Positions 1 to 64,000 of a stretch of 64,000 nt of DNA are shown piece after piece (the stretch's first letter is position 1; each line of letters starts with the position of its first letter). The stretch covers positions 91,553 to 155,552 of the forward strand of contig JAHDCC010000008.1 of NCBI GenBank assembly GCA_020630065.1, in the 5' to 3' direction. A program made the translations under genes and the position numbers. The notes under the pieces were generated by a model that had not been told where the DNA came from, ran no database searches, and saw only the letters and a list, made by a program, of their open reading frames with translations. Source of the stretch: Acidimicrobiales bacterium. GTDB taxonomy: Bacteria; Actinomycetota; Acidimicrobiia; Acidimicrobiales; SZUA-35.

Positions 1-2
1 CC

Positions 3-284
3 AACCATTCAAGAGGGTCCGATCCTTACGTGACGCCCGGTTCGTGCGATATCACAACCGATATCGGGTTCGATCAGTTTCCTCAACCAGCGACCTTAAC
101 GACCCAAGCCGAGTTACTTAACTCCCTCGGAATTAAAGATCTGGTTGCAGAGGGTAAGACATATTGGAAAGCTAACGCCGCAAGACCAAACCTTGAAGCG
201 ATGAAGATGCGGAGCAGGGTCGCTGAAGCCGAAGCGCTATGCGACCCCGACGGGCTCGGCTCTTGGCAAGTCGCCATCTGGTGA
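3..284 (+). CDS. C-terminal fragment of SAM-dependent methyltransferase, MidA/NDUFAF7-like (5' truncated by window edge)
   Basis: Frame is open to the window start (NHSRGSDPYVTPGSCDITTDIGFDQ...); 'DP...PGSCDIT.D' and 'TQAELLNSLGI' resemble the MidA family C-terminus. Confidence 0.65.
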   Translation, partial: NHSRGSDPYVTPGSCDITTDIGFDQFPQPATLTTQAELLNSLGIKDLVAEGKTYWKANAARPNLEAMKMRSRVAEAEALCDPDGLGSWQVAIW

Positions 285-389
285 GTCAGCTCGGGGAACC
301 CGAAAAAACTGCGAGACGCCGTCAATCGAGCCTCGCGTTATAGGGCTCTTGGCACGTATTAGCCGATCGATGCTGCGGTAGCTGAGTGA

Positions 390-1076
390 TTGGCTATCCT
401 TTACGTGTTGTCTGAAGAGTCGAAGTCCCCCGAACTTGCCAGATTCCGCCCTCCCATTGACGAGGCGCGTCCCACATTGAAGGTGCATTCTGGGGTGACT
501 CTACTTCTCGGCGGTGCCCGCAGCGGTAAAAGCGACCTTGCTGTGGAAACAGCGACCCAATGGGCGGGTCCAGTAGTTTTTGTGGCGACTGCGCAAGCCC
601 ACGATGATGATATGGCCGAGCGAATCTCGGCTCACCAACAAGACCGGCCTGATTCGTGGGGCTTGGTTGAACACCCCACATTTTCGGCGACGGACGTAGA
701 TGGCATTGACGAATCAGCGCTCATAATTATAGATTGTTTGACGCTTCTAGTAAGTAACTTGCTTCTATCTGGAAGTTCTGAGCACCAAACGGTTACCCAC
801 AGTGCCAAACTTGCATCAGCACTGGCGCAGCGCCGCACGCCAACGTTTATTATCAGTAACGAAGTCGGATTGGGTGTTCATCCAGCAACAACACTCGGTG
901 CCCAATACCGAGACACACTCGGACGCGTTAACACTGCGGTTTCACGTCGAGCATCAACGGTTGCGATGGTCATAGCTGGCAGGGTATTACCGTTGGTTGA
1001 CCTAGAACTGCAGGTTACCCCCGGCCCTAACCGGGCAGATGTTCAAACACCAGAAGGACCAGATGGCCATCTCTAG
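390..1076 (+). CDS. cobU: adenosylcobinamide kinase / adenosylcobinamide-phosphate guanylyltransferase
   Basis: LLLGGARSGKSDLAVE P-loop and 'VFVATAQAHDDDMAERISAHQQDRP'; followed by cobT and cobS. The real start may be downstream (about 30 extra N-terminal residues). Confidence 0.93.
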   Translation: MAILYVLSEESKSPELARFRPPIDEARPTLKVHSGVTLLLGGARSGKSDLAVETATQWAGPVVFVATAQAHDDDMAERISAHQQDRPDSWGLVEHPTFSATDVDGIDESALIIIDCLTLLVSNLLLSGSSEHQTVTHSAKLASALAQRRTPTFIISNEVGLGVHPATTLGAQYRDTLGRVNTAVSRRASTVAMVIAGRVLPLVDLELQVTPGPNRADVQTPEGPDGHL

Positions 1077-2106
1077 TGAAGCACTACGACAAGAGTTAAC
1101 GACTTCGGCAGAACGAGATACTCTGTCGGAGCAAAAGGTGGCAGAACGTGCCGGATCTACCCTCCGCCCACCCGGCGCTCTGGCCCGTTTCGATCGGTTA
1201 GCCGTCTGGGTTGCCGGTTGGCACAAAACTCCAGAACCCGTTGTCGGTCGCCCGGCGATTATCGTTTTCGCCGGCGAACACGGAGTCGTTGCCGAAGGTA
1301 TATCGTCTTTCGGTTCCGAAGTTAACGCCGAGATGATGAACGCCTTTCATCTGGACAGGGCATCTATTTCGGCTATCGGGCGGGCGGTCGGAGCTAAAGT
1401 GTTTGCTGTCGACGTTGGAGTCGGGCAGCCAACAGGCAATATTCGAATCGAGCCTGCACTCGACTCGGACCGTCTGGCTGAAGCTTTTATGGCTGGCAGG
1501 CAATCGGTTCGTGAACGTCAAGCCGACCTTTTAGTATTCGGTGAGATGGGGATCGGGAACACAACATCGGCTGCTGCTTTGTCGGCGGCGCTAACACTTG
1601 CGCCTGAGGATCGAACACACGAGAATATCGCCCCCTTTGTTGGGACCGGAGCTGGTTTGGATGAAACCCAACATAAGAACAAGGTTGACGTAGTAGTCGA
1701 CGCTGTCGAGCGTGTCGGAAACCTGACCGATCCTATACAGTTGCTCGCTGAGCTGGGGGGAACCGAACTGGCCGCTATTTGTGGTGCGATGCTCGAGGCT
1801 CGGGTAAAGGGGATTCCCGTGTTGTTGGACGGGTATATTGCAACCGCTCCAGCGTTGGTTCTCCACGCTATTGACCCGAACCTGATCGCCCATACTCAGG
1901 CCGGTCACCGGTCGGCGGAGCCTGGTCATGCTAACGTTTTGGAAACGATAGAACGGGAACCTCTGCTCGATTTAGATATGCGGTTGGGTGAGGGTACAGG
2001 AGCTGCGGCGGCGATACCACTTGTTGCGATGGCCTGTCGACTAGTGACCGAAGTGCCCACCTTTGAAGAGTGGTTTTCGTCCGATAGCTCTGGCAGAGAC
2101 CTCTGA
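1039..2106 (+). CDS. cobT: nicotinate-nucleotide--dimethylbenzimidazole phosphoribosyltransferase
   Basis: 'FAGEHGVVAEG', 'FGEMGIGNTTSAAAL', 'LLDGYIATAPAL', 'EPGHANVLE'; start may be 1063. Confidence 0.94.
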   Translation: MFKHQKDQMAISSEALRQELTTSAERDTLSEQKVAERAGSTLRPPGALARFDRLAVWVAGWHKTPEPVVGRPAIIVFAGEHGVVAEGISSFGSEVNAEMMNAFHLDRASISAIGRAVGAKVFAVDVGVGQPTGNIRIEPALDSDRLAEAFMAGRQSVRERQADLLVFGEMGIGNTTSAAALSAALTLAPEDRTHENIAPFVGTGAGLDETQHKNKVDVVVDAVERVGNLTDPIQLLAELGGTELAAICGAMLEARVKGIPVLLDGYIATAPALVLHAIDPNLIAHTQAGHRSAEPGHANVLETIEREPLLDLDMRLGEGTGAAAAIPLVAMACRLVTEVPTFEEWFSSDSSGRDL

Positions 2107-2145
2107 GTCGCGGTTGTTATAGGTAACTGGTCCAACCTCTGTCTA

Positions 2146-2934
2146 GTGTTGATACGAATGTTTCGCCTGTTCCTGGTCGCTGTGAGTTTTCTCACTCGTC
2201 TACCCGTAAAAGTACGTGGCGATGTTTCCGAGCGCGATGTCGCCGACTCATCTACCTATTTTGGGTTAGTGGGAGCCGGCATTGGGGCAACCCAGGGTGT
2301 GATGTTCTGGGCGTTGTTTCCAGTGACGCCGTTAGTAGCCGCCGTTGGCTCAACTATTGTGGCCGTGCTCATCACGGGAGCGTTTCACCACGACGGGTTG
2401 GCTGACGCCTCCGACGCCTTTGTCGGCGGTTGGACGCCTGAACAGCGCCAGAAAATTCTGAAGGATTCCCGATTGGGGACTTATGGTGTGATGGCGTTGG
2501 TGTTGGTCGTCTTGTTCGAAGTAGCGCTGCTCGCCGCTCTAGAACCGATTGGAGCGATAGCCGGGCTGATTGGTGCCCATACGGTGAGCAGGACGGCGGC
2601 GGTGATGCTGGCGGCGTTCACCGACAAGCGAGGCTCTGGTCTTGGCGGTGTTATTTCTGATGGGGCCAGGTACCGGATGGTCGTCCTGGTGATGGTAACT
2701 GCCATGGTCGTTGGTTTGTGTTGGTGGACGGCGACCCCTGTCCGCAATATCGGGGAGTTGTCGGCTGCGCTTTTGGGAGTCGTTGGGTTGGGCCTCGTTG
2801 CGGGAACTACTGTCAGTGTTGGGATCTTCGCCAAAAGTAAGGTAGGCGCGGTAACCGGTGACACACTCGGCGCAGCTGAACGCATCAGCTTCAATATCTT
2901 TCTCCTCGGATGGGTACTATTGCATACTGCTTGA
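2146..2934 (+). CDS. cobS: adenosylcobinamide-GDP ribazoletransferase
   Basis: 'FLTRLPV', 'GAFHHDGLADASDAFVGG', multi-TM; follows cobU-cobT. Confidence 0.93.
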   Translation: MLIRMFRLFLVAVSFLTRLPVKVRGDVSERDVADSSTYFGLVGAGIGATQGVMFWALFPVTPLVAAVGSTIVAVLITGAFHHDGLADASDAFVGGWTPEQRQKILKDSRLGTYGVMALVLVVLFEVALLAALEPIGAIAGLIGAHTVSRTAAVMLAAFTDKRGSGLGGVISDGARYRMVVLVMVTAMVVGLCWWTATPVRNIGELSAALLGVVGLGLVAGTTVSVGIFAKSKVGAVTGDTLGAAERISFNIFLLGWVLLHTA

Positions 2935-3009
2935 CCATAATGTGTATGGCTTTGCGCCTACCATGTGGATCAAAGGACCACGTCCAACGAACAAGTTGAA
3001 AGAACCTTT

Positions 3010-4272
3010 ATGTTGAAATATCGCTCACAAATGTCGCTGGCCTCGCTAGCAGCTGCCGCATGTCTAGCGGTGTCTGCTTGCTCGTTACCGGGCAGTGGTG
3101 ATTCCGATGGTGGGGCGTCGGTGGTGCCTGAAACCACCGCCGGGAATTCAGAAGCGTCTCCTCCGCAGAGCGACGGCGTGTTTAAGGTTATAGGTAAAGA
3201 CATCGTTGGGCCTGACGGCAATTTGTTCTTGCCGATCGGTGCAAACATCGGGGCACCTGTCCAAGATTCTGCTGGTGGTGAGGCCTGGATATTTCGGCTG
3301 AACGGCGACGACATCACGACGCCCGAATCGGTGGCTGCGATTGATGAATGGGGCTGGAACTTCCTCCGAGTTAACGCTGAATGTAGCGCTCGTCCAGCTA
3401 ACGATAACAACGCTGCCTGGGGCAACGAAGAAATGTTCACCGCTCTCGACAAGGTGATAGACACCTACACGAGCAAGGGAATCGTGGTCATGGTTGACTG
3501 CCACGACTTTACCCCTAAGGGAACCGGTGATGAAACCACACCGACGATCGATGATCCCCAGTACGTCGAGATCGCCGAATTTTGGAAAGCGGCCGCCGAC
3601 CGGTACGGCGACAATAGCTTTGTCTGGTTCAACCATCTGAACGAATTCCACCTTGGGGGAGACCCGGTTTCTGCATGGCAGTCTGTTGTGGACGACGGCT
3701 ACAACATGTTTAAAGAAACCGGCGCCCAAAACCTTGTTGTTTTCGATCTGCCTAACCAAGGCCAGCAGCTTAAGATCATGACTGATCCGGTATTTCAGGA
3801 CTGGTCGAAGACGATGTGTAACGTTGTCTGGGACTGGCATTCATACGGTGGCATCGTGCCAGAAGGCGGCGATGTGCGTAACCCAGAGCAGACTGCGTTT
3901 GAAGCCGAAGTGAACAACGTCGTTGCGGCCACGGTGGCTGCTGAAATTCCGGTCGTTGTCGGTGAGATCGGATTCGACTGGGACAGCGAACGTCAGTACA
4001 CCAACTTCAACTACCCAGCTGAACGATTTGGGGCGTTGGCGGCATTGAAGATCGCCCCTCAGAACGGCTACGGAATAGCGGTTTGGCACGCAAACGGTGC
4101 CAGCCCGACGGCTATGTTCTTTGGTTTGAAAAACTCAGATCAAGAAACGTTCGCTCAGCCATCTCCGTCGGAGAACCTTTCGGAGTTAGGTGAACTGTTC
4201 TGGACACTTTCTCAGGAACAAAAAGCGGCTACACCTCAGGCCGGTCCAACCGACGAAAGCTGTAGCCGCTAA
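3010..4272 (+). CDS. lipoprotein glycoside hydrolase, GH5/cellulase-like
   Basis: Signal peptide and lipobox (CLAVSACS); 'FLRVNAEC', 'GIVVMVDCHD', 'VWFNHLNEFH', 'VVWDWHSYG', 'VVVGEIGF' GH5-type motifs. Confidence 0.8.
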   Translation: MLKYRSQMSLASLAAAACLAVSACSLPGSGDSDGGASVVPETTAGNSEASPPQSDGVFKVIGKDIVGPDGNLFLPIGANIGAPVQDSAGGEAWIFRLNGDDITTPESVAAIDEWGWNFLRVNAECSARPANDNNAAWGNEEMFTALDKVIDTYTSKGIVVMVDCHDFTPKGTGDETTPTIDDPQYVEIAEFWKAAADRYGDNSFVWFNHLNEFHLGGDPVSAWQSVVDDGYNMFKETGAQNLVVFDLPNQGQQLKIMTDPVFQDWSKTMCNVVWDWHSYGGIVPEGGDVRNPEQTAFEAEVNNVVAATVAAEIPVVVGEIGFDWDSERQYTNFNYPAERFGALAALKIAPQNGYGIAVWHANGASPTAMFFGLKNSDQETFAQPSPSENLSELGELFWTLSQEQKAATPQAGPTDESCSR

Positions 4273-4305
4273 ACGGGTTACCAAGACTTGTTGGGGGTGA
4301 CGTTG

Positions 4306-4330
4306 CGCCAGCGTCTTAGAGACGCTGGCG
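4306..4330. terminator. hairpin between convergent genes (CGCCAGCGTCT TAG AGACGCTGGCG)
   Basis: 11-bp perfect stem, 3-nt loop, overlaps the 3' end/stop of the malic enzyme gene; no clear U tract. Confidence 0.5.
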
Positions 4331-5725
4331 GGACACGCCTTCATCGATAGCTGTTTGGGCTACGGCTTCGGCAACCCGTTGTGGGACCGACATATCAAAA
4401 ACTGACGGCATAATGAAGTCGGCTGAGAGCTGATCTTCGGTAACCGAATCGGCGATGGCGTTGGCGGCGCTGAGTTTCATGCCTTCGGTTATGTCGCTGG
4501 CCATCGTGTCGAGGGCGCCTCGGAAAATTCCGGGAAACGCTAAAACATTGTTGATCTGGTTTGGGTAGTCGCTTCTTCCTGTTGCCACTACCGACGCGAT
4601 GCCGGCTACTTTTTCTGGCTTGATTTCCGGGTCGGGGTTTGCCATCGCGAAAATAATCGGATCTGGAGCCATTGATTTGACGTCTTCGGTTTCAAGGAGG
4701 TCTGGTCCGCTGAGCCCGATGAAGACGTCGGCTCCTCGAAGTATCTCTTTTAGTGTGCCGGATCGTTTATCGGGGTTGGTATGGTCAGCAAACCATTGTT
4801 TACCGGCCGTCAAGTTTTCTTGTCCGCTATGGACGGCGCCTTTTCGGTCCGCTCCGATAATCTGGCCTGCTCCGGCTTGGGCCAGCATTTTTCCGACAGC
4901 GACACCGGCTGCGCCCAGTCCAGACATGACGATGGAAACGTCTGCTATGTCTTTGTCGATCACTTTGAGAGCGTTGCGTAGCCCGGCGAGGGTGACGACT
5001 GCGGTGCCGTGTTGGTCGTCGTGGAAGATCGGAATGTCGAGTCGTCGTTTTAGTTCGGCTTCGATTTCGAACGCTCCGGGAGCCTTGATGTCTTCTAGGT
5101 TGATTCCTCCGAATGTTGGGGCTAGCCGGACGACAGTTTCGATTACTTCTTCGGGGCTTTGAACGTCGAGGCAGATCGGGAAGGCGTCGACGCCGGCGAA
5201 CTCTTTGAACAGTAGTGCTTTGCCTTCCATCACCGGCATTGCCGCTTTGGGGCCGATGTCGCCCAGTCCAAGAACGGCCGTTCCGTCGCTGACGATGGCG
5301 ACGGTGTTTTTTCGTATCGTGTGGGTGTCGGCCACCGACGGGTCTTTGTGGATTGCTTTGCATACTCGGGCCACGCCAGGCGAGTAGGCCATCGATAGGT
5401 CGTCGGAGTCGCCGACTGGGCACAGCGACAGAACTTCGATCTTGCCGCCTTCATGCATTCGGAAGGTTCGGTCGTAGTGGTCGAGGAGTTGTACACCGTC
5501 TACTTCGGCGACCACTTTCGCCATTTCACTCATGTGTTCTTCGTCGCGGCAGTTGACGACGATATCTCGTTCTAGTGTTGGGCCTTTAGCCACGAACCCT
5601 TCGATGGCGAAAATATTGCCGCCAGCTTCACCTACAGCTGAGGCCAGGTTGCCGAGAACACCAGGCACATTATCTAGCTGAAGTCGTAGGTTTAACGAGT
5701 ACTGGGCAAAGGTCTGTGCTTTCAT
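4316..5725 (-). CDS. NAD(P)-dependent malic enzyme with N-terminal ACT domain
   Basis: ACT-like N-terminus ([24 protein letters not shown]); '[31 protein letters not shown]', '[13 protein letters not shown]', 'ANPDPEI'. Confidence 0.95.
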
Positions 5726-5816
5726 AGTAAGAAGCTAGTGCAGCGTGTGACAAGTTTGTCAGATCGGGCAAGATTATTTACCAACAAATTACGTCGAGCG
5801 GCGCGTAGATGCTGGG

Positions 5817-7526
5817 CTAGCCTTCTAAAGCTTCGATTGCTAGCACGGTGAGAGTGTTCGCGCTGGCGTAGGTATCTTCCTCGTTAAGGGACGTGTAATT
5901 GATTCGAACCACGTCGCGCCCTCGACGAATCGAAACGCCGCGGGCAAATAATTTGATTCCGGTTGGAAGAGTAGTTTCGGAATCGATTTGGACTGTTTCA
6001 TCTCCGAAGCGTTGTGGAGGTTCAGTCTGGCTAGCTTGAATTGTTGAGGGGCCTCCGTCAGAGATAACTTCGAGCCATTCGCCGCAGGACGAGGTTTCCA
6101 CGTATGAAGCGACGTGGGAGCTAGCGGCGTCAGCGTCGGTGAATCTCATTACGCGCAGAGCGGCAACTCCTTGTATGCCGCCGTTTGGTTCATAAATTTC
6201 GGCCAGTGTTTCTTCTAACCCATCGATGGTTGGGCGGCGGTCGCAGAAGATTGTATTGTTTGCTGGGCCGTTATTGGGGATCAGTGCAGTGATGTCTCGG
6301 GGCAGGCCGGTTGCCGTTACGTACTGTTCGACTCCTAGTGGAAGAAAGAGCGGTAGCTCGGGGCTGGTCGACGAAGTGGTCGTAGACTCAGCGGTCGTGG
6401 GTTCGCTTGGAACGGGTTGTGTTGCCGTGCTGGCAGTCGAGTCGCCTGATAACTGATTAATGGTGAAGAGTGCGCCGGCGATCATGAGCATGACTATGGC
6501 AAGAACGGTTCCGATATACAGCCAAGGTTTGGGTTTGGGGTTCGTTGGCGGGATCGGTCTAAATGGTGTTGGTGCTGCGGGTAGCGGCGGTTGAGGCGCA
6601 ATGTGGTGAACGTTTGAGCCCGGTGAGCCAGCAAAGTTGACGGTCCGTAGCTGGCTGCTATGGCCTTGCACGGGTTGGGTGAGTTGGTTATGGGGATGGA
6701 CGTCTTTTGTGGAGACTTCGGCGACTGATGAGCGAAGGGTGTTCTGTAGCTGGTCGGCGCTGGAAATCCGTTGTGTCGGATCTTTTAGGGTTGCCCTGGT
6801 GAGGCAAGTTGCGACCGGAGTCGAGAAGTGGTTTGTGAGGTCGGGGATAGGTTCGGACAGGACCCGGTTCAGTAACGCAGGTATGGAGTCGTTGTCATCT
6901 ACACGGAACGGGTTCCTTCCGAGTTTCGCAGTGATGATACTTATACCGATGCCGTATACGTCGGTCGCCGGTGTTGGGGCGTCGCCGGCCAGAGTTTCTG
7001 GAGCCGCGTAGGCGATCGTTGCCGGGATGGCTCCCGATGCAGTCACTCCTAGTTCGCTGAGTCGAGCGATACCGAAGTCGCCGACTACTACCTCGCCGTT
7101 TTGGCGTAGGAAGATGTTTTCGGGTTTAAGGTCGCGGTGCAGTACCCCTGCGTTGTGGGCGGCTTGTAGCCCGTCGCATAGTTGATCGGCGATGCGTAGA
7201 AGGTCGGTTTCGTCGAGGGTTCCGATTCGGTCTTTGAGGGTGCCGCCGTCAATGTATTCCATGACGATGAACGGCAGCTCGTCTTCGGTGAAACCAGAGG
7301 TGTGAACGTCGACGATGTTGCGGTGGTTGGTGAGCCGACCCAACGCTTTGCATTCGCGTTCGAATCGCTGTCGGCTGTCGGGTGACGACAGCGGGTTCAG
7401 GCCCACCTTAATGGCTACGTCGCGGTCAAGGTTTGTTTGACGCGCTAGCCAAACTTCGCCAAAACCACCCCGTCCGAGGAGTCGCTGTGGTTCGAAGCCA
7501 CCTAGTGAAGATGGAAATGTGCCCAC
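5817..7526 (-). CDS. serine/threonine protein kinase with one TM segment and extracytoplasmic domain (PknB-like)
   Basis: 'LGRGGFGEVWLARQTNLDRDVAIKV', 'VLHRDLKPENIFL', 'VGDFGIARL'; TM 'WLYIGTVLAIVMLMIAGALFTI'. Confidence 0.95.
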   Translation of the reverse strand: MGTFPSSLGGFEPQRLLGRGGFGEVWLARQTNLDRDVAIKVGLNPLSSPDSRQRFERECKALGRLTNHRNIVDVHTSGFTEDELPFIVMEYIDGGTLKDRIGTLDETDLLRIADQLCDGLQAAHNAGVLHRDLKPENIFLRQNGEVVVGDFGIARLSELGVTASGAIPATIAYAAPETLAGDAPTPATDVYGIGISIITAKLGRNPFRVDDNDSIPALLNRVLSEPIPDLTNHFSTPVATCLTRATLKDPTQRISSADQLQNTLRSSVAEVSTKDVHPHNQLTQPVQGHSSQLRTVNFAGSPGSNVHHIAPQPPLPAAPTPFRPIPPTNPKPKPWLYIGTVLAIVMLMIAGALFTINQLSGDSTASTATQPVPSEPTTAESTTTSSTSPELPLFLPLGVEQYVTATGLPRDITALIPNNGPANNTIFCDRRPTIDGLEETLAEIYEPNGGIQGVAALRVMRFTDADAASSHVASYVETSSCGEWLEVISDGGPSTIQASQTEPPQRFGDETVQIDSETTLPTGIKLFARGVSIRRGRDVVRINYTSLNEEDTYASANTLTVLAIEALEG

Positions 7527-7617
7527 GTGGCCCCTTCGTACCCGAACGAATCTACTACCTAAAGATACCTGATTGTGGGCGGAACAGGGTCGTTGCAGGT
7601 CTAGGGTCTATCCGTGG

Positions 7618-8250
7618 TCAGTCAAGGTTGGGGCGATCAGGAAACGTGGGGTTCACTGTTCGGCTTCGTTTGAGTTCCCAGAATCCGTCCATGGTCGCCA
7701 ACGTTTCCATCGCATCCCATAGGACGAGCGCGTCTTCTTTGGAAGGCAGTTCTGAAATTACGGGCCCGAATATGCCTCTAGTCTCGCCGGATTTAGTTGG
7801 GAATTCGATAATTGGGGTCCCTACGTCTTCGCCGACTAGAGCAAATGCTCGTTCCATTGCTTCTTCGATTACGGCGTCAAACGATTCGTCTTCGAATGCG
7901 GAAGCGTGGCTCAGATCGAGTCCGGCCATCGATAGGACATCCTCAGCTGACACCGAAGATTTCTTGTCATGGTGGATGGCGGTTCCGGCGGCCCAGTAAA
8001 AGCGGGTGACGCCTTCGTTTCCTTCGGTGGCTCTCACTGATTCCATAACCCGGAGAAGGCCGTGGGTGTGGGCCATGCGCTGATACCAGGGAGATTCTGG
8101 GTCTGGTTTGTTTTTTAGAAGCAGGGAGATTGGTTGCCAAACAATGTTTAGGTCCCGTTGTGGTTTTACTAGATCTACCGCCCATCGGGCTGTCATCCAG
8201 CACCATGGGCAAATTGGGTCTACCCAGAATTTGATTTCCATTTTTACCAC
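7618..8250 (-). CDS. DsbA-family thioredoxin-fold protein, mycothiol-dependent nitroreductase (Rv2466c)-like
   Basis: 'KFWVDPICPWCWMTARW' active site; whole-length resemblance to the Rv2466c family. Confidence 0.85.
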   Translation of the reverse strand: MVKMEIKFWVDPICPWCWMTARWAVDLVKPQRDLNIVWQPISLLLKNKPDPESPWYQRMAHTHGLLRVMESVRATEGNEGVTRFYWAAGTAIHHDKKSSVSAEDVLSMAGLDLSHASAFEDESFDAVIEEAMERAFALVGEDVGTPIIEFPTKSGETRGIFGPVISELPSKEDALVLWDAMETLATMDGFWELKRSRTVNPTFPDRPNLD

Positions 8251-8420
8251 TCGATCGTTGAAGGTTGATTGTTTTGAGGATAATCGATTCGGACCTCATC
8301 TGGCCTAACCGATGGGTAATGGTGGATTGAGAAGTGTTGGGTCGGGGCTGTCAAGTGGTGGACCCCGACCCAACACGGTCCTCAGGTGTGGATCACCTGA
8401 GGTGTCTACGTACCTGCGGG

Positions 8421-9158
8421 TTAGGCGTAGACAAATCCGCCGTCTACTTCGAGTTCGACGCCGTTTACATACGATGCGTCATCGCTGGCGAGGAAGGCTA
8501 CGGCGCCAGCAACTTCTTCCGATGTGCCTACTCGTCCGGCCGTTGTTAGGGTGCCCATGGACTCGAAGTCGTTGGCGGTCATCCCTAGTTTGCCGACGAT
8601 TGGGGTGTCGATTGGGCCCGGTGAAATAGCATTCACCCGTATTGATTTGTCTTGCAGTTCGAGAGATATGGATCGGAGAAGTCCTCGGAGAGCCGACTTG
8701 GTTGCGGAGTAGAGACTGGCGGCATCGAATGGGCGTTGTCCTGCGACTGAGGTGGTGGCGATGATACTGCCGCCTTCGCTGAGTAGTTCCTTGGCGTTCT
8801 TAATGGCGAGCCAAGGGCCTTTGACGTTGATGTTGAAGAGGTCGTCGAATTGTTTTTCGTCGGTGAGGTCGAGTGGAGAGAACCGGGCGATACCAGCGTT
8901 GAGGAACAAGACGTCGACTCGTCCATGAGTAGATCTGATGTGGTCAAAGAGGCTTTCAACCGATGAAGCGTCCGAAGCGTCAGAGGAGATAAATTCGGCT
9001 TCGGGCAGATTCTGGCGGGCGGTTTCGAGTGTTTCGGGGTTGGTGCCTGTGGCGACTACGTTGGCCCCTTCGGTTACGAATCGTTGGGCTGCGGCGAAAC
9101 CAATCCCGGTAGTTCCACCAGTGATGACCACGACTTTGTTTTCAAATCTGTTGCTCAT
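8421..9158 (-). CDS. SDR family oxidoreductase
   Basis: 'VVITGGTTGIGFAAAQRF', 'YSATKSALRGLLRSISLEL', 'SPGPIDTP'. Confidence 0.95.
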   Translation of the reverse strand: MSNRFENKVVVITGGTTGIGFAAAQRFVTEGANVVATGTNPETLETARQNLPEAEFISSDASDASSVESLFDHIRSTHGRVDVLFLNAGIARFSPLDLTDEKQFDDLFNINVKGPWLAIKNAKELLSEGGSIIATTSVAGQRPFDAASLYSATKSALRGLLRSISLELQDKSIRVNAISPGPIDTPIVGKLGMTANDFESMGTLTTAGRVGTSEEVAGAVAFLASDDASYVNGVELEVDGGFVYA

Positions 9159-9190
9159 GAGACCCTCCGGTCATTAGTATCTTGGATGCG

Positions 9191-9203
9191 TACAGTTACT
9201 GTA
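9191..9203. promoter_or_regulatory. palindrome TACAGT-T-ACTGTA upstream of SDR gene
   Basis: Perfect 6-bp arms, 1-nt centre, about 33 bp upstream of the SDR start codon. Confidence 0.45.
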
Positions 9204-9332
9204 TGTGAATCAAATACGGTTGGCAACAGGGCTCCATGAGAACAACGTCATAGCAGACCCAAAGCGGTGACCGAACTGTGGGCGCGTCGAACTAGACCAC
9301 TACGACGCCTAGGTCAGATGAACCCGAATGGT

Positions 9333-9767
9333 CTAGTTAGTTGAAGTGGCCTCTGTCGACGAAGATGCCAGGTCAGCGATGGTGATTTGATCAAGCTCAC
9401 CGCTGATAGCCGAATCGATCCGGCTTGTTATATCGTCCATCACGGATGGAAAGTTGTCGCCTACCGGGCAGCCATTATCGGGCGGGCAGGTATGGGATGC
9501 CACTTGAGCTTTCCCTTCAATAGCGCGGTAAATATCGCCTACCGATATTTTTTCTGGAGGCCTCGCCAGATAGATCCCCCCGCCATTACCAACACGAGAC
9601 TCAACTAGACCCGCAGTGCAAAGACGCCCGATAACCAGTCGAAGAAATGATGGGTTTGTGCCCGCCCCCTTGGCCAGTTCCTTCGAAGAAAGGCCAGGAT
9701 CGCCGAAAACGGCGAGGGTCGTGAGCAGGTGGAGGCTCAAAGAGAAATGCGTATTCGAGAAAGCCAT
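9333..9767 (-). CDS. Rrf2 family transcriptional regulator
   Basis: wHTH 'SSKELAKGAGTNPSFLRLVIGRLCTAGLVESRVGNGGGIYLARPPEKISVGDIYRAIEG'; Cys cluster HTCPPDNGC. Confidence 0.9.
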   Translation of the reverse strand: MAFSNTHFSLSLHLLTTLAVFGDPGLSSKELAKGAGTNPSFLRLVIGRLCTAGLVESRVGNGGGIYLARPPEKISVGDIYRAIEGKAQVASHTCPPDNGCPVGDNFPSVMDDITSRIDSAISGELDQITIADLASSSTEATSTN

Positions 9768-9970
9768 GCGTCTATAAGCGTACCGTCAACCCATCAAAGG
9801 CGGGAAATTGGCGAAACACCGGAATCGTCTGAAGTTACCGCCTGGTCTAGAGGTCGGATAGGATTAGGCATAGGCAGAAATAGTGTCTGAAGTAGGTACG
9901 GGCGACAGATCTTTGGGCCACGATCAACCGGTCAAAATGCCGGTCGAGGTTCGACGGAAGGTGACTTCTT

Positions 9971-10834
9971 ATGAAAAACGGACTTAAAACTGGGGTATTG
10001 CTGGCGGCGTTAGCCGGCTTGATGATGCTCTTTGGCCAGTTCTTTGGTCGAGGTGGGTTGACGATTGCGTTCCTCATCTCGATGGTCATGATCGGCGGAT
10101 CGTACTTTTTCAGTGACAAACTGGCTATCCGGGCAGCTAAAGCGGTCGAGGTTTCACCCGAGCAGCTTCCCGAGTACTACAACATCATGCATGAGTTGAC
10201 TACTACGTCGGGTATGCCGATGCCGAAACTCTACGTCTCTCCAGAACAACAACCGAACGCGTTCGCCACTGGACGCGGTCCGAACCATGCTGCGGTCTGT
10301 GTTACCGAGGGTCTACTCAAAACTCTCAGCTGGGACGAGACTCGCGGGGTGTTAGCTCACGAATTGGCACACATAAAAAACCGTGACGTCTTGATCGGTT
10401 CTATAGCGGCGACCATAGCCACCACCATCAGCTACGCCGCAAACATGGCGATGTGGTCTTCGATGGGTGGGCGAGGTCGTCGAGACAACGGCAATCCGTT
10501 CATCCTGATTGGGTTCGCGTTGCTGGCCCCGATGGCAGCCTCGCTGATACGAATGGCGGTCAGTCGTAGCCGAGAATTCGAAGCCGACCGGGACGCCGCC
10601 CAAATGATCGGAACCGGCGAGCCGCTAGCTCGAGCGTTGGAGAAATTGAATGGATTTGCTCAACGAATCCCTTCTAGTGTTCCGCCACCTCAAGCTAGCC
10701 ATTACATCGTAAACCCGTTGAAGAATCGGAAAGTTACGATGTCTAACTTGTTCTCTACACACCCTCCGGCCGAGGAACGCATCCGTCGACTACGAGCTGA
10801 GTATGCGGGTGGCCCAATTCAAGACGCTAGATGA
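9971..10834 (+). CDS. htpX: M48 zinc metalloprotease HtpX
   Basis: 'GVLAHELAHIKNRDVLIGSIAATIA', 'SRSREFEADRDAAQM', 'FSTHPPAEERI'. Confidence 0.95.
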   Translation: MKNGLKTGVLLAALAGLMMLFGQFFGRGGLTIAFLISMVMIGGSYFFSDKLAIRAAKAVEVSPEQLPEYYNIMHELTTTSGMPMPKLYVSPEQQPNAFATGRGPNHAAVCVTEGLLKTLSWDETRGVLAHELAHIKNRDVLIGSIAATIATTISYAANMAMWSSMGGRGRRDNGNPFILIGFALLAPMAASLIRMAVSRSREFEADRDAAQMIGTGEPLARALEKLNGFAQRIPSSVPPPQASHYIVNPLKNRKVTMSNLFSTHPPAEERIRRLRAEYAGGPIQDAR

Positions 10835-11838
10835 AATACCGTTTGGTGACGGCCCTCGCAGCGTTGCTGATATGCGCTGGGTGTGTCGCCGACGAAAACC
10901 AATCGGTTGACGATGTCATCGTCGTCGATGGTTTCGCAGTGGCCGAAGTCTTCGACGGTCTTTTGGGTCCGACCCAAATCAACGTCGGACCCGACGGTTC
11001 TCTTCTGGTAGCTCAACTCAACGGTGGGGAGAATGACGAAACAGGTCAGATCCTTGTAGTGGACCTCGACGAAGGCTCAACAGAAGTGCTTTATGAAGGC
11101 CTTGACAAGCCGACTGGCGTGGCCCTACTGGATGACAGCGTTTATGTCATGGAACGCAACCGGTTGTCGGTCGGCACACTCGACGCCGACCCATTGCAGG
11201 TAGTGGTCGACGAGTTGCCCACGAACGGCCGATCCGAAGGTACCTTGACGGTCACTCCTCAACAGACATTGTTGTACAACACGTCGGGGTCAATTCGAAA
11301 CGGTGAAGTGGTCGAAGATTCAGGACAGCTTTGGGAGTTGAGTCCAGGCGAAGATCCAGTCGTTTTCGCCGCTGGTTTCAAGAACGCGTACGCCCACTAT
11401 CCCAGCGTTGGGAATCAGTTCTGGGTGACCGAAATAAGTGACGGCTCTTTTGATCGAGAACCAGCTAGCGACGAAGTTGTCGTTGTCGGGTTCGGTGACG
11501 ATGGAGGCTGGCCGAGCTGTGTTGGCGATCAACGGCCAGTTGAAGAATTCGGCGGCAGCGCCCAATCATGCGCCAGTAGTGTCGAATCTGTAGCCGTTTT
11601 CGAATCAGGCGCAACCCCAACTTCGATCACGGTCGCTCCGTGGGATGATGGCCAGCTTTTGGTTGCTCTGTGGAATGAGAATCGGGTCGTCAGCCTAAAT
11701 CTCGACGACACATCACCGGTAAACGTGGAAACGTTTCTTGAGGGGTTTGAACATCCACAACATGTTTTGACTAGTGGTGAGCTGCTGTTGGTCACCGATC
11801 CCGACCGGGGACGGATCCTGTCGGTCACCAAAACGTAG
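10831..11838 (+). CDS. ScyD/ScyE-like beta-propeller lipoprotein
   Basis: Lipobox (LLICAGCVAD); repeated 'GPTQINVGPDGSLLVAQLNGG', 'KPTGVALLDDSVYVMER'. Confidence 0.65.
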   Translation: MKYRLVTALAALLICAGCVADENQSVDDVIVVDGFAVAEVFDGLLGPTQINVGPDGSLLVAQLNGGENDETGQILVVDLDEGSTEVLYEGLDKPTGVALLDDSVYVMERNRLSVGTLDADPLQVVVDELPTNGRSEGTLTVTPQQTLLYNTSGSIRNGEVVEDSGQLWELSPGEDPVVFAAGFKNAYAHYPSVGNQFWVTEISDGSFDREPASDEVVVVGFGDDGGWPSCVGDQRPVEEFGGSAQSCASSVESVAVFESGATPTSITVAPWDDGQLLVALWNENRVVSLNLDDTSPVNVETFLEGFEHPQHVLTSGELLLVTDPDRGRILSVTKT

Positions 11839-11895
11839 GTGAGCGAAGTTGCCTGCTGCTAAAAATCTTTTACCGATGTCTGGCATCCTGCAAAG

Positions 11896-12381
11896 GTGGC
11901 TCAGGTTCAACAAGAAGCGGTGGAGATTGTCGGCTTCAGTCGGGGAGTACTCGTACTGGAAAGAATGGCGATTCTGTCGGCTGGGTTTGGGTTTCTTTCT
12001 CCGCTTTGGATGAACAGTTATCTTTTGCTTGAGTACCCAAATCGGCGAGGTCTGGCCGTCTTGGTTTCGACGTTTCTTGTTGTGATAGCGGTGTGGGTTC
12101 TGGCCGGTCGACGGTTTCGGCTACCTCGGACGGGGAGCTGGTCGAAGTTGCTGCTTCGGTTTGGAATCGTTGGTGGGTTACACGCTTTTGCGTTCTTTCC
12201 TCTGCTGATCACATCCGATCGGCTACATGACAAGTCGGTGGGAATCGGCGTCAATTACGGCCTGGACGTGGCGTTGGCTGAAGTGTCGGCTGAGTTCTGG
12301 CGGTTGAGAATACTGGGTATAGCGGGTGTTGTCATCAGTGTCCTGCTTGCATTGATGTTAGTCAGAGATAGGCGGCTGTAA
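11896..12381 (+). CDS. hypothetical membrane protein
   Basis: 161 aa ORF with about 4 hydrophobic segments. Confidence 0.55.
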   Translation: MAQVQQEAVEIVGFSRGVLVLERMAILSAGFGFLSPLWMNSYLLLEYPNRRGLAVLVSTFLVVIAVWVLAGRRFRLPRTGSWSKLLLRFGIVGGLHAFAFFPLLITSDRLHDKSVGIGVNYGLDVALAEVSAEFWRLRILGIAGVVISVLLALMLVRDRRL

Positions 12382-12453
12382 GTCGACGTTAGATCCGGAC
12401 ATTGCTGGTGTGCAATCGCTCAGAGGCTGACCGGCCTACGTTGAATAAAGGAT

Positions 12454-12768
12454 TTGATAGTAATGAAGTTGCTAGGCGGGGCGTTTGTTGGATGTGCTGT
12501 GGTTGTGTTGGCTGGCTGCAGCGGGAGTGTATCTGTCGGAGGAAAATCCCTCGATCAAGGTTCTGTTGAGAGCGAAATTAGCTCCGACCTTACCGAGTCG
12601 GTAGGTGTAGCTCCTGAAAGTGTTGACTGTGAAGGTATATCCGATATCGAAGTTGAGGCCGATAACACCTTTGTCTGCACAGGAACGGCCCCTAACGGCG
12701 ATGAGTTTGATATCAACGTGACGCTCACTAACGACGAGGGCGGATTCTCAGCAGTTGTGCCGGGATAG
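12454..12768 (+). CDS. DUF4333 domain lipoprotein
   Basis: Lipobox (VLAGCSGS), 'LDQGSVESEISSDLTE..GVAPESVDCEG...FVCTGTAPNGDEFDINVTL'. Confidence 0.8.
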   Translation: MIVMKLLGGAFVGCAVVVLAGCSGSVSVGGKSLDQGSVESEISSDLTESVGVAPESVDCEGISDIEVEADNTFVCTGTAPNGDEFDINVTLTNDEGGFSAVVPG

Positions 12769-12851
12769 TTCAGTGGTTGTCGTTTGAGCCGCCGGTAGTC
12801 TCGATACGCCCAGCGTAGTTGGATGCCTGGTGTACTAGCGAGGAGAGACTC

Positions 12852-13964
12852 ATGGCCGATTCGGCTCCACTTCTAAAAGATCAGTTTGGTATCGAGTTTG
12901 TTGAAGGGTGGGCCGAGCGGCTCGTTGAAGCTGGAAACGACATAGACGTCTCGACGTTTGTTTCTTCGACCATGGCCGGCTACGACGATCTTACGTTCAC
13001 AAAACGTAGCGTTCGGCTTGCCGAATCTCTCCATCAACAACTTGGAGACGATTTCCCTCGCTCCGTTGACGCCGTACTTGGCGTGCTGCCTGGGCAGTCC
13101 CCGCCAACGGACGAAGGCACGATGGAAGAAGGCTTCTGGATGTGGCCAATCGGCGATTTCATCCGACTATTCGGTACGGCCCACTTTGACGAATCGATGG
13201 AAGCTTGTTACCAGCTGACGAAACGGTTCACCGCAGAGTTTGCAATCCGCCCGTTTTTGGCCGACGACTTCGAACGAGCATTACCTTATTTGCAGCGATG
13301 GGTTAACGACCCGAACGAACACGTCCGTCGACTGGTTTCTGAGGGCACACGTCCTCGGTTGCCTTGGGCGTCTCGACTGCAGTTGCCGGTAAACGACATC
13401 CTCGATGTATTGGCGGTTCTTCGGGCTGATGAGTCGTTGTACGTCCGCAGATCGGTTGCCAACCATCTAAATGACCTGGCGAAAGACCACTCAGACACGG
13501 TTCTTACGTTGTTAGAAAATTGGCACGCTGAGGGAAATGAGTACACGACGTGGATTGTGCGACATGCGTTGCGGAACCACTTTAAGAATGGTGATGTTCG
13601 GGCGCTGGCGATGATGGGGTACGAGGCTCCCGACGTCGAGGTGAAACAGTTCGATATTGAATCCGATGAGGTAGCGGTTGGGGACAACGTGGTCGTTACG
13701 TTCGATGTTGTCAATCGGGCTGATCGAGACCAAAAGCTGATGATCGATTTGGTGATGGGCTATCAGAAAGCGAACGGCTCGTTGCAGCCTAAGGTCTTTA
13801 AGTTTAAGGACGTGACGGTGGCCCGTGGGGAAACCATGAACTGTGTGAAGAAATTTCTGATGGTGCAGCGAAGCACAAGAAAGCTCTACCCGGGTGAACA
13901 CAACGTCGCTATTCAGATCAACGGCGTCGACTATGGCGAACTCGGCTTTGTGCTTACGGGCTAA
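12852..13964 (+). CDS. alkC: DNA alkylation repair enzyme, AlkC-like (HEAT repeats plus C-terminal Ig-like domain)
   Basis: 'YLQRWVNDPNEHVRRLVSEGTRPRLPWASRL', 'VRRSVANHLNDLAKDHSDTVLTLLENW', 'WIVRHALRN'; beta-rich tail. Confidence 0.85.
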   Translation: MADSAPLLKDQFGIEFVEGWAERLVEAGNDIDVSTFVSSTMAGYDDLTFTKRSVRLAESLHQQLGDDFPRSVDAVLGVLPGQSPPTDEGTMEEGFWMWPIGDFIRLFGTAHFDESMEACYQLTKRFTAEFAIRPFLADDFERALPYLQRWVNDPNEHVRRLVSEGTRPRLPWASRLQLPVNDILDVLAVLRADESLYVRRSVANHLNDLAKDHSDTVLTLLENWHAEGNEYTTWIVRHALRNHFKNGDVRALAMMGYEAPDVEVKQFDIESDEVAVGDNVVVTFDVVNRADRDQKLMIDLVMGYQKANGSLQPKVFKFKDVTVARGETMNCVKKFLMVQRSTRKLYPGEHNVAIQINGVDYGELGFVLTG

Positions 13965-14081
13965 CCGTTAAGGGCTCGACGTGGCTGTTGACAAACTTGG
14001 CTAGAAGTCCGAGTCGCCGAGTCGAAAAAAGTTAAGAAGAATGAACGGAAGTACTGGCGTCTGAAAACGGTCTAACGTCGT

Positions 14082-14830
14082 ATGAACAGATCGCCACTCT
14101 CAAGTGGGGTAGGGGCACAGCCTAAACCCCACGCCGCACTGAACGACAAGATCGTCGCCGACTGGATCCGCCGATCGAAACAAACATCGACCAGCACCCT
14201 GGTAGACGTGCTCGACGGTATGGGCCACCTAGGAGTTCTGAGCCTCCGGTAAAAAGACTTGGCCAGTCCAAAAAAATATTTGCTGGACAAGCCTATTGTG
14301 TTCGCTGGGCGATGGTCCGCAAGACCTCTAATATCGTTGTCCCCCAGTCTTCGACATGGCAACAAGTCCACAAATTCTTGGTCCCGGAACTGCAAGAGGC
14401 TGTGGGACGAGTCTATGTAGCGGGCGCTGGACCGTTGGTCGAAGACGCAGCACTCGCCGGAGGTATCAGCGCAACCTATTTCGCTCAGCTCGGTTTCGAG
14501 GGCCTTGTTCTGGGTGGCGCGATTCGAGACCCGGCCACCCTCGCTGATTTAGATCTGCCGATCACGGCTACCGGTTTCGTCCCGTCCGATACGCAAGGTG
14601 CTTTTCAGGTAACCGAGACGGGGACTTCATGCATGATTGATCATATGACTGTGCACACTGGCGACTGGATTGTCAGTGACGAGGCTGGAACTGTGGTCAT
14701 CCCTCAGGCGATCGTTGAAGACGTTCTGACCAAAGCCGAAGCGTTGGAAGTCGTCGAAGAGCGACTGCTGCAACAGCTTAAGGCAGGGGCCCGTCTTCCT
14801 GAGCTGGTCGAGAAAGCCGAACGGATTTAG
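14082..14830 (+). pseudogene. RraA-like protein, apparent frameshift near 14220-14275 (two-frame gene; ORF 14312..14830 is the 3' part)
   Basis: 5' part (frame 3): ...STSTLVDVLDGMGHLGVLSLR-stop. 3' part (frame 2): ...KKIFAGQAYCVRWAMVRKTSNIVV...GLVLGGAIRDPATLADLDLPI... Together they form one RraA-like fold. Confidence 0.7.
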
Positions 14831-14893
14831 TCAAACAACCTGGCCTCAGAAAATTGGTTGGGTTCACAGAGCTGCACAAAGAATGGAGAATTC

Positions 14894-15214
14894 ATGGCCG
14901 CGTTCATGATTGCCGAAGTTCACGAAATCTTAGACCTCTCAACTTTTCGTGCATACAACAGCATCGTCCCAGGGATAGTTGCAAAATATGGAGGTCGTTT
15001 CCTCGTTCGAGGAAATGAAAACGAAACCGTCGAAGGAGATTGGGTTCCAGAGCGACTTGTCGTAGTTGAGTTCGACGATATGGCCGCTCTTCGTCGCTGG
15101 TACATGTCTGCTGAATATCAGCAGATTCAACCGCTCCGAGCCAGATCAGCGCGAAGTAACGTGGTATTCGCGGAGGGTTCGCGAGACGAAATAGGCACTG
15201 GCGGGCAAGCATGA
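14894..15214 (+). CDS. DUF1330 domain protein
   Basis: 'FMIAEVHEILDLSTFRAYNSIVPGIVAKYGGRFLVRGNENETVEGDWVPERLVVVEFDDMAALRRWYMSAEYQQIQPLR'. Confidence 0.85.
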   Translation: MAAFMIAEVHEILDLSTFRAYNSIVPGIVAKYGGRFLVRGNENETVEGDWVPERLVVVEFDDMAALRRWYMSAEYQQIQPLRARSARSNVVFAEGSRDEIGTGGQA

Positions 15215-16302
15215 AACGGTCGCCCTTGCTGACTCGTTCAGAAATGACGAGATCCGCTTCGTTCTCTGAACATATTGAGAGCGGTGCCGTCTCTTTCATC
15301 TGTCATGCGACGGCGGTTCACGAAGCGGCCGCTATCGACTATTTGAGCGTTCTGGGTCGGTCTGAAATTCCTGTTCAGATTCATGAAGGCTCGCTTGACT
15401 GGGCCGAAATTGCCGCCCACGACGATGACACTGTCGTTCCGTTGTTTTTCATAGCGGCCACGGACTCTGACGTGAGAGAACAATTCTTCGGGCGCCTTCC
15501 GTTGCGGTTCTTCGTCGATCATTTTTATCGTCCCGAGCCTGGGTATGTCTCCAATCGTCTCTTTGTTGTTGGGACAACCGACGCGGCGTGGCAGCGTTTA
15601 GGGTCACCGTCGGCGTTGGCGAGTCCTGAGTCTGTGGGGCGCCGTCTAGAGAAACTGAAGAGCCGGTTTGGGTCGGACTATTTTCACCCGGTGGAGATGG
15701 AACAGGCTTTGCAGAGCAAGTCCCTTCGAACCGTTCGATTGCATGCTCTGGGTTCTGCAGGCACCAATATTGCTCGTGCCAGTTACCGGTTTGTGAAAGC
15801 GCAGAGAATACGAGCTCGCACAGAAATCGTCGTCCATCCGGACAAGGTAGAACCGATGGAATATGCCCAGATCGCAGCGGAAGAACAACGCGACGGTGTG
15901 CTGTCGTTACACACCGAATGCGCCGTCTACTACGAACTTGACCGGCTATTTGAGACTCGGTCGACAGAGCTTGTCTTCGCCTCACACTACTATATGCCGT
16001 TGGACGGAATGCAGTTGGCGACACGGTCCGACAGTCCAGTTGTCACCCGACGAATCGCCTCGCATCCTTCGCCTCAAGGCTTGGTTGAACCATGGGTTCG
16101 TGATGGGGCTGAACTCGTCCACGCATCGTCAAACTCACATGCGGCGGCGATGGTCCTGTCGGGAGAAGCCGATATGTGTGTCACCACCGCTTCAGCTGCG
16201 CATTCGATGGACTTAAAAACCGTCGAGGATTTCGGTTCGCCCACAATGTTATTCACGTTGGGCACGCCGTTAGATGCAGAGCAGATGCGTCAACTTTTTT
16301 AA
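15211..16302 (+). CDS. prephenate dehydratase-like (type 2 periplasmic-binding fold) protein of unknown function
   Basis: 'LGSAGTNIARASYRF' and 'HPSPQGLVEPWVRDGAELVHASSNSHAAAMVLSGEADMCVTTASAAHSMDLKTVEDFG' resemble the PDT ligand-binding pattern. Confidence 0.6.
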   Translation: MKRSPLLTRSEMTRSASFSEHIESGAVSFICHATAVHEAAAIDYLSVLGRSEIPVQIHEGSLDWAEIAAHDDDTVVPLFFIAATDSDVREQFFGRLPLRFFVDHFYRPEPGYVSNRLFVVGTTDAAWQRLGSPSALASPESVGRRLEKLKSRFGSDYFHPVEMEQALQSKSLRTVRLHALGSAGTNIARASYRFVKAQRIRARTEIVVHPDKVEPMEYAQIAAEEQRDGVLSLHTECAVYYELDRLFETRSTELVFASHYYMPLDGMQLATRSDSPVVTRRIASHPSPQGLVEPWVRDGAELVHASSNSHAAAMVLSGEADMCVTTASAAHSMDLKTVEDFGSPTMLFTLGTPLDAEQMRQLF

Positions 16303-16323
16303 CACCAATCGAAAGGGATGCCA

Positions 16324-17103
16324 ATGGCCCGCATTAACTTTGCAAAGCAACGACTAGCAGATGGTAAACCGATCACGATTCTTGTCGTCACGATGCCCAG
16401 TGTCGCTCACGCCCAACTTTGGGCTAACTCCGGAGTTGACGTTCTTATCTTTGATATGGAACACGGCGTGATTGACATTTCGTCGCTTCACGCCATGATT
16501 GCGGCGACGGCGGGAACCGAAACGACCCCAATGGTTCGTGTACCGTGGAATGAACCTTGGTTGGTGAAACCGGTACTCGACGCTGGAGCCCTCGGAATAA
16601 TGTTCCCGCTTGTCGCTACGGCCCAGGACGTAGAACGAGCTGTTTCGTCGATGTACTACCCGCCGAAAGGTGAACGAGGGTGGGGCCCGTTTATGACGCA
16701 GTACCGTTGGGGAATGCCGCACCACGAATACGTTGCTCAAGCCAACGAAGAGATGTTGACATTCATCCAGATAGAGCGGCCCGAAGCCGTCGAAAATTTG
16801 GACGAGATTATGCAAGTCCCCGATGTCGACATGTTTGTCATTTCGCGTCACGACATGAGCACGAGCATGGGCAAAATAGCCAGCCCCACCCATGATTTAG
16901 ACCCCGAAGCGCAGGCGGCCGTCGACCAGATGGAAGCCAAACTCCTTGCCGCTGAGGCTCCAGTAGCGGGACTAACCCGAGACTTGAGGGCGGCTAAAAA
17001 TCAGCGAGAAAAAAACTATCAAGGTCTCATCCTCGGGTTTGATTGGATGCTGCTGGAACGAAGCGCCGGGATCGCCACCCAAATACGCGAACACGTTAGT
17101 TGA
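16324..17103 (+). CDS. HpcH/HpaI aldolase family protein
   Basis: 'SGVDVLIFDMEHGVIDISSLHAMIAA', 'MVRVPWNEPWLVKPVLDAGALGIMFPLV', 'YYPPKGERGWGP'. Confidence 0.93.
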   Translation: MARINFAKQRLADGKPITILVVTMPSVAHAQLWANSGVDVLIFDMEHGVIDISSLHAMIAATAGTETTPMVRVPWNEPWLVKPVLDAGALGIMFPLVATAQDVERAVSSMYYPPKGERGWGPFMTQYRWGMPHHEYVAQANEEMLTFIQIERPEAVENLDEIMQVPDVDMFVISRHDMSTSMGKIASPTHDLDPEAQAAVDQMEAKLLAAEAPVAGLTRDLRAAKNQREKNYQGLILGFDWMLLERSAGIATQIREHVS

Positions 17104-17936
17104 ACCCTGGTGTGGTTCGGAACCTCGTTGACGCTGCGACCCTGTCAGGGATAATAGAGCTTTTCGATTCAGAGTTTGTTGGTGCCGTTTTCCGCTACGG
17201 GCTACTTCTAGCAGGCGGCGTAGTTTCGGGCGTGGTTAACGCTGTGGCCGGTGGCGGGTCGATAGTGTTGGTGCCGATCTTGTTGGCATCGGGGCTCCCA
17301 CCATCGGTTGCTAACGGCACGCTTCGGGTAAGTGTCCTGGCGCAGTCGGCTACGTCGGCATGGACGTTTCAGCGCCGAGGTGTGCGCTCTGATCGGTCGC
17401 TCATGTGGCTAGGCGTTCCGATCATTATCGGAGCAGGAGTGGGGAGTTTTACCGCTACGCAGGTTTCAGATCAGGCGCTGCGGGTAGTCTTCGGAGCATT
17501 GTTTGTGCTGTTGGGTTTGTACCTAGGGTTTCGCCGCGGTGCCCCGTTGGAACGGTCGGATGGTCCGCCATCGGGAGTCCAATGGAAGACGGTGCTCGGG
17601 GCGCTAGCGGTCGGCGGGTACGGTGGATTGATTCAGGCTGGGGTCGGGTTCCCGCTCATCGCTCTTCTGGTGGGAAGTGCCGGTTGTAGCATTGTGGAAG
17701 CCAACGCAGTCAAAGTTCGTTTTGTTGCCGCCTACTCGGCGGTGGCACTCATAATTTTTGCGTTGGCCGATTTGGTGGCTTGGACCGAAGGCTCAGTGGT
17801 TGCGGTCGGAGGGTTTATCGGTGGTTGGCTCGGGGTTCGCCTCCAGCTAAAAATATCGGCGCGTTGGTTGCAGCGGTTTATAATCGCTGCGTTGTTGGTT
17901 AGCGGGCTGGCCATGATCTTGCGAACATTTGTGTGA
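17100..17936 (+). CDS. TauE/SafE family permease
   Basis: 'GVVNAVAGGGSIVLVPILLASGLPPSVANGTLRVSVLAQS', repeated in the second half. Confidence 0.9.
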   Translation: MNPGVVRNLVDAATLSGIIELFDSEFVGAVFRYGLLLAGGVVSGVVNAVAGGGSIVLVPILLASGLPPSVANGTLRVSVLAQSATSAWTFQRRGVRSDRSLMWLGVPIIIGAGVGSFTATQVSDQALRVVFGALFVLLGLYLGFRRGAPLERSDGPPSGVQWKTVLGALAVGGYGGLIQAGVGFPLIALLVGSAGCSIVEANAVKVRFVAAYSAVALIIFALADLVAWTEGSVVAVGGFIGGWLGVRLQLKISARWLQRFIIAALLVSGLAMILRTFV

Positions 17937-17958
17937 AGGGCATTGGAGCGGCAAGTTG

Positions 17959-18933
17959 TTATGGCACCAGAATGGTTGATCCGGTGGTGCTTCGGGATTC
18001 AAGCGCCCGGTGGGCGTCCACCGCGTCAGCCAATGCGAAACGCTGACCGATGTCGACGGTAATCACGTTTTGTCGAACGAGGTCAAACGCAGCGTTGGCG
18101 CTTCGACGTAAATCTTCGCTGCTGGCCACATAGTCGAACAGTCGAGGGCGGGTAACTTGTAGCGATCCGCCCTCGGCGAGCGCCCCAATATCGAAAGGGT
18201 CGGGTTTGCCTGATGAGTTACCGAAACTTACCAGTAGGCCGCGGGGCTGTAGACAGTTGAGGGACTGGGTAAACGTTGCTTTGCCAACCGAGTCATAGAC
18301 AACGGGAACACCCTTGCCGTCAGTGATTTCTTCAACCCGTTCTACAAAGTCTTCTTCGGTGTAAATCACCGGGTAGGTGCATCCATTGGAACGAGCCAGG
18401 TCGGCCTTTGCCTGGCTGCTGACCGTCCCGATGACTGTCGCCCCAAGGTGGGCTAACCACTGGCAGGCTACAAGCCCTACGCCGCCGGCTGCTGCGTGGA
18501 GCAGAACTGTCATTCCTGACTCGACACGAAACGTTTGGCGGACAAGATATTCGACTGTCAGCGCCTTGAGTAACACGGCGGCGGCGACATCGTCGTCTAT
18601 GTCGTCGGGCAACGGGACGAGGTGTTCAGCGTTGTGTGTGCGGCGTTCCGAATACGCTTCGGGTGGCCCGTGTATGTAGGCGACCCGGTCGCCTGGTTTG
18701 ATTCTTTCGACGTTATTGCCTACCGCTTCGACTACGCCTGAAGCTTCGAGTCCGAGTCCGTGTGGGTGGGGGAGCGGGTAGAGGCCGCTGCGATGATAGG
18801 TGTCAATAAAGTTGATGCCGATAGCGGTATGGCGAACCACAGCTTCGCCATCTCCTGGGGTGGGATCGTCGACCTTTTCGAACCGCATAACGTCTGGACC
18901 GCCGGGTTCGTAAATCCTTATAGCGTGCGTCAT
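17959..18933 (-). CDS. NADPH:quinone oxidoreductase family zinc-type dehydrogenase
   Basis: 'GINFIDTYHRSGLYPLPHPHGLGLEASGVVEAVG', 'LLHAAAGGVGLVACQWLAHLGATVIGT'. Confidence 0.93.
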   Translation of the reverse strand: MTHAIRIYEPGGPDVMRFEKVDDPTPGDGEAVVRHTAIGINFIDTYHRSGLYPLPHPHGLGLEASGVVEAVGNNVERIKPGDRVAYIHGPPEAYSERRTHNAEHLVPLPDDIDDDVAAAVLLKALTVEYLVRQTFRVESGMTVLLHAAAGGVGLVACQWLAHLGATVIGTVSSQAKADLARSNGCTYPVIYTEEDFVERVEEITDGKGVPVVYDSVGKATFTQSLNCLQPRGLLVSFGNSSGKPDPFDIGALAEGGSLQVTRPRLFDYVASSEDLRRSANAAFDLVRQNVITVDIGQRFALADAVDAHRALESRSTTGSTILVP

Positions 18934-19016
18934 ACCTCAATGTATCTTCGTGCTGGCTGGCCTCACACTGCGTTGTGCTCACCCGGCCAGACACGGTTTC
19001 GTAAGAACCTCAGGGT

Positions 19017-19409
19017 CTAGTAGTTGTCGAGGAATTCGACTTCGATCTCTCCGTCGAGGATTTCGTCGAATATTGGGCCGACCTTTTTGACATGGTCAGT
19101 TTCTAGGTGGGCGTCGAACGCTGCCTCATCTGTATAGGCCTCGAAGTTGATGAATACGTTTGGGTTGTCGGGCGACTGGTAGGAGCGGTAGTCAACTACG
19201 CCTTCCTCTTTTCGGCTTTCCACGGTGTTCTCTTTCATGGCCTCGATGAATCGGTCAACCTCGCCGTCTTTGACGGTGAAGGTTGCGACGAGGGCGTAGC
19301 CTGCTTCATCAATTTGTGAAGACGCAGAGGCTTCTTCGGATGAGCTGGAACAGGAGGTGAAAAGTAAGAGCGCGCTAATGGCAAAAGCAATTTTGGTTAG
19401 ATTCAACAT
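19017..19409 (-). CDS. ABM-domain (putative quinol monooxygenase) lipoprotein
   Basis: 'LLLFTSCSSSSEE' lipobox; 'ALVATFTVKDGEVDRFIEAMKENTVESRKEEGVVDYRSYQSPDNPNVFINFEAYTDEAAFDAHLETDHVKK'. Confidence 0.85.
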   Translation of the reverse strand: MLNLTKIAFAISALLLFTSCSSSSEEASASSQIDEAGYALVATFTVKDGEVDRFIEAMKENTVESRKEEGVVDYRSYQSPDNPNVFINFEAYTDEAAFDAHLETDHVKKVGPIFDEILDGEIEVEFLDNY

Positions 19410-19423
19410 GGATCCCCTTGATG

Positions 19424-19458
19424 TGTTATATGTAACTTTCAATGTGAACTATATAACA
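19424..19458. promoter_or_regulatory. inverted repeat TGTTATAT-N19-ATATAACA upstream of the ABM lipoprotein
   Basis: 8-bp perfect arms directly upstream of the lipoprotein start codon. Confidence 0.45.
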
Positions 19459-19571
19459 TTGTTGGTGGTTGAGGCAACGTGACTGGGACCGGAGCCAGAT
19501 AATTTGTCCGGGCGCGATAACCGTCCCCAGCGACGCAACGTCGTAGGGATTCAATGTTGGATAGTTACCGA

Positions 19572-20063
19572 CTAGATGGTTGGCGGGGCGAATGGTTCGC
19601 GGAACGTGAACGCTTCAGAGGTCGGGCCGTTGTCCCTCAAATGAAGCAGTTTCGTTCGCGCCTGTTCTAGGGTCGGGATCGTTCCCGCTGGCGTCCACCA
19701 CAAAACCAGAACCGGAAGGTCTTCCACAGGCTCAAACCATTCTCGACGTCGTTTCAGAAACTGGACGTGGTCAGTCTTGTACGTGTAGTTCTGTAACGAT
19801 TCGACAGACTCCCAAATGGTGTAGTTGATGAGGATGAGCGGATCTTCGAACATACGCACACTGGTTGAATCTCCGTCATCGGTGCTGTGACGCCAGACGG
19901 CTCCCGGAGACTCGTCACCGAGTTTATTGATCCGTTCAAGAGCGTTCATGAACGGCGCCATCCGGTCATCGTCGGTTTCGAATTTGGCTCGAGCGATATT
20001 GAACGCTGCTAGATGCCAGTCCGTTTGTGGGCCCCTTAAGGTTGAGCCGTCGGATACGGTCAT
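19572..20063 (-). CDS. DUF3291 domain protein
   Basis: 'HLAAFNIARAKFETDDDRMAPFMNALERINKLGDESPGAVWR...VLWWTPAGTIPTLEQARTKL'. Confidence 0.85.
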   Translation of the reverse strand: MTVSDGSTLRGPQTDWHLAAFNIARAKFETDDDRMAPFMNALERINKLGDESPGAVWRHSTDDGDSTSVRMFEDPLILINYTIWESVESLQNYTYKTDHVQFLKRRREWFEPVEDLPVLVLWWTPAGTIPTLEQARTKLLHLRDNGPTSEAFTFREPFAPPTI

Positions 20064-20737
20064 TCCGAAACGGAATCAGTGAAACCGGCGTCTTTATGGG
20101 AGCCATCGCATAGCGGTTTGTTGGCGCTCGCTCCGCAGCGACATAACGTCACTCGGTTTCTGGGTTCTAAGACGTCGCCAGCCGAGTTCGTGATCTTCAC
20201 CGATCCGGTTACCCAGAGCGGGCCATCGTCGACGATCCCGACTTGTTGCGGGTAGTCGGGTTCGGTGTCTTGAGTGTCGCCGTCAAATTTGTACGTCAGC
20301 GCCCCGGATGGGCACTTCTCAACCTCGTTGATAATCGCTAGGCGAACCATCGTGTCGTCAGAAGAGTCGACCTGTTTCCAAACGTTACTGTGTCGGTTCC
20401 CGCAGAAACCAGCGTGCATGCAAATACTTCGATCATCCGAGACAGTAATGCCAGTACCGCCCAACTCGGAAGAACGTTCCTCATACGTCGAATCCGAGAA
20501 CGTGTCTACCCCTTCGAACCCGGCCCCAGTGTGGGCGCCGTCGCAAAACGGTTTGTTCTCGCTAGCTCCACACCGGCAAAGGGCGTAACTGGCTCGGTCA
20601 GTCACGGGTTCGGAGGTTTTCCATGCCAACGGCTCACCGTGTTCTGAATGGACAGGGGTTTTGCGGACAAGTGGAAGTTGCCCACTGACCATCAACGGTC
20701 CGCTGACGCGGCTTGTTATCTCTGGCTGCTCACTCAT
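20060..20737 (-). CDS. CDGSH iron-sulfur protein with two CDGSH motifs flanking a divergent ferredoxin-like domain
   Basis: 'CRCGASENKPFCDGAH', 'CRCGASANKPLCDGSH', central 'CMHAGFCGN...VEKCPSGAL'. Confidence 0.92.
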   Translation of the reverse strand: MSEQPEITSRVSGPLMVSGQLPLVRKTPVHSEHGEPLAWKTSEPVTDRASYALCRCGASENKPFCDGAHTGAGFEGVDTFSDSTYEERSSELGGTGITVSDDRSICMHAGFCGNRHSNVWKQVDSSDDTMVRLAIINEVEKCPSGALTYKFDGDTQDTEPDYPQQVGIVDDGPLWVTGSVKITNSAGDVLEPRNRVTLCRCGASANKPLCDGSHKDAGFTDSVSE

Positions 20738-20823
20738 CGAAAAACCTACCTTATATCAGACGACACATCCGATAGTAGGCGAAAACCGTAAGTCGAAACC
20801 ACTTAGCGGGCAGTATCGGGCGG

Positions 20824-21318
20824 TTAGTCCCGGAAATTCTCGAACTGTAGCGGAAGGTCGAAATCGGCTTCTTTAAGCGCAGCGATCACGTCTTGTAACG
20901 AGTCTCGTTTTTTACCGTTTACTCGTAACTGTTCACCTTGAGTTTGTGACTGGATGCCTTTGAGTTTGAGGTCTTTGATATGTTTGTTGATCTTCTTGGC
21001 CATATCTGATGAGATGCCCGCTTTGAGGGAAACTCCGAGACGGGCCCGACCGCCAGCGGCGTCGGTGATATCGCCGAACTCAACTGATTTGAGCGAGATT
21101 TTCCGTTTGATCAGTTTTTCTTCCAGGATCTGTTTAAACGCGGCGGTTCGATCAGTGCTGGCCGACTCTAACGTGATGGTCAGGTCTTTTTCGTTGAACT
21201 CGATGGTCGAGTTGGTGCCTTTGAAGTCGTACCGGTTTGTGACTTCACGGTCTGCTTGGTCCACCGCGTTACGTACTTCTTGGGTGTCTATCTGTGAAAC
21301 AATATCGAACGATGCCAT
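20824..21318 (-). CDS. YajQ family nucleotide/c-di-GMP-binding protein
   Basis: 'MASFDIVSQIDTQEVRNAVDQADREVTNRYDFKGTNSTIEF', 'KGIQSQTQGEQLRVNGKKRDSLQDVIAALK'; start corrected to internal Met. Confidence 0.95.
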   Translation of the reverse strand: MASFDIVSQIDTQEVRNAVDQADREVTNRYDFKGTNSTIEFNEKDLTITLESASTDRTAAFKQILEEKLIKRKISLKSVEFGDITDAAGGRARLGVSLKAGISSDMAKKINKHIKDLKLKGIQSQTQGEQLRVNGKKRDSLQDVIAALKEADFDLPLQFENFRD

Positions 21319-21550
21319 GGAAATAATGTAGCGCCCTCGTGCCACGTAGCGACGTTGTCCGGCGTGGGCGGGTCTCGGTGGAACGTTTGACGCATTCGTC
21401 GGTCAGTGAGCCTCTGCCGACGGGAATTGGTCTGGCTGCTACAACGACCGTTGAAGCGAAGCAGGCCTGCCGGACCAAATCGGCTTGAGTTCGTAAAGTT
21501 AATATGAGCGCAACTGGCTGTTGCTGGTGCTAGCCTTGCTAGCTGAACAC

Positions 21551-21632
21551 GGGTCGGTGCCCGAGTGGCCAAAGGGAACGGACTGTAACTCCGCTGGCTT
21601 AGCCTTCGCAGGTTCAAATCCTGCCCGGCCCA
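21551..21632 (+). tRNA. tRNA-Tyr (GTA)
   Basis: 7-bp acceptor GGGTCGG/CCGGCCC, anticodon loop CTGTAAC, long variable arm, GGTTCAAATCC T arm. Confidence 0.97.
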
Positions 21633-21670
21633 CGTGTTTAGACGTACTACGTCTTTAATATAAAACGTAT

Positions 21671-21700
21671 AAGACCCCGCTGGGAAACCAGCGGGGTCTT
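21671..21700. terminator. bidirectional hairpin AAGACCCCGCTGG-GAAA-CCAGCGGGGTCTT
   Basis: 13-bp perfect stem with GAAA loop between tRNA-Tyr and a convergent gene. Confidence 0.9.
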
Positions 21701-21722
21701 ATTGTGTTACTCGTTCTTGTTG

Positions 21723-22610
21723 TTAGGCGAAGAAGTTCTGGGTGGCGAACGAACCGCCGCCGTGCTGATGTTCGCCGACTCCGATAGCGGTGAAACTACC
21801 GTTCATCATGTTGCAGAAGTGGCCGTCGGACTGCCGCCATTGGGTGAAATGGAACATGGCCGGATCGCCCTTTGGGGGAGCGTGATGGGCGATGTTTTCG
21901 CCCCATGTGCGGGGTGAAATGCCGAGGCTTTGAAGAACAGCCTGTTGGTTCTGGCGATGTTTGAAGTTGTTGGGAGAAAGCTGGGCTGACCATGGGCGAG
22001 CCATTTCTACCGAAACCCTGTCGTCGAATCGTAGGGCAGGTACCGGTAGGGGTTGACCGGTTGCTGGATCGATTTTCACGTTTCCGTTGCAGGTCGGCAC
22101 GTTCCCGGTCCGTTTTAGGGGGCCGTTAGGGTTCGTGCGAAGCTGGTTTGTGAGGTCGGCAATCCGGCGTTCGATATCGGAAGCGCTTCCTCCGCTTGGT
22201 GCCGGAGTGTTAGGTAACGCCGGGGCTGGGGCAGGTTTAGGTGCCGCCGTTGTCGCCGGTGGTTGCGTTTCTGTTGGTTTAGCTGGGGCGGCCGCCGCCT
22301 GCTGCTTGTCGCCACTCGGTTTCGGGACGACACCTCCGCCGGATGTTTCCTCTGCAGAGTCCAACGACTCGCTTGGGGTGCCCGCCTCGGCGTCAGGGTC
22401 AACGGATTCAGGCCCGTTCGGATCGGATTCTGAAGGGCCGGAAAGTTCGTCTTGAAGGTCGACCGTTGGGATGGTGACTTCTGGGATAGTGGGTTGTTCT
22501 TCCACCACCGTTGCGCCCTCGTTTGAGCTGCCCCCGCAGCTGGCTAACACCAGACAGGCGCTGCCAAACACACAAAAAAGCTTCGCTATTGTTTTTCTAT
22601 TCCCGACCAT
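21723..22610 (-). CDS. CAP/SCP-like domain lipoprotein
   Basis: Lipobox (LVLASCGGSS); 'GENIAHHA', 'FTQWRQSDGHFCNMMNGSFTAIGVG' CAP motifs; Pro/Ala linker. Confidence 0.88.
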   Translation of the reverse strand: MVGNRKTIAKLFCVFGSACLVLASCGGSSNEGATVVEEQPTIPEVTIPTVDLQDELSGPSESDPNGPESVDPDAEAGTPSESLDSAEETSGGGVVPKPSGDKQQAAAAPAKPTETQPPATTAAPKPAPAPALPNTPAPSGGSASDIERRIADLTNQLRTNPNGPLKRTGNVPTCNGNVKIDPATGQPLPVPALRFDDRVSVEMARPWSAQLSPNNFKHRQNQQAVLQSLGISPRTWGENIAHHAPPKGDPAMFHFTQWRQSDGHFCNMMNGSFTAIGVGEHQHGGGSFATQNFFA

Positions 22611-22738
22611 GTACTCGACTTTCAGATCCGCACTAAAATTCTGATGCCTGCGAGCTCATCTGAGCATAACAACCTAGGGGCGGGATTTGTTGAATAACCT
22701 CTAATAATGTGGCCGCTTGTGGATAAACCTGTGGCTTG

Positions 22739-23242
22739 TTATGTCGAGGGTCGGTCGGTGAACAGCAGTTGCATGAGGCCGACATCGTGCCATTGCCCGA
22801 ACTTTCGGCCCACTTGGCGTTCGATCCCTACCATTTCGAACCCGAACTTTTGGTGAAGACGTACGCTCGCTTCTTGCGGGCCGACTATGCGAGACATGAT
22901 TGTATGGAAGCCGTGAGCTTCAGCCGTTTTAATCAGTTCAGTAAGTAACGCTGATCCGATTCCTTTGCCTTGGGCTTGGCGATCCACATAGACGGAATCC
23001 TCGACCGACCCGCGGTAGCCGGGTCGGTCGCGGTAGAAACTTAAACTAGCGAAGCCGACGACCCGTTCGTCGACTTCAGCTACGATCGCCCGTAGACCAC
23101 CTGATCGGTCAGTTATCCACTGCCGTTGCTCGTCGAGTGTGCGGGGAACGAGGTCCAGCGTCGCCTTGGACTGGAGAACCTCGTAGTTGTATATTTCGCA
23201 CATCGCTTCGGCATCAGCTGCAGCGGCTGAACGTATCTTCAT
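22739..23242 (-). CDS. GNAT N-acetyltransferase (phosphinothricin acetyltransferase-like)
   Basis: 'IRSAAAADAEAMCEIYNYEV', 'VYVDRQAQGKGIGSALLTELI'. Confidence 0.92.
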   Translation of the reverse strand: MKIRSAAAADAEAMCEIYNYEVLQSKATLDLVPRTLDEQRQWITDRSGGLRAIVAEVDERVVGFASLSFYRDRPGYRGSVEDSVYVDRQAQGKGIGSALLTELIKTAEAHGFHTIMSRIVGPQEASVRLHQKFGFEMVGIERQVGRKFGQWHDVGLMQLLFTDRPST

Positions 23243-23278
23243 ACGACTCAGCTTAGCCTCATCGGGCGAGGCGGAAGC

Positions 23279-24826
23279 CTAACCAATATCGACGCAATTT
23301 ATTTGAGGTGGTTCCTCGCCGGTGAAACCGACCGATACAACAAGTTCTCCTTCATTAGCCGAGTCGATTGCGACATGGTAGGTTTGCGGGTCGCTTTGAA
23401 CGATCTGGGTCACGCTAAACGAACCGAATTCGTCTTGGATCGCAGGGCCTTGTTCAGCTACTTCGTCGCCGTTGGCGAACTCGTCAGAGATGCTGGTTTC
23501 GGCAAACTCTCGCCACGAAGGCTCGTCGCCGTCGGCCAGTAGTTCGAAGAACGCCGCCAGTGTCTGTTCGCTCGGGCTGTCACCGAATTCGTCAAGTGTC
23601 GTGAACGTCTCGATCTGTGCGTCATCGAACTGGCTGAATTGGCAGAGGCTTGGTACGTCGGTGAACTCGTCGGTGTCCAAAACGATATTGGCCAGATCGT
23701 AGGCCACCGTCTCGAAGTCGAGTTGCCCGTCGTTTGTGGCTGTAAAGATCATCACGTCCTCTTCGACGAATCGAAGAAAGTCAGCGAAGAAAACGCCGTT
23801 GCCGCCGTTGTGGGTTATCAGCGTGCCTGCCGATTCGGTTGGCACTATCGCCCATCCGTATCCAGAGGCGATCTCGCCGGATTCTTCTTCGATTATGTGA
23901 GGTTCGAAAAGTTTCTCTTTCGCTTCTTCGTCGAGAATTTCGTTGCCGTTGAGGGCTTCATGCCACAGCAGCATGTCTTCGGCTGACGAGAGAATCCCGC
24001 CGTTGCCTCGCAAATACCAGTATGGGCCGTCTTCAGCCCACGGGAGTTCGTTAGGGCGGGCGAATGTGGTGTTATTGATGGCGCCTTCGTAGCCGACGGC
24101 GATTACCGAGTCGCCCCAGTCGGGTAGCACATACCCGGTTAGGTTCATGCCAGCCGGGGTGAACAGTGCTTCGTTTAGGTACGCCTCGTAGGAGTCTTGG
24201 GTGACTCGTTCGATGGTGGCTGCTAGCAGACTGTATCCGGAGTTGGAGTAGGCGTATGTTTCTCCCGGAGTGGTTTTGAGTGGCTCGAGTTCGGCGACGA
24301 ATGTGGGCAGATCTATGTCGTCGTAGTCCAATCCGTCGCCATCTCGGATGCCGGAGGAATGAGTGAGTAGGTGGTGCAGGGTCACGTCTTCGTAGCCATC
24401 GGGTAGTTCGTCGACGTAGTTGGTGATGGGGTCCTCAACGGTGAGAAGGCCGTCCATTTCTAGTCGAAGGATTCCGGCAGCCGTGAACTGTTTCGTAATC
24501 GAACCTATGTCAAATATGGTGTCCGCAGTGTTGACGGTTTCGGTGTCGCGGTCGGCTAACCCAAACCCTTTCGAGATCGTTTCATCCCCGTTTTGGATGA
24601 GGACTGTTCCGTCAAAGCCTCGTTCTTCGAGGTCGGCGAAGTAGGCGTCGAGGGAAACCGGTTGTTCTTCGGTAGGTGTGGGTGTTTCCGAAGTGGGCGA
24701 GACAGTGCTTTCTGACGTCGTTGGAGGGGCGACGTCGACATCTCCATTAGGCGAGCACGCGCTGGCTAGAAGTCCGAGGCAAACAGCCGAGGCGGCGAGC
24801 TTGTAGTTCATTATCTGTCCTTTCAA
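23279..24826 (-). CDS. serine hydrolase / beta-lactamase class C-like lipoprotein
   Basis: Lipobox (LLASACSPN); 'FDIGSITKQFTAAGILRLEMDG', 'LLTHSSGIRDG', 'YSNSGY'. Confidence 0.93.
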   Translation of the reverse strand: MKGQIMNYKLAASAVCLGLLASACSPNGDVDVAPPTTSESTVSPTSETPTPTEEQPVSLDAYFADLEERGFDGTVLIQNGDETISKGFGLADRDTETVNTADTIFDIGSITKQFTAAGILRLEMDGLLTVEDPITNYVDELPDGYEDVTLHHLLTHSSGIRDGDGLDYDDIDLPTFVAELEPLKTTPGETYAYSNSGYSLLAATIERVTQDSYEAYLNEALFTPAGMNLTGYVLPDWGDSVIAVGYEGAINNTTFARPNELPWAEDGPYWYLRGNGGILSSAEDMLLWHEALNGNEILDEEAKEKLFEPHIIEEESGEIASGYGWAIVPTESAGTLITHNGGNGVFFADFLRFVEEDVMIFTATNDGQLDFETVAYDLANIVLDTDEFTDVPSLCQFSQFDDAQIETFTTLDEFGDSPSEQTLAAFFELLADGDEPSWREFAETSISDEFANGDEVAEQGPAIQDEFGSFSVTQIVQSDPQTYHVAIDSANEGELVVSVGFTGEEPPQINCVDIG

Positions 24827-24956
24827 AGGGGTGAGGTTTGAAGGTACGTCAACGGGTGTTAACCGGTTGTGAACGAGGACCGGATGTTTGTCCGGTCTGA
24901 CTCCGAATATAAATATTGGGCGTGAGGTGTCGGCGCTGAGCTAGCGTGGAAGTTCT

Positions 24957-26225
24957 GTGGCTACTACTCGTGTGACAATTCCGAAGCCTATATATCTGCT
25001 TTTTGTTGTTCAGTTCTTGACGATGGCGGCGAGTGTGGGTTTGACGACCATGCTCGGCAAACAGGTGTTTGACATCACGGGTCGCGAACTTGATCTTGGT
25101 TTGTTAGGTCTAGCCGAGTTTCTTCCCACCCTGGTGTTGGCGCCGCTGGGTGGGACGTTATCGGACAGGTTCGACCGGCGTTACCTTATTCTGGTTGGGC
25201 TTTTAGTCAATGCTTTAGCGGCGGTTGTTCTTGCGGTTTACGCCTCGACTGACCCGACAGCGGTCGGACCAATTTTTGGGTTGGTCGCCATGTTGGGTGC
25301 GGGGCAGGGGTTGTTGTTCGGTTCGATGCGGGCGTTGCCTGCCGACATGTCGCCGCCGGGTGTGCTTTCTCGGGTGATGGCGTTGCGTTCGGCGTCGTGG
25401 CAAAGCGGTGTGATTGTCGGCCCGGTCGTAGGCGGGTTTTTGTATGTGATTGCGGTTCCTGTTCCGTTGACGGTGGCGGCGGTCGTGTTGGCGTTCGCCG
25501 CCGGGTTGACCATTTTGTTGCCTCGTTCAACTATCGCTAAAACCGACGATGTTCTTGGTCCGAAGGCGATGATCGTCAGCGCCTATGAGGGGGCGAAGTT
25601 TATTCGTCGGACGCCGTTGCTGTACGGGGCCATCACGCTGGACTTGTTCGCGGTGTTGTTGGGTGGGGCGGTGGCTTTGCTGCCTGCTATCGCCGAGGAA
25701 CGGCTTGGTGTTGGTGCGGTCGGGTTGGGGTGGATGCGGGCGGCTGTTGGGATTGGGGCGGCTGTGATGACGTTAGTTATTGCGTGGAAACCGATTGAGC
25801 GTCGTATTGGTGTGGTTTTGTTGTGGGCAGTTGCGGTGTTTGGGGTGGCGACGGTGGGTCTGGGTTTGACTCGTAGTTATGCGGTGGCGATTGGGTTGCT
25901 GGTTTTGATGTCGGCGGCGGACGCGATCAGTGTGTTTATTCGTTCAACGATTGTTCCGTTGGCGACGCCGGAATCTATGCGGGGTCGGGTTTTGTCGGTT
26001 GAGACCGTTTTTATTGGAGCGTCGAACGAGCTTGGTGCGTTCCAGTCGGGGGTGGCGGGCGCGATTCTTGGTGTGAGCGGCGCTGTCATCTTTGGTGGTG
26101 TCGGGACACTGGTGGTGGTCGGTTTATGGGCGGCGCTGTTTCCGCATTTACGTAACGCAGACCGGTTTAGCGACATTGTGGCGTCGGCGGGCAAGGCTGC
26201 GAGCCGGGACGCGTCAACCGCGTAG
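24957..26225 (+). CDS. MFS transporter
   Basis: 12-TM pattern, 'LGGTLSDRFDRRYLILVGLL'. Confidence 0.9.
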   Translation: MATTRVTIPKPIYLLFVVQFLTMAASVGLTTMLGKQVFDITGRELDLGLLGLAEFLPTLVLAPLGGTLSDRFDRRYLILVGLLVNALAAVVLAVYASTDPTAVGPIFGLVAMLGAGQGLLFGSMRALPADMSPPGVLSRVMALRSASWQSGVIVGPVVGGFLYVIAVPVPLTVAAVVLAFAAGLTILLPRSTIAKTDDVLGPKAMIVSAYEGAKFIRRTPLLYGAITLDLFAVLLGGAVALLPAIAEERLGVGAVGLGWMRAAVGIGAAVMTLVIAWKPIERRIGVVLLWAVAVFGVATVGLGLTRSYAVAIGLLVLMSAADAISVFIRSTIVPLATPESMRGRVLSVETVFIGASNELGAFQSGVAGAILGVSGAVIFGGVGTLVVVGLWAALFPHLRNADRFSDIVASAGKAASRDASTA

Positions 26226-26243
26226 TTGGCTTGGCCTTCGTTG

Positions 26244-26816
26244 TTAGGGTTGGGCGATGCCGGGCCATACAGCGTCGACGATACGTCGAGCGTCGGCCGG
26301 TTTCATTGGTAGATGGCCGATCAGTAGGCGTAGCCAGAGTGGTCCGTAGATGGCGTCGAGTACGACTTCGTGGTCGATGTCGGAGCGGATTTGGCCTAGT
26401 TCGATTCCTCGTTGCAGTCTGGCTTGGGATAGGTCTCGTCGAGGTTGCCAGAAGCGGTTGCGGAACTCTTCGGCGATGGTTTCGTCGGCGTGTGATTCGG
26501 CGATGAGTTCTCGGATGATTTTGCCGGTGGGGGAGTTGAATAGACGGATGACGCCACGAAGGTGGCCTTCGAAATCGGATTGAAGGTTGTCTGTTTCTTT
26601 GAAGGGTGTGGCTTTCATCGTGCCGTGTACTAACGCGTCGAGTAATACGGCGGTTCGTGATGGCCACCAGCGGTAGATGGTTTGTTTAGCTACTTCGCCG
26701 GCGGCGGCGATTTCGTTGATGGTGACTTTGCCGGGGCTGTTGGCTCCGACGAGTTCGAATGTGGCGTCGAGAATTCTGATGCGGGCTTCTTCGTCTCGGG
26801 TGCGTCCTCTGGGCAT
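26244..26816 (-). CDS. TetR family transcriptional regulator
   Basis: 'RIRILDATFELVGANSPGKVTINEIAAAGEVAKQTIYRWWPSRTAVLLDAL'. Confidence 0.95.
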   Translation of the reverse strand: MPRGRTRDEEARIRILDATFELVGANSPGKVTINEIAAAGEVAKQTIYRWWPSRTAVLLDALVHGTMKATPFKETDNLQSDFEGHLRGVIRLFNSPTGKIIRELIAESHADETIAEEFRNRFWQPRRDLSQARLQRGIELGQIRSDIDHEVVLDAIYGPLWLRLLIGHLPMKPADARRIVDAVWPGIAQP

Positions 26817-26842
26817 GGTTTGAGTGTATGGGGCGTTCGGCT

Positions 26843-26866
26843 TAAATACGAGACTTCTAGTATTTA
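26843..26866. promoter_or_regulatory. palindromic operator 1: TAAATACgAGActTCTaGTATTTA
   Basis: 24-bp near-perfect dyad between the divergent TetR and YceI genes. Confidence 0.65.
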
Positions 26867-26887
26867 TAGACTCTCGGTATTGTTATT

Positions 26888-26911
26888 TATAAACAAGACT
26901 TGTAGTCTACT
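26888..26911. promoter_or_regulatory. related operator 2: TATAAACAAGACTTGTAGTCTACT
   Basis: 16/24 identity with operator 1, shared core ACnAGACTTnTAGTnT; ends 5 bp before the yceI ATG. Confidence 0.55.
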
Positions 26912-26915
26912 TATT

Positions 26916-27479
26916 ATGACTACGACAACCCCTTCACTCCCACTCGCCCCCGGCACCTGGACCCTAGACCCAGTGCACTGCACCGTCGAATTCACCGCCC
27001 GACACATGGCAATCTCAAAAGTTCGCGGCCGGTTCCACCACTTCGACGCCACCGTACAAATCGGCGAAAGTCTCGAAACCAGCCAAGTGAAAGCCACCGT
27101 CGACCTAAGCTCAGTCGACACCAACAACACAGACCGAGACAATCACCTCCGAAACTCCGATTTCTTCAACGTCGAACAAAACCCTCAAATGACGTTCACG
27201 TCAACCCAGATAACCGACGTCGGCGACGGCAACTACCAGATGGTCGGCGACCTAACCATCGGCTCGGTCACAGCGTCAGAAACATTTGACCTCACCTTCA
27301 ACGGCACCGAAACGTTCCCCGGCGACGGATCGTTCCACGCCGGGTTCGAAGCGACCGCCACCATCAACCGAAACGACTACGGCGTCGACTTTAACGTCCC
27401 GCTCGGCGCCGGAGGCTTCGTCATATCCGACAAAATCGGCATCGAACTCGACATCCAACTCCTCGCCCCACAGGGATAA
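26916..27479 (+). CDS. YceI family protein
   Basis: 'GTWTLDPVHCTVEFTARHMAISKVRGRFHHFDATVQIG'; start set at 26916, the longer ORF runs into the TetR gene. Confidence 0.94.
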   Translation: MTTTTPSLPLAPGTWTLDPVHCTVEFTARHMAISKVRGRFHHFDATVQIGESLETSQVKATVDLSSVDTNNTDRDNHLRNSDFFNVEQNPQMTFTSTQITDVGDGNYQMVGDLTIGSVTASETFDLTFNGTETFPGDGSFHAGFEATATINRNDYGVDFNVPLGAGGFVISDKIGIELDIQLLAPQG

Positions 27480-27482
27480 CTA

Positions 27483-28364
27483 ATGACATCTAAACAAACA
27501 ATCACCGTACTCGGCGCCGGTGCGATGGGGTCACGCCTCGCCATCAACTACGCAGCAGCCGGGCATCCGGTAACGGTATGGAACCGAACCGCAGACCGGG
27601 CAAACACGCTCGCCCAAAACCATGACGTCACCGCTCAAGAAAGCCTGCACGAAGCGCTATCACAAGCCGACATTGTCGTGTCGATGCTGGCCGACGACGA
27701 CGCAGCCACCTCGGTCTGGCTCGACCCGATGCTAGGTTCACTGGCGGCACTAAAACCCGACGCAGTGTGGATCGAATCCTCGACCCTGACCACAACGACA
27801 GTCAAAAAACTGTTCGATGCGGCAACCACCGCAGGCGTCGATTTTCTCGAAGCGCCAGTCGTCGGGACGCTACCCCAAGTCGAATCAGGATCACTGTTCT
27901 ATCTGCTCGGAGGCGGCCCCGAACTTTGTGAACGGATGCAGCCAGTCATCGACGTAAACGCCGGAGCGGTCAAACGAATGGGAACCCCCGGCTCAGCCGC
28001 CGTCATGAAACTGGCCATCAACGGACTGTTGGCGATCCAGGTCGCGGCCTATGCCGAAATCGTTGGGCTGCTCGACCAAAGCGATCTTGATACCGGCGAA
28101 TCAATCGAACTTTTAGCGAAGCTTCCTATCACGGCACCAAAGATCGGTGGCGTGTTAACCAAGTTTGCGGAACGATCATTCGAACCGAACTTCCCGGTCA
28201 GGCTGGTAGCGAAAGACCTCGACTATCTCGGCCGGTTGGCGGAGGGCTTCAACGCAGCCAACCCGGTAGGGGAAGTAACCGCCGACCTTTATAAACAAGC
28301 TATTGCTGCCGGTCTGGGCGAGCTGGACATTTCAGGCATTGCATCGGTTTACTTGGCGGACTAA
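27483..28364 (+). CDS. NAD(P)-dependent oxidoreductase, 3-hydroxyisobutyrate dehydrogenase-like
   Basis: 'VLGAGAMGSRLAINYAAAGHPVTVWNRTADRA', 'FLEAPVVGTLPQVESGSLFYLLGG'. Confidence 0.93.
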   Translation: MTSKQTITVLGAGAMGSRLAINYAAAGHPVTVWNRTADRANTLAQNHDVTAQESLHEALSQADIVVSMLADDDAATSVWLDPMLGSLAALKPDAVWIESSTLTTTTVKKLFDAATTAGVDFLEAPVVGTLPQVESGSLFYLLGGGPELCERMQPVIDVNAGAVKRMGTPGSAAVMKLAINGLLAIQVAAYAEIVGLLDQSDLDTGESIELLAKLPITAPKIGGVLTKFAERSFEPNFPVRLVAKDLDYLGRLAEGFNAANPVGEVTADLYKQAIAAGLGELDISGIASVYLAD

Positions 28365-28628
28365 ACCTAGCGGGGGCTGTCAACGACGTCGACGAATCGC
28401 CCGGAGAGCCAGGTTCGTGCGGGGTAGCGTTTTGTCTGATCGTAACGGTGGGGCGGCGTTGGAGGTTGCAGAGGCGACCGCTGGGTGTGCCTGCCGTTGA
28501 CGGTTTTGGGTGGGGTTTCGGAGGGTCTATCTTTTCACCTATGTATCGGGTGGAGGTTTCTCGGCTAATGGTGTTGGTTGATGACATCGAACGTGGCAGA
28601 ATCAATAAGCCCGTTTCGGGTAGGTTAC

Positions 28629-28701
28629 GCCTCCTTAGCTCAGTCGGTAGAGCGCTTCCATGGTAAGGAAGAGGTCAACAGTTCAATTCTGTTAGGAGGC
28701 T
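28629..28701 (+). tRNA. tRNA-Thr (GGT)
   Basis: GCCTCCT/AGGAGGC acceptor, anticodon stem CTTCC-ATGGTAA-GGAAG, TTCAATTC T loop. Confidence 0.97.
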
Positions 28702-28702
28702 C
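28679..28702 (+). repeat. direct repeat copy 1 (tRNA-Thr 3' end): cagttcaattctgttaggaggctc, putative att
   Basis: 24-bp exact match to 29444..29467. Confidence 0.9.
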
Positions 28703-29443
28703 TGCATAACACCTGGTAGAAGCCTTTTGCTAGGTTCCCAGGATTCGTTAGGGCGTCTGGCTTAGCCAAAGTTCTAGCCATCGAAAGAGAGCTAAGACTC
28801 CGTATGCGAATCAAGAACCGCTTCGAATTGATTGATGCAGGTGGTTTCAGGGAGACGGCTGAATGTCGGTCGGCTATCCAAGAGCTCTTTATTATCTCCC
28901 ATATGGGAAGGTCCAAGTCTCTAAGCCTTCTTCAAGAACTAAGCTTTTCTAGCATGGCGGTTAACTTCTTGGAGTAGATTTTTTCTTTTTGAACGACGCC
29001 TTCGATGCGTGATAGGTCCGCATGCTCGGAAGTAGGGTTTGGTTCGTAGTAGATACCCTTTTCTTGCGTGGGACGAGATCTTCTTGGTACTCAAAAAGTC
29101 GATTGTAGAGTCTTGGCGAAATTCCAACGAAGGGGGTGAAGGTTACTTTATTGGACTCCTCGTTTTCTATGGAAACTGAATCGTCAAACAATTGATCTGC
29201 GAGGCTTTTGGGGAATGGCTGCATATATACAACTCGTTTGATACCTGCTCCAACGATCATCGGGGTACATTCATGGCAAGGGAATGTCGTCACAGTCAAT
29301 TGTTTGTCTTGAGTTGAGACCCCACGTCTAGCAGCGTCGGTTAGTGCACTTTGTTCTGCATGCATTGAGCGAGAGAACTCGGGCACTACTTTTTTGGCTG
29401 CTGGGAGCATAGTAAATAAGAGGTCGGCAACTCTTTGAGATTG
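28703..29443. mobile_element. putative remnant of a tRNA-Thr-integrated element carrying a truncated AvcD-like deaminase
   Basis: Bounded by the 24-bp tRNA 3'-end direct repeat; no integrase remains. Confidence 0.55.
28804..28977 (+). CDS. hypothetical small ORF inside the tRNA-Thr-flanked segment
   Basis: Open frame MRIKNRFELIDAGGFRETAECRSAIQELFIISHMGRSKSLSLLQELSFSSMAVNFLE; convergent with the deaminase fragment. Confidence 0.25.
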   Translation: MRIKNRFELIDAGGFRETAECRSAIQELFIISHMGRSKSLSLLQELSFSSMAVNFLE

Positions 29444-29524
29444 CAGTTCAATTCTGTTAGGAGGCTCCACGAATCCCACGTCAGAGACAGTCGCTCTCGC
29501 CGACTCAACCGACCAAACCTCCAC
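28961..29524 (-). pseudogene. truncated AvcD-like anti-phage dCTP deaminase (C-terminal deaminase domain only)
   Basis: 'MHAEQSALTDAARRGVSTQDKQLTVTTFPCHECTPMIVGAGIKRVVYMQPFPKSLADQLFDDSV...VTFTPFVGISPRLYNRLFE'; HAE and PCxxC zinc motifs; no N-terminal NTPase domain; ORF start lies outside the second repeat. Confidence 0.75.
29444..29467 (+). repeat. direct repeat copy 2 of tRNA-Thr 3' end, putative att
   Basis: cagttcaattctgttaggaggctc, identical to 28679..28702. Confidence 0.9.
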
Positions 29525-29596
29525 TGCTTGCGTGAGGGTCGTTTAATTCATTTAATGGTTCTAAAGGTTCGATGTGTCCTGTAGAGTGGCGTTCGT

Positions 29597-30127
29597 ATGG
29601 CGATGGCGTATATCGATGAGTCGCACCGTTCGGGTAAGTATCTGATCTCGGCGGTAGTCACGCTGGAAAGTAGACAACCTCAGCTTCGTGCTGATTTACG
29701 ACGGTTGATCTTGCCAGGCCAGCAGCGGGTTCATTTTGTGAATGAATCAGACCGCAGGAAAAAGCAGATTTTGGACGTAGCGGCTGAGTCCTCAGTGAAG
29801 AACGAGATGTGGACAGCTACCGGGTTCAAACAGAACGCGGCGCGTATCGCAATTTTTGAGGCGATGATTCCGCTGCTCGTTCGGGATGGAGTCGACCGTT
29901 TCATTGTGGAGTCGGGCGGAGCGCAGGACAAGAAAGATAGGGCTGTTCTGGCGGGTACGTTGCGGACACATGGGCTTAGCGCTGCTTACCGCCATGCCCG
30001 ACCACAGGAAGAACCGTTACTGTGGCTGCCGGATGCATTAGCGTGGTGTTTCGGGCGGAACAAACAATGGCGAAGCGAACTGTATCGGCGTGGGTTGGTC
30101 GCTAGCCACCAAAGAATCAGAGCCTAA
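29597..30127 (+). CDS. DUF3800-like protein
   Basis: 'AYIDESHRSGKYLISAVVTLE...QQRVHFVNESDRRKKQILD...FIVESGG...WLPDALAWCFGR'. Confidence 0.65.
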   Translation: MAMAYIDESHRSGKYLISAVVTLESRQPQLRADLRRLILPGQQRVHFVNESDRRKKQILDVAAESSVKNEMWTATGFKQNAARIAIFEAMIPLLVRDGVDRFIVESGGAQDKKDRAVLAGTLRTHGLSAAYRHARPQEEPLLWLPDALAWCFGRNKQWRSELYRRGLVASHQRIRA

Positions 30128-30378
30128 AAAGCGCTAATCCTGACCTCAAACCGTCCGGAGAGGGGTCAGGACCACTTCAGGTAGCTATTGCCCCTGCTCT
30201 TTAAGTATCGCCGGTAAAACGGAAAATGTAAACCCCTTAAAATCGAGTAGGGGATGTTCACGACTTCTTGGAGCATCTGGCTGTTTGTTCTGATCCGGCG
30301 GTTCTAACATGTGTACCAGCGCTACTAGTGCATTCTACGAACGCCTGGAAAGGGCGCTGGCTTGAATAGTCTTGAGCT

Positions 30379-30723
30379 ATGGCTGACAAGATTATTCCGA
30401 TATTCAGGGTTAAGGATGGCGAGAAAACAGCGGAGTGGTACCAGCGTTTAGGTTTCGAAGTTGTGAGTGAGCACAGGTTCGCTCCAGGGATGCCGCTTTA
30501 TCTCTTTCTTGAACGCAACGGCGAAGAGTTGCATCTGTCGGAACACAAAGGCGATGCCAAAGGGCCTGGCCTTATCTACTTTTGGATTGAAGAGGGCTTG
30601 GAGACGATCGCTGAAGAGTTTGGCGCAAGTATTGAGCAGCAGCCGTGGGCGAAAGAGCTAAAGATGAAAGACCCTGACGGCAATCGACTCAGAATAGCGT
30701 TGCGGCACTCAGGCGCGGAATGA
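30379..30723 (+). CDS. VOC family / bleomycin resistance-like protein
   Basis: 'PIFRVKDGEKTAEWYQRLGFEVVSEHRF...LSEHKGDAKG...MKDPDGNRLRIAL'. Confidence 0.9.
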   Translation: MADKIIPIFRVKDGEKTAEWYQRLGFEVVSEHRFAPGMPLYLFLERNGEELHLSEHKGDAKGPGLIYFWIEEGLETIAEEFGASIEQQPWAKELKMKDPDGNRLRIALRHSGAE

Positions 30724-30869
30724 ACAAACGAAGGTCTAAGAAGGAAACATCCGGACACCGCTATGCCAGTTGTCCCTGACTAAGTTATGTCCTGACCCAT
30801 GGTTCAGTTCGTAGAATTCGAAACCCGGTTTCTTTAGATCGTTCAGAGCTGATTCAACAACATCGCTGT

Positions 30870-32278
30870 TTACCCAAGTGTCGTCCCCAAAGCTTGCAGC
30901 AGGCTCAGTAACGCCAAGAGTGCAAGAAGTGCAAATACGATTATGTGAAAGCGTCTCATAGTGGGCTTTGCTGAGGCGTCCACCGGTGACGTTTCAATGC
31001 GTGACTCGAGCCCGAACACGAGCAGCTGGCCTTCTTCGTATGGCATCTTGTCGTGGCCGGAGATGTGAAGTCGTTCAAGGCCAGGTCGACGGTTTTGGTC
31101 GGTGGCTATCTCGGTCACTTCGGGGGCGTCGCATCCTGGGTTGTTTCGGATATTTAGAGTTTGGATTCGGTCGTGTTGAGATAGTGTTCGCAGTAAGGAA
31201 GGCATCCTGTCCGCTTCGATGTGGTTGCCTGCGAGGTCAAGGCGGACGAGGTTGTGAAGATGGCGGGCGATTGCGGCTGCCCCGCTGCCGCCGATTTGGT
31301 TGTACTCCAGATCTAGATCTGTGAGCAGGTTGAGCTGTTCGGCGATTTCGGTTGCCCCGATGTTTCCGATCATGTTGTAGCCAAGGTCGAGTTCGGCAAG
31401 GTTGTGGAGGTTAGATGCAATGGCTGCTGCTCCGTCATCTCTGATCGGGTTGTGCGCCATGTTTAGTTTGGTGAGGTTGTGGAGGTTGCTTTCGAAGGAT
31501 CGTGTCCCATCATCTCCAATGTTGTTGTCGCTGAGATCTAGAGTTTTGAGTTGAGGTAACCCTTCAGCGATAGCGTTTGCCCCTTCGTTCCCGATGTGGT
31601 TGTAGTGGAGGTTGAGCTCTTCGAGGTTGTTAAGGTTGCTGGCAATCGCTGCAGCGCCGTGATGTCCGTCGTGGGTTTCGGTGAGGTCGAGTTGACTAGC
31701 CCAGTTAGTTGTTCAGCGAGTTCGACTACGCCAGCGCTCTCGATCTCGTTGCGGCCCAGGTCGAGGCTAGTGAGCTTGTGGAGGTTGTTGGCGATAGCTG
31801 CTGCACCCTCGTATCCGATGTCGTTGTACTCCAGGTGTAGGCTGGTGAGAGATGAAAGGTTATTGGCGATCGCCTGTGTGCCTTGGTCGCCTATGTTGTT
31901 GTATCGCAGTTCGAGTTCGGACAAGTTGGGGTTGCGTGCGATTGTTGCCGCACCGTCTGGTCCGATGTTGTTATAGCTGAGGTTGAGTGCGGTTAGTTGT
32001 GGGAATCTTTCAGCAATCACCTCAGCGCTGTACTCTCCAATGTTTAGACCGACCAACGCGAGCCTTTTGACGTGGTTGATGCCCGCCATTTGAACCAGAT
32101 CATCGACGGCAAGACGATCTACACAAAAACAATGTGTGAACGTGCTTTGAAGCTGTCGTGAGCGGAACCCTCTATAAGAAGTCGAACTGAGAATAGCGAT
32201 GGAGTCTGCTGGGCCGAACTCGTAGGAAACCTCTTTCAGCGAAGAGATTTTTGGTATCGACAGTTCGGCTTCTGGCAT
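30870..32278 (-). pseudogene. leucine-rich repeat (RI-type) protein with C-terminal TM helix, split by a 1-bp frameshift near 31692
   Basis: ORFs 31538..32278 and 30870..31460 plus the intervening -1/+1 frame all encode continuous LRRs (GAAAIAxNLxxLxxLDLxYNxIGxx). Confidence 0.8.
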
Positions 32279-32402
32279 GTTCGCAATCGTAGTTCTTGCA
32301 GCGCCATCACTTGGTTAATCGCAAGAGTTGAGACACGCCGAGCGGGGGTAGTAGCTTTGTTGATTTGTTGTTCAAGTCTCACAACCGCGACTTTTACACA
32401 GT

Positions 32403-32426
32403 CTTGACGTGTCATGATACGTCAAG
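32403..32426. promoter_or_regulatory. palindrome CTTGACGTGTCATGATACGTCAAG upstream of the TA operon
   Basis: 8-bp perfect arms plus central TCATGA dyad; overlaps the ORF-track ATG at 32414. Confidence 0.65.
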
Positions 32427-32446
32427 ATATGTTGTTGGATATGGAA

Positions 32447-32653
32447 ATGGTTAAGTTCAGCTCAAAGATTGAAAAGCAGAACCTCGACGACCTGCGTGCG
32501 TATGCTTCTGAGTCGAAGAAGAACATTTCTATTGTTCTTAACGAGGCAGTAGCCGAATATCTGGCATCAGTCAGAGTGCGTCCCACGTTCATCGAAGCGT
32601 CATCAGAAGTGCTTGATGAGCACGCTGAACTTCTAGACAAGCTCGCTCAATAG
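32447..32653 (+). CDS. putative antitoxin of a Doc-type toxin-antitoxin module
   Basis: Small RHH-like protein 'MVKFSSKIEKQNLDDLRAYASESKKNISIVLNEAVAEYLASV' directly upstream of doc; start is one of several ATGs between 32414 and 32447. Confidence 0.75.
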   Translation: MVKFSSKIEKQNLDDLRAYASESKKNISIVLNEAVAEYLASVRVRPTFIEASSEVLDEHAELLDKLAQ

Positions 32654-32657
32654 AAGC

Positions 32658-33047
32658 GTGGAAACGACTACATACCCAACGGTCGAAGAAGCCCTCTACC
32701 TGCATAAGGCTTTGATTGACCGGTTCGGCGGTGCGCACGGTGTGCGAGATAAAGGCTTGCTAGAAAGTGCGCTCATGCGTCCACGCTCTGGCTACTACGA
32801 AACCCTGTCACTTCAAGCAGCCGCACTACTGCATAGCCTTATCCTAAACCATTGTTTCGTGGACGGTAACAAACGAATCGGGTTCGCCTTAATGGCGACA
32901 TTCCTAAAACTCAATGGTGATTCAATAGTCGTCGACGCTACCACCGCCGAGCGTTTCATTATCGACGACATCATTGTCGGAAAAAAAGACGTTGCTGATA
33001 TAGCCGCATGGATAGAACTACACCTTCATGGACAGTCGAAGCGCTAG
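32658..33047 (+). CDS. doc: Doc/Fic-family toxin
   Basis: 'HCFVDGNKRIGFALMATFLKLNG' Fic/Doc motif; 129 aa; GTG start. Confidence 0.93.
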   Translation: METTTYPTVEEALYLHKALIDRFGGAHGVRDKGLLESALMRPRSGYYETLSLQAAALLHSLILNHCFVDGNKRIGFALMATFLKLNGDSIVVDATTAERFIIDDIIVGKKDVADIAAWIELHLHGQSKR

Positions 33048-33188
33048 ACGACCCAGCTAGTCTTCATCGAATCTCAGCCGCGATTGGGCCTGAAAATCAG
33101 CCACCCATCAAGATCGTTCAAAACCTAGATCGAGTCTAAATCACGCTGATCAGCGCAGCTCGACTCGCCCCCTTCGTGGGATGACGCG

Positions 33189-33788
33189 CTATGTTTTCGA
33201 TCGGGTTCCGGTCTTGATCTTCTCGACCGAGGACCACACCTGTTCGGTCAGCTCTACCAGGTCCTTCGTAGGGTCTTGAAGCCATAGATAGAATGCGCCG
33301 TCGGTTCCTCCGACCAGGGCTCCAGCCATCACCGAACCTCGCAAAGCGCCAGCCACATCGCCATCCTCAACGTTCTCGGTAAGCAGCGACCGGTGAGCCT
33401 CGAGCCAGGCTCGGTTTAACGCGGCCTCAGTCGGCCGCATCGACGGTATGCTAGCCATAAATTTGAACGCGACCTCGATGCGGGCGCGGTCTGACTGAAT
33501 AAACCGCGCCACGTCTATGATCGAACGACGGCAGACATCAAAGTCCGACTCTGAAGGGTCTCTCAGGTCGATCAACTTCAGGTAATGGGCCAGCCACTGT
33601 CGGGGGATTTCATAGGCGATTTCGTCTTTGCTGTGAAAGTGTCGGTACACGGTTCGACGAGAAACATCGGCCGCGTCGGCGATCTGTGACACGCTGGTCT
33701 TTGAGAAACCTTGTTTTAAAAAAAGCGACGCTGCAGCCTCGTAAATTTCCGCCCGTGTCTGCTCGTTCCGTCTGTCTTGTAATGTCAC
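33189..33788 (-). CDS. TetR family transcriptional regulator
   Basis: 'EIYEAAASLFLKQGFSKTSVSQIADAADVSRRTVYRHFHSKDEIAYEI'. Confidence 0.95.
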   Translation of the reverse strand: MTLQDRRNEQTRAEIYEAAASLFLKQGFSKTSVSQIADAADVSRRTVYRHFHSKDEIAYEIPRQWLAHYLKLIDLRDPSESDFDVCRRSIIDVARFIQSDRARIEVAFKFMASIPSMRPTEAALNRAWLEAHRSLLTENVEDGDVAGALRGSVMAGALVGGTDGAFYLWLQDPTKDLVELTEQVWSSVEKIKTGTRSKT

Positions 33789-33913
33789 GATGACCTCTCC
33801 TCAAAGCACATACTGCACATTGTGCCATTCTGGCGCAGTGTTTCCTGGGTCTCCTTGTCCAGGTTACGATGGCACCAGTGTCCGAGAAGAACCGAAAGAA
33901 CGAGGGATAGGGA

Positions 33914-34345
33914 ATGAATCACCGACGATGGGTCCAAATCGCATTGGGGTACCTGGCAATTTCATCGGCGCCGCTCGGCATCTGGGGGCTCCTCGCTCCC
34001 CAGTCATTCTACGAGAATTTCCCCGGACTTGGGCGAGCATGGATTGCCCTGGACGGCCCCTACAACGAACACCTCATGCGCGACGTCGGCGCCTTGAATC
34101 TGGCCCTGATCGTACTGTTCGTGGGCGCCGCCATCTCAGTATCAAAACCCCTCGTGCTAACCGCGTGCGCCTCATCGTTAGCGTGGGGAATCCCCCACTT
34201 CCTCTACCACGTCTTTAACACCGACGGCCTGAGTAACGGCGACATCGCTGGGGTTCTCGGTGGACTTTCAGCCTTCGTCGCCCTGCCAATAGTCATAATC
34301 GTGGTTATGAACCGAAACGACATATCCCAGCCAGCCCTCGCGTAG
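33914..34345 (+). CDS. hypothetical membrane protein (about 4 TM)
   Basis: Divergent from TetR; hydrophobic segments 'GALNLALIVLFVGAAI', 'LGGLSAFVALPIVIIVVM'. Confidence 0.75.
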   Translation: MNHRRWVQIALGYLAISSAPLGIWGLLAPQSFYENFPGLGRAWIALDGPYNEHLMRDVGALNLALIVLFVGAAISVSKPLVLTACASSLAWGIPHFLYHVFNTDGLSNGDIAGVLGGLSAFVALPIVIIVVMNRNDISQPALA

Positions 34346-34566
34346 GTACATACGTCTACCAATGGATCAACTCACAGGACCCACGTCACGGTGACAACTA
34401 CCTGATTCGAGATAAGGGCATGGATGCGGTACCAGTATCGGCGCAACGCTAGATGTGGTCGGCTTTGGATCACAGATAGTAGGACTGAACTGACCGGTGT
34501 CGCCGTCGAAGGACAAGGCAAGCGGAGTCTGAACTCCGAAGACGACACCGGAAACCTATCTACCTG

Positions 34567-36996
34567 CTAAACCAGGTCTTCAACGCCGGCCTCTTCAGCC
34601 AACTCCACGATCTCATCGTCAGAAGGAGCTGGAGCCAACGACCCGGCATAGTCGATTGCCGGAAGCTCATCCACACACGATGTGTCGAGCACCGCGGTCG
34701 GGTTCTCAACAAACTCGGCGGCGATCGAAGCCGGGCACCCGTCGTTTAAGGCAACCACGTGACCTACCTGTTCAAACTCGACCAGCGTCGAATTGGGCAA
34801 CGTTTCCGCCGCCTTACGGCTCCACTCCGGCCACGTCTGGAAATCGGTGTCACTAGCCAAAACCAGTGACGGAATGTCGCTTGTTACCGGCTCGGTCACG
34901 ATCGGGTCTTCAGCCGCAACATCCCAAATGTCACACGTTGGGAAGAAATCGATGGTTGCTGCGTCCAACAATTCGGGAGACCAAACCGTGTCAGATGTTC
35001 GGGTGATCGCCGAGTTGTCCCGATACGGGAACTCTTCCGCACAGGTCACCGATAAATAGAAGCCGTCAGAGAAGAATGCGGCCACACTCGGCAAGCCTCG
35101 CTGCTCATAGGACCTTCTGCCTCGGGCGTCGGTTGGTGCCGCTTCCAGTTCTAAACCGAGAACGGTCTGAGCAAAGTTCTCAGCAGTAGCTGCCCGAACC
35201 GCCGGATCATTCGAGGCTAGCCCGTTGATCCACGCCGGTAGCGACGGGTTAGCTTCTTCGAAGATAAACATCAGTGAGAGAATGTTGATGTTTAATCCGC
35301 CGTCACCAAAAACGATCTCGGCGTTCTCTACCCCAAACGGAATAGGGTCCTGGGTTACGTTCGCTGCTGCGGCGTTAATGTCTGCCGCTAAGTTCGGGAA
35401 CGCGGCACCACAGTCGGCGTCAGCGAGACACCGTGCGACGATTTCGTCTAGGTTGTTTTGGTAGCTGATGGAATTGTCTTTTCCAGCGGATATTTCGGGC
35501 TGGAAAACGGAGTCCAAAATGGCGCTGTTGACACCTTCTGGGTAGTCACGCATTACGCTCAACGCCAGATCGGTACCGTAAGATCCGCCGAACAGGTTCC
35601 ATGTATCTACCCCTAGCCCTTGGCGAAGGTCGTCGATGTCGGCTGCGTTTTCAACTGTCGTGTAGGCCGACAAGTCAATGTTTTGGTCTACGAGTCGGTT
35701 CTTGCACTGTTGAACTTCTTGTCGGACAAGCTCTAAAATTTCTTCTTCGGTTGGTGGCTCCTCCAGAGGTTCTGAACTCTCATCAGATTCTTCGATTTCC
35801 TCATCTACGGTTTCATCGTCTTCGTCACCTGAGTCTTCAATCGCTGGGGTCGCAGATTCTTCGACTGAGTCTTCAATTGCTGGAGCCGCAGGTTCGTCGT
35901 CATTGTCCGAGTCGTCATTGCCCGATTCGTCGCTCTCCGGAGTTGCGGACTCGTCAACAGGATCGCTGACCGGAACCACGGCGCTTTCGTCAACCGGTTC
36001 TGTATCACCGCTGCCGTCATCGGAATCAGGGTCGGTAACTTCTTCAAACGGTGGTTCCTCGATAACCAAATCTTCGAGACGCACACACGTCAACGACGGC
36101 TGCGAAAACCCGGTACCTCGCTGATCAACATATACCACGTCACGTCCACCAGAGATTTCGTCGAACGCCAACTCCTGTAAAACCCCGCTAGCGGTAAGAG
36201 GCGCACCGCCCGGACCACCCTCCAAATAAACAACAGGTTCACCCACCGGTTGTTCACCAGGAACAACACCGAACGCAACGTTGATCAAACGAGAATTCGG
36301 GTTAGATCGTTCCTCAGGGACAGCCATAAACCCGCACCGCATATTCGGAGCGAACGCGAAGTCTTCGTTGCTGCACGTCAAAAACCGCACCAAATCAGAT
36401 GGTGGGCTATCGTCGGAAACCGGGTCAATATTCAGACATCGAACCCGAAGCTTATTCGGAGAAGTCCCGTCACCGGCATGAACGATCTGAACCCCATATG
36501 CCGGGGCGCTCAGCTCAATACTTGGTTGAGCGAACGGTGCCCGAGTAGCGGTATCTGGTAGATCGGGAGTCGGCGATGTCTCGCCAACCGTCTCACCCTC
36601 TTTATCGACGAAACGTACAGCCACCCGTTCGCCGGTCTCGGTCAGAGTAGAGGTCCCATCCAACGAATCCTTCCGATGAGAGCGGTCTTTCGTGACGCCG
36701 CTCACCAGCACAGTCCCGGCCGGAATTGGTTCATCCAACTCCAAAATGTTGGTGGCGCCAACAGCCCGACGTTTATTCACCTTGCCCCAACGAACCTTGG
36801 ACGGTTTCTTATCTGAACCTTCAGCGTCGATAATGTTTGTGCGTCTAAAGTCTTCGATATCGCATTGAGTCGCCGGTTCAGTTTCGGTAGGCGGGGGCGC
36901 CGCCGTACTTGGAGTGGAAGACAAACCGATTGAGAGTGCGGCGAATGGGGCGGCGGCAAGAGCGGCCCGCAACCTTCGCCAAGTGTTTGACTGCAT
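34567..36996 (-). CDS. secreted alpha/beta hydrolase (TAP/tripeptidyl aminopeptidase-like) with long acidic insert
   Basis: 'VVYLEGGPGGAPL', 'VYVDQRGTGFSQPSL', 'WNLFGGSYGTDLALSVMRDYP', 'GHVVALNDGCP'; D/E/S-rich stretch of about 110 aa. Confidence 0.88.
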   Translation of the reverse strand: MQSNTWRRLRAALAAAPFAALSIGLSSTPSTAAPPPTETEPATQCDIEDFRRTNIIDAEGSDKKPSKVRWGKVNKRRAVGATNILELDEPIPAGTVLVSGVTKDRSHRKDSLDGTSTLTETGERVAVRFVDKEGETVGETSPTPDLPDTATRAPFAQPSIELSAPAYGVQIVHAGDGTSPNKLRVRCLNIDPVSDDSPPSDLVRFLTCSNEDFAFAPNMRCGFMAVPEERSNPNSRLINVAFGVVPGEQPVGEPVVYLEGGPGGAPLTASGVLQELAFDEISGGRDVVYVDQRGTGFSQPSLTCVRLEDLVIEEPPFEEVTDPDSDDGSGDTEPVDESAVVPVSDPVDESATPESDESGNDDSDNDDEPAAPAIEDSVEESATPAIEDSGDEDDETVDEEIEESDESSEPLEEPPTEEEILELVRQEVQQCKNRLVDQNIDLSAYTTVENAADIDDLRQGLGVDTWNLFGGSYGTDLALSVMRDYPEGVNSAILDSVFQPEISAGKDNSISYQNNLDEIVARCLADADCGAAFPNLAADINAAAANVTQDPIPFGVENAEIVFGDGGLNINILSLMFIFEEANPSLPAWINGLASNDPAVRAATAENFAQTVLGLELEAAPTDARGRRSYEQRGLPSVAAFFSDGFYLSVTCAEEFPYRDNSAITRTSDTVWSPELLDAATIDFFPTCDIWDVAAEDPIVTEPVTSDIPSLVLASDTDFQTWPEWSRKAAETLPNSTLVEFEQVGHVVALNDGCPASIAAEFVENPTAVLDTSCVDELPAIDYAGSLAPAPSDDEIVELAEEAGVEDLV

Positions 36997-37170
36997 AGGT
37001 TACATCAACTTTCATGTTGGGGAATATAGCTCTACTCCCTTTGATGTCGCAGAATCGCGTAAAGATACACCAAACAGGAGTGACCTATAACACAGGTTGA
37101 TGTGGGGTTTGTGTATGTCCAGGTGGCGGCCTTTTCTGGTTCAACCCAAACCAACTAGTCCAAAATTTGT

Positions 37171-38085
37171 TTAAAGAACGTTCTGATGGAACGCGTTCGG
37201 ATCGGCGAAGAAACGTCGCCACAAAACAGTTGATTCGAGCGATTCAAACGTCGCCTCCGATATTCCAGACGTCGCGTCCAGCTCGAAAACTTTGGCGTTC
37301 GCAAACGCCATCAACAAAGGTGAATGGGTTGAGATGATGAACTGGGACCCTTTTGCCAATGACTTGTTGATCACCCCGCACAACGACATCAGGCCCTGGA
37401 CCGACAACGCCGACTCGGGTTCGTCCAGCAGATACAACCCAACTCCGGTAAACCGGCTCGTAGCCAGGTCCAGAAAGGACTCGCCGTGGGAGCGGTGGTG
37501 AAACTGGGGAAACGTCGGCGCCAAGTACTCGTCATTTTCGATGTGGCTTGCCATCCCATAAAACGTTTCGGCCCGAAGAAACCAACCCCAGCGTGGCTGT
37601 CGGCCCCATTCAAGAACCAAATGATCGGCTAGGTCGCTGTGCGTGTTGTGGGTCGAGAAGTTCAGGTTTCGACTCCCGCCTTCGGGGTTAAACCCAGCAG
37701 CAATCGCGATGGCTTCAAGCACCGTCGATTTACCGGCACCGTTATTTCCGGCCAGCACGGTCACCGACCCGAACCGAAGCTGGTCGAGTGTCTGAACCGC
37801 CGCTAACTCCAGCGCATAATTTTCGGCTTTGTCTTGATTGTCGCTGTCTTGGCTGTCTTGGCTGTCTTTGTCTTGGTCTGGGCTTTGGGTCGCTTCGTCG
37901 GGCGAAGGTTCGTTGTCGACCTTGTCCTGATACCACGCAGGGAAATCGTCTTTGTTCCAACCATCAACACTGTCGTCGGCTGTTCCAGATGCGGCGTCTT
38001 CGTTCCCGCCGTTTTCGCCTGGCGCATCATCTAACTCTGCGAGCCTGATCCGGCGAAGAAACGGAGCGTCATTTGTAGTAGCCAC
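37171..38085 (-). CDS. AAA family ATPase (ABC/SbcC-like, AAA_21 type)
   Basis: 'VTVLAGNNGAGKSTVLEAIAIAAGF', 'LYLLDEPESALS', 'GSQFIISTHSPLLMAFANAKVFEL'. Confidence 0.9.
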   Translation of the reverse strand: MATTNDAPFLRRIRLAELDDAPGENGGNEDAASGTADDSVDGWNKDDFPAWYQDKVDNEPSPDEATQSPDQDKDSQDSQDSDNQDKAENYALELAAVQTLDQLRFGSVTVLAGNNGAGKSTVLEAIAIAAGFNPEGGSRNLNFSTHNTHSDLADHLVLEWGRQPRWGWFLRAETFYGMASHIENDEYLAPTFPQFHHRSHGESFLDLATSRFTGVGLYLLDEPESALSVQGLMSLCGVINKSLAKGSQFIISTHSPLLMAFANAKVFELDATSGISEATFESLESTVLWRRFFADPNAFHQNVL

Positions 38086-38216
38086 ACTATTGAGCCTATT
38101 AGTAACTTGGCGGTCGTGGCAGCGTTGGTTATCTGCCTACTAGTCTCACATGGCTACGCAGGTGTCGTCGCCATCGAATGTGCCGGGCGGATGTCGTTGC
38201 AGGCTAAAGTGCTGGC

Positions 38217-38993
38217 ATGGACTCCGAACATCTTGTACTAACAAGCGAACGGGCGACTGCGACTGTCTTGGCTGAAGGTGGGAGGTTGGCTTCACTGGTC
38301 GTCGACGGGATGGAGCTGTTGGTGACCGAAGGTTCCAAAGCGACACGCTACGGTTCGTTCCCTATGGTTCCATGGTGCGGGCGGCTAGCCTACGGCGATC
38401 TTCGGTGGCAAGGAAACGAATGGTCGTTCGCGTTGAATTCGCCGCCTCACGCCAACCACGGTTTAGTGTTCGATACTGCCTGGACGGTGGTTGATAAAAC
38501 AAAGCTACAAATAGATCTTCCCGAAGCGTGGCCGTTCGGCGGCCATGTCGTTCAATCATTTGTCTTGGACACCGATTCGTTACTCGTAACGTTGGAACTC
38601 CATGCAGGAAGTCAACCCATGCCTGGCCAAGTAGGTTGGCATCCGTGGTTCCGGCGTCGGCTCGATCGCGGCGCCCCCGTCGAAGTCGACTTCACCGCCG
38701 AGTCGATCTATGAAGTAGACGACGACATGATCCCAACGGGCGCGTTCGGTGAAGTTCCGACGGGCCCCCTCAACGTGACGTTGGCGGGAACCACCGCACC
38801 GCCGGTGTTGTGCTGGCGTGATGCGTTAACGGTCCAAATGGAATCAAACCTTGACCATTGGGTGGTGTTTACCGAACCCGACCATGCGGTCGCTATCGAA
38901 CCCCAGTCCGGTCCACCTAACGCCTTCAACACGACCCCACAACTGGTTGAGCCTGGTAAGCCGTTGATCGGTTGGATGAAACTGAGCTGGTAG
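38217..38993 (+). CDS. aldose 1-epimerase family protein
   Basis: 'GSFPMVPWCGRLAYGDLRWQGNEW', 'HANHGLVFDTAWTV', 'GWHPWFRR', 'EPQSGPPNAFN'. Confidence 0.88.
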   Translation: MDSEHLVLTSERATATVLAEGGRLASLVVDGMELLVTEGSKATRYGSFPMVPWCGRLAYGDLRWQGNEWSFALNSPPHANHGLVFDTAWTVVDKTKLQIDLPEAWPFGGHVVQSFVLDTDSLLVTLELHAGSQPMPGQVGWHPWFRRRLDRGAPVEVDFTAESIYEVDDDMIPTGAFGEVPTGPLNVTLAGTTAPPVLCWRDALTVQMESNLDHWVVFTEPDHAVAIEPQSGPPNAFNTTPQLVEPGKPLIGWMKLSW

Positions 38994-39016
38994 AACTGTC
39001 AGCCCACACAGGGTCG

Positions 39017-39331
39017 CTAGTCGCTAGGGTTTTGAATAGCGTCGATAAAGGTGGGGTGAATACCTGTGAGCCTTACCGTCGAGCGGTCATTGGATGCTTG
39101 GATTTCTGCGGGAAGCGTCTCACCATCAGCCACCGGTAGAAAGCCTTCCACGAAGTCTCGAAGCATGCTGCCCGCATATTCAGAGTCCCAAAACAATTTG
39201 GAAAGGGCGCCTCGTCGTTCGAATCTGAACGTGGCAAGTTGGGTCGCTGGTCGACCGGAGAGAACGCTGACAGGTGGAAAGTCGCCTTGTTTAAACCGTT
39301 TCAGGTCGATCGTAATTTCGCTCAGGGTGAC
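39017..39331 (-). CDS. hypothetical protein downstream of the redoxin gene
   Basis: 'VTLSEITIDLKRFKQGDFPPVSVLSGRPATQLATFRFERR...'; GTG start likely, longer ORF overlaps the redoxin 3' end. Confidence 0.5.
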   Translation of the reverse strand, partial: VTLSEITIDLKRFKQGDFPPVSVLSGRPATQLATFRFERRGALSKLFWDSEYAGSMLRDFVEGFLPVADGETLPAEIQASNDRSTVRLTGIHPTFIDAIQNPSD

Positions 39332-39359
39332 CCTACCTCCGCACGTGTATCGGCCTATT

Positions 39360-40106
39360 CTAGTTCGATAATGCGGTCGATATTTCGTCGGGTTTGAAAT
39401 CGGTCCAACGTTGCTTCTCATTACCCGCAGAATCCAACAGGACTGTGGTGTGTTGACTTTGGACTCCGTAGTGACTCCAAGAAGTGAAATCCGGTGACCA
39501 CAACAAGCGCATCTTGTTTACGCCCCCGGCTTGGCCAAGCGCTTCAGCTCGTTCTAACGTGCTTTGAATACCGACTCCAACGACCTGTACCGAACCGTTC
39601 TGTTGAGCAAACTGCTCAACGTCGCTCGACTGAGCGACACAGCGGCCTCACGTGGGGAGGTAGAACCAGAGGAGAATATCTCCTTGCCCCTCACCTAGTT
39701 GACTGATGTCGAACGCGTTGCCCGCTCCGACGTCGGTCATAGCGATGCTGGGTAACACAGACGGCCCTGCCGGTTCAACTTTTGGTTCGGGCTCCGTTGC
39801 CGGGGCTGGTTGGGTTTCGGCTTCCGGCACCGGATTGGGGGTAGCGTCCGACCTTGGGGTAGGTACCGAACCAAGGTCCGTGGAATCCGTTGGATGATCT
39901 GGTGCGGAGTCAGCGACAGATTGTTGCGTCGACTCAACAACCGACGATTCTGGCAGAGTGTCATTTGCCGTTGTTTGGCTCTGCCCGCATGACGCAGCAA
40001 CGAAAGAGACGACGCTTGCGAAAACGACATATCGGTGGCGAATGGGCCTGGTAGTTCGATTGGGCTTCAATGAATCTCTCCGCTGAGTGAAAACTGCTAC
40101 TGCCAT
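39360..40106 (-). CDS. lipoprotein redoxin/TlpA-like protein with in-frame TGA in the CxxC position (candidate selenoprotein, U-G-R-C)
   Basis: ORF 39648..40106 continues in the same frame after TGA (39648-39650): ...GDILLWFYLPT-U-GRCVAQSSDVEQFAQQNGSVQVVGVGIQSTLERAEALGQAGGVNKMRLLWSPDFTSWSHYGVQSQHTTVLLDSAGNEKQRWTDFKPDEISTALSN-stop; lipobox VAASCGQ. Confidence 0.7.
39621..39638 (-). promoter_or_regulatory. candidate bacterial SECIS hairpin (GUCGCUC-AGUC-GAGCGAC)
   Basis: Perfect 7-bp stem and 4-nt loop with G at loop position 2, beginning 9 nt 3' of the in-frame TGA. Confidence 0.6.
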
Positions 40107-40215
40107 TTAGTCGACAATAGTTGGACCACAATTAAGACAGAACCGCGTCGGGCATCCTAGACCCCACAGATGAGCGTTCCACACACCGGCTTTCTGGCCG
40201 CCAGTATCGGTGTCG

Positions 40216-40773
40216 CTAGAGTTTGATCATCGGTAGCGGGTTCCACGGTTGTTCCCTGATACCTTGCCTGAACGCACGCAGAAGCATCGGTCGAAACCCT
40301 TTAGCTGGGTATGTTCGCATGATGCTTTTGTAGTCTTGCCGGCTGATTCCTCTAATGGGTGGAAACCCAAAGAAGAGGTCGGTTCGGTCGGCTTTCCGAA
40401 ACGCTTCGACGATCGGATGCTGATGCTTGGCCCGCCGGACTCGATGATGCTCAACGATTATGGCTTGGACGAGACCATCATGGCTGTGGTCGTCTACGAA
40501 ACGTAAAGCGTGCCCGCATGAAGGTTCCAGATAGTCCCAGGTTTGGTCGAGCCAAATTCCGGCATCGTGGAAAAATGCGGCAACCCCTACCGGCTGGACT
40601 AGCTCTGCGGGGATCTCGACTTGAAGCGCCACGAGTCCGACAACTCGGTGGACGTGAGCACGGTAGATTTCGTAGTCGGGGCCGAACTGGTTTTCGTGTT
40701 CGCTGAATAAGGCGTCGACTACTTTTCGGACGTCTTCGACGGTGGTGCCTTGCCGGTTCGTATCGTGGGCCAC
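40216..40773 (-). CDS. HD-domain-like protein
   Basis: 'YRAHVHRVVGLVALQ', 'VAAFFHDAGIWLDQTWDYLEPS', 'IIVEHHRVR'. Confidence 0.75.
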   Translation of the reverse strand: MAHDTNRQGTTVEDVRKVVDALFSEHENQFGPDYEIYRAHVHRVVGLVALQVEIPAELVQPVGVAAFFHDAGIWLDQTWDYLEPSCGHALRFVDDHSHDGLVQAIIVEHHRVRRAKHQHPIVEAFRKADRTDLFFGFPPIRGISRQDYKSIMRTYPAKGFRPMLLRAFRQGIREQPWNPLPMIKL

Positions 40774-40792
40774 GCGTGAAGGTTATCGTCGG

Positions 40793-42319
40793 CTACTCGA
40801 CGATCGGCAATGTGATGGTTACTGCGGTTCCGGCGCCTGGTGTGCTGTCTAGGACGAGTGTTCCACGATGGGCGTCAACGACGCTGTCGACGATGGCAAG
40901 ACCCAGTCCGCTTCCTCCCCGATGACGGCTCCGAGAAGGGTCTGCTCGATAAAATCGTTCGGTCACACGAGCCAGATCCTCGGCTGGCATGCCATCGCCG
41001 TCATCGGCGACGGTGACAATCGCCTGGTGCCGTTCTTGGCGAGCAAAAATAGTTACCGACGCGTCAGGCGATGTGTGGACAATCGCGTTGCCGACCAGGT
41101 TCGCAACGGCCTGTCGAAGCAGATCTTCGTCGCCTTCAACCGTCAAGGATTTCGACGAAATCACCGGCGTTGTTTTTCGATCTGGATGGGTTGCGGCTGC
41201 GTCGGCGGCGGCGTCTTGAGCGATGCTTGCGAGGTCCACGGGTTCGGTTTCGAGGTCGGGTTCGCGGTCGAGCTTAGCTAGGTTCAACATGTCAGTTATC
41301 AAGCGAGTCATGCGTTCGCTTTCCTGTTCTGTGCGGCGGAGGGCGTCACCCAGCTCGTCGGGGTCTTCCAGTCCACCGGCACGGTACAGCTCGGCGTACC
41401 CTCTGATTGTGGCGACCGGTGTTCGTAGCTCATGTGACGCGTCAGCGATGAACTGTCGGAGGCGTTGTTCGGCCAGTTGCCGTTCATCCATCGACGTTTC
41501 GATCTGACCGAGCATCGTGTTTAGGGCGTGTCCAAGTTGTCCGGCTTCGGTGTGGTCGTCGGGGCTGTCGATGCGTTCTGAAAGGTTGCCAGCGGCGATG
41601 GCTTCAGCGGTATTGGTCATGTCCTTGATCGGATTAATTCCGAGCCGTAAAACCCACCAGGTCGCGAGGGCGAGCACAGTAGTGATGGTAACAACCGCGA
41701 TGATTATGACCGTAAGCATCCCGGATAACGTTTCGTCGACTTCGGTCAAAGGGGTAGCAGCGAGAAAGAAACTACCGTCGTTGATTGGGGTGGCGACGAC
41801 CCGATACCTGTCCACCGAGTCGTCGGACGTGAACGGTTTGCCGTCGTAGCGGTCTACTTTCTGGATATCGATGTTGGGAGGAGGAAGGTCAACGCCGCCC
41901 TCGTTTGCTGGGAAAATCGTTTCGAGCGTTCCGTCAGCCTCAAGGACCCCTTCATAGATGTTGCCTAACCGTTTTGGAGGTGGTGGTGGCCGCTCAAGTC
42001 CATCCGGTAAGTCGCCCACCGGCGGGCGTGCCCCTGGAGATAGAGGTGGTGCCCCCGGTGGTGGGACTCGGTCTCCCGGTGGGGGTGGAGGTGCGCCCGG
42101 CGGCGGGAACGGGGCTCCTGGCGGCGGCGGAGGTGGGAACGCTCCGCTTCGGGAAGCGTTGAAACGGTCAGGCGACGCAATTGTCTTCAACTCATCGTCG
42201 AGCTGGCTATAAAGTTCGTTCTGCGTCGAGTTGTAGACAACAAACGCGACGAAGATTTGTAGAACGGCGATGAGGGCGATCACCGTCAGTAACCTGGCGC
42301 GTAAACTAATAGATTTCAT
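40793..42319 (-). CDS. sensor histidine kinase (HAMP, HisKA, HATPase) with Pro-rich extracytoplasmic segment
   Basis: 'FIADASHELRTPVATIRGYAELYR', 'VADDGDGMPAEDLARVTERFYRADPSRSRHRGGSGLGLAIV'. Confidence 0.96.
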   Translation of the reverse strand: MKSISLRARLLTVIALIAVLQIFVAFVVYNSTQNELYSQLDDELKTIASPDRFNASRSGAFPPPPPPGAPFPPPGAPPPPPGDRVPPPGAPPLSPGARPPVGDLPDGLERPPPPPKRLGNIYEGVLEADGTLETIFPANEGGVDLPPPNIDIQKVDRYDGKPFTSDDSVDRYRVVATPINDGSFFLAATPLTEVDETLSGMLTVIIIAVVTITTVLALATWWVLRLGINPIKDMTNTAEAIAAGNLSERIDSPDDHTEAGQLGHALNTMLGQIETSMDERQLAEQRLRQFIADASHELRTPVATIRGYAELYRAGGLEDPDELGDALRRTEQESERMTRLITDMLNLAKLDREPDLETEPVDLASIAQDAAADAAATHPDRKTTPVISSKSLTVEGDEDLLRQAVANLVGNAIVHTSPDASVTIFARQERHQAIVTVADDGDGMPAEDLARVTERFYRADPSRSRHRGGSGLGLAIVDSVVDAHRGTLVLDSTPGAGTAVTITLPIVE

Positions 42320-42333
42320 TGGGCTGTGGTTCC

Positions 42334-43023
42334 TCAGGTGGGTTGTATCCGCATGGTGTACCCCGCGCCGCGGACGGTATGAATAAGTTTCGGTTCGTTC
42401 GTGTCGAGCTTTTTTCGGAGGTAACCGATGTAGGTTTCGACAACGCCGCCGTTTGTCTCGAAGTCATAGCCCCAAACCTGTCGCAGAATTTGGGGCTTCG
42501 ACAATACCTTTCCTTGGTTCTCCAACAAATATTTCAGCAGTTCGTATTCGGTAGGGGACAGATGTACATGTTTGCCTGACTTCACTACCAGGTGAGCGTC
42601 GAGATCCATCTGAACGTCGTCGAGTTCGATGATTCGGTTTGATCCTGTCGAGCGGTTAGTTCGACGAAGGATCGAGTGAGTCCTCGCTACTAGTTCTTCT
42701 AAACTGAACGGCTTCTCCAAGTAGTCGTCGGCGCCGAGACGTAGGCCGCGGACTTTGTCTTGGGTCGAGTCGCTGGCAGTCAAAAACAAAACCGGTGTTT
42801 GGTCGTTCTCGGCCCGCATGCGTCGGCAAACCTCGAAGCCGTCAAGATCGGGCATCATCACGTCTAAAACCACAAGGTCGGGTTTGTGTTCGCTTATTGC
42901 AGCCAACCCTTCTCGCCCGTTGGTGGCTGAACTCACTTCAAACTCGTTGTGGCGTAACGCCGCACACAACATGGTCCGCAAATTCTCTTCGTCGTCGACT
43001 ACTAGCAGGTGTTCACCAGGCAT
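42334..43023 (-). CDS. OmpR/PhoB-family response regulator
   Basis: 'LLVVDDEENLRTMLCAALRHNEFEV', 'LVVLDVMMPDLDGFEVCRRMR', wHTH 'EYELLKYLLENQGKVLSKPQILRQVWGYDFE'. Confidence 0.96.
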   Translation of the reverse strand: MPGEHLLVVDDEENLRTMLCAALRHNEFEVSSATNGREGLAAISEHKPDLVVLDVMMPDLDGFEVCRRMRAENDQTPVLFLTASDSTQDKVRGLRLGADDYLEKPFSLEELVARTHSILRRTNRSTGSNRIIELDDVQMDLDAHLVVKSGKHVHLSPTEYELLKYLLENQGKVLSKPQILRQVWGYDFETNGGVVETYIGYLRKKLDTNEPKLIHTVRGAGYTMRIQPT

Positions 43024-43221
43024 GGCAAAGACCGTTTATCGTCCAAATCGAAACACTCACAGCCAGTAAACTAACCCGGAAGAAAACTCTCAGCAAGTTC
43101 ACAGCTAATTCTTTGATGGCTTTCAACTTCTAGTGTCATAGTTTTGCTTCTCGAACCAAAACTAGCTGAAACAAAAGCTGAGAACGGGTTGCTAGGTAGC
43201 CGAAGTTCTTAGCCGGTTGGG

Positions 43222-43328
43222 GCTGCTGCGGTGCGAGCACCCGCCGAGGTTCTCACACGGCAGCAGCGAATGAGCGTGACTCATTGCCTTTGTGGGGGGA
43301 GTGATCCCTCAATCGACCCCCCACAAAG
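43222..43328. ncRNA. candidate structured intergenic element (three consecutive stem-loops)
   Basis: GCTGCTGC...GCAGCAGC; AATGAG-CGTGA-CTCATT; CTTTGTGGGGGG-N17-CCCCCCACAAAG; lies in a 549-bp gap with no convincing CDS. Confidence 0.4.
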
Positions 43329-43517
43329 CCCATACTGCACCATAGATACCATGGGTCGCAACGTCAATCTGAGGTTGTACCTGGTAGCAGCATGTACATA
43401 TGCGTTCCGGAATCAAACGCTAAGGCAAGGTAAGAGGCGTCAAGACCGGGTGACAAGGTAAGTTCGTAGGTATTGTTACGCAGCTAGGGTAGTGGCCGCA
43501 AACCTCTAGCCAGAAAA

Positions 43518-43555
43518 CTAAAGAACCCAGGTTCGATCGAACCTGGGTTCTTTAG
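43518..43555. terminator. 38-bp perfect palindrome CTAAAGAACCCAGGTTCGA|TCGAACCTGGGTTCTTTAG
   Basis: Just 3' of the vWA gene (-); strong hairpin flanked by A/T. Confidence 0.88.
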
Positions 43556-43572
43556 TTAGTGACTGTGGTCAG

Positions 43573-45144
43573 TTAGCGACCCCGGCTTGTTCTAGTAGCA
43601 AGATCGGCGAACTCGCTGGCTTGTTCACTGTCGGTAAGCACATCGGAAGAAATGCGGTTTGCTTCCTTGGCGATCGCGTCCAGCGTCACAACCTCAGAGT
43701 TTTGAACGTACGGTGATTCCCGCAGAATCTCTCCCCACCAGGCAACGGTTGAAGTTAGCTGAAACTCGGGGGCCGTCCTGTCATATCCTGGGGCTAGATC
43801 TGCGGTCGAAACAGGTTCGGTCATTTCTTTACGTTCACCGGTTTCTGGGTCCTCCCACCTGAGCGAAATGACTGCCAGTTCGTCGGAAGCCGAGCGTGGG
43901 TTGACCAACTGAACTTCGTAGAGGGCGGTAACTGAGTGACCGGCTCCGATTTCGCCTGCATCAACTTGACGGTCGAAATCTTCGTCTCGAATCGCTCGGT
44001 TCTCGAACCCAATCAGGCGGTACTGTGTGACCGAGTTTGTGTCGAATTCGACTTGAATCTTCGCGTCGTTGGCGACGGTGAGAAGAGTTCCGGTTAGATC
44101 GTCGCGAAACAGGCGGACGGCTTCTTGTTCACCGTCGACATAGGCATAGAAGCCGTCGCCGGAATCAGCGAGTTGTTCCATCAAGGCGTCGTTGTATTGG
44201 CCGTCGCCGAAACCGACGGTGACGAGATTGATTCCTTCTCCCGCAGCATTTTCGATGGTCTCTAGGATTGCTTCAGGCCCGGTTGCGCCCACATTGGCTA
44301 CACCGTCGGAAAGAAGGATGACTCGGTTGATCCCGTTCGGAAGGAACGCCTCATCAGCCTCGCGATATCCGAGTTCTAGTCCGGCTTCAGCGTTGGTTGA
44401 ACCCTCGGTTTGAATCCGGTCGATAGCTGATCGGATGTCGGCGTTCTCTGAAACCGGGGTGTGGTCAAGAATGGTGTATGATTCGCTGCCGTATGCAACG
44501 ATGGCGACTTCGTCGGTTGGTCGTAGCTCGTCGATCAACACGTTGAGCGCTTGTTTTACATCTTCGATAGGTTCAGCCATCGATCCTGAAACGTCAACCA
44601 CGAATGTGAGGCGTGCCCCTGGTCGTTCGTCATCTTCAATAACTTGGCTTTGAAGGCCGATACGTAACAGTCGATAGCTGTCGTCTTCGAGGAACGGGGT
44701 AGGTCCGCCGTCGGTATGTATGGCGAAGGTTTCATCGGTCGGTGCTTCATAGCCCTGGTCGAAGTAGTTGACGTATTCTTCAACCCTGACGCTGTCGTAC
44801 GTTGGGATCCGTCCCTCATTTATCCAACTTCTCGCCAACGTGTAGGAACCAGTGTCAACGTCTAAAGCGAAGGTCGACTGTGGATCTTCGCTGGGGTTAA
44901 CTCGAGGGTTCACGCCTGGGTCTTCGAAATTTGAGTCCTCGCGGCCCTGGTTAGGGGTTTCAGGCAGCGGCGCTGGCGCCGACTCTTCGTAGTACTCGCC
45001 GTCGCTGGCGGCGTCCGTTGCCGATTCGTCGAGGCCTGCGTTTTCTGCCGAACATGCGCTGGCTACTACGACCAGTGAAAGGATAAGCGCTGCGGCTTTC
45101 GTAAGTTCTTTCGGTCGTTTGCTCCGGATTTTAGGTAGTCCCAC
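43573..45144 (-). CDS. vWA domain lipoprotein (YfbK-like)
   Basis: 'TFALDVDTGSYTLARSWINEGRIPTYDSVRVEEYVNYFDQGYEAP', 'LTFVVDVSGSMAEP' MIDAS, lipobox VASACSAE. Confidence 0.92.
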   Translation of the reverse strand: MGLPKIRSKRPKELTKAAALILSLVVVASACSAENAGLDESATDAASDGEYYEESAPAPLPETPNQGREDSNFEDPGVNPRVNPSEDPQSTFALDVDTGSYTLARSWINEGRIPTYDSVRVEEYVNYFDQGYEAPTDETFAIHTDGGPTPFLEDDSYRLLRIGLQSQVIEDDERPGARLTFVVDVSGSMAEPIEDVKQALNVLIDELRPTDEVAIVAYGSESYTILDHTPVSENADIRSAIDRIQTEGSTNAEAGLELGYREADEAFLPNGINRVILLSDGVANVGATGPEAILETIENAAGEGINLVTVGFGDGQYNDALMEQLADSGDGFYAYVDGEQEAVRLFRDDLTGTLLTVANDAKIQVEFDTNSVTQYRLIGFENRAIRDEDFDRQVDAGEIGAGHSVTALYEVQLVNPRSASDELAVISLRWEDPETGERKEMTEPVSTADLAPGYDRTAPEFQLTSTVAWWGEILRESPYVQNSEVVTLDAIAKEANRISSDVLTDSEQASEFADLATRTSRGR

Positions 45145-45375
45145 GATGTGATGTCCTTATGATCTCGCTGCTAGTTGAATATCAGTTGATTGTCAGCTTT
45201 GACGAGTTGATTGTGCCGAGATGTTCCATGCTGCATCGAACGAAACCTATCCGTGTTCTAACCGACACATATCGTTTACTGGATATGTCGTTCTGAGACC
45301 CTAGAAAGTCGGTGGCCCGAGTACGGGCTATGTCTGGCGAGGAAGTTCAGCGTTTCCCCACCAGACACGCCGAAG

Positions 45376-48300
45376 CTAGGCCGGTACGACAATTACATGT
45401 TTAGTAGGGTGAGAGGTGACGTTCTCGTAGCTCTTTCTGCTTTCTTCCGAGATGTTGGTTTTGTCTGAGCTGATGATCTTAAATTGACCGTCAAGGGAGT
45501 ACTCGATCGTCACGTTTTCGAGTCCACCATGTGCTTCTATGAAGTCTTCTTCATAGAACCCTTTTGTTGGATCAGCGCCGAAGTAGCGTGCCGCTATCTC
45601 ATCTATGATCGATTGGATGCCGACCTCCACAGCGGGGTACTCTCTGCCATAGTCAATCAGCTCGCCAATATCTGAACTTCCATCGCCTTCGAGTTCCCGG
45701 TACAGGTCGTCGACAGTCTCGATGACGCCTTCTGAAATGAGGGTCTCAATTTCGTCGGACAGTTGCAGGTCATCAAACCCTTCCAGGTTTCCGGTTGCAT
45801 CCAACTTCTCCATCAGCTCTTGGAGTTCTTCAGTGTTTCCCTCAGTGCCGATTTGTTGTACGTACCTCAACAGTGGTGGGGCGATATCGGCAAATCCGGG
45901 ATTCTCCTCGACCCAACGTTCATAGGCTCGTCTCGACACGCCAAGTTCGTCTTGGATCGAATATTTCTGCTCACCGTTATCTGTTTCGATGGGTTTGATA
46001 TCTTCAAAGTTGCCTTCGAAGATCTTCTTAGAGAAGTCTGAGATTCTTGCGTCAGCCGGAGAGCCGGGGGATGGGTAAATCTCAGGACGTTCGTTAACGA
46101 TTATGTCGTTCGCTCGCCAGGCGATTCCACCTAACATGCCACTGTTCGAAGAAATCTGAGCCATTTCAGCGAACAATGGTGTGCCCGTCAAGTTATATAG
46201 TTCCATGTAATATTCGGGTCGACGGTTATTCTTCGCAAGTTCTTCCAGATTGTCGTACTGGGTTTGGTCTATTTCGAAGGTTCCGTCGTCACGTTCCTCT
46301 GCCGGAGGACGTATGCCGTGATCATCACGTGTTTGGTCTGCGATTTCGTCATTTTTCTTGGCACTCTCCTCGTACCCGGCGATCCTTTCTGACAAGTAGT
46401 CCCGTTTGTCTTGGTTGGTTTCGTCTTCTAGTAGTCCACGTAACCTTTCAGCCGCCCAACGATTTGACTTGGCCCACCGATCGTGTTGCTCGGCCTTGAC
46501 CACAGCAGAGCGTTGGGCCGAGCTGAGTGTCGGGTAGCCAGGGCCGTCATATGTTTCTGATGTCGGGGTTTCTGGTTCTGGTTCGGGGTCTGCTGGTGTC
46601 GGGGTTTCTGGTTCTGGTTCGGGGTCTGCTGGTGTCGGGGTTTCTGGTGCTGGTTCGGGGTCTGCTGGTGTCGGGGTTTCGGGCGCTGGTTCGGGGTCTG
46701 CTGGTGTCGGGGTTTCGGGCGCTGGTGCTGGTGTTCCTGGTTCGGGTGCTGGGTCTTCTCGGTTTGGTAGTTGTGGCGGCACTGGCGCTGTGACGTCGTC
46801 GGGAACAGAATCGTCCGTGTTAGGTGGCGTGGTATCTGAAATCGGAGGTTCGGGCGGTGTCGGAGTTGATACCGGTGGAGGGGTTGGAGGTTGTGGAACG
46901 GCTGGTGCCGTCGGATTTTTCAACCCCTCGATCTCAGCATCGATTCGATTGACCTCGGAGACGTTGTCGGCAAGCTCTGCTTTCTCTTGCTGGAGCTTTT
47001 CCTCAAAGTGTTTGACACTGTCTTCGAACACGGTTTTCCCTCGCCCGAACCGATCTCGATAGTTCGGATCGTCGAACTTTGCCAACTCGTCTTTCGAAGC
47101 TTGCAACTGTTGTTCGAGCCGCTCGATTTCTCTTTCGTTGGTCCCAATCGCAGCACTGGGTTGGAACCGTTCGTCTTCTAATGCCTCAATCGCTTTTTGT
47201 GTCTCTAAACCGTCAGGTTGCGGCATATCTTGTAGCTCTTCAAGCCATTCTTCGGCTTCTTCTAGATCCTCTTCGGCATCAGCTGCACGTTGATCGTAGA
47301 CTTCGATTGCAGTGTCGGCATATGTTCCTGGGTTGTCCTCCAGCAGTGCCCGTAGCTCGGCGGCCTTAGCTTTGTTTGCCTGGATGGATGCCTTTAGCTG
47401 TTCAATGCGGCCTTCGACCCGCTCGACACCGGCCGCTGGATCAGCGATGTCATCTTGGCGGCGGGTCTCTTCCCATGTCGTCAACTCATTCCGATAGGTT
47501 GCCTCTTCTTCAAGCCGTTCCTGTCGGGCTTCTTCCTGAGCCTCTTCGCGAGCCTCAGCCTCATCCTTCCAACGCTCAACCACTTCTGGGGTCACTAAAT
47601 ACGGGTACACATCGGGGTACCCGACGCCCTGTTCTCTAGCTTCTTGTCGTAGCTCTCGATCACGCGCTAGCTCCAGGCTTGCTGCCTCTGCCGGGTTGGA
47701 AGCCGTCGAGGGATCACTGCCTTCGCACGCAGGACAATCGTTTGTTTCTGTCGGGGAACCAGGTGTAGTTGGGTTAGTGCTTGGTGGGGGATCTCCTGGT
47801 TGCCAGTCTTCGGGTAAGCCAGTACCCGCCCCAGTCGATGATTCCTCACCGGTTTGGTCGGTAACAACAATGTTGATACACCCACAATTGATCTCGATCT
47901 GATTGTCCTTTTCCCCACCGCTATAGCCGAACCGGCTTCCAGGGTCTCCAGTTCTTGCTGACGGGTTGTACCAAAGCCCGTCAGAAGTTCTTGCAGTGCA
48001 GCCAGGACACGTGTAGTTGCTTTCCGGGTCGGAGTTGCTACCGCCGTTGGTCTCATCGGTGGTGCCGACGGTCCCTCCGCTGCCCGTGTTTATTGGGTTG
48101 CCATTGCCGTCGACAACTCCAGCTTCAGCGGGAGTGGAGCCTAGACCGAGGACAACCGGCAAAGCAAAGGCTGTAACCACAGCGGCCGCAGCGGCTTTGA
48201 CTAACAAAGACCCAGCTAAAGCTGGATGTTTAGCTAACCGGCGTCTCGACACCGCCAAGTCACGGACAGTGGCTAACGTCTTCGCCTCTAGCATCTCGGA

Positions 48301-48384
48301 TTTGGTGCCTTCGACGGGAACTACCCGCAGATATGAACGATCAAACCGATCTTCAAAAAAGTCGTAGCGAACATTTGTGGCCAT
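45376..48384 (-). CDS. large secreted hypothetical protein with coiled coil and 12-aa Pro-rich repeats
   Basis: About 1000 aa; hydrophobic segment 'LLVKAAAAAVVTAFALPVVLGLGSTPAEAG' after about 60 aa; (PAPETPTPADPE)n. Confidence 0.75.
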   Translation of the reverse strand: MATNVRYDFFEDRFDRSYLRVVPVEGTKSEMLEAKTLATVRDLAVSRRRLAKHPALAGSLLVKAAAAAVVTAFALPVVLGLGSTPAEAGVVDGNGNPINTGSGGTVGTTDETNGGSNSDPESNYTCPGCTARTSDGLWYNPSARTGDPGSRFGYSGGEKDNQIEINCGCINIVVTDQTGEESSTGAGTGLPEDWQPGDPPPSTNPTTPGSPTETNDCPACEGSDPSTASNPAEAASLELARDRELRQEAREQGVGYPDVYPYLVTPEVVERWKDEAEAREEAQEEARQERLEEEATYRNELTTWEETRRQDDIADPAAGVERVEGRIEQLKASIQANKAKAAELRALLEDNPGTYADTAIEVYDQRAADAEEDLEEAEEWLEELQDMPQPDGLETQKAIEALEDERFQPSAAIGTNEREIERLEQQLQASKDELAKFDDPNYRDRFGRGKTVFEDSVKHFEEKLQQEKAELADNVSEVNRIDAEIEGLKNPTAPAVPQPPTPPPVSTPTPPEPPISDTTPPNTDDSVPDDVTAPVPPQLPNREDPAPEPGTPAPAPETPTPADPEPAPETPTPADPEPAPETPTPADPEPEPETPTPADPEPEPETPTSETYDGPGYPTLSSAQRSAVVKAEQHDRWAKSNRWAAERLRGLLEDETNQDKRDYLSERIAGYEESAKKNDEIADQTRDDHGIRPPAEERDDGTFEIDQTQYDNLEELAKNNRRPEYYMELYNLTGTPLFAEMAQISSNSGMLGGIAWRANDIIVNERPEIYPSPGSPADARISDFSKKIFEGNFEDIKPIETDNGEQKYSIQDELGVSRRAYERWVEENPGFADIAPPLLRYVQQIGTEGNTEELQELMEKLDATGNLEGFDDLQLSDEIETLISEGVIETVDDLYRELEGDGSSDIGELIDYGREYPAVEVGIQSIIDEIAARYFGADPTKGFYEEDFIEAHGGLENVTIEYSLDGQFKIISSDKTNISEESRKSYENVTSHPTKHVIVVPA
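46561..46740. repeat. 36-bp tandem repeat (about 5 copies) encoding PAPETPTPADPE
   Basis: Starts at 46561, 46597, 46633, 46669, 46705 with few mismatches. Confidence 0.9.
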
Positions 48385-48683
48385 TTTAAATCTCCTCCAA
48401 AGAGACGAACATCGAACTTCCACCCGCTCTGAAACGTCAGGAGCAGTAAAAGTTCCCGATTCGGAGATTTGCCATCGACACAGTCATGACGCCAGCTTTA
48501 TGCCAGTTTCAAGGGTAATTCATAACCCGTTAAGGATGTTCTTATCGCATCCTGAACTGGGGACATTGCTGGTATCGAATGCGGCTGCGATGCGTTTGTG
48601 GACATATCGACCGACTCATTCCGGAACGTTTCCCGGGAGAGATATATAAGGGTCGGTCTACGAAATCTAAAAGGAGAATCAGA

Positions 48684-49670
48684 ATGTCTATCGCAGGCAA
48701 GAAAACAAAAACCGCAGCATTGTTTACCGGCTTAGCCCTCGTGGCGGCAGCTTGTGGAGCGTCCACTTCAGAGGTCGCAGAGGCCCCGACCACCGAAGCG
48801 CAGCCAGCCCCTGCCGCAGAAACCGAAGAGGTCGAAACCGAGGATGTAGCAGTCGAGCTTGGAGATCCCGTCAACCTTTCGCTCACGTTCGACGGGCTAG
48901 AAACTCTTGGAGACACCCATAACTATGAAGCATGGGTCGTAGTTGACGGTTCCCCAGTCACAGCCGGAATATTCGACATCGACGAGGACGGAAACGCAAT
49001 AGGCGTCGACGGTGAAGCAGCAGAGTATGTCAGCTATGAAGGCGCAACCGACGTCGTTATCTCGATCGAACCTGAGGTTGACGACGACCCGGCGCCAGCA
49101 GCCACCAAAGTTTTGGGTGGAGCAATCGATGACGCCGGAAACGTTGAGCTGACTATCGACCATCCAGCAGCCTTAGGTACCGATTTCTCAGAAGCCTCTG
49201 GCACGTTCGTGATCGCTACCCCGACGACCGAATCTACCGACGACGAGAACTCGGGTGTCTGGTTCCTCTCTAAGCCCGGTCCCGAAGCCTCGCTGGAAAT
49301 CCCTGAACTTCCAGAAGGATGGCTGTATGAGGGTTGGGCGGTAGTTGACGGCACACCGATTTCGACCGGCACCTTCAGCTCTGCCGAAGGCGCCGACAAT
49401 TTCGGTGACTTTAGCGGCGACCTAGATGCGCCCGCATACCCAGGTGAAGACTTCATCGTGAACGCTCCCGATGGGTTCGACTTCCCGCTAGACCTAACCG
49501 GAGCCACAATTGTTATAAGTGTCGAACCAGACACCGATAACAGCCCGGCACCATTTGCGCTTAAACCTCTCGTGGGTGAAGCCCCATCAGCTATGGGCGG
49601 AGATGCCGGACCGAACTTCCCGCTGTCTACAAACGCAGGCGGGATAACCGGTTCAGGAAGTGTCGGCTAG
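48684..49670 (+). CDS. lipoprotein with two tandem RskA/anti-sigma-K C-terminal-like domains
   Basis: Lipobox (LVAAACGAS); 'YEAWVVVDGSPVTAGIFDI...VVISIEPEVDDDPAP' and 'YEGWAVVDGTPISTGTFSS...IVISVEPDTDNSPAP'. Confidence 0.75.
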   Translation: MSIAGKKTKTAALFTGLALVAAACGASTSEVAEAPTTEAQPAPAAETEEVETEDVAVELGDPVNLSLTFDGLETLGDTHNYEAWVVVDGSPVTAGIFDIDEDGNAIGVDGEAAEYVSYEGATDVVISIEPEVDDDPAPAATKVLGGAIDDAGNVELTIDHPAALGTDFSEASGTFVIATPTTESTDDENSGVWFLSKPGPEASLEIPELPEGWLYEGWAVVDGTPISTGTFSSAEGADNFGDFSGDLDAPAYPGEDFIVNAPDGFDFPLDLTGATIVISVEPDTDNSPAPFALKPLVGEAPSAMGGDAGPNFPLSTNAGGITGSGSVG

Positions 49671-49760
49671 CAATATCTGACCCAGAAACATACAAGGTAG
49701 TCTCTCCCCAGTGTGTGGTTCCCGTTTCTTCGGGGCCGCACACTCGGGGTTTTGGTTGAG

Positions 49761-50993
49761 TTACCCGGAGACTCTTCGTCGCAAAGACTCTGTGTTTAGG
49801 TCGGACATTTGGGTGGCGCCTATCAGCGCCATGGTGCGTACAATCTCGTCATTGAGAAATCCGAGTGCTTTGTCCACCCCAGCCTCACCGGCAGCGCCCA
49901 ACCCATACAGGTAGGCTCGCCCCGTCATGCAGGCCGTTGCCCCTAAGGCGATCGCTTTGACTACATCAGCGCCTCGCCGAATTCCGCCGTCGCAAATAAT
50001 TTCGCATTGGTCGCCGATTGCTTGGACCGTCTCGGGGACCAGGTCGATTGGGGCTGGCGACGCATCGAGTTGTCGTCCTCCATGATTGGATAAGGCGATT
50101 GCCTCGATGCCGAGGTCCGCCGCTATTTTTGCGTCCTCAATGTCTTGGATGCCTTTGATCACGATCGGGCCGTCCCAGATGCTTCTAAACCACGCGATGT
50201 CATCCCAACTGAGGGTCGGGTCGAGCTGTTCCTTGACGTAGTCGGCGAGAGCGATAGCGTTGGTGCCGTCGGCGTTGTTTCTCCCTGTGACGTTGGCAAA
50301 CAGGATGGGATCCGATGTAACGAAGTCCCACGTCCACGCTGGGTTGCGTACACCGTCGAGTATGGTGTCGAGCCCAATTTTGGGTGGCAAGGTGAAACCT
50401 CTTCTGACGTCTCGTTCCCGCCGACCAAGTGTTGCGAAGTCGACAGTGATGCAGATTGCTTCGTAACCGGAAGCAGCCGAACGTTGGACCATCTCTTTGA
50501 CCAGACCTCGGTCGCGCCAAACGTAGACCTGAAACCATTTTGGTCCGTCGCATACTTCGGCTACCTCTTCGATTGAGCGGGTGCCAACCGAGGACAACGT
50601 GTACGGGATGCCCAGCCGGGCGGCGGCTCGAGAGGTTGCCAGCTCACCCTCCGAGTTCCCGATTCTGGTAAACCCGGTAGGCGCCATCACCAACGGAAGT
50701 GGCAGTTCGCGGCCAATCAAGCTGACGGAGGTGTCGACTTGTTCGACGTCTTTCAAAACGCGTGGTCGAAAATCGTAGTCGCTAAACCGAGCGCTGTTGT
50801 TGTGGAGCGTCTGTTCGTCTTCGGCTCCGCCGTCGATGTAATCGAAGACGCCTTCCGGCAGCCGTTTTTTTGCCATCGTGCGAAGGTCTTCGATGTTCGC
50901 TGCCCGATCGAGTTGAGCTTTGGTGCGGTTTAGGGTCGGAGTTCGAAATCTGATCGTAGAGCGGAGATTTTCTAACATTCCTCCAGCGTACAT
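49761..50993 (-). CDS. FMN-dependent alpha-hydroxy-acid dehydrogenase (L-lactate dehydrogenase LldD-like)
   Basis: 'PLPLVMAPTGFTRIGNSEGELATSRAAARLGIPYTLSSVGTRSIEEVA', 'IALSNHGGRQLD', 'ICDGGIRRGADVVKAIALGA'. Confidence 0.95.
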   Translation of the reverse strand: MYAGGMLENLRSTIRFRTPTLNRTKAQLDRAANIEDLRTMAKKRLPEGVFDYIDGGAEDEQTLHNNSARFSDYDFRPRVLKDVEQVDTSVSLIGRELPLPLVMAPTGFTRIGNSEGELATSRAAARLGIPYTLSSVGTRSIEEVAEVCDGPKWFQVYVWRDRGLVKEMVQRSAASGYEAICITVDFATLGRRERDVRRGFTLPPKIGLDTILDGVRNPAWTWDFVTSDPILFANVTGRNNADGTNAIALADYVKEQLDPTLSWDDIAWFRSIWDGPIVIKGIQDIEDAKIAADLGIEAIALSNHGGRQLDASPAPIDLVPETVQAIGDQCEIICDGGIRRGADVVKAIALGATACMTGRAYLYGLGAAGEAGVDKALGFLNDEIVRTMALIGATQMSDLNTESLRRRVSG

Positions 50994-51026
50994 AGATTTT
51001 AGGATTATCCTACAATCCTAAAATCT
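50994..51026. promoter_or_regulatory. operator AGATTTTAGGATT-ATCCTAC-AATCCTAAAATCT
   Basis: 13-bp perfect inverted repeat, 7-nt spacer, with nested TAGGAT-T-ATCCTA; between lldD-like and GntR genes. Confidence 0.75.
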
Positions 51027-51059
51027 GTTGGTTTGGAGGGCTGGGTCTACACTGCACCT

Positions 51060-51713
51060 ATGTTAGATTTGCCGTCACTTACGACAGATGGACGCGTCTC
51101 ACGGGTCGCTCAACTTCTTCGAGACGAAATTATTAGAGGTGCCGTCGCCCCGGGAACCCAGCTGCGAGTCGAGCCACTGGCAGAACAACTAGGTACATCA
51201 AAAGGCACGGTACGTGAAGCAATACGCGAACTCGTCAGCCAAGGCCTGCTCGAACATCAGCTACACCGAGGGACCTTCGTACGACAGTTCACGGCGCAAG
51301 ACTGCCACGAACTTTATGTCGCCCGAGAAGTAATCGAAGTTTGGGCAGCGCAACAATTGGTCACCAAATCAGAAACCCCAGACTATTCCCGCCTCCGGTC
51401 TGCGGTAGACCGGATGTCGGAAACAGCCGACGAACAAGAGATCGTCGATGCCGACATGGACTTCCACCGGGGCATCGTTGCGTTGGCCGGCGTACAACGC
51501 CTCACCGATATGCATGAATCCATCATTGACGAAATCGTCGTTATGGTTCGATCCTTCCACCCCATGACTCAAGACAACAGTGAACGGGTTCACGCCGATT
51601 TGTTAAACAAGTTCGAATCAGGTGACCGGAACGTCGGCCACGACCTGGCAGAACACCTGCGGTCTGCCAGTAAAAAAATAGTGGCGACGCTGACAGAACA
51701 CAACCCAACCTAG
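51060..51713 (+). CDS. GntR family (FadR subfamily) transcriptional regulator
   Basis: 'VAQLLRDEIIRGAVAPGTQLRVEPLAEQLGTSKGTVREAIRELVSQGLLEHQLHRGTFV' plus FCD-like C-terminus. Confidence 0.94.
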   Translation: MLDLPSLTTDGRVSRVAQLLRDEIIRGAVAPGTQLRVEPLAEQLGTSKGTVREAIRELVSQGLLEHQLHRGTFVRQFTAQDCHELYVAREVIEVWAAQQLVTKSETPDYSRLRSAVDRMSETADEQEIVDADMDFHRGIVALAGVQRLTDMHESIIDEIVVMVRSFHPMTQDNSERVHADLLNKFESGDRNVGHDLAEHLRSASKKIVATLTEHNPT

Positions 51714-51819
51714 CTGCGCCCCGCCTCCCAAAAACTTCTCAGACGATTCTTAGGAACAATTTGGTTAACTCCTCACCATCAATGAGCTGACAAACAGCTC
51801 AAAGCGAAGGAGTAAACAG

Positions 51820-52455
51820 ATGACTAGGACGGCAAGAAGGGCAGCCGGTTTCGGACCAAGCCACAAAAGTGTGAGCGCACTCTTGGTGACGGCAGCGATG
51901 TTGTTAAGTGCTTGCGGATCCACCCAAGCAGCCGACACACCGTCGGTCGCATCCCTCGACAATGGCGAAACAGAAACCACCGAAGGTAAAAACGACGGCG
52001 ACAACGAAGAGCCGTCAGAAGCCGACGTCGAGAAAGCACAACTGAAATACGACCAATGCATGCTCGACAACGGCGTCGACCAAGACGAACTATTCGGAGA
52101 CCTAGAAGAAGACGAAGACAGTGGTATCTCTTCAGGTCAGGTCGAATTTACCGAAGAAGACTTCGAAGAATTCGAAGCAGCGCAGGAAGAATGCCAGCCG
52201 ATCCTGGACGACGCATTCGGTGAATTTACGCTCTCACCCGAAGACGAAGCGAAACAGGCTGATGTCGAGTTGAAGTTCAACCAATGTATGGCAGACAAAG
52301 GATTCGACTTCGAGGAATCCGAGGACGGCGTCGGCATTGAACTGCCTGAGGACGTCGATATCGACAAACTCGATGAAGCCTCCAAAGAATGCAACGAAAT
52401 ATTCGAAGACGCATTCGGTTCGGTTGATGCAATCGATGACGAGGACGCCGAATGA
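51820..52455 (+). CDS. acidic lipoprotein with duplicated Cys-containing motif
   Basis: Lipobox (LLSACGST); 'KYDQCMLDNGVD...EECQPILDDAFG' and 'KFNQCMADKGFD...KECNEIFEDAFG'. Confidence 0.7.
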   Translation: MTRTARRAAGFGPSHKSVSALLVTAAMLLSACGSTQAADTPSVASLDNGETETTEGKNDGDNEEPSEADVEKAQLKYDQCMLDNGVDQDELFGDLEEDEDSGISSGQVEFTEEDFEEFEAAQEECQPILDDAFGEFTLSPEDEAKQADVELKFNQCMADKGFDFEESEDGVGIELPEDVDIDKLDEASKECNEIFEDAFGSVDAIDDEDAE

Positions 52456-53528
52456 TGAATCTCTCAAATCGAAAAACTCTCGTCGGAGCTGTCGCTGCTG
52501 GAGTAGTAGCGGTGACCGTATTTGGAGCCGGTGCGATAGCGGTAGCCAGTTCCGACGACACCTCCAACGAGGCAACAACAGAGACGGTTGTCAAAAGAGT
52601 ATCGACCGAGAAAATAACTCGAGGAAACCTATCCGAGAAAAAGGAAGAGGTCGGAGTGATCGACCACGGCGACCCGTGGGTAGCCCCGATCCAGGCTCAA
52701 GGTGTGGTAACGAAAAGTTTGGCAAAAGGTACAGAAGTGGAAGCCGGTCAACCGCTGATCTGGGTAGCCAACAAGCCAGTCGTGTTAGCAATCGGAGAAA
52801 CCCCTCTCTACCGCGACCTGGAACTGATGAGTAAACGACTAAAAGGAGACGACGTTAAACAGCTGCAGACCTTTCTCGTCGAGCAAGGGTTCAACGATAA
52901 GAAGCGACTAGTCGCAGACGGAACCTTCGGTACCCACACAAAAGCGGCAGTTAAAGCGTGGCAGAAAAGCGTCGGCCATGAGCAGAGCGGACGGATCGAC
53001 CGAACACAACTGATCTTTCACGGCACCGCACTTCGAGTCGAATCGGAAGCACAAGTTGGGGTCGAATTCGCCGAACTATCGGTAACCGGAGCGGTGCAAC
53101 AAGTGAAGGCCGACTTCGACACCAAAAGCCGTGCATTCCTCGATGTCGGCTCGACCGTCAAACTGGAATCGGATGAAGGTGAATCGGTTGACGGGACGAT
53201 TACCGAAGTCACCTCAACCGTTGGTGACGACGGCACCCGCAAGCTCAACGTCACTATCGAACCTGGGTCACCCATCCCGAGCGAAGTCGAACGAGTCAAC
53301 GTAATAGCCAGCCGAGAATTAGCCAACGATGCCCTACTCGTTCCAGTACGGGCCGTTCTGGCATTAGCTGGCGGAGGCTACGGGCTTGAAGTTCAAACCT
53401 CGAACGGAACCGAACTACGCGAAGTCGAGCTAGGGCAAGTAGTCGACGACGTAGCGGAGATTACCGGCGACTTTAACGAAGGTGACGCAGTTGTCGTCCC
53501 TGAAGACATCACAGGTGACGACTCATGA
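52452..53528 (+). CDS. efflux periplasmic adaptor-like protein with peptidoglycan-binding domain
   Basis: 'VKQLQTFLVEQGFNDKKRLVADGTFGTHTKAAVKAWQKSVG' PG_binding_1; HlyD-like context before an ABC transporter. Confidence 0.85.
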   Translation: MMNLSNRKTLVGAVAAGVVAVTVFGAGAIAVASSDDTSNEATTETVVKRVSTEKITRGNLSEKKEEVGVIDHGDPWVAPIQAQGVVTKSLAKGTEVEAGQPLIWVANKPVVLAIGETPLYRDLELMSKRLKGDDVKQLQTFLVEQGFNDKKRLVADGTFGTHTKAAVKAWQKSVGHEQSGRIDRTQLIFHGTALRVESEAQVGVEFAELSVTGAVQQVKADFDTKSRAFLDVGSTVKLESDEGESVDGTITEVTSTVGDDGTRKLNVTIEPGSPIPSEVERVNVIASRELANDALLVPVRAVLALAGGGYGLEVQTSNGTELREVELGQVVDDVAEITGDFNEGDAVVVPEDITGDDS

Positions 53529-54298
53529 TCTCTAAATCAAAACGCATCAACGGGGTCAGTCCACCCATCAACGATGAACGCTCCACCGTGTTAGAACTGC
53601 GCCGAGTAGTCCGACAATACGAAGGTACCCCGCCGGTTCGAGCAGTAGACAACGTCGACCTGCGAATAGCTACCGGCGAACTTGTCGCAATAGTCGGACC
53701 ATCAGGGTCGGGTAAATCGACGCTACTCAACTTAATCGGCACCCTCGACCGGCCAACGTCGGGAAGGCTGTTCGTCGACGGAGTAGACACAAGTGAGCTA
53801 TCAGACTCGGCCCTGGCTGGTTTGCGTTCAGCCCGAATCGGTTTCGTCTTCCAACAGTTCCATTTGCTGAGTGGGATGACTGCGGTGGAGAACGTCGCCG
53901 CAGGACTTTTATACAGAGGCATCTCGAGAACCGAGCGCCGCAAACGAAGCACCGAAGTGTTAAAGCGGGTAGGTCTCGGTCACCGGCTATCACACCTGCC
54001 CAACAAACTGTCCGGTGGTGAACGCCAACGGGTAGCGATCGCCCGTGCCCTCGTCGGCGACCCAGCGATAGTTTTAGCCGACGAACCCACAGGAAACTTG
54101 GACTCGAAAACGTCAAACGAAATCGTCGAGCTGATGCACAGGCTCCACGCTGACGGCTCAACGATCGTAGTGATCACACACGACAAAGAGCTGGCAGCTA
54201 ACCTGCCACGACAAATATCGATCCGAGACGGCAAACTCGAAAGCGACAGCACAAACCGAACTCCACCCCTATCAGTAGTCCAAGGAGCGGGGCGATGA
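53525..54298 (+). CDS. ABC transporter ATP-binding protein (MacB/LolD-like)
   Basis: 'VGPSGSGKSTLLNLIGTLDRPTSG', 'LSGGERQRVAIARALVGDPAIVLADEPTGNLDS'. Confidence 0.96.
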   Translation: MISKSKRINGVSPPINDERSTVLELRRVVRQYEGTPPVRAVDNVDLRIATGELVAIVGPSGSGKSTLLNLIGTLDRPTSGRLFVDGVDTSELSDSALAGLRSARIGFVFQQFHLLSGMTAVENVAAGLLYRGISRTERRKRSTEVLKRVGLGHRLSHLPNKLSGGERQRVAIARALVGDPAIVLADEPTGNLDSKTSNEIVELMHRLHADGSTIVVITHDKELAANLPRQISIRDGKLESDSTNRTPPLSVVQGAGR

Positions 54299-55518
54299 AG
54301 TCACCATTCACAAAAGGAAAAAGCGGTCCATGGAAATCGCAGCTACGACCCGGTGACGTTATCGGGACTGGGACTGTCGGACTGCGCACACGCCGAGCTA
54401 GAGCAGCGTTCACGGCAATCGGTATCGCCATCGGAATAGCATCGATGGTCGCCGTCATGGGCATATCATCTTCGAGTCGAGCCGACCTGTTGGCCGAACT
54501 CGACAGCCTTGGCACGAACCTCCTCCAAGTTCGTCCCGGCCAAAACACGTTCGGGGATTCAGTGAAGATGTCAGCCGACGCTCCTGGAATGATTCGACGA
54601 ATCGCCCCAGTCGAGGCGGCAACATCGGTCAGCGAAATAAACAAGACGGTGCAGCGCAGCGACAAAGTTCCGTCCAACACCAAAAACGGCATCACGACCT
54701 ACGGGTCTGAAGCGAACCTGGCGTCAACATTGGGGGCGAAGGCTTCATCTGGCCGAGTGCACGACAAAGCATCGGTCAAACTTCCGACAGTCGTATTGGG
54801 GTCGGTCTCAGCGGAACGGCTCGGCATCACAGACGTCGAAACAGCGCCTCGAGTTTGGATCGGAGGTAAATGGTTCGCCGTGATCGGCGTGTTAGAACCG
54901 TTACCGTTGAACCCCGAAATCGACCGCTCAGCACTAATCGGTTTAGACGTTGCCCGCAGCACATTCGATGTCAAAGGTTTGCCTTCTTCGATCTATGTGA
55001 GGACCACACCAGAGCAGGTCGAAAACGTCCGGTCGGTCCTGGCCCGAACCGCCAGCCCCGGAGCGCCGAACGAAGTATCGGTCGCCCGACCATCCGATGC
55101 GTTGGCAGCGCGAGCCGAGGTCGACAAAAACCTGCAAACCCTTCTGCTGGGCCTAGGCGGCGTCGCCCTACTAGTAGGTGGTGTCGGTATCGCCAACGTG
55201 ATGGTTATCTCCGTTATCGAGCGACGAGCCGAAATCGGCGTTCGTCGAGCCTTGGGGGCCACACGGCGTCATATCCGCAACCAATTCGTGGTCGAAAGTA
55301 CCTTGCTGTCCTTACTTGGCGGACTGCTAGGAGTAGCCGGAGGGTTTGGGGTAACCGCCTTCTACGCCAACAGTCAAGGTTGGCTGCTGGCGTTACCTGT
55401 ACAAGGAATGGTGTTCGGCGTGGTCGCCGCGCTGCTAATCGGCGCACTCGCAGGACTTTATCCGGCAGTCAGAGCCGCCAGGCTCGACCCGGCCGAAGCG
55501 GTCCGACCCGCCGCCTAA
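54295..55518 (+). CDS. ABC transporter permease (MacB/FtsX-like)
   Basis: 'RTRRARAAFTAIGIAIGIASMVAVMGI', 'IERRAEIGVRRALGATRRHIRNQFVVES', 'GLYPAVRAARLDPAEAVR'. Confidence 0.95.
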   Translation: MKSPFTKGKSGPWKSQLRPGDVIGTGTVGLRTRRARAAFTAIGIAIGIASMVAVMGISSSSRADLLAELDSLGTNLLQVRPGQNTFGDSVKMSADAPGMIRRIAPVEAATSVSEINKTVQRSDKVPSNTKNGITTYGSEANLASTLGAKASSGRVHDKASVKLPTVVLGSVSAERLGITDVETAPRVWIGGKWFAVIGVLEPLPLNPEIDRSALIGLDVARSTFDVKGLPSSIYVRTTPEQVENVRSVLARTASPGAPNEVSVARPSDALAARAEVDKNLQTLLLGLGGVALLVGGVGIANVMVISVIERRAEIGVRRALGATRRHIRNQFVVESTLLSLLGGLLGVAGGFGVTAFYANSQGWLLALPVQGMVFGVVAALLIGALAGLYPAVRAARLDPAEAVRPAA

Positions 55519-55639
55519 ACCTGCCAGGTGCTCGTCCTCATGCCTCCCGCCAGTCGAGCACCTGGCAGCCCATTTCTCTACCACTTCTGACTTCCTTGCG
55601 TACAGCCCGGTATGATCGAAAGCCGACCGGAGGAACGTC

Positions 55640-56338
55640 TTGAAATCTAGTGAACGTGCACAAGGGTTCGTGAGCCGAGCTGATCACGCGCTGGCGGAGC
55701 CAGAGAACATGGTGCAACGCTGGGAGGAAACTATTCGGTCTAAGACCGACGAACGGCTCGTGCATTCGTTCCCGACCCCGATCGATACGGCCATCCGACG
55801 TATCCGGGAACCGCATCCACATTGGGACGCATGTGATGGGGATACGGTCCGTGTTGTTGTTCAGGCAGAAGCTTTTCAAGTGCTCCGAGTGTTGAGTGCT
55901 CATCCTTCAGGTTGGGTTCGTGAAGAAGTTGTGCGACAAATGGCGAACCTTGAATTCGGTCAGGTCGCTCCTCATCTCGCCAACCGAGTCCTCGACTTTG
56001 TTCCTTCGATACGCGAGGTTGCCCAGCCGATTGTGTGGGATGTCCTGTCGGCGCTTCTAGAGGAACGTAAAGCTAGTGGTGCGACCGACTCGTTGCCAAG
56101 TGTTGCGAACATCGTGATCGGTAAACTCATTCGTCCTCGAGCAGCTACGGTTTGTCCCGAACTGGTCCAGTTAAGTCTGGAACTAGGCAAGACAGCTGTC
56201 GACGATCGCCCGGGACGTCTACAAGAAAACGACGACCCGATGGTGGCGCTAGCCCCATATCGTCAGGTAATCAAGACCACGCCCGACCCTAAAGGCGTAG
56301 AGGCACTCGAAGCGATCATCGATTACCTGTCTACTTGA
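55640..56338 (+). CDS. hypothetical HEAT-like protein
   Basis: 'VLSAHPSGWVREEVVRQMANLEFGQVAPHLANRVLDFVPSIREVAQPIVWDVLSALL'. Confidence 0.55.
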   Translation: MKSSERAQGFVSRADHALAEPENMVQRWEETIRSKTDERLVHSFPTPIDTAIRRIREPHPHWDACDGDTVRVVVQAEAFQVLRVLSAHPSGWVREEVVRQMANLEFGQVAPHLANRVLDFVPSIREVAQPIVWDVLSALLEERKASGATDSLPSVANIVIGKLIRPRAATVCPELVQLSLELGKTAVDDRPGRLQENDDPMVALAPYRQVIKTTPDPKGVEALEAIIDYLST

Positions 56339-56363
56339 CGATCTTCGAGAGGAAGCAGGAGCA

Positions 56364-57389
56364 TTACTTTTTCGGGGCCTGAATTTGCTGATCTTCGCCA
56401 ATTTCGGAGAAGGTGACGGTGGCGAAACCTACCCGTTGGGGGTTTGCCTCGGCCGAGGTCTCTAACGCCATATTGATCTGGACCAGTACGCCGTTTGAAG
56501 TTATGACCTCAAAGGCAGTGGCTCGGTCATCAGGCGAAGGTAGATAGGGAACCTCAATAGGCAAAGTAAAGAGCCCCTCACGGGATTCAGGACCAAGGCT
56601 ACCTCTGTGTACAACCCAGCCTTCAGCTAATGTTTGCTTGGAGTAGTTCAAATCCTGCTGCACGAAATCAATGATCGAAATGGGGTCTAGTACAGCTTCT
56701 ACCGAAATCACTGGATCGGGCTGTCCATCGACGGCACGCATAGGTTCTTCTGGGGACTCGCTCACATACAAAGTTCCGTCGAAATATGAGGCGCTCACGG
56801 TCTTGATTTCCTCGGGGTTCATTCTGCTAGACTCGATATACTGTGAAACGGTCCAGTCAGGCCCGTCTACGAATAAAATTTCGTGGGTCTCGAATTGTTC
56901 CTGGTCCTCTACTAGGGCGTGGTACGAAATGGACTCAACTTTCATCGAATCGACTGCTGATCTGTCGGCAGGGAGTTCGACAGGGGTGAGAGCGCCGAGG
57001 CGTGCCTCGATAGGTGATTGGGTAAAATCTGTCGGTCGAGGATCTATCAGAGGATCATTGGTTTGAGGTGTATCGACTGATGTAGACACAGTCTTATGGC
57101 TGTCATCACCTGTCGAATCCGCGGGGTTTGCGCTACTAGTAAAATTCGAAGTCGAGGACGTGTAGACGGCGCCTCCAACCAGAACGATGGCCGCTGCAGC
57201 GAGGCTTAAGACGAATCGATTTGGACGTCTTGAAACATCGGTACGGAGCGAATCGGTATGGGCGGCGCCCGAGGTGATACTGTCGAATAGCGAATCTCTG
57301 CTTTGAGTAGGTTGAAGAGTTTCGAGGTCTGTGTCTGCGGGAAACGGATTTATCTGTCCCCATCGTTCAATGGCGTCTTGATCTGTCAT
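56364..57389 (-). CDS. membrane protein, putative anti-sigma factor partner
   Basis: One TM (FVLSLAAAAIVLVGGAVYTSS), start overlaps stop of upstream sigma factor gene. Confidence 0.6.
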   Translation of the reverse strand: MTDQDAIERWGQINPFPADTDLETLQPTQSRDSLFDSITSGAAHTDSLRTDVSRRPNRFVLSLAAAAIVLVGGAVYTSSTSNFTSSANPADSTGDDSHKTVSTSVDTPQTNDPLIDPRPTDFTQSPIEARLGALTPVELPADRSAVDSMKVESISYHALVEDQEQFETHEILFVDGPDWTVSQYIESSRMNPEEIKTVSASYFDGTLYVSESPEEPMRAVDGQPDPVISVEAVLDPISIIDFVQQDLNYSKQTLAEGWVVHRGSLGPESREGLFTLPIEVPYLPSPDDRATAFEVITSNGVLVQINMALETSAEANPQRVGFATVTFSEIGEDQQIQAPKK

Positions 57390-58102
57390 CGGATTTCCTT
57401 GATCGGAATGGTCTTTGTCAGAGGTTTATGGACGTCGGCTAGGACACCGCTTTGTTTCTTGAGCGCTTTCAACAGCCGTTTCCTGGCACGATGAAGGCGA
57501 ATCTTGGCAGCGTTTTCGCTACACGAGAGAGTTAAACCAATATCGCTGTTGGAGAGTTTCTCCCACGAGGCGAGCGACAGTATTTCTTGGTCAGAAATCC
57601 GCAGACTCTTGAAGGCAGCGACGATAGTGTCTGTTGCATCGAGGGCAAGAGTTTCAGGGCCGGGTACGGTACTTTGTTCTTCGCTGCGGGCAGCGTCAGC
57701 GACGAGGCGTAGATCGACGGCATCTCTGCGTTTCGTTTTACGCCATTCGTTTCGAACGTAGTTTCTGGCTATGCCGTATAACCAAGGTCGAGCTTCGTCA
57801 TCAAGTGGCATCTCGTCGATCTTTTCCCAAGCGGTGGTGAACGTATCGCCTAGTACTTCCTCTGCCTTCGATCGACTGCTGGTTCGACGAAGGCAATACA
57901 GCCAGAGGTCGCCGTAACAGGCGTCGTAGGAGCGTCGAAATTTTGCGATTTTCACAGCTCTGGTTTCGGATTCGGAGCCAGTTGCGCTTTGGGGCTGCCA
58001 TCTAGCGGACGAGCTGCCGATAATGCCCATTGTTTCCCCTGCCCTGCTCAAGTGTGTCGACGACAATGAAATATCGCCTACGTACGCCTTAGACCGTTCC
58101 AT
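57386..58102 (-). CDS. ECF-family RNA polymerase sigma factor
   Basis: 'YGDLWLYCLRRTSSRSKAEEVLGDTFTTAWEKIDEMP...PWLYGIARNYVRNEWRKTKRRD', sigma-4-like region. Confidence 0.92.
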   Translation of the reverse strand: MERSKAYVGDISLSSTHLSRAGETMGIIGSSSARWQPQSATGSESETRAVKIAKFRRSYDACYGDLWLYCLRRTSSRSKAEEVLGDTFTTAWEKIDEMPLDDEARPWLYGIARNYVRNEWRKTKRRDAVDLRLVADAARSEEQSTVPGPETLALDATDTIVAAFKSLRISDQEILSLASWEKLSNSDIGLTLSCSENAAKIRLHRARKRLLKALKKQSGVLADVHKPLTKTIPIKEIR

Positions 58103-58262
58103 ATAATCTACCTGTCGGTTCAGTCAGACGGTTTCAAGGTTTCTTTGCGAGAAGGCAAGGGGGCTGCCGTACCTGGTCATCGTGCGTCCACTATGATTAC
58201 AGCCTTTGCTGGTTGGAACCGATGTACGTGTTTCGCATCAGAACACTCGAGGAGAAGAAAAC

Positions 58263-58991
58263 ATGGCTATTCATGGCGATCTGTCCAAATACAACGAGAT
58301 CCAAGGATCGGAGTATCATTTCAGCCTGCAGAACTCGAAGTTGTTGAAGGTCGACCTTCGTCACGGTCCCTTCGAAGCTCGGTCGGGGTCGATGGTTGCC
58401 TACCAGGGCGAAGCCACATTTGAGAACAAAGGCTCAGGCGGCGTCGGCAAAATGTTGAAGAAGGCGACGACCGGCGAAGGCGTTGACTTGATGCACGTCG
58501 GTGGAACAGGTGAAGTGTTTATCGCAGACACCGCTCAAGACATCATCATCTTGTACCTAGAAAACGACCAGGTGAGCGTCAACGGCAAAAACATTCTGGC
58601 CTTCTCATCAACTATCCAATGGGATATCCAACGCGTCGGTGGCGGCATAGCTGGCATGGTTGCCGGTGGTCTTTATAACGTGGTGCTTCAAGGCACCGGC
58701 TTTATAGCGATCAACACCGACGGCCAGCCAGTGATCCTCGATGTAGCTAGTGCGCCGACGGCCGCCGACCCGCAAGCTGCGATCATGTGGTCGGGTGGCG
58801 TGCAGATGCAAATCAAGAAAGACACAACTGGCGGTTTGAAATCGTTGGCTCGTGGCGGGTCGGGTGAAACGTTCCAAATGGCCTTTGGTGGTCAAGGGTT
58901 TGTTATGGTGCAACCTTCGGAAGGTCCTTCATTCGGTGCACCAGGTGGCGGAGGTGGCGGCGGGGGTGTTCTTGGCGCCTTAGGCGGCTAG
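58263..58991 (+). CDS. AIM24 family protein
   Basis: 'SLQNSKLLKVDLRHGPFEARSGSMVAYQGEATFENKG...GEVFIADTAQDIIILYLENDQVSVNGKNILAFSSTIQWDIQ'. Confidence 0.9.
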   Translation: MAIHGDLSKYNEIQGSEYHFSLQNSKLLKVDLRHGPFEARSGSMVAYQGEATFENKGSGGVGKMLKKATTGEGVDLMHVGGTGEVFIADTAQDIIILYLENDQVSVNGKNILAFSSTIQWDIQRVGGGIAGMVAGGLYNVVLQGTGFIAINTDGQPVILDVASAPTAADPQAAIMWSGGVQMQIKKDTTGGLKSLARGGSGETFQMAFGGQGFVMVQPSEGPSFGAPGGGGGGGGVLGALGG

Positions 58992-59022
58992 CCGCAGCTC
59001 TGCCCAGATATACAGTTCGTCT

Positions 59023-59067
59023 AAACAGGTTGTTATCAAGGGAAGGTCCCTCGATAACACCCTGTTT
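59023..59067. terminator. long imperfect hairpin AAACAGG..TGTTATC...GATAACA..CCTGTTT followed by GCTTTT
   Basis: Between convergent 58263 (+) and 59072 (-) genes. Confidence 0.8.
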
Positions 59068-59071
59068 GCTT

Positions 59072-60166
59072 TTACGATTCCGGTATCGTGACGTCGATTC
59101 TGGTGAGTTGATTCGAGTTGTTTAAGGTGAATTGGATCACTGTCGAATCGGCGCACGTTTCGCCAGACAACCAGATAGAAACTTGATCGCCGGGTGTCAA
59201 CGGGACGAAACGCCGGTTAAGGCAAACCTCACTTGGCTCTGTAGGTTTCTTCCAGCCTGGGTTGGAGAGGGTGTCAAGAAGATTTAGTTCTCCGTTCTTG
59301 CTGTTGTACGTCCATGAGGCTGGATCCTGAGGGAATTGAGCCTGCCCCTCTGAGGTTGCGTCCATTCTTTCTTGGAATTCCTCGACACAAAGCTCGAGGG
59401 TCTCCAGCTCGCAGCTCTCGGAGGTTAAACTTTGACCCCCCGCAGACTTCTCATAAGTATCTGTTCCGTTGGAGGCCAAGAACGTGAAGTTCTCATCGAG
59501 ACTGACTTGATCGAGTTTGCCTGCAGCTAGATCATCAAAATACTGTTGAGCGAGATCTTGGGATTCACTCCCTCCGGCTTGCCAGCAATACTCGTTGTCC
59601 CCGATATCAAACCGATCGACCTCTGGTAGAGCTTCGCCTCTAGCCACTATCTCTTCAACATCTGTCGACCATACCCATGCCTGAATTGGTGACGGTGGTG
59701 GGTCTTCGTCTAGAAGCGTTTCCTCTTCCCCGACGTTGTCTATAGTTTCGGGGTTGTTAGCGAATACTCCGTTGAGTTCTTCGATGAGTGTTCTGACTTC
59801 TGACGATGTTTCCTGCGCCCCGGGGGCTACCCACATGGTCAACGCAACCTGACAACCTTCGGTGGCGTTGCGGCCGTCGAATGTTGCAGTAGTGCTATCA
59901 GGCTCCGATTCACCTTCGGTGGCTGCAACGGTCTGGCCTTGTCGGAGTTGGGTTGATCCTATTGTCACCACACCGACCATTGCTGCCGCTGCGAGCAAGC
60001 CGGCCCCGAACCGTCTCTGCTTCTTTGCTCGTTGATTCCGGTTCACTAGTTCGGATATCGAGTGGCGGAAGTTGAGGGGTGCCTCAACGTTAGATGCTTG
60101 ACTTAAGAGACGTTTCCGAAGCTTGTCTTCAACGGTTTCTGGCAAGTCTTGGTCATCGAATGTCAC
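59072..60166 (-). CDS. membrane protein, putative anti-sigma factor partner
   Basis: N-terminal cytoplasmic segment then TM 'FGAGLLAAAAMVGVVTIGS'; overlaps sigma factor gene. Confidence 0.6.
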   Translation of the reverse strand: MTFDDQDLPETVEDKLRKRLLSQASNVEAPLNFRHSISELVNRNQRAKKQRRFGAGLLAAAAMVGVVTIGSTQLRQGQTVAATEGESEPDSTTATFDGRNATEGCQVALTMWVAPGAQETSSEVRTLIEELNGVFANNPETIDNVGEEETLLDEDPPPSPIQAWVWSTDVEEIVARGEALPEVDRFDIGDNEYCWQAGGSESQDLAQQYFDDLAAGKLDQVSLDENFTFLASNGTDTYEKSAGGQSLTSESCELETLELCVEEFQERMDATSEGQAQFPQDPASWTYNSKNGELNLLDTLSNPGWKKPTEPSEVCLNRRFVPLTPGDQVSIWLSGETCADSTVIQFTLNNSNQLTRIDVTIPES

Positions 60167-60711
60167 TTGAGCACCTCCTTAAGTTCGGCCAACGCACGAT
60201 GGGTGGCTGACCGAACCGTTCCTTCAGGTATCCCCAAGATTTCAGCAATCTCGGGAGTGGTATATCCGACGTAGTAGCGCAGCACCAGAATCTCTCGACG
60301 TTGTTGACTGATCCCGGCCAAAACATCGTCGAGGGGGATTTCAGTGTGGGTATTGGTCTGAACTGGTCTGAGACGACGTAATAACCGTCGGTCCCTTGAA
60401 CCTTGTCGTTGCATGTCTCGGCAACGGTTGATCGTTGCGGTCCGGAGGAACCCTCCAGGGTTTCGTATCGTCTCGAACTGGTCGAGCAATTTCGCAAATA
60501 CGTCCTGGACTGCTTCCTCGGCCAAAGATTGGGAACCGAGAAGCAGGGTTGCCCAGCGAAGCATCTTCAAGTGTTCGTCTCGAAAAACCTCTTCAAATGA
60601 GCGATTGCGATCGCTAGACAAAACAGCACTAACCCCAGCTTCGGGTCCGTTGTTGGCATGTGGCTGGTCTACTGCCATGGCGAGACGATTGGCATGAAAT
60701 GTTGGTGCCAT
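60163..60711 (-). CDS. ECF-family RNA polymerase sigma factor
   Basis: 'EEVFRDEHLKMLRWATLLLGSQSLAEEAVQDVFAKLLDQFETIRNPGGFLRTATINRCRDMQR', 'RREILVLRYYVGYTTPEIAEILGIPEGTVRSATHRALAEL'. Confidence 0.94.
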   Translation of the reverse strand: MAPTFHANRLAMAVDQPHANNGPEAGVSAVLSSDRNRSFEEVFRDEHLKMLRWATLLLGSQSLAEEAVQDVFAKLLDQFETIRNPGGFLRTATINRCRDMQRQGSRDRRLLRRLRPVQTNTHTEIPLDDVLAGISQQRREILVLRYYVGYTTPEIAEILGIPEGTVRSATHRALAELKEVLK

Positions 60712-60812
60712 ACAGTATATGACGTCGTATCACGCTGTTCCGCTCCACAAAATGTGAGAAATTTGTGGGCAGCGCCGAGTTAGCGATGCATGGAAGCTGC
60801 TAGAACTTCGGC

Positions 60813-62564
60813 CTACCAGTATTCTTCGAAGTGGATGTTGCCGGGTTCGTTACGGCGATCGATTGAGAATCCACGCTCGACAAGTAACTCGATCACACCC
60901 GTTGTTTCAGGAAAAGTGGTCTTTCCATCGACTTCTTCCGGCAGCCCGATCATGGCCGGGTTTCCGCAAAGAAACGCATGCGTGTTTGCCGGGTCGAGGG
61001 TGCCGCCTAAGGCGCGTTCGATGTCGCCGTCACGGATCAGGTCCTGCAAGTACCGCTTAGGCACGTCTTGTTCACGTGTCGGCATCGGAAGATAGTGATA
61101 GTTCGGGAAACGTTCTTCAAGTTGACGGTGAGCGTCGAGGTAGCCAAGATCTTGCCAGTTGCGAACCGTCACGGTTGACACGATCGGTCCGGTGTGGCCT
61201 TTGCGGAGAAGTTCCGTCGCCATCGAGTTGTGAGGGGCCTCCCCAGTTCCGGTAGCGAAGAACACAACTGCAGTGTCAGGGCTTTCGACCGCCGACAAGG
61301 TGTAGCGGCCCGCCACTTTTGGTCCGAGATAAATTCGGTCGCCCACCTGTAGTCGTCCTAGTCGTGGTGTTAGCGCTGCAACATGGTTTTCGTCGCTTTG
61401 AACGAGAACGATATAGAACTCGAGTTCTTCGGTATCGGGTGGAGCTAAATAGCCTGATGGTTCAAAGATTGGGTGCGAAATCGAATATGAACGTCGGATC
61501 AGTTTGTTCCACTTGCCGTCAATTCCGGCGTCGGCATACTTGTCGACTCGGTCTTCCCAATACCCCAACCCGAGGGACGCGTATTGTCCCGGAATATGAG
61601 AGGTGCCTCCGATATCGGGTCGAACCCGAATAACCCACAGATCAGAGTGGCGTTGCTCGAACGCCGTGATGGTGGCGTTGTAGTGCTCGTCGCGAAGTTC
61701 GTTGATGACCGATTCGTGGCGGACACGTCGCTGAACTGTTGAAGGGGTTTCCTGTAACTCGAGTTCAGGAAAACATGCTTCAGCGAGGAGACGTCCGATC
61801 TCCCATGCTGGGCCTGAAGGGGCGTCGACTCCCTCTTCTGGACGACCTAGGAACAACACTTTTCCGCTTTCGATCGCGGCTGATGTTACCCCGAGTTCTG
61901 ACGCCGCTGGACGTATCCGTTTTGAGGCGTAGACAATATGATCGAATTCTAAATCTGGTGTTCGTCGGTCGTTGAAGTAGGCGATTGGGAATTCGCCGCT
62001 AGTGCCAATATCATCGGGAACCGCTCGATACAGGATCGTTGCCCGTCGTTCTCGTTCAAGTCGACGGATGACTGCATCAGCGGCTGGAGCGAGGAGAGCC
62101 GGGTCGATTCCCCCGGCAGCCATCACTACGCCAGCTCCGGCGGCTGCAGCGGTCGCTGCCAGTTCCGCGGCGTGGTTGGTGTAGCCGACAACCAGAATGT
62201 CTTGGCCGTTTAACGATTCGGGGAGTTCGTCGACCGAAACGTTCTTGGATAGTTCGACTCCTTCAGGTGGCGTCCATTGTGGGTTTCGATTTCGTAGAGC
62301 GACGAGACAGCCGCGTGTGCGGTACGAACGCTGGTCTGTGGTGACAACTACATGGTGTTCGTCGGCGTCAATGCTGAGAACTTGTTCGCCGTAGCCGACT
62401 TCGACTTTGTTCTCAGGTACCAGTTCGGGGAAGGCGACTGAAGAACCTGGCTCAATCACACGTACACGGCCGAGCCCTGAACGTAGTGAGGAAATTGCCG
62501 CTGATAGCCCTCCAGCGGTTCCCCCTATTACCAGTAGATCGTAGTTGGCGTCGTTGTCAACCAT
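60813..62564 (-). CDS. fusion: N-terminal pyridine nucleotide-disulfide oxidoreductase-like domain plus C-terminal ferredoxin-NADP reductase domain
   Basis: 'YDLLVIGGTAGGLSAAISSLRSG' and 'DILVVGYTNHAAELAATAAAAGAGVV'; then 'HIPGQYASLGLGYWED...RRSYSISHPIF', 'FFATGTGEAPHNSMATELL', 'AFLCGNPAMIG'. Confidence 0.88.
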   Translation of the reverse strand: MVDNDANYDLLVIGGTAGGLSAAISSLRSGLGRVRVIEPGSSVAFPELVPENKVEVGYGEQVLSIDADEHHVVVTTDQRSYRTRGCLVALRNRNPQWTPPEGVELSKNVSVDELPESLNGQDILVVGYTNHAAELAATAAAAGAGVVMAAGGIDPALLAPAADAVIRRLERERRATILYRAVPDDIGTSGEFPIAYFNDRRTPDLEFDHIVYASKRIRPAASELGVTSAAIESGKVLFLGRPEEGVDAPSGPAWEIGRLLAEACFPELELQETPSTVQRRVRHESVINELRDEHYNATITAFEQRHSDLWVIRVRPDIGGTSHIPGQYASLGLGYWEDRVDKYADAGIDGKWNKLIRRSYSISHPIFEPSGYLAPPDTEELEFYIVLVQSDENHVAALTPRLGRLQVGDRIYLGPKVAGRYTLSAVESPDTAVVFFATGTGEAPHNSMATELLRKGHTGPIVSTVTVRNWQDLGYLDAHRQLEERFPNYHYLPMPTREQDVPKRYLQDLIRDGDIERALGGTLDPANTHAFLCGNPAMIGLPEEVDGKTTFPETTGVIELLVERGFSIDRRNEPGNIHFEEYW

Positions 62565-62808
62565 GGTCGCTCCCTCGTTGTTGTGTTAGCTACAAGTCTA
62601 AACGGTTCTTAGCCTGAGCGAATCACGCTTTAGTATTGTGCTCGACGAATTTCTGGGTTTATCGAGGGTGTGGTTTGCCGGAGAAAACAGAGATACGTTC
62701 CGACACATATTCGGGTCGCTGTCCGGGAACCATTCGGCGTAGCGGTCCAACTTGCTCGCTCGGTTTGGTAGCTGATTTTGGCGCCAGGCAACCGGGTAGT
62801 ATGGCACG

Positions 62809-63549
62809 GTGCCTCAGCTTCCTGCTTCTGAATATCGACGCCATTTCCTCAGCGAAACCACAAGGTTGGCGCAAACCCAGCCTGAACAACTCGGTATGGA
62901 GATTCCTCATCTCGATGATTGGACGGTTCGAACGGTGCTCGAACACGCCGCAACCGTGTTTCAGTTTGTGTCGTTAGCGATGAGCGCAGGACCAGATGAC
63001 AAACCCGACGTTTCAACGCTGCCAGCAGCCCCAAAAGATTCGTCCGTAATTGGCTGGTTCGAAGAATCCGCCCAGCTGGCGGCACAGGCGATAGACGACG
63101 TTGATTTTTCATCGATGCGACCAACCTGGACAGGACCACAACCGGCATCTTGGTACGTCCGGCGGCTCGCTCACGAAGTTTCGGTACACCGTTGGGATGT
63201 TCAGACGGCGACAACTACCCCCGACGGTATCGAAGCTGACCTTGCCGTCGATGGTGTCGACGAGCTGCTTGAGATTTACGCCCCCCGCCGGATGGACTTC
63301 GACGCGTTGGCCGGAAATGGTGAAACAATCCATCTACATGCCACCGATCATGACGAGGGGGAGTGGCTTATCACTCTGAAAGAAGATCACATCGAGTGGG
63401 AGCACAGTCACACCAAAGCAGATGTAGCGGCCCGAGGGCCAGCGTCGGATCTGTTGCTTCTACTTTGGGGACGGCGTTCACCTGCTGAGCTTGAGATCTT
63501 TGGCGACGACTCCATACTCTCCAGGTGGAAGTCAGCGGCCTCTTTTTAA
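62809..63549 (+). CDS. mycothiol-dependent maleylpyruvate isomerase-like family protein
   Basis: 'RRHFLSETTRLAQTQPEQLGMEIPHLDDWTVRTVLEHAATVFQF', 'VRRLAHEVSVHRWDVQ'. Confidence 0.88.
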   Translation: MPQLPASEYRRHFLSETTRLAQTQPEQLGMEIPHLDDWTVRTVLEHAATVFQFVSLAMSAGPDDKPDVSTLPAAPKDSSVIGWFEESAQLAAQAIDDVDFSSMRPTWTGPQPASWYVRRLAHEVSVHRWDVQTATTTPDGIEADLAVDGVDELLEIYAPRRMDFDALAGNGETIHLHATDHDEGEWLITLKEDHIEWEHSHTKADVAARGPASDLLLLLWGRRSPAELEIFGDDSILSRWKSAASF

Positions 63550-63783
63550 CCTCGAAGTGACTATTGTTTCCTTCGGCCGAAACACGACGTTTACGCCCCT
63601 CTAAGGTGATAGCCTCATCCGAGGGCCACTCGACGCTGATCCGTAAAGGTTTGCTGGCGTGGTCCTGCCGGTCAAACGGTAGTATAAGTGCCTTCGAGTA
63701 AATTCGAACGATATCGCTTGGTATCGGACGATGGCGCTCGAAAGTGTGAGTTCAGTGCCATTTATGGTCCAGAACTCGGCTAT

Positions 63784-63857
63784 GGCGACGTAGCTCAGTT
63801 GGTAAGAGTGCTCGACTCATAATCGAGAGGTCGTGGGTTCAAGTCCCACCGTCGCTA
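63784..63857 (+). tRNA. tRNA-Met (CAT, elongator type)
   Basis: GGCGACG/CGTCGCT acceptor, anticodon stem CTCGA-CTCATAA-TCGAG, GGGTTCAAGTCCC T arm. Confidence 0.95.
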
Positions 63858-63945
63858 CACGGTTTAACCGGAACACAGACAAATAGTAATTCCGCTACTA
63901 CTATTAGGCAATTACTTCGCCAGTAGCGATCTTGGAAGGAACACC

Positions 63946-64000
63946 ATGGCTAAAGAAACATTCGTGCGTAACAAGCCTCACGTTAATGTGGGTACTATGG
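63946..64000 (+). CDS. tuf: elongation factor Tu, 5' end (truncated by window edge)
   Basis: MAKETFVRNKPHVNVGTM... canonical EF-Tu N-terminus preceded by GGAAGGA RBS. Confidence 0.97.
   Translation, partial: MAKETFVRNKPHVNVGTM

Follow-up and report, generated by a model that had tools for sequence, protein, structure and literature searches.

Cis-mobilizable elements of the CIME and microCIME classes measure 1.2-13 kb when they carry cargo or 130-220 bp when they contain no genes (PMC7563491). The additive flexible genomic islands of Ca. Methylopumilus are marked by repeats of a tRNA-Lys end, with reported sizes between 330 bp and 42 kb and contents of 1-63 genes (PMC10872708), and among the tandem islands linked to ssrA in Dehalococcoides 15 lack an integration module (PMC3146451). 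In the collection of papers that was searched, none connected Ilumatobacter with tRNA islands. Here, we analysed a stretch of 64,000 nucleotides from an Acidimicrobiales bacterium (referred to as the window), in which a tRNA-Thr gene is followed by a short unit that we consider likely to be a decayed, integrase-less att-flanked unit of the CIME/additive-island type, lying at a recurrent anticodon-loop hotspot of tyrosine recombinases. The features of the locus are:

28629..28702, plus strand: tRNA-Thr (GGT), intact (ARAGORN; Rfam tRNA 67.7 bits)
28659..28702, plus strand: left att copy, the tRNA 3' half from the anticodon loop, CATGGTAAGG...GGAGGCTC
28712..28742, plus strand: left-end hairpin CCTGGTAGAAGCCTTTTGCTAGGTTCCCAGG (-11.7 kcal/mol for the 45-nt stretch)
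28760..28779, plus strand: candidate integrase arm site GCTTAGCCAAAGTTCTAGCC, pattern GCTTAGCCAAA..TCTAGCC
28961..29407, minus strand: gene for an anti-phage dCTP deaminase (AvcD type), 3' fragment
29408..29467, plus strand: right att copy, a tRNA 3' half that differs by 3 substitutions and by an 18-nt segment within the variable region
29426..29443, plus strand: the 18-nt segment GGCAACTCTTTGAGATTG, in place of the tRNA's AA and foldable as a small hairpin
29476..29483, plus strand: CCACGTCA, directly after the right att copy, one mismatch from CC(A/T)GGTCA

An earlier note on this DNA had reported an exact 24-bp direct repeat at the 3' end of the tRNA-Thr gene. Both copies are present at the positions it gave (28679-28702 and 29444-29467), the 741 bp between them were counted correctly, and in shuffled sequences a second copy never appeared, even with 3 mismatches allowed. 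The further copies it proposed to look for do not occur in the window: the 24-mer is found only twice, and a profile of the 46-nt 3' half adds no third att copy. The right copy is a 60-nt version of the complete 3' half of the tRNA, beginning at the anticodon loop (E 8.8e-7 against the tRNA-Thr 3'-half profile), in which 15/18 bases of 29408-29425 match the tRNA from the anticodon loop and the 24 identical bases form the end. As it is longer than the 24-mer, the unit between the full copies shrinks to 28703-29407, i.e. 705 bp. The repeat begins in the anticodon loop, a classic site of tyrosine integrases, and leaves the tRNA intact, as in tRNA islands of these enzymes; the 3' end of the tRNA gene is presumably a reconstituted one. 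When the flanks of the window were joined at att, tRNA-Thr was still predicted, with a longer variable region. The GC content of the unit is about 46-47% (46.8%) vs 54.5% for the window, and the low GC is confined to the unit. An assembly artefact that fused two copies of a repeat might be suspected in an assembly of 81 contigs, where tRNA repeats can break or misjoin contigs, but the 705-bp insert is single-copy, the right att copy is distinguished by its 18-nt segment as well as by three substitutions, and the contig runs on for tens of kb on both sides, so that we regard such a fusion as scarcely credible.

The unit contains one gene fragment and neither integrase nor transfer genes. The fragment comprises the last ~149 codons of the deaminase gene and is cut exactly at the right att boundary; the homology reaches to a few codons from this boundary, and a 187-aa reading frame is the frame of the fragment extended through att. 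It aligns with positions 328-434 of the 437 positions of NF041025 (E 2.5e-38) and with the PADLOC dCTPase model (E 6.3e-42), and the Pfam deaminase domain is matched from its middle onward. With 132 bits vs the curated NF041025 cut-off of 400 bits it is classed as a fragment and not as a member of this family. The HAE and PCxxC zinc motifs are kept, the N-terminal domain is missing and so is the first half of the deaminase domain, and full-length relatives mostly have ~500-650 aa. Judged by its sequence, it most likely has no activity. We also considered a split deaminase whose N-terminal part is encoded elsewhere and rejected it, since no such counterpart was found in the genome. Close relatives above ~56% identity were found neither in the genome collection nor in the viral collection. 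That the fragment ends just at the att boundary points to recombination of the att core with a position in the deaminase gene, or to a deletion that has its endpoint there.

The ends of the unit recur on a contig with an integrase. On G004:C37, which is binned with a relative, tRNA-Thr halves occur three times. A 128-bp stretch across the first att copy and the left end of this contig matches the window at 79%, and the last att copy takes the same 60-nt form with an identical 18-nt segment, which occurs nowhere else in 398 genomes of the order. The left-end hairpin follows the first att in both sequences with compensatory changes, and the pattern GCTTAGCCAAA..TCTAGCC occurs without mismatch once in the window, three times on G004:C37 and nowhere else in 39 family genomes. 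Between the att copies of G004:C37 lie a Phage_integrase gene, a HEPN/Toprim protein and a candidate defence protein; the tyrosine integrase is split over two reading frames, and no relaxase or conjugation gene was identified on the contig. G004:C37 may be misbinned in G004, since its anticodon stem matches the tRNA of the window's genome and not the other tRNA-Thr of G004, and its tetranucleotide usage resembles that of the window more than the usage of G004's own contig does (0.73 vs 0.33). Misbinned or not, the shared ends show that those of the window unit belong to an integrase element. A search of viral contigs with the 27-nt insertion-bearing pattern and the 42-nt half revealed none with the att of the window; one viral contig with the arm-like motif was discarded as probably a chance match, having no tRNA half nearby.

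The absence of an integrase from the locus, pointed out earlier, extends to the whole contig: all three Phage_integrase genes of the genome are on other contigs. One of the three is the tyrosine integrase of a 10.7-kb element (L162, G000:C78, 10-10751), which also carries an FtsK-like gene and is bounded by two 46-bp tRNA-Ala 3' halves, with no complete tRNA found on its contig. The one island-type integrase of the genome thus sits in a tRNA-Ala-bounded element and not at tRNA-Thr, which counts against the reading that we prefer. The attL/attR integration scar proposed in the earlier note is supported by the layout, the low-GC insert, the foreign gene fragment cut at att and the ends shared with the integrase-bearing contig.

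Conservation of the 765-bp arrangement across the clade, named beforehand as the observation that would speak against a scar, was sought in 60 relatives and found in none; these belong to other genera, the genus of the window being represented by its genome alone. Some relatives (e.g. L031 and L028) have a single tRNA-Thr copy with flanking genes that are not syntenic with the window, and for 14 window proteins (23279-36996) no synteny beside tRNA-Thr was detected in relatives. Tandem tRNA-Thr halves, at least two per contig, were present in eight family genomes including that of the window, with spacers of 0.70-5.2 kb, and several of these contigs contain integrase genes or fragments. The starts of the extra halves fall a few bases at most from a single point of the anticodon loop, upstream of which the sequences are unrelated. 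This shared starting point, a classic site of tyrosine integrases, argues together with the foreign genes enclosed by the relatives' copies and the ends that the window has in common with the integrase-bearing contig against a second copy that is a mere tRNA fragment, created by duplication or rearrangement without any role of an integrase. Duplication can yield tRNA fragments and the right copy is partly decayed, but on balance we hold this origin to be very unlikely.

Other tRNA genes show similar layouts. L165 (G230:C63) has three tandem 45-47 bp tRNA-Gly-like 3' halves at 5182, 6097 and 9449, and L167 (G004:C73) has three tRNA-Ile-like 3'-half copies at 1, 5128 and 5236, one of them 35 bp long; two of these lie 108 bp apart, and an integrase fragment is found between the outer copies. 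Apparently, tRNA-Gly and tRNA-Ile also carry tandem att-flanked units in the family. At 8674-8937 of L025 (G009:C12) a FAD_binding_3 gene fragment ends at an att copy. It is the second gene cut at an att boundary besides the deaminase of the window and possibly reflects insertion at a secondary site similar to the core in the anticodon loop.

The arrays of the relatives include units as short as that of the window. In L022 (G033:C75, 7275-9801) tRNA-Thr is followed by three tandem sub-kilobase units of 834, 710 and 781 bp, which are split by tRNA-Thr 3' halves and encode Unstab_antitox/ParE, an unnamed pair and RHH/MazF, respectively; the tandem units of L025 measure 704 and 883 bp and those of L086 738 and 866 bp. 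The unnamed two-gene module of L022 (8264-8796) has a toxin-antitoxin-like layout; neither gene has a Pfam or PHROG match, and PADLOC gave no match for the larger gene. Relatives of this larger, toxin-like gene were found in L025, L086 and L040, and its copies lie beside different tRNA halves, namely Thr, Gly (L165) and Lys-like (L118).

These units raise the question whether the window contains a functional mini-cassette, i.e. one of a set of att-flanked toxin-antitoxin or defence units that are inserted and excised singly by an integrase acting in trans, in integron-like arrays anchored at tRNA genes. Tandem units of 0.70-0.88 kb with intact two-gene modules in L022, L025 and L086 would fit such a scheme, as would the recurrence of the unnamed toxin-like gene across genomes beside different tRNA halves. 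Against it, the gene in the window unit is truncated, the majority of MazF relatives in the family have no att flanks, and there is no sign that units are excised, that a dedicated integrase exists or that cassettes change their order within a species, in genomes that are mostly fragmented assemblies; we therefore judge it to be unlikely. As most MazF relatives are not att-flanked, the link concerns these loci rather than the toxin family itself. An integron cassette array proper was rejected: no array of the intI type was found, the sites are tRNA 3' halves in place of folded attC sites and the window lacks an integrase, and the recombinases near the arrays of the relatives match Phage_integrase. 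We also give little credence to a broader version, in which tRNA 3' halves would serve the family as integron-like cassette sites. Sub-kilobase toxin-antitoxin and defence cassettes would be inserted and removed singly by an in-trans integrase at several different tRNA genes, and the window unit would be such a cassette with a trapped gene fragment. The earlier note had left the choice between a deletion remnant and a very small cassette. The truncated deaminase gene favours the decayed remnant, while the small units with intact genes in relatives leave some probability for a captured mini-cassette.

The window may hold traces of another unit. The motif CC(A/T)GGTCA follows 13/45 att copies vs 1.6 expected (random positions in the same loci), mostly at a constant offset of ~9 nt from the copy. 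The right copy of the window is trailed by the one-mismatch version given above, which suggests that a further, older unit may once have followed beyond the right att. Just right of this att a 176-aa ORF (29597-30127) appears DUF3800-like by eye and has no Pfam, NCBIfam, PADLOC or PHROG match; it could be content of this older unit. About 3 kb beyond the right att, an Arc-like/RHH gene is followed by a Doc-like (Fic) toxin gene (32414-33047), a probable toxin-antitoxin pair.

If the window unit is a decayed att-flanked unit, as we favour, a tyrosine-recombinase element would have integrated at the anticodon loop of tRNA-Thr, its own 3' half restoring the tRNA and the second copy being displaced to the far side. 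The simplest account would be that elements specific for the anticodon loop integrated repeatedly at one tRNA and that their integrase genes were then lost. The 705-bp unit itself probably arose when an att core recombined with a position within the deaminase gene, or else through a deletion in a larger island. Such a unit would not be self-mobile; if its att sites are functional, it could be moved only by the integrase of a related element, provided in trans or by a related element landing adjacent to it. The locus is a compact case of tRNA-anchored island decay and accretion. The toxin-antitoxin mini-cassettes of the relatives are the more interesting part, as their arrays make it testable whether addiction modules retain short units and whether units move singly.

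Compared with the systems described above, the window unit fits, as far as sequence comparison reaches, a known kind of element, the integrase-less att-flanked islands represented by CIMEs, ssrA arrays and additive islands. Like CIMEs and microCIMEs it has att copies on both sides, here derived from the target gene, it is devoid of recombinase and transfer genes, and it belongs to a tandem setting with integrase-bearing elements (PMC7563491). In contrast to them, it falls between the two size classes with 0.7 kb and a gene fragment, it occupies an acidimicrobial tRNA-Thr site, and a conjugative parent is not indicated. With the islands of Ca. Methylopumilus it shares recurring tRNA-end repeats (PMC10872708), but the repeat is here a 44-nt 3' half from the anticodon loop, and the relatives carry toxin-antitoxin and defence cargo. 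The Dehalococcoides islands are likewise tandem and bounded by the 3' end of an RNA gene (PMC3146451), with a serine recombinase and a tmRNA gene there and a tyrosine recombinase and a tRNA here. The gene content resembles the AvcD-type anti-phage deaminase (NF041025; PMC10511110) in its C-terminal part with the zinc motifs and differs from it in being a presumably inactive fragment, without the N-terminal domain and with only half of the deaminase domain.

Follow-up and report, generated by a model that had tools for sequence, protein, structure and literature searches.

When phage infects a cell with a working AvcD system, the intact enzyme drains the dC nucleotide pool, and an upstream AvcI RNA keeps it in check. 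For full-length AvcD both the deamination of dCTP/dCMP and the protection against phage are known, and phage infection was found to deplete the AvcI RNA and thereby to free the enzyme to deaminate dC nucleotides (PMC10511110). Tandem accretion of tRNA-targeted elements has likewise been described (e.g. PMC5704250, PMC5357655). Here, we analyzed a stretch of 64,000 nucleotides from an Acidimicrobiales genome (referred to as the window), in which a 187-aa ORF with the hallmarks of an AvcD C-terminus lies nearly whole within a 765-bp insertion immediately 3' of a tRNA-Thr gene. The ORF is very probably a pseudogene, namely the 3' third of an AvcD-like dCTP/dCMP deaminase gene carried in the roughly 0.75-kb remains of an integrative element located at the 3' terminus of tRNA-Thr(GGT). 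The features of the locus are the following:

28629..28702, plus strand: tRNA-Thr (GGT), the intact integration target on the attL side (ARAGORN; Rfam tRNA 67.7 bits)
28679..28702, plus strand: left copy of an exact 24-nt direct repeat, which is the tRNA 3' end
28703..28785 (end approximate), plus strand: left terminus of the insertion, resembling the left termini of two tandem elements on G004:C37
28932..29062, minus strand: probable native C-terminal tail in a different frame, reading ...KGIYYEPNPTSEHADLSRIEGVVQKEKIYSKKLTAMLEKLSS up to the stop, which aligns collinearly to profile positions 504-545, the preceding part having ended at 502
28961..29524, minus strand (29524→28961): 187-aa ORF with a GTG start
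29066..29392, minus strand: deaminase-homologous part (ORF residues ~45-153) with the HAE and PCHEC zinc-site motifs (NF041025 328-434/437; home-made profile 377-486/539)
29409..29467, plus strand: right attachment remnant, consisting of a degenerate anticodon arm (ATAGTAAATAAGAGGTC), an 18-nt insert (GGCAACTCTTTGAGATTG) and the 24-nt tRNA 3' end

A sequence-only reading of this DNA had described the ORF as a truncated AvcD-like anti-phage deaminase, and profile searches bore this out. NCBIfam NF041025 (anti-phage dCTP deaminase) matched the ORF with an E-value of 2.5e-38 at model positions 328-434 of 437 and PADLOC dCTPase with 6.3e-42 at positions 432-542 of 630, i.e. only the C-terminal quarter of the anti-phage dCTP deaminases is covered, and the NF041025 score of 132 bits lies below the curated family cut-off of 400. 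The second-best family, ComEB, reached only 1.8e-12; the anti-phage family, and not an ordinary dCMP deaminase, was thus the best match. On the basis of the NF041025 and PADLOC matches, with ComEB far behind, the ORF is by homology clearly AvcD-like over its C-terminal two thirds and not an ordinary dCMP deaminase. The zinc-site motifs of the cytidine/dCMP deaminase fold are present at ORF residues ~54-58 (MHAEQ) and ~81-86 (FPCHEC), and the kept part has Q-P-F where the 'YxEPYPKS' motif otherwise shows a near-invariant E-P-Y.

The same searches delimited what the gene has lost. The ORF has no match to NF041025 positions 1-327, which confirms that the N-terminal P-loop NTPase/kinase-like domain is missing, as had been claimed; the loss turned out to be larger, since the deaminase domain is without its first half as well. 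The ORF matches Pfam PF00383 at positions 47-101 of 102, as compared to 4-101 for a full-length protein from another genome (G043), and the motifs S-x(4)-RQVGA and G-x-N-x(2)-P-x(3)-GG are gone together with the first half of the fold. In an alignment of the 12 full-length homologues that also make up the home-made profile, 60 columns are near-invariant; the ORF has lost 34 of them, located ahead of the break, and the other 26 follow it. The ORF encodes 187 aa as compared to 505-621 aa in full-length proteins of the family, and a search of the whole genome with a full-length homologue as query returned no other pieces of the deaminase gene, the N-terminal part included. Since half of the catalytic fold is missing, the encoded protein is not expected to work as a deaminase, as far as can be inferred from the fold, and deamination released from AvcI is not expected of the stub either. 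The 5' end of the gene is also gone, which would leave no room for an upstream AvcI RNA; the Rfam search at the locus returned only the tRNA and one sub-threshold antisense match.

Homologues of the ORF were compared for their length. Six homologues were found among 298 genomes of the order, each 44-49% identical and lying within an open frame of 553-636 aa. All further matches in these genomes were weak (E-value 2e-8 or worse), and no short-form homologue was found in this set. Clear full-length relatives retrieved by a search of the phylum were likewise long, next to two fragmentary or short matches (G262:C9 and G145:C6), and the inspected copies from Klebsiella and Vibrio plasmids and from two gut phage-like contigs measured 505-584 aa. 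As the order homologues and the inspected copies are all full length, this genome would be the only one with the truncated form among the order genomes searched. The truncation proposed by the sequence-only reading is therefore upheld by a family match confined to the C-terminal end and by order homologues of full length, and conserved homologues of the same short length, which would have spoken for a genuine short family, were not found in the order. A scan of genome contigs for the ORF protein gave a weak Parcubacteria match only, and viral contigs contained neither a relative of the ORF protein nor an exact copy of the right end. No deaminase is encoded at tRNA-Thr in relatives of the family, i.e. 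the stub is not conserved in relatives; the relatives compared at the locus are genomes of other genera.

The attachment site could be defined at the nucleotide level. The right copy of the exact 24-nt repeat lies at 29444-29467, 765 bp from the left copy at the end of the tRNA gene, which supports the proposed tRNA attachment site, and no further tRNA-Thr remnants were found in the window. The insertion has a G+C content of 46.9% as compared to 54.5% for the window. Both of its ends resemble those of the tandem elements at the same tRNA in G004, a genome of a different genus of the same family: the left end is 81% identical over 131 bp (tRNA part included) and the right end is identical at 62 of 65 bp, with no deaminase encoded beside the G004 copy. 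The 18-nt insert was found in this genome (G000) and in G004 only, G004 having been compared apart from the broader sample. The right remnant differs from the tRNA at 3 positions, all within the 9 bp that border on the deaminase part (ATAGTAAAT vs ATGGTAAGG). Such clustering would be compatible with recombination at a cryptic att-like site inside the gene, but also with a deletion or clustered mutation.

Read along the ORF, residues 1-19 derive from the flank, residues 20-27 from the tRNA end (24 nt), residues 28-33 from the 18-nt insert and residues 34-39 from the anticodon-arm remnant. The N-terminus of the frame thus crosses the att repeat, as had been proposed, and is not native, but the boundary lies at about residue 39 and not at 27: the same right-end DNA closes a deaminase-free element in G004, and the residues up to ~39 are therefore not deaminase. 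Profile homology starts at residue ~44-48, which would place the start of native deaminase sequence between residues ~40 and ~45. A BLAST alignment of residues 22-47 to the AvcD proteins of Klebsiella and Vibrio had suggested that native sequence might run through the att repeat. We rejected this up to residue ~39, where the DNA is antisense tRNA-Thr save for the 18-nt insert and also ends the deaminase-free G004 element; the aligned part from ~40 on may be native.

At the other end of the ORF, sequence past residue ~155 is unlike the family, and an alternative minus-strand frame continues the homology collinearly and ends at 28932. Scored with a tail-only profile, the alternative tail exceeded 96.5% of its shuffles and the tail in the ORF frame only 24%; the advantage of the alternative tail is modest, amounting to about 2 bits and being equaled by 3.6% of the shuffles. 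Base composition, broken down by codon position, had its minimum at position 2 when read in the alternative frame and at position 1 when read in the ORF frame, the pattern to be expected of coding in the alternative frame. The ~30 C-terminal residues of the ORF thus probably lie outside the frame of the native tail. These data make a frameshift near 29060 likely without proving it, and a sequencing error is the other possible source of the break.

The DNA beyond the right repeat contains further ORFs. Directly past the repeat, a 176-aa ORF (29597-30127) beginning near YIDES gave no Pfam, NCBIfam or PADLOC match, although it looks like a protein of the DUF3800 type. A leucine-rich-repeat protein at 30870-32278 is apparently split into two minus-strand ORFs (196 and 246 aa) and is possibly a broken gene. 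At 32414-33047 a Fic/Doc family protein (PF02661, 3e-15) follows a small protein of 79 aa, and the two look like a toxin-antitoxin pair of the Phd-Doc type.

The same tRNA gene is occupied in several relatives. In G004, the pair of tandem integrative elements next to tRNA-Thr occupies positions 1-8661 of contig C37 (locus L024). Element B encodes a tyrosine integrase whose sequence is divided between two frames (PF00589 Phage_integrase, 2.5e-15), a HEPN/Toprim-type protein (PF18871, HEPN_Toprim_N) and a protein that matches the PADLOC candidate-defence profile PDC-M36A, and element A contains integrase fragments and a HAD-like hydrolase only. Integrase fragments of the same group occur in element A, beside an array in G061 and near one in G032. 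The 765 bp in the window encode no integrase of their own; a homologue of the G004 integrase elsewhere in this genome (G000:C78) is 42% identical, with a 378-aa open frame and one TAG inside the aligned stretch. A pattern search revealed extra copies of the tRNA 3' half in at least 8 other genomes of the family (G004, G030, G032, G033, G034, G036, G061 and G062), often in tandem at spacings of 0.7-5 kb, several units being shorter than 1 kb. Integrase-less tandem units of 0.7-0.9 kb bounded by the tRNA-Thr 3' half are found in G033:C75 (L023, 1350-2938), where one unit encodes an Unstab_antitox/ParE toxin-antitoxin pair, and in G061:C9 (L067, 543-2191), and may form a cassette-like array. In many genomes of the family the contig stops 0-900 bp from tRNA-Thr, suggesting assembly-breaking repeats. 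Antisense tRNA-Thr and 3'-half copies give rise to recurrent spurious peptides (EPPNRIEL..., RIELTTFSLP..., ENRTHDLFLTM...) and so to long false ORFs in the arrays.

The fragment stands integrated at a tRNA end, truncated and with half of its fold gone; as to the sequence of steps and the enzyme behind them, we infer the following course. An element with a complete AvcD-like gene would have integrated at tRNA-Thr by means of a tyrosine recombinase, and the integrase would have been lost in later recombination or deletion, along with the NTPase half of the protein and the N-terminal half of its deaminase fold. The gene is cut beside the right attachment site, which would have come about either at a cryptic att-like site within it or by a deletion reaching the element end, and the stub would then have decayed further, with the probable frameshift near 29060. 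The 187 open codons and the two intact zinc-ligand motifs in the kept part argue against far-advanced decay. A wider proposal, which we hold to be unlikely, likens the tRNA-Thr locus of the family to an array of cassettes. Compact single-operon units with toxin-antitoxin and defence genes, lacking an integrase and each flanked by a tRNA-Thr 3' half, would be captured and mobilized in an integron-like manner by tyrosine integrases that act in trans from other loci, and the stub would be one decayed cassette.

Three other explanations were weighed against a pseudogene. The sequence-only reading had allowed for a stand-alone short deaminase that lost its nucleotide-regulated control, starting at GTG 29524 or ATG 29410. 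The open frame of 187 codons and the retained HAE and PCHEC motifs are in its favor, but a frame that enters PF00383 only at position 47, lacks the first fold half and 34 of the 60 near-invariant positions, has a probably frameshifted tail and finds no short homologue in 298 genomes is a most improbable enzyme; with half of the catalytic fold missing, the claim of a deaminase freed from nucleotide control is not supported. The stub might instead be expressed in a non-catalytic role, e.g. as a phage-inhibitor decoy or in co-assembly with other deaminases, which we consider barely credible, as only the open frame speaks for it, whereas the genome has no full-length partner and the stub is not conserved in relatives.

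That two unrelated contig ends were wrongly joined at the repeated tRNA end during assembly is also improbable. The genome is a draft of 81 contigs, and the many contigs of relatives that stop just past tRNA-Thr mark the locus as hard to assemble, but the window is contiguous across both repeats and both element ends match ends of the G004 elements at the same tRNA. A decayed AvcD-like pseudogene in an element remnant accounts for the locus, and the dead relic named in the sequence-only reading is well supported; the defence island to which it was assigned is unsupported in this genome. The locus is best read as an integrative-element hotspot and the stub as an ordinary molecular fossil of mobile DNA repeatedly inserting at tRNA-Thr: a tRNA-targeted element once brought an AvcD-like anti-phage gene into the lineage, which did not retain the gene. 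The value of the stub is that it points to the tRNA-Thr(GGT) hotspot, where relatives hold small tandem units with toxin-antitoxin and defence-like genes, and these tRNA-bounded arrays may outrank the deaminase in interest. Caution is also warranted for motif-based counts of defence genes, which can take in dead stubs with intact-looking zinc motifs.

Compared to ordinary dCMP deaminases (ComEB, 2HVW and the T4 dCMP deaminase 1VQ2), the ORF has the zinc-site half of the fold in common, but the match is much weaker and does not cover the C-terminal extension that is matched in the anti-phage family. Unlike AvcD (DcdV; NF041025/PADLOC dCTPase), it is devoid of the NTPase domain, the N-terminal half of the deaminase fold and the 5' end of the gene; it shares with AvcD the HAE...PCHxC and KS.A..L...S...V.F.PF.G..PR.Y..LF motifs and about 40-50% identity to full-length members. 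As regards the element, the unit in the window differs from ICEs, IMEs and genomic islands in its size of ~0.75 kb and in carrying no integrase and a broken gene only. It resembles those that target tRNA genes in its insertion at a tRNA 3' end, its direct repeat and its conserved ends, and it resembles tandem-accretion islands in that relatives carry tandem units, one of them with a tyrosine integrase.
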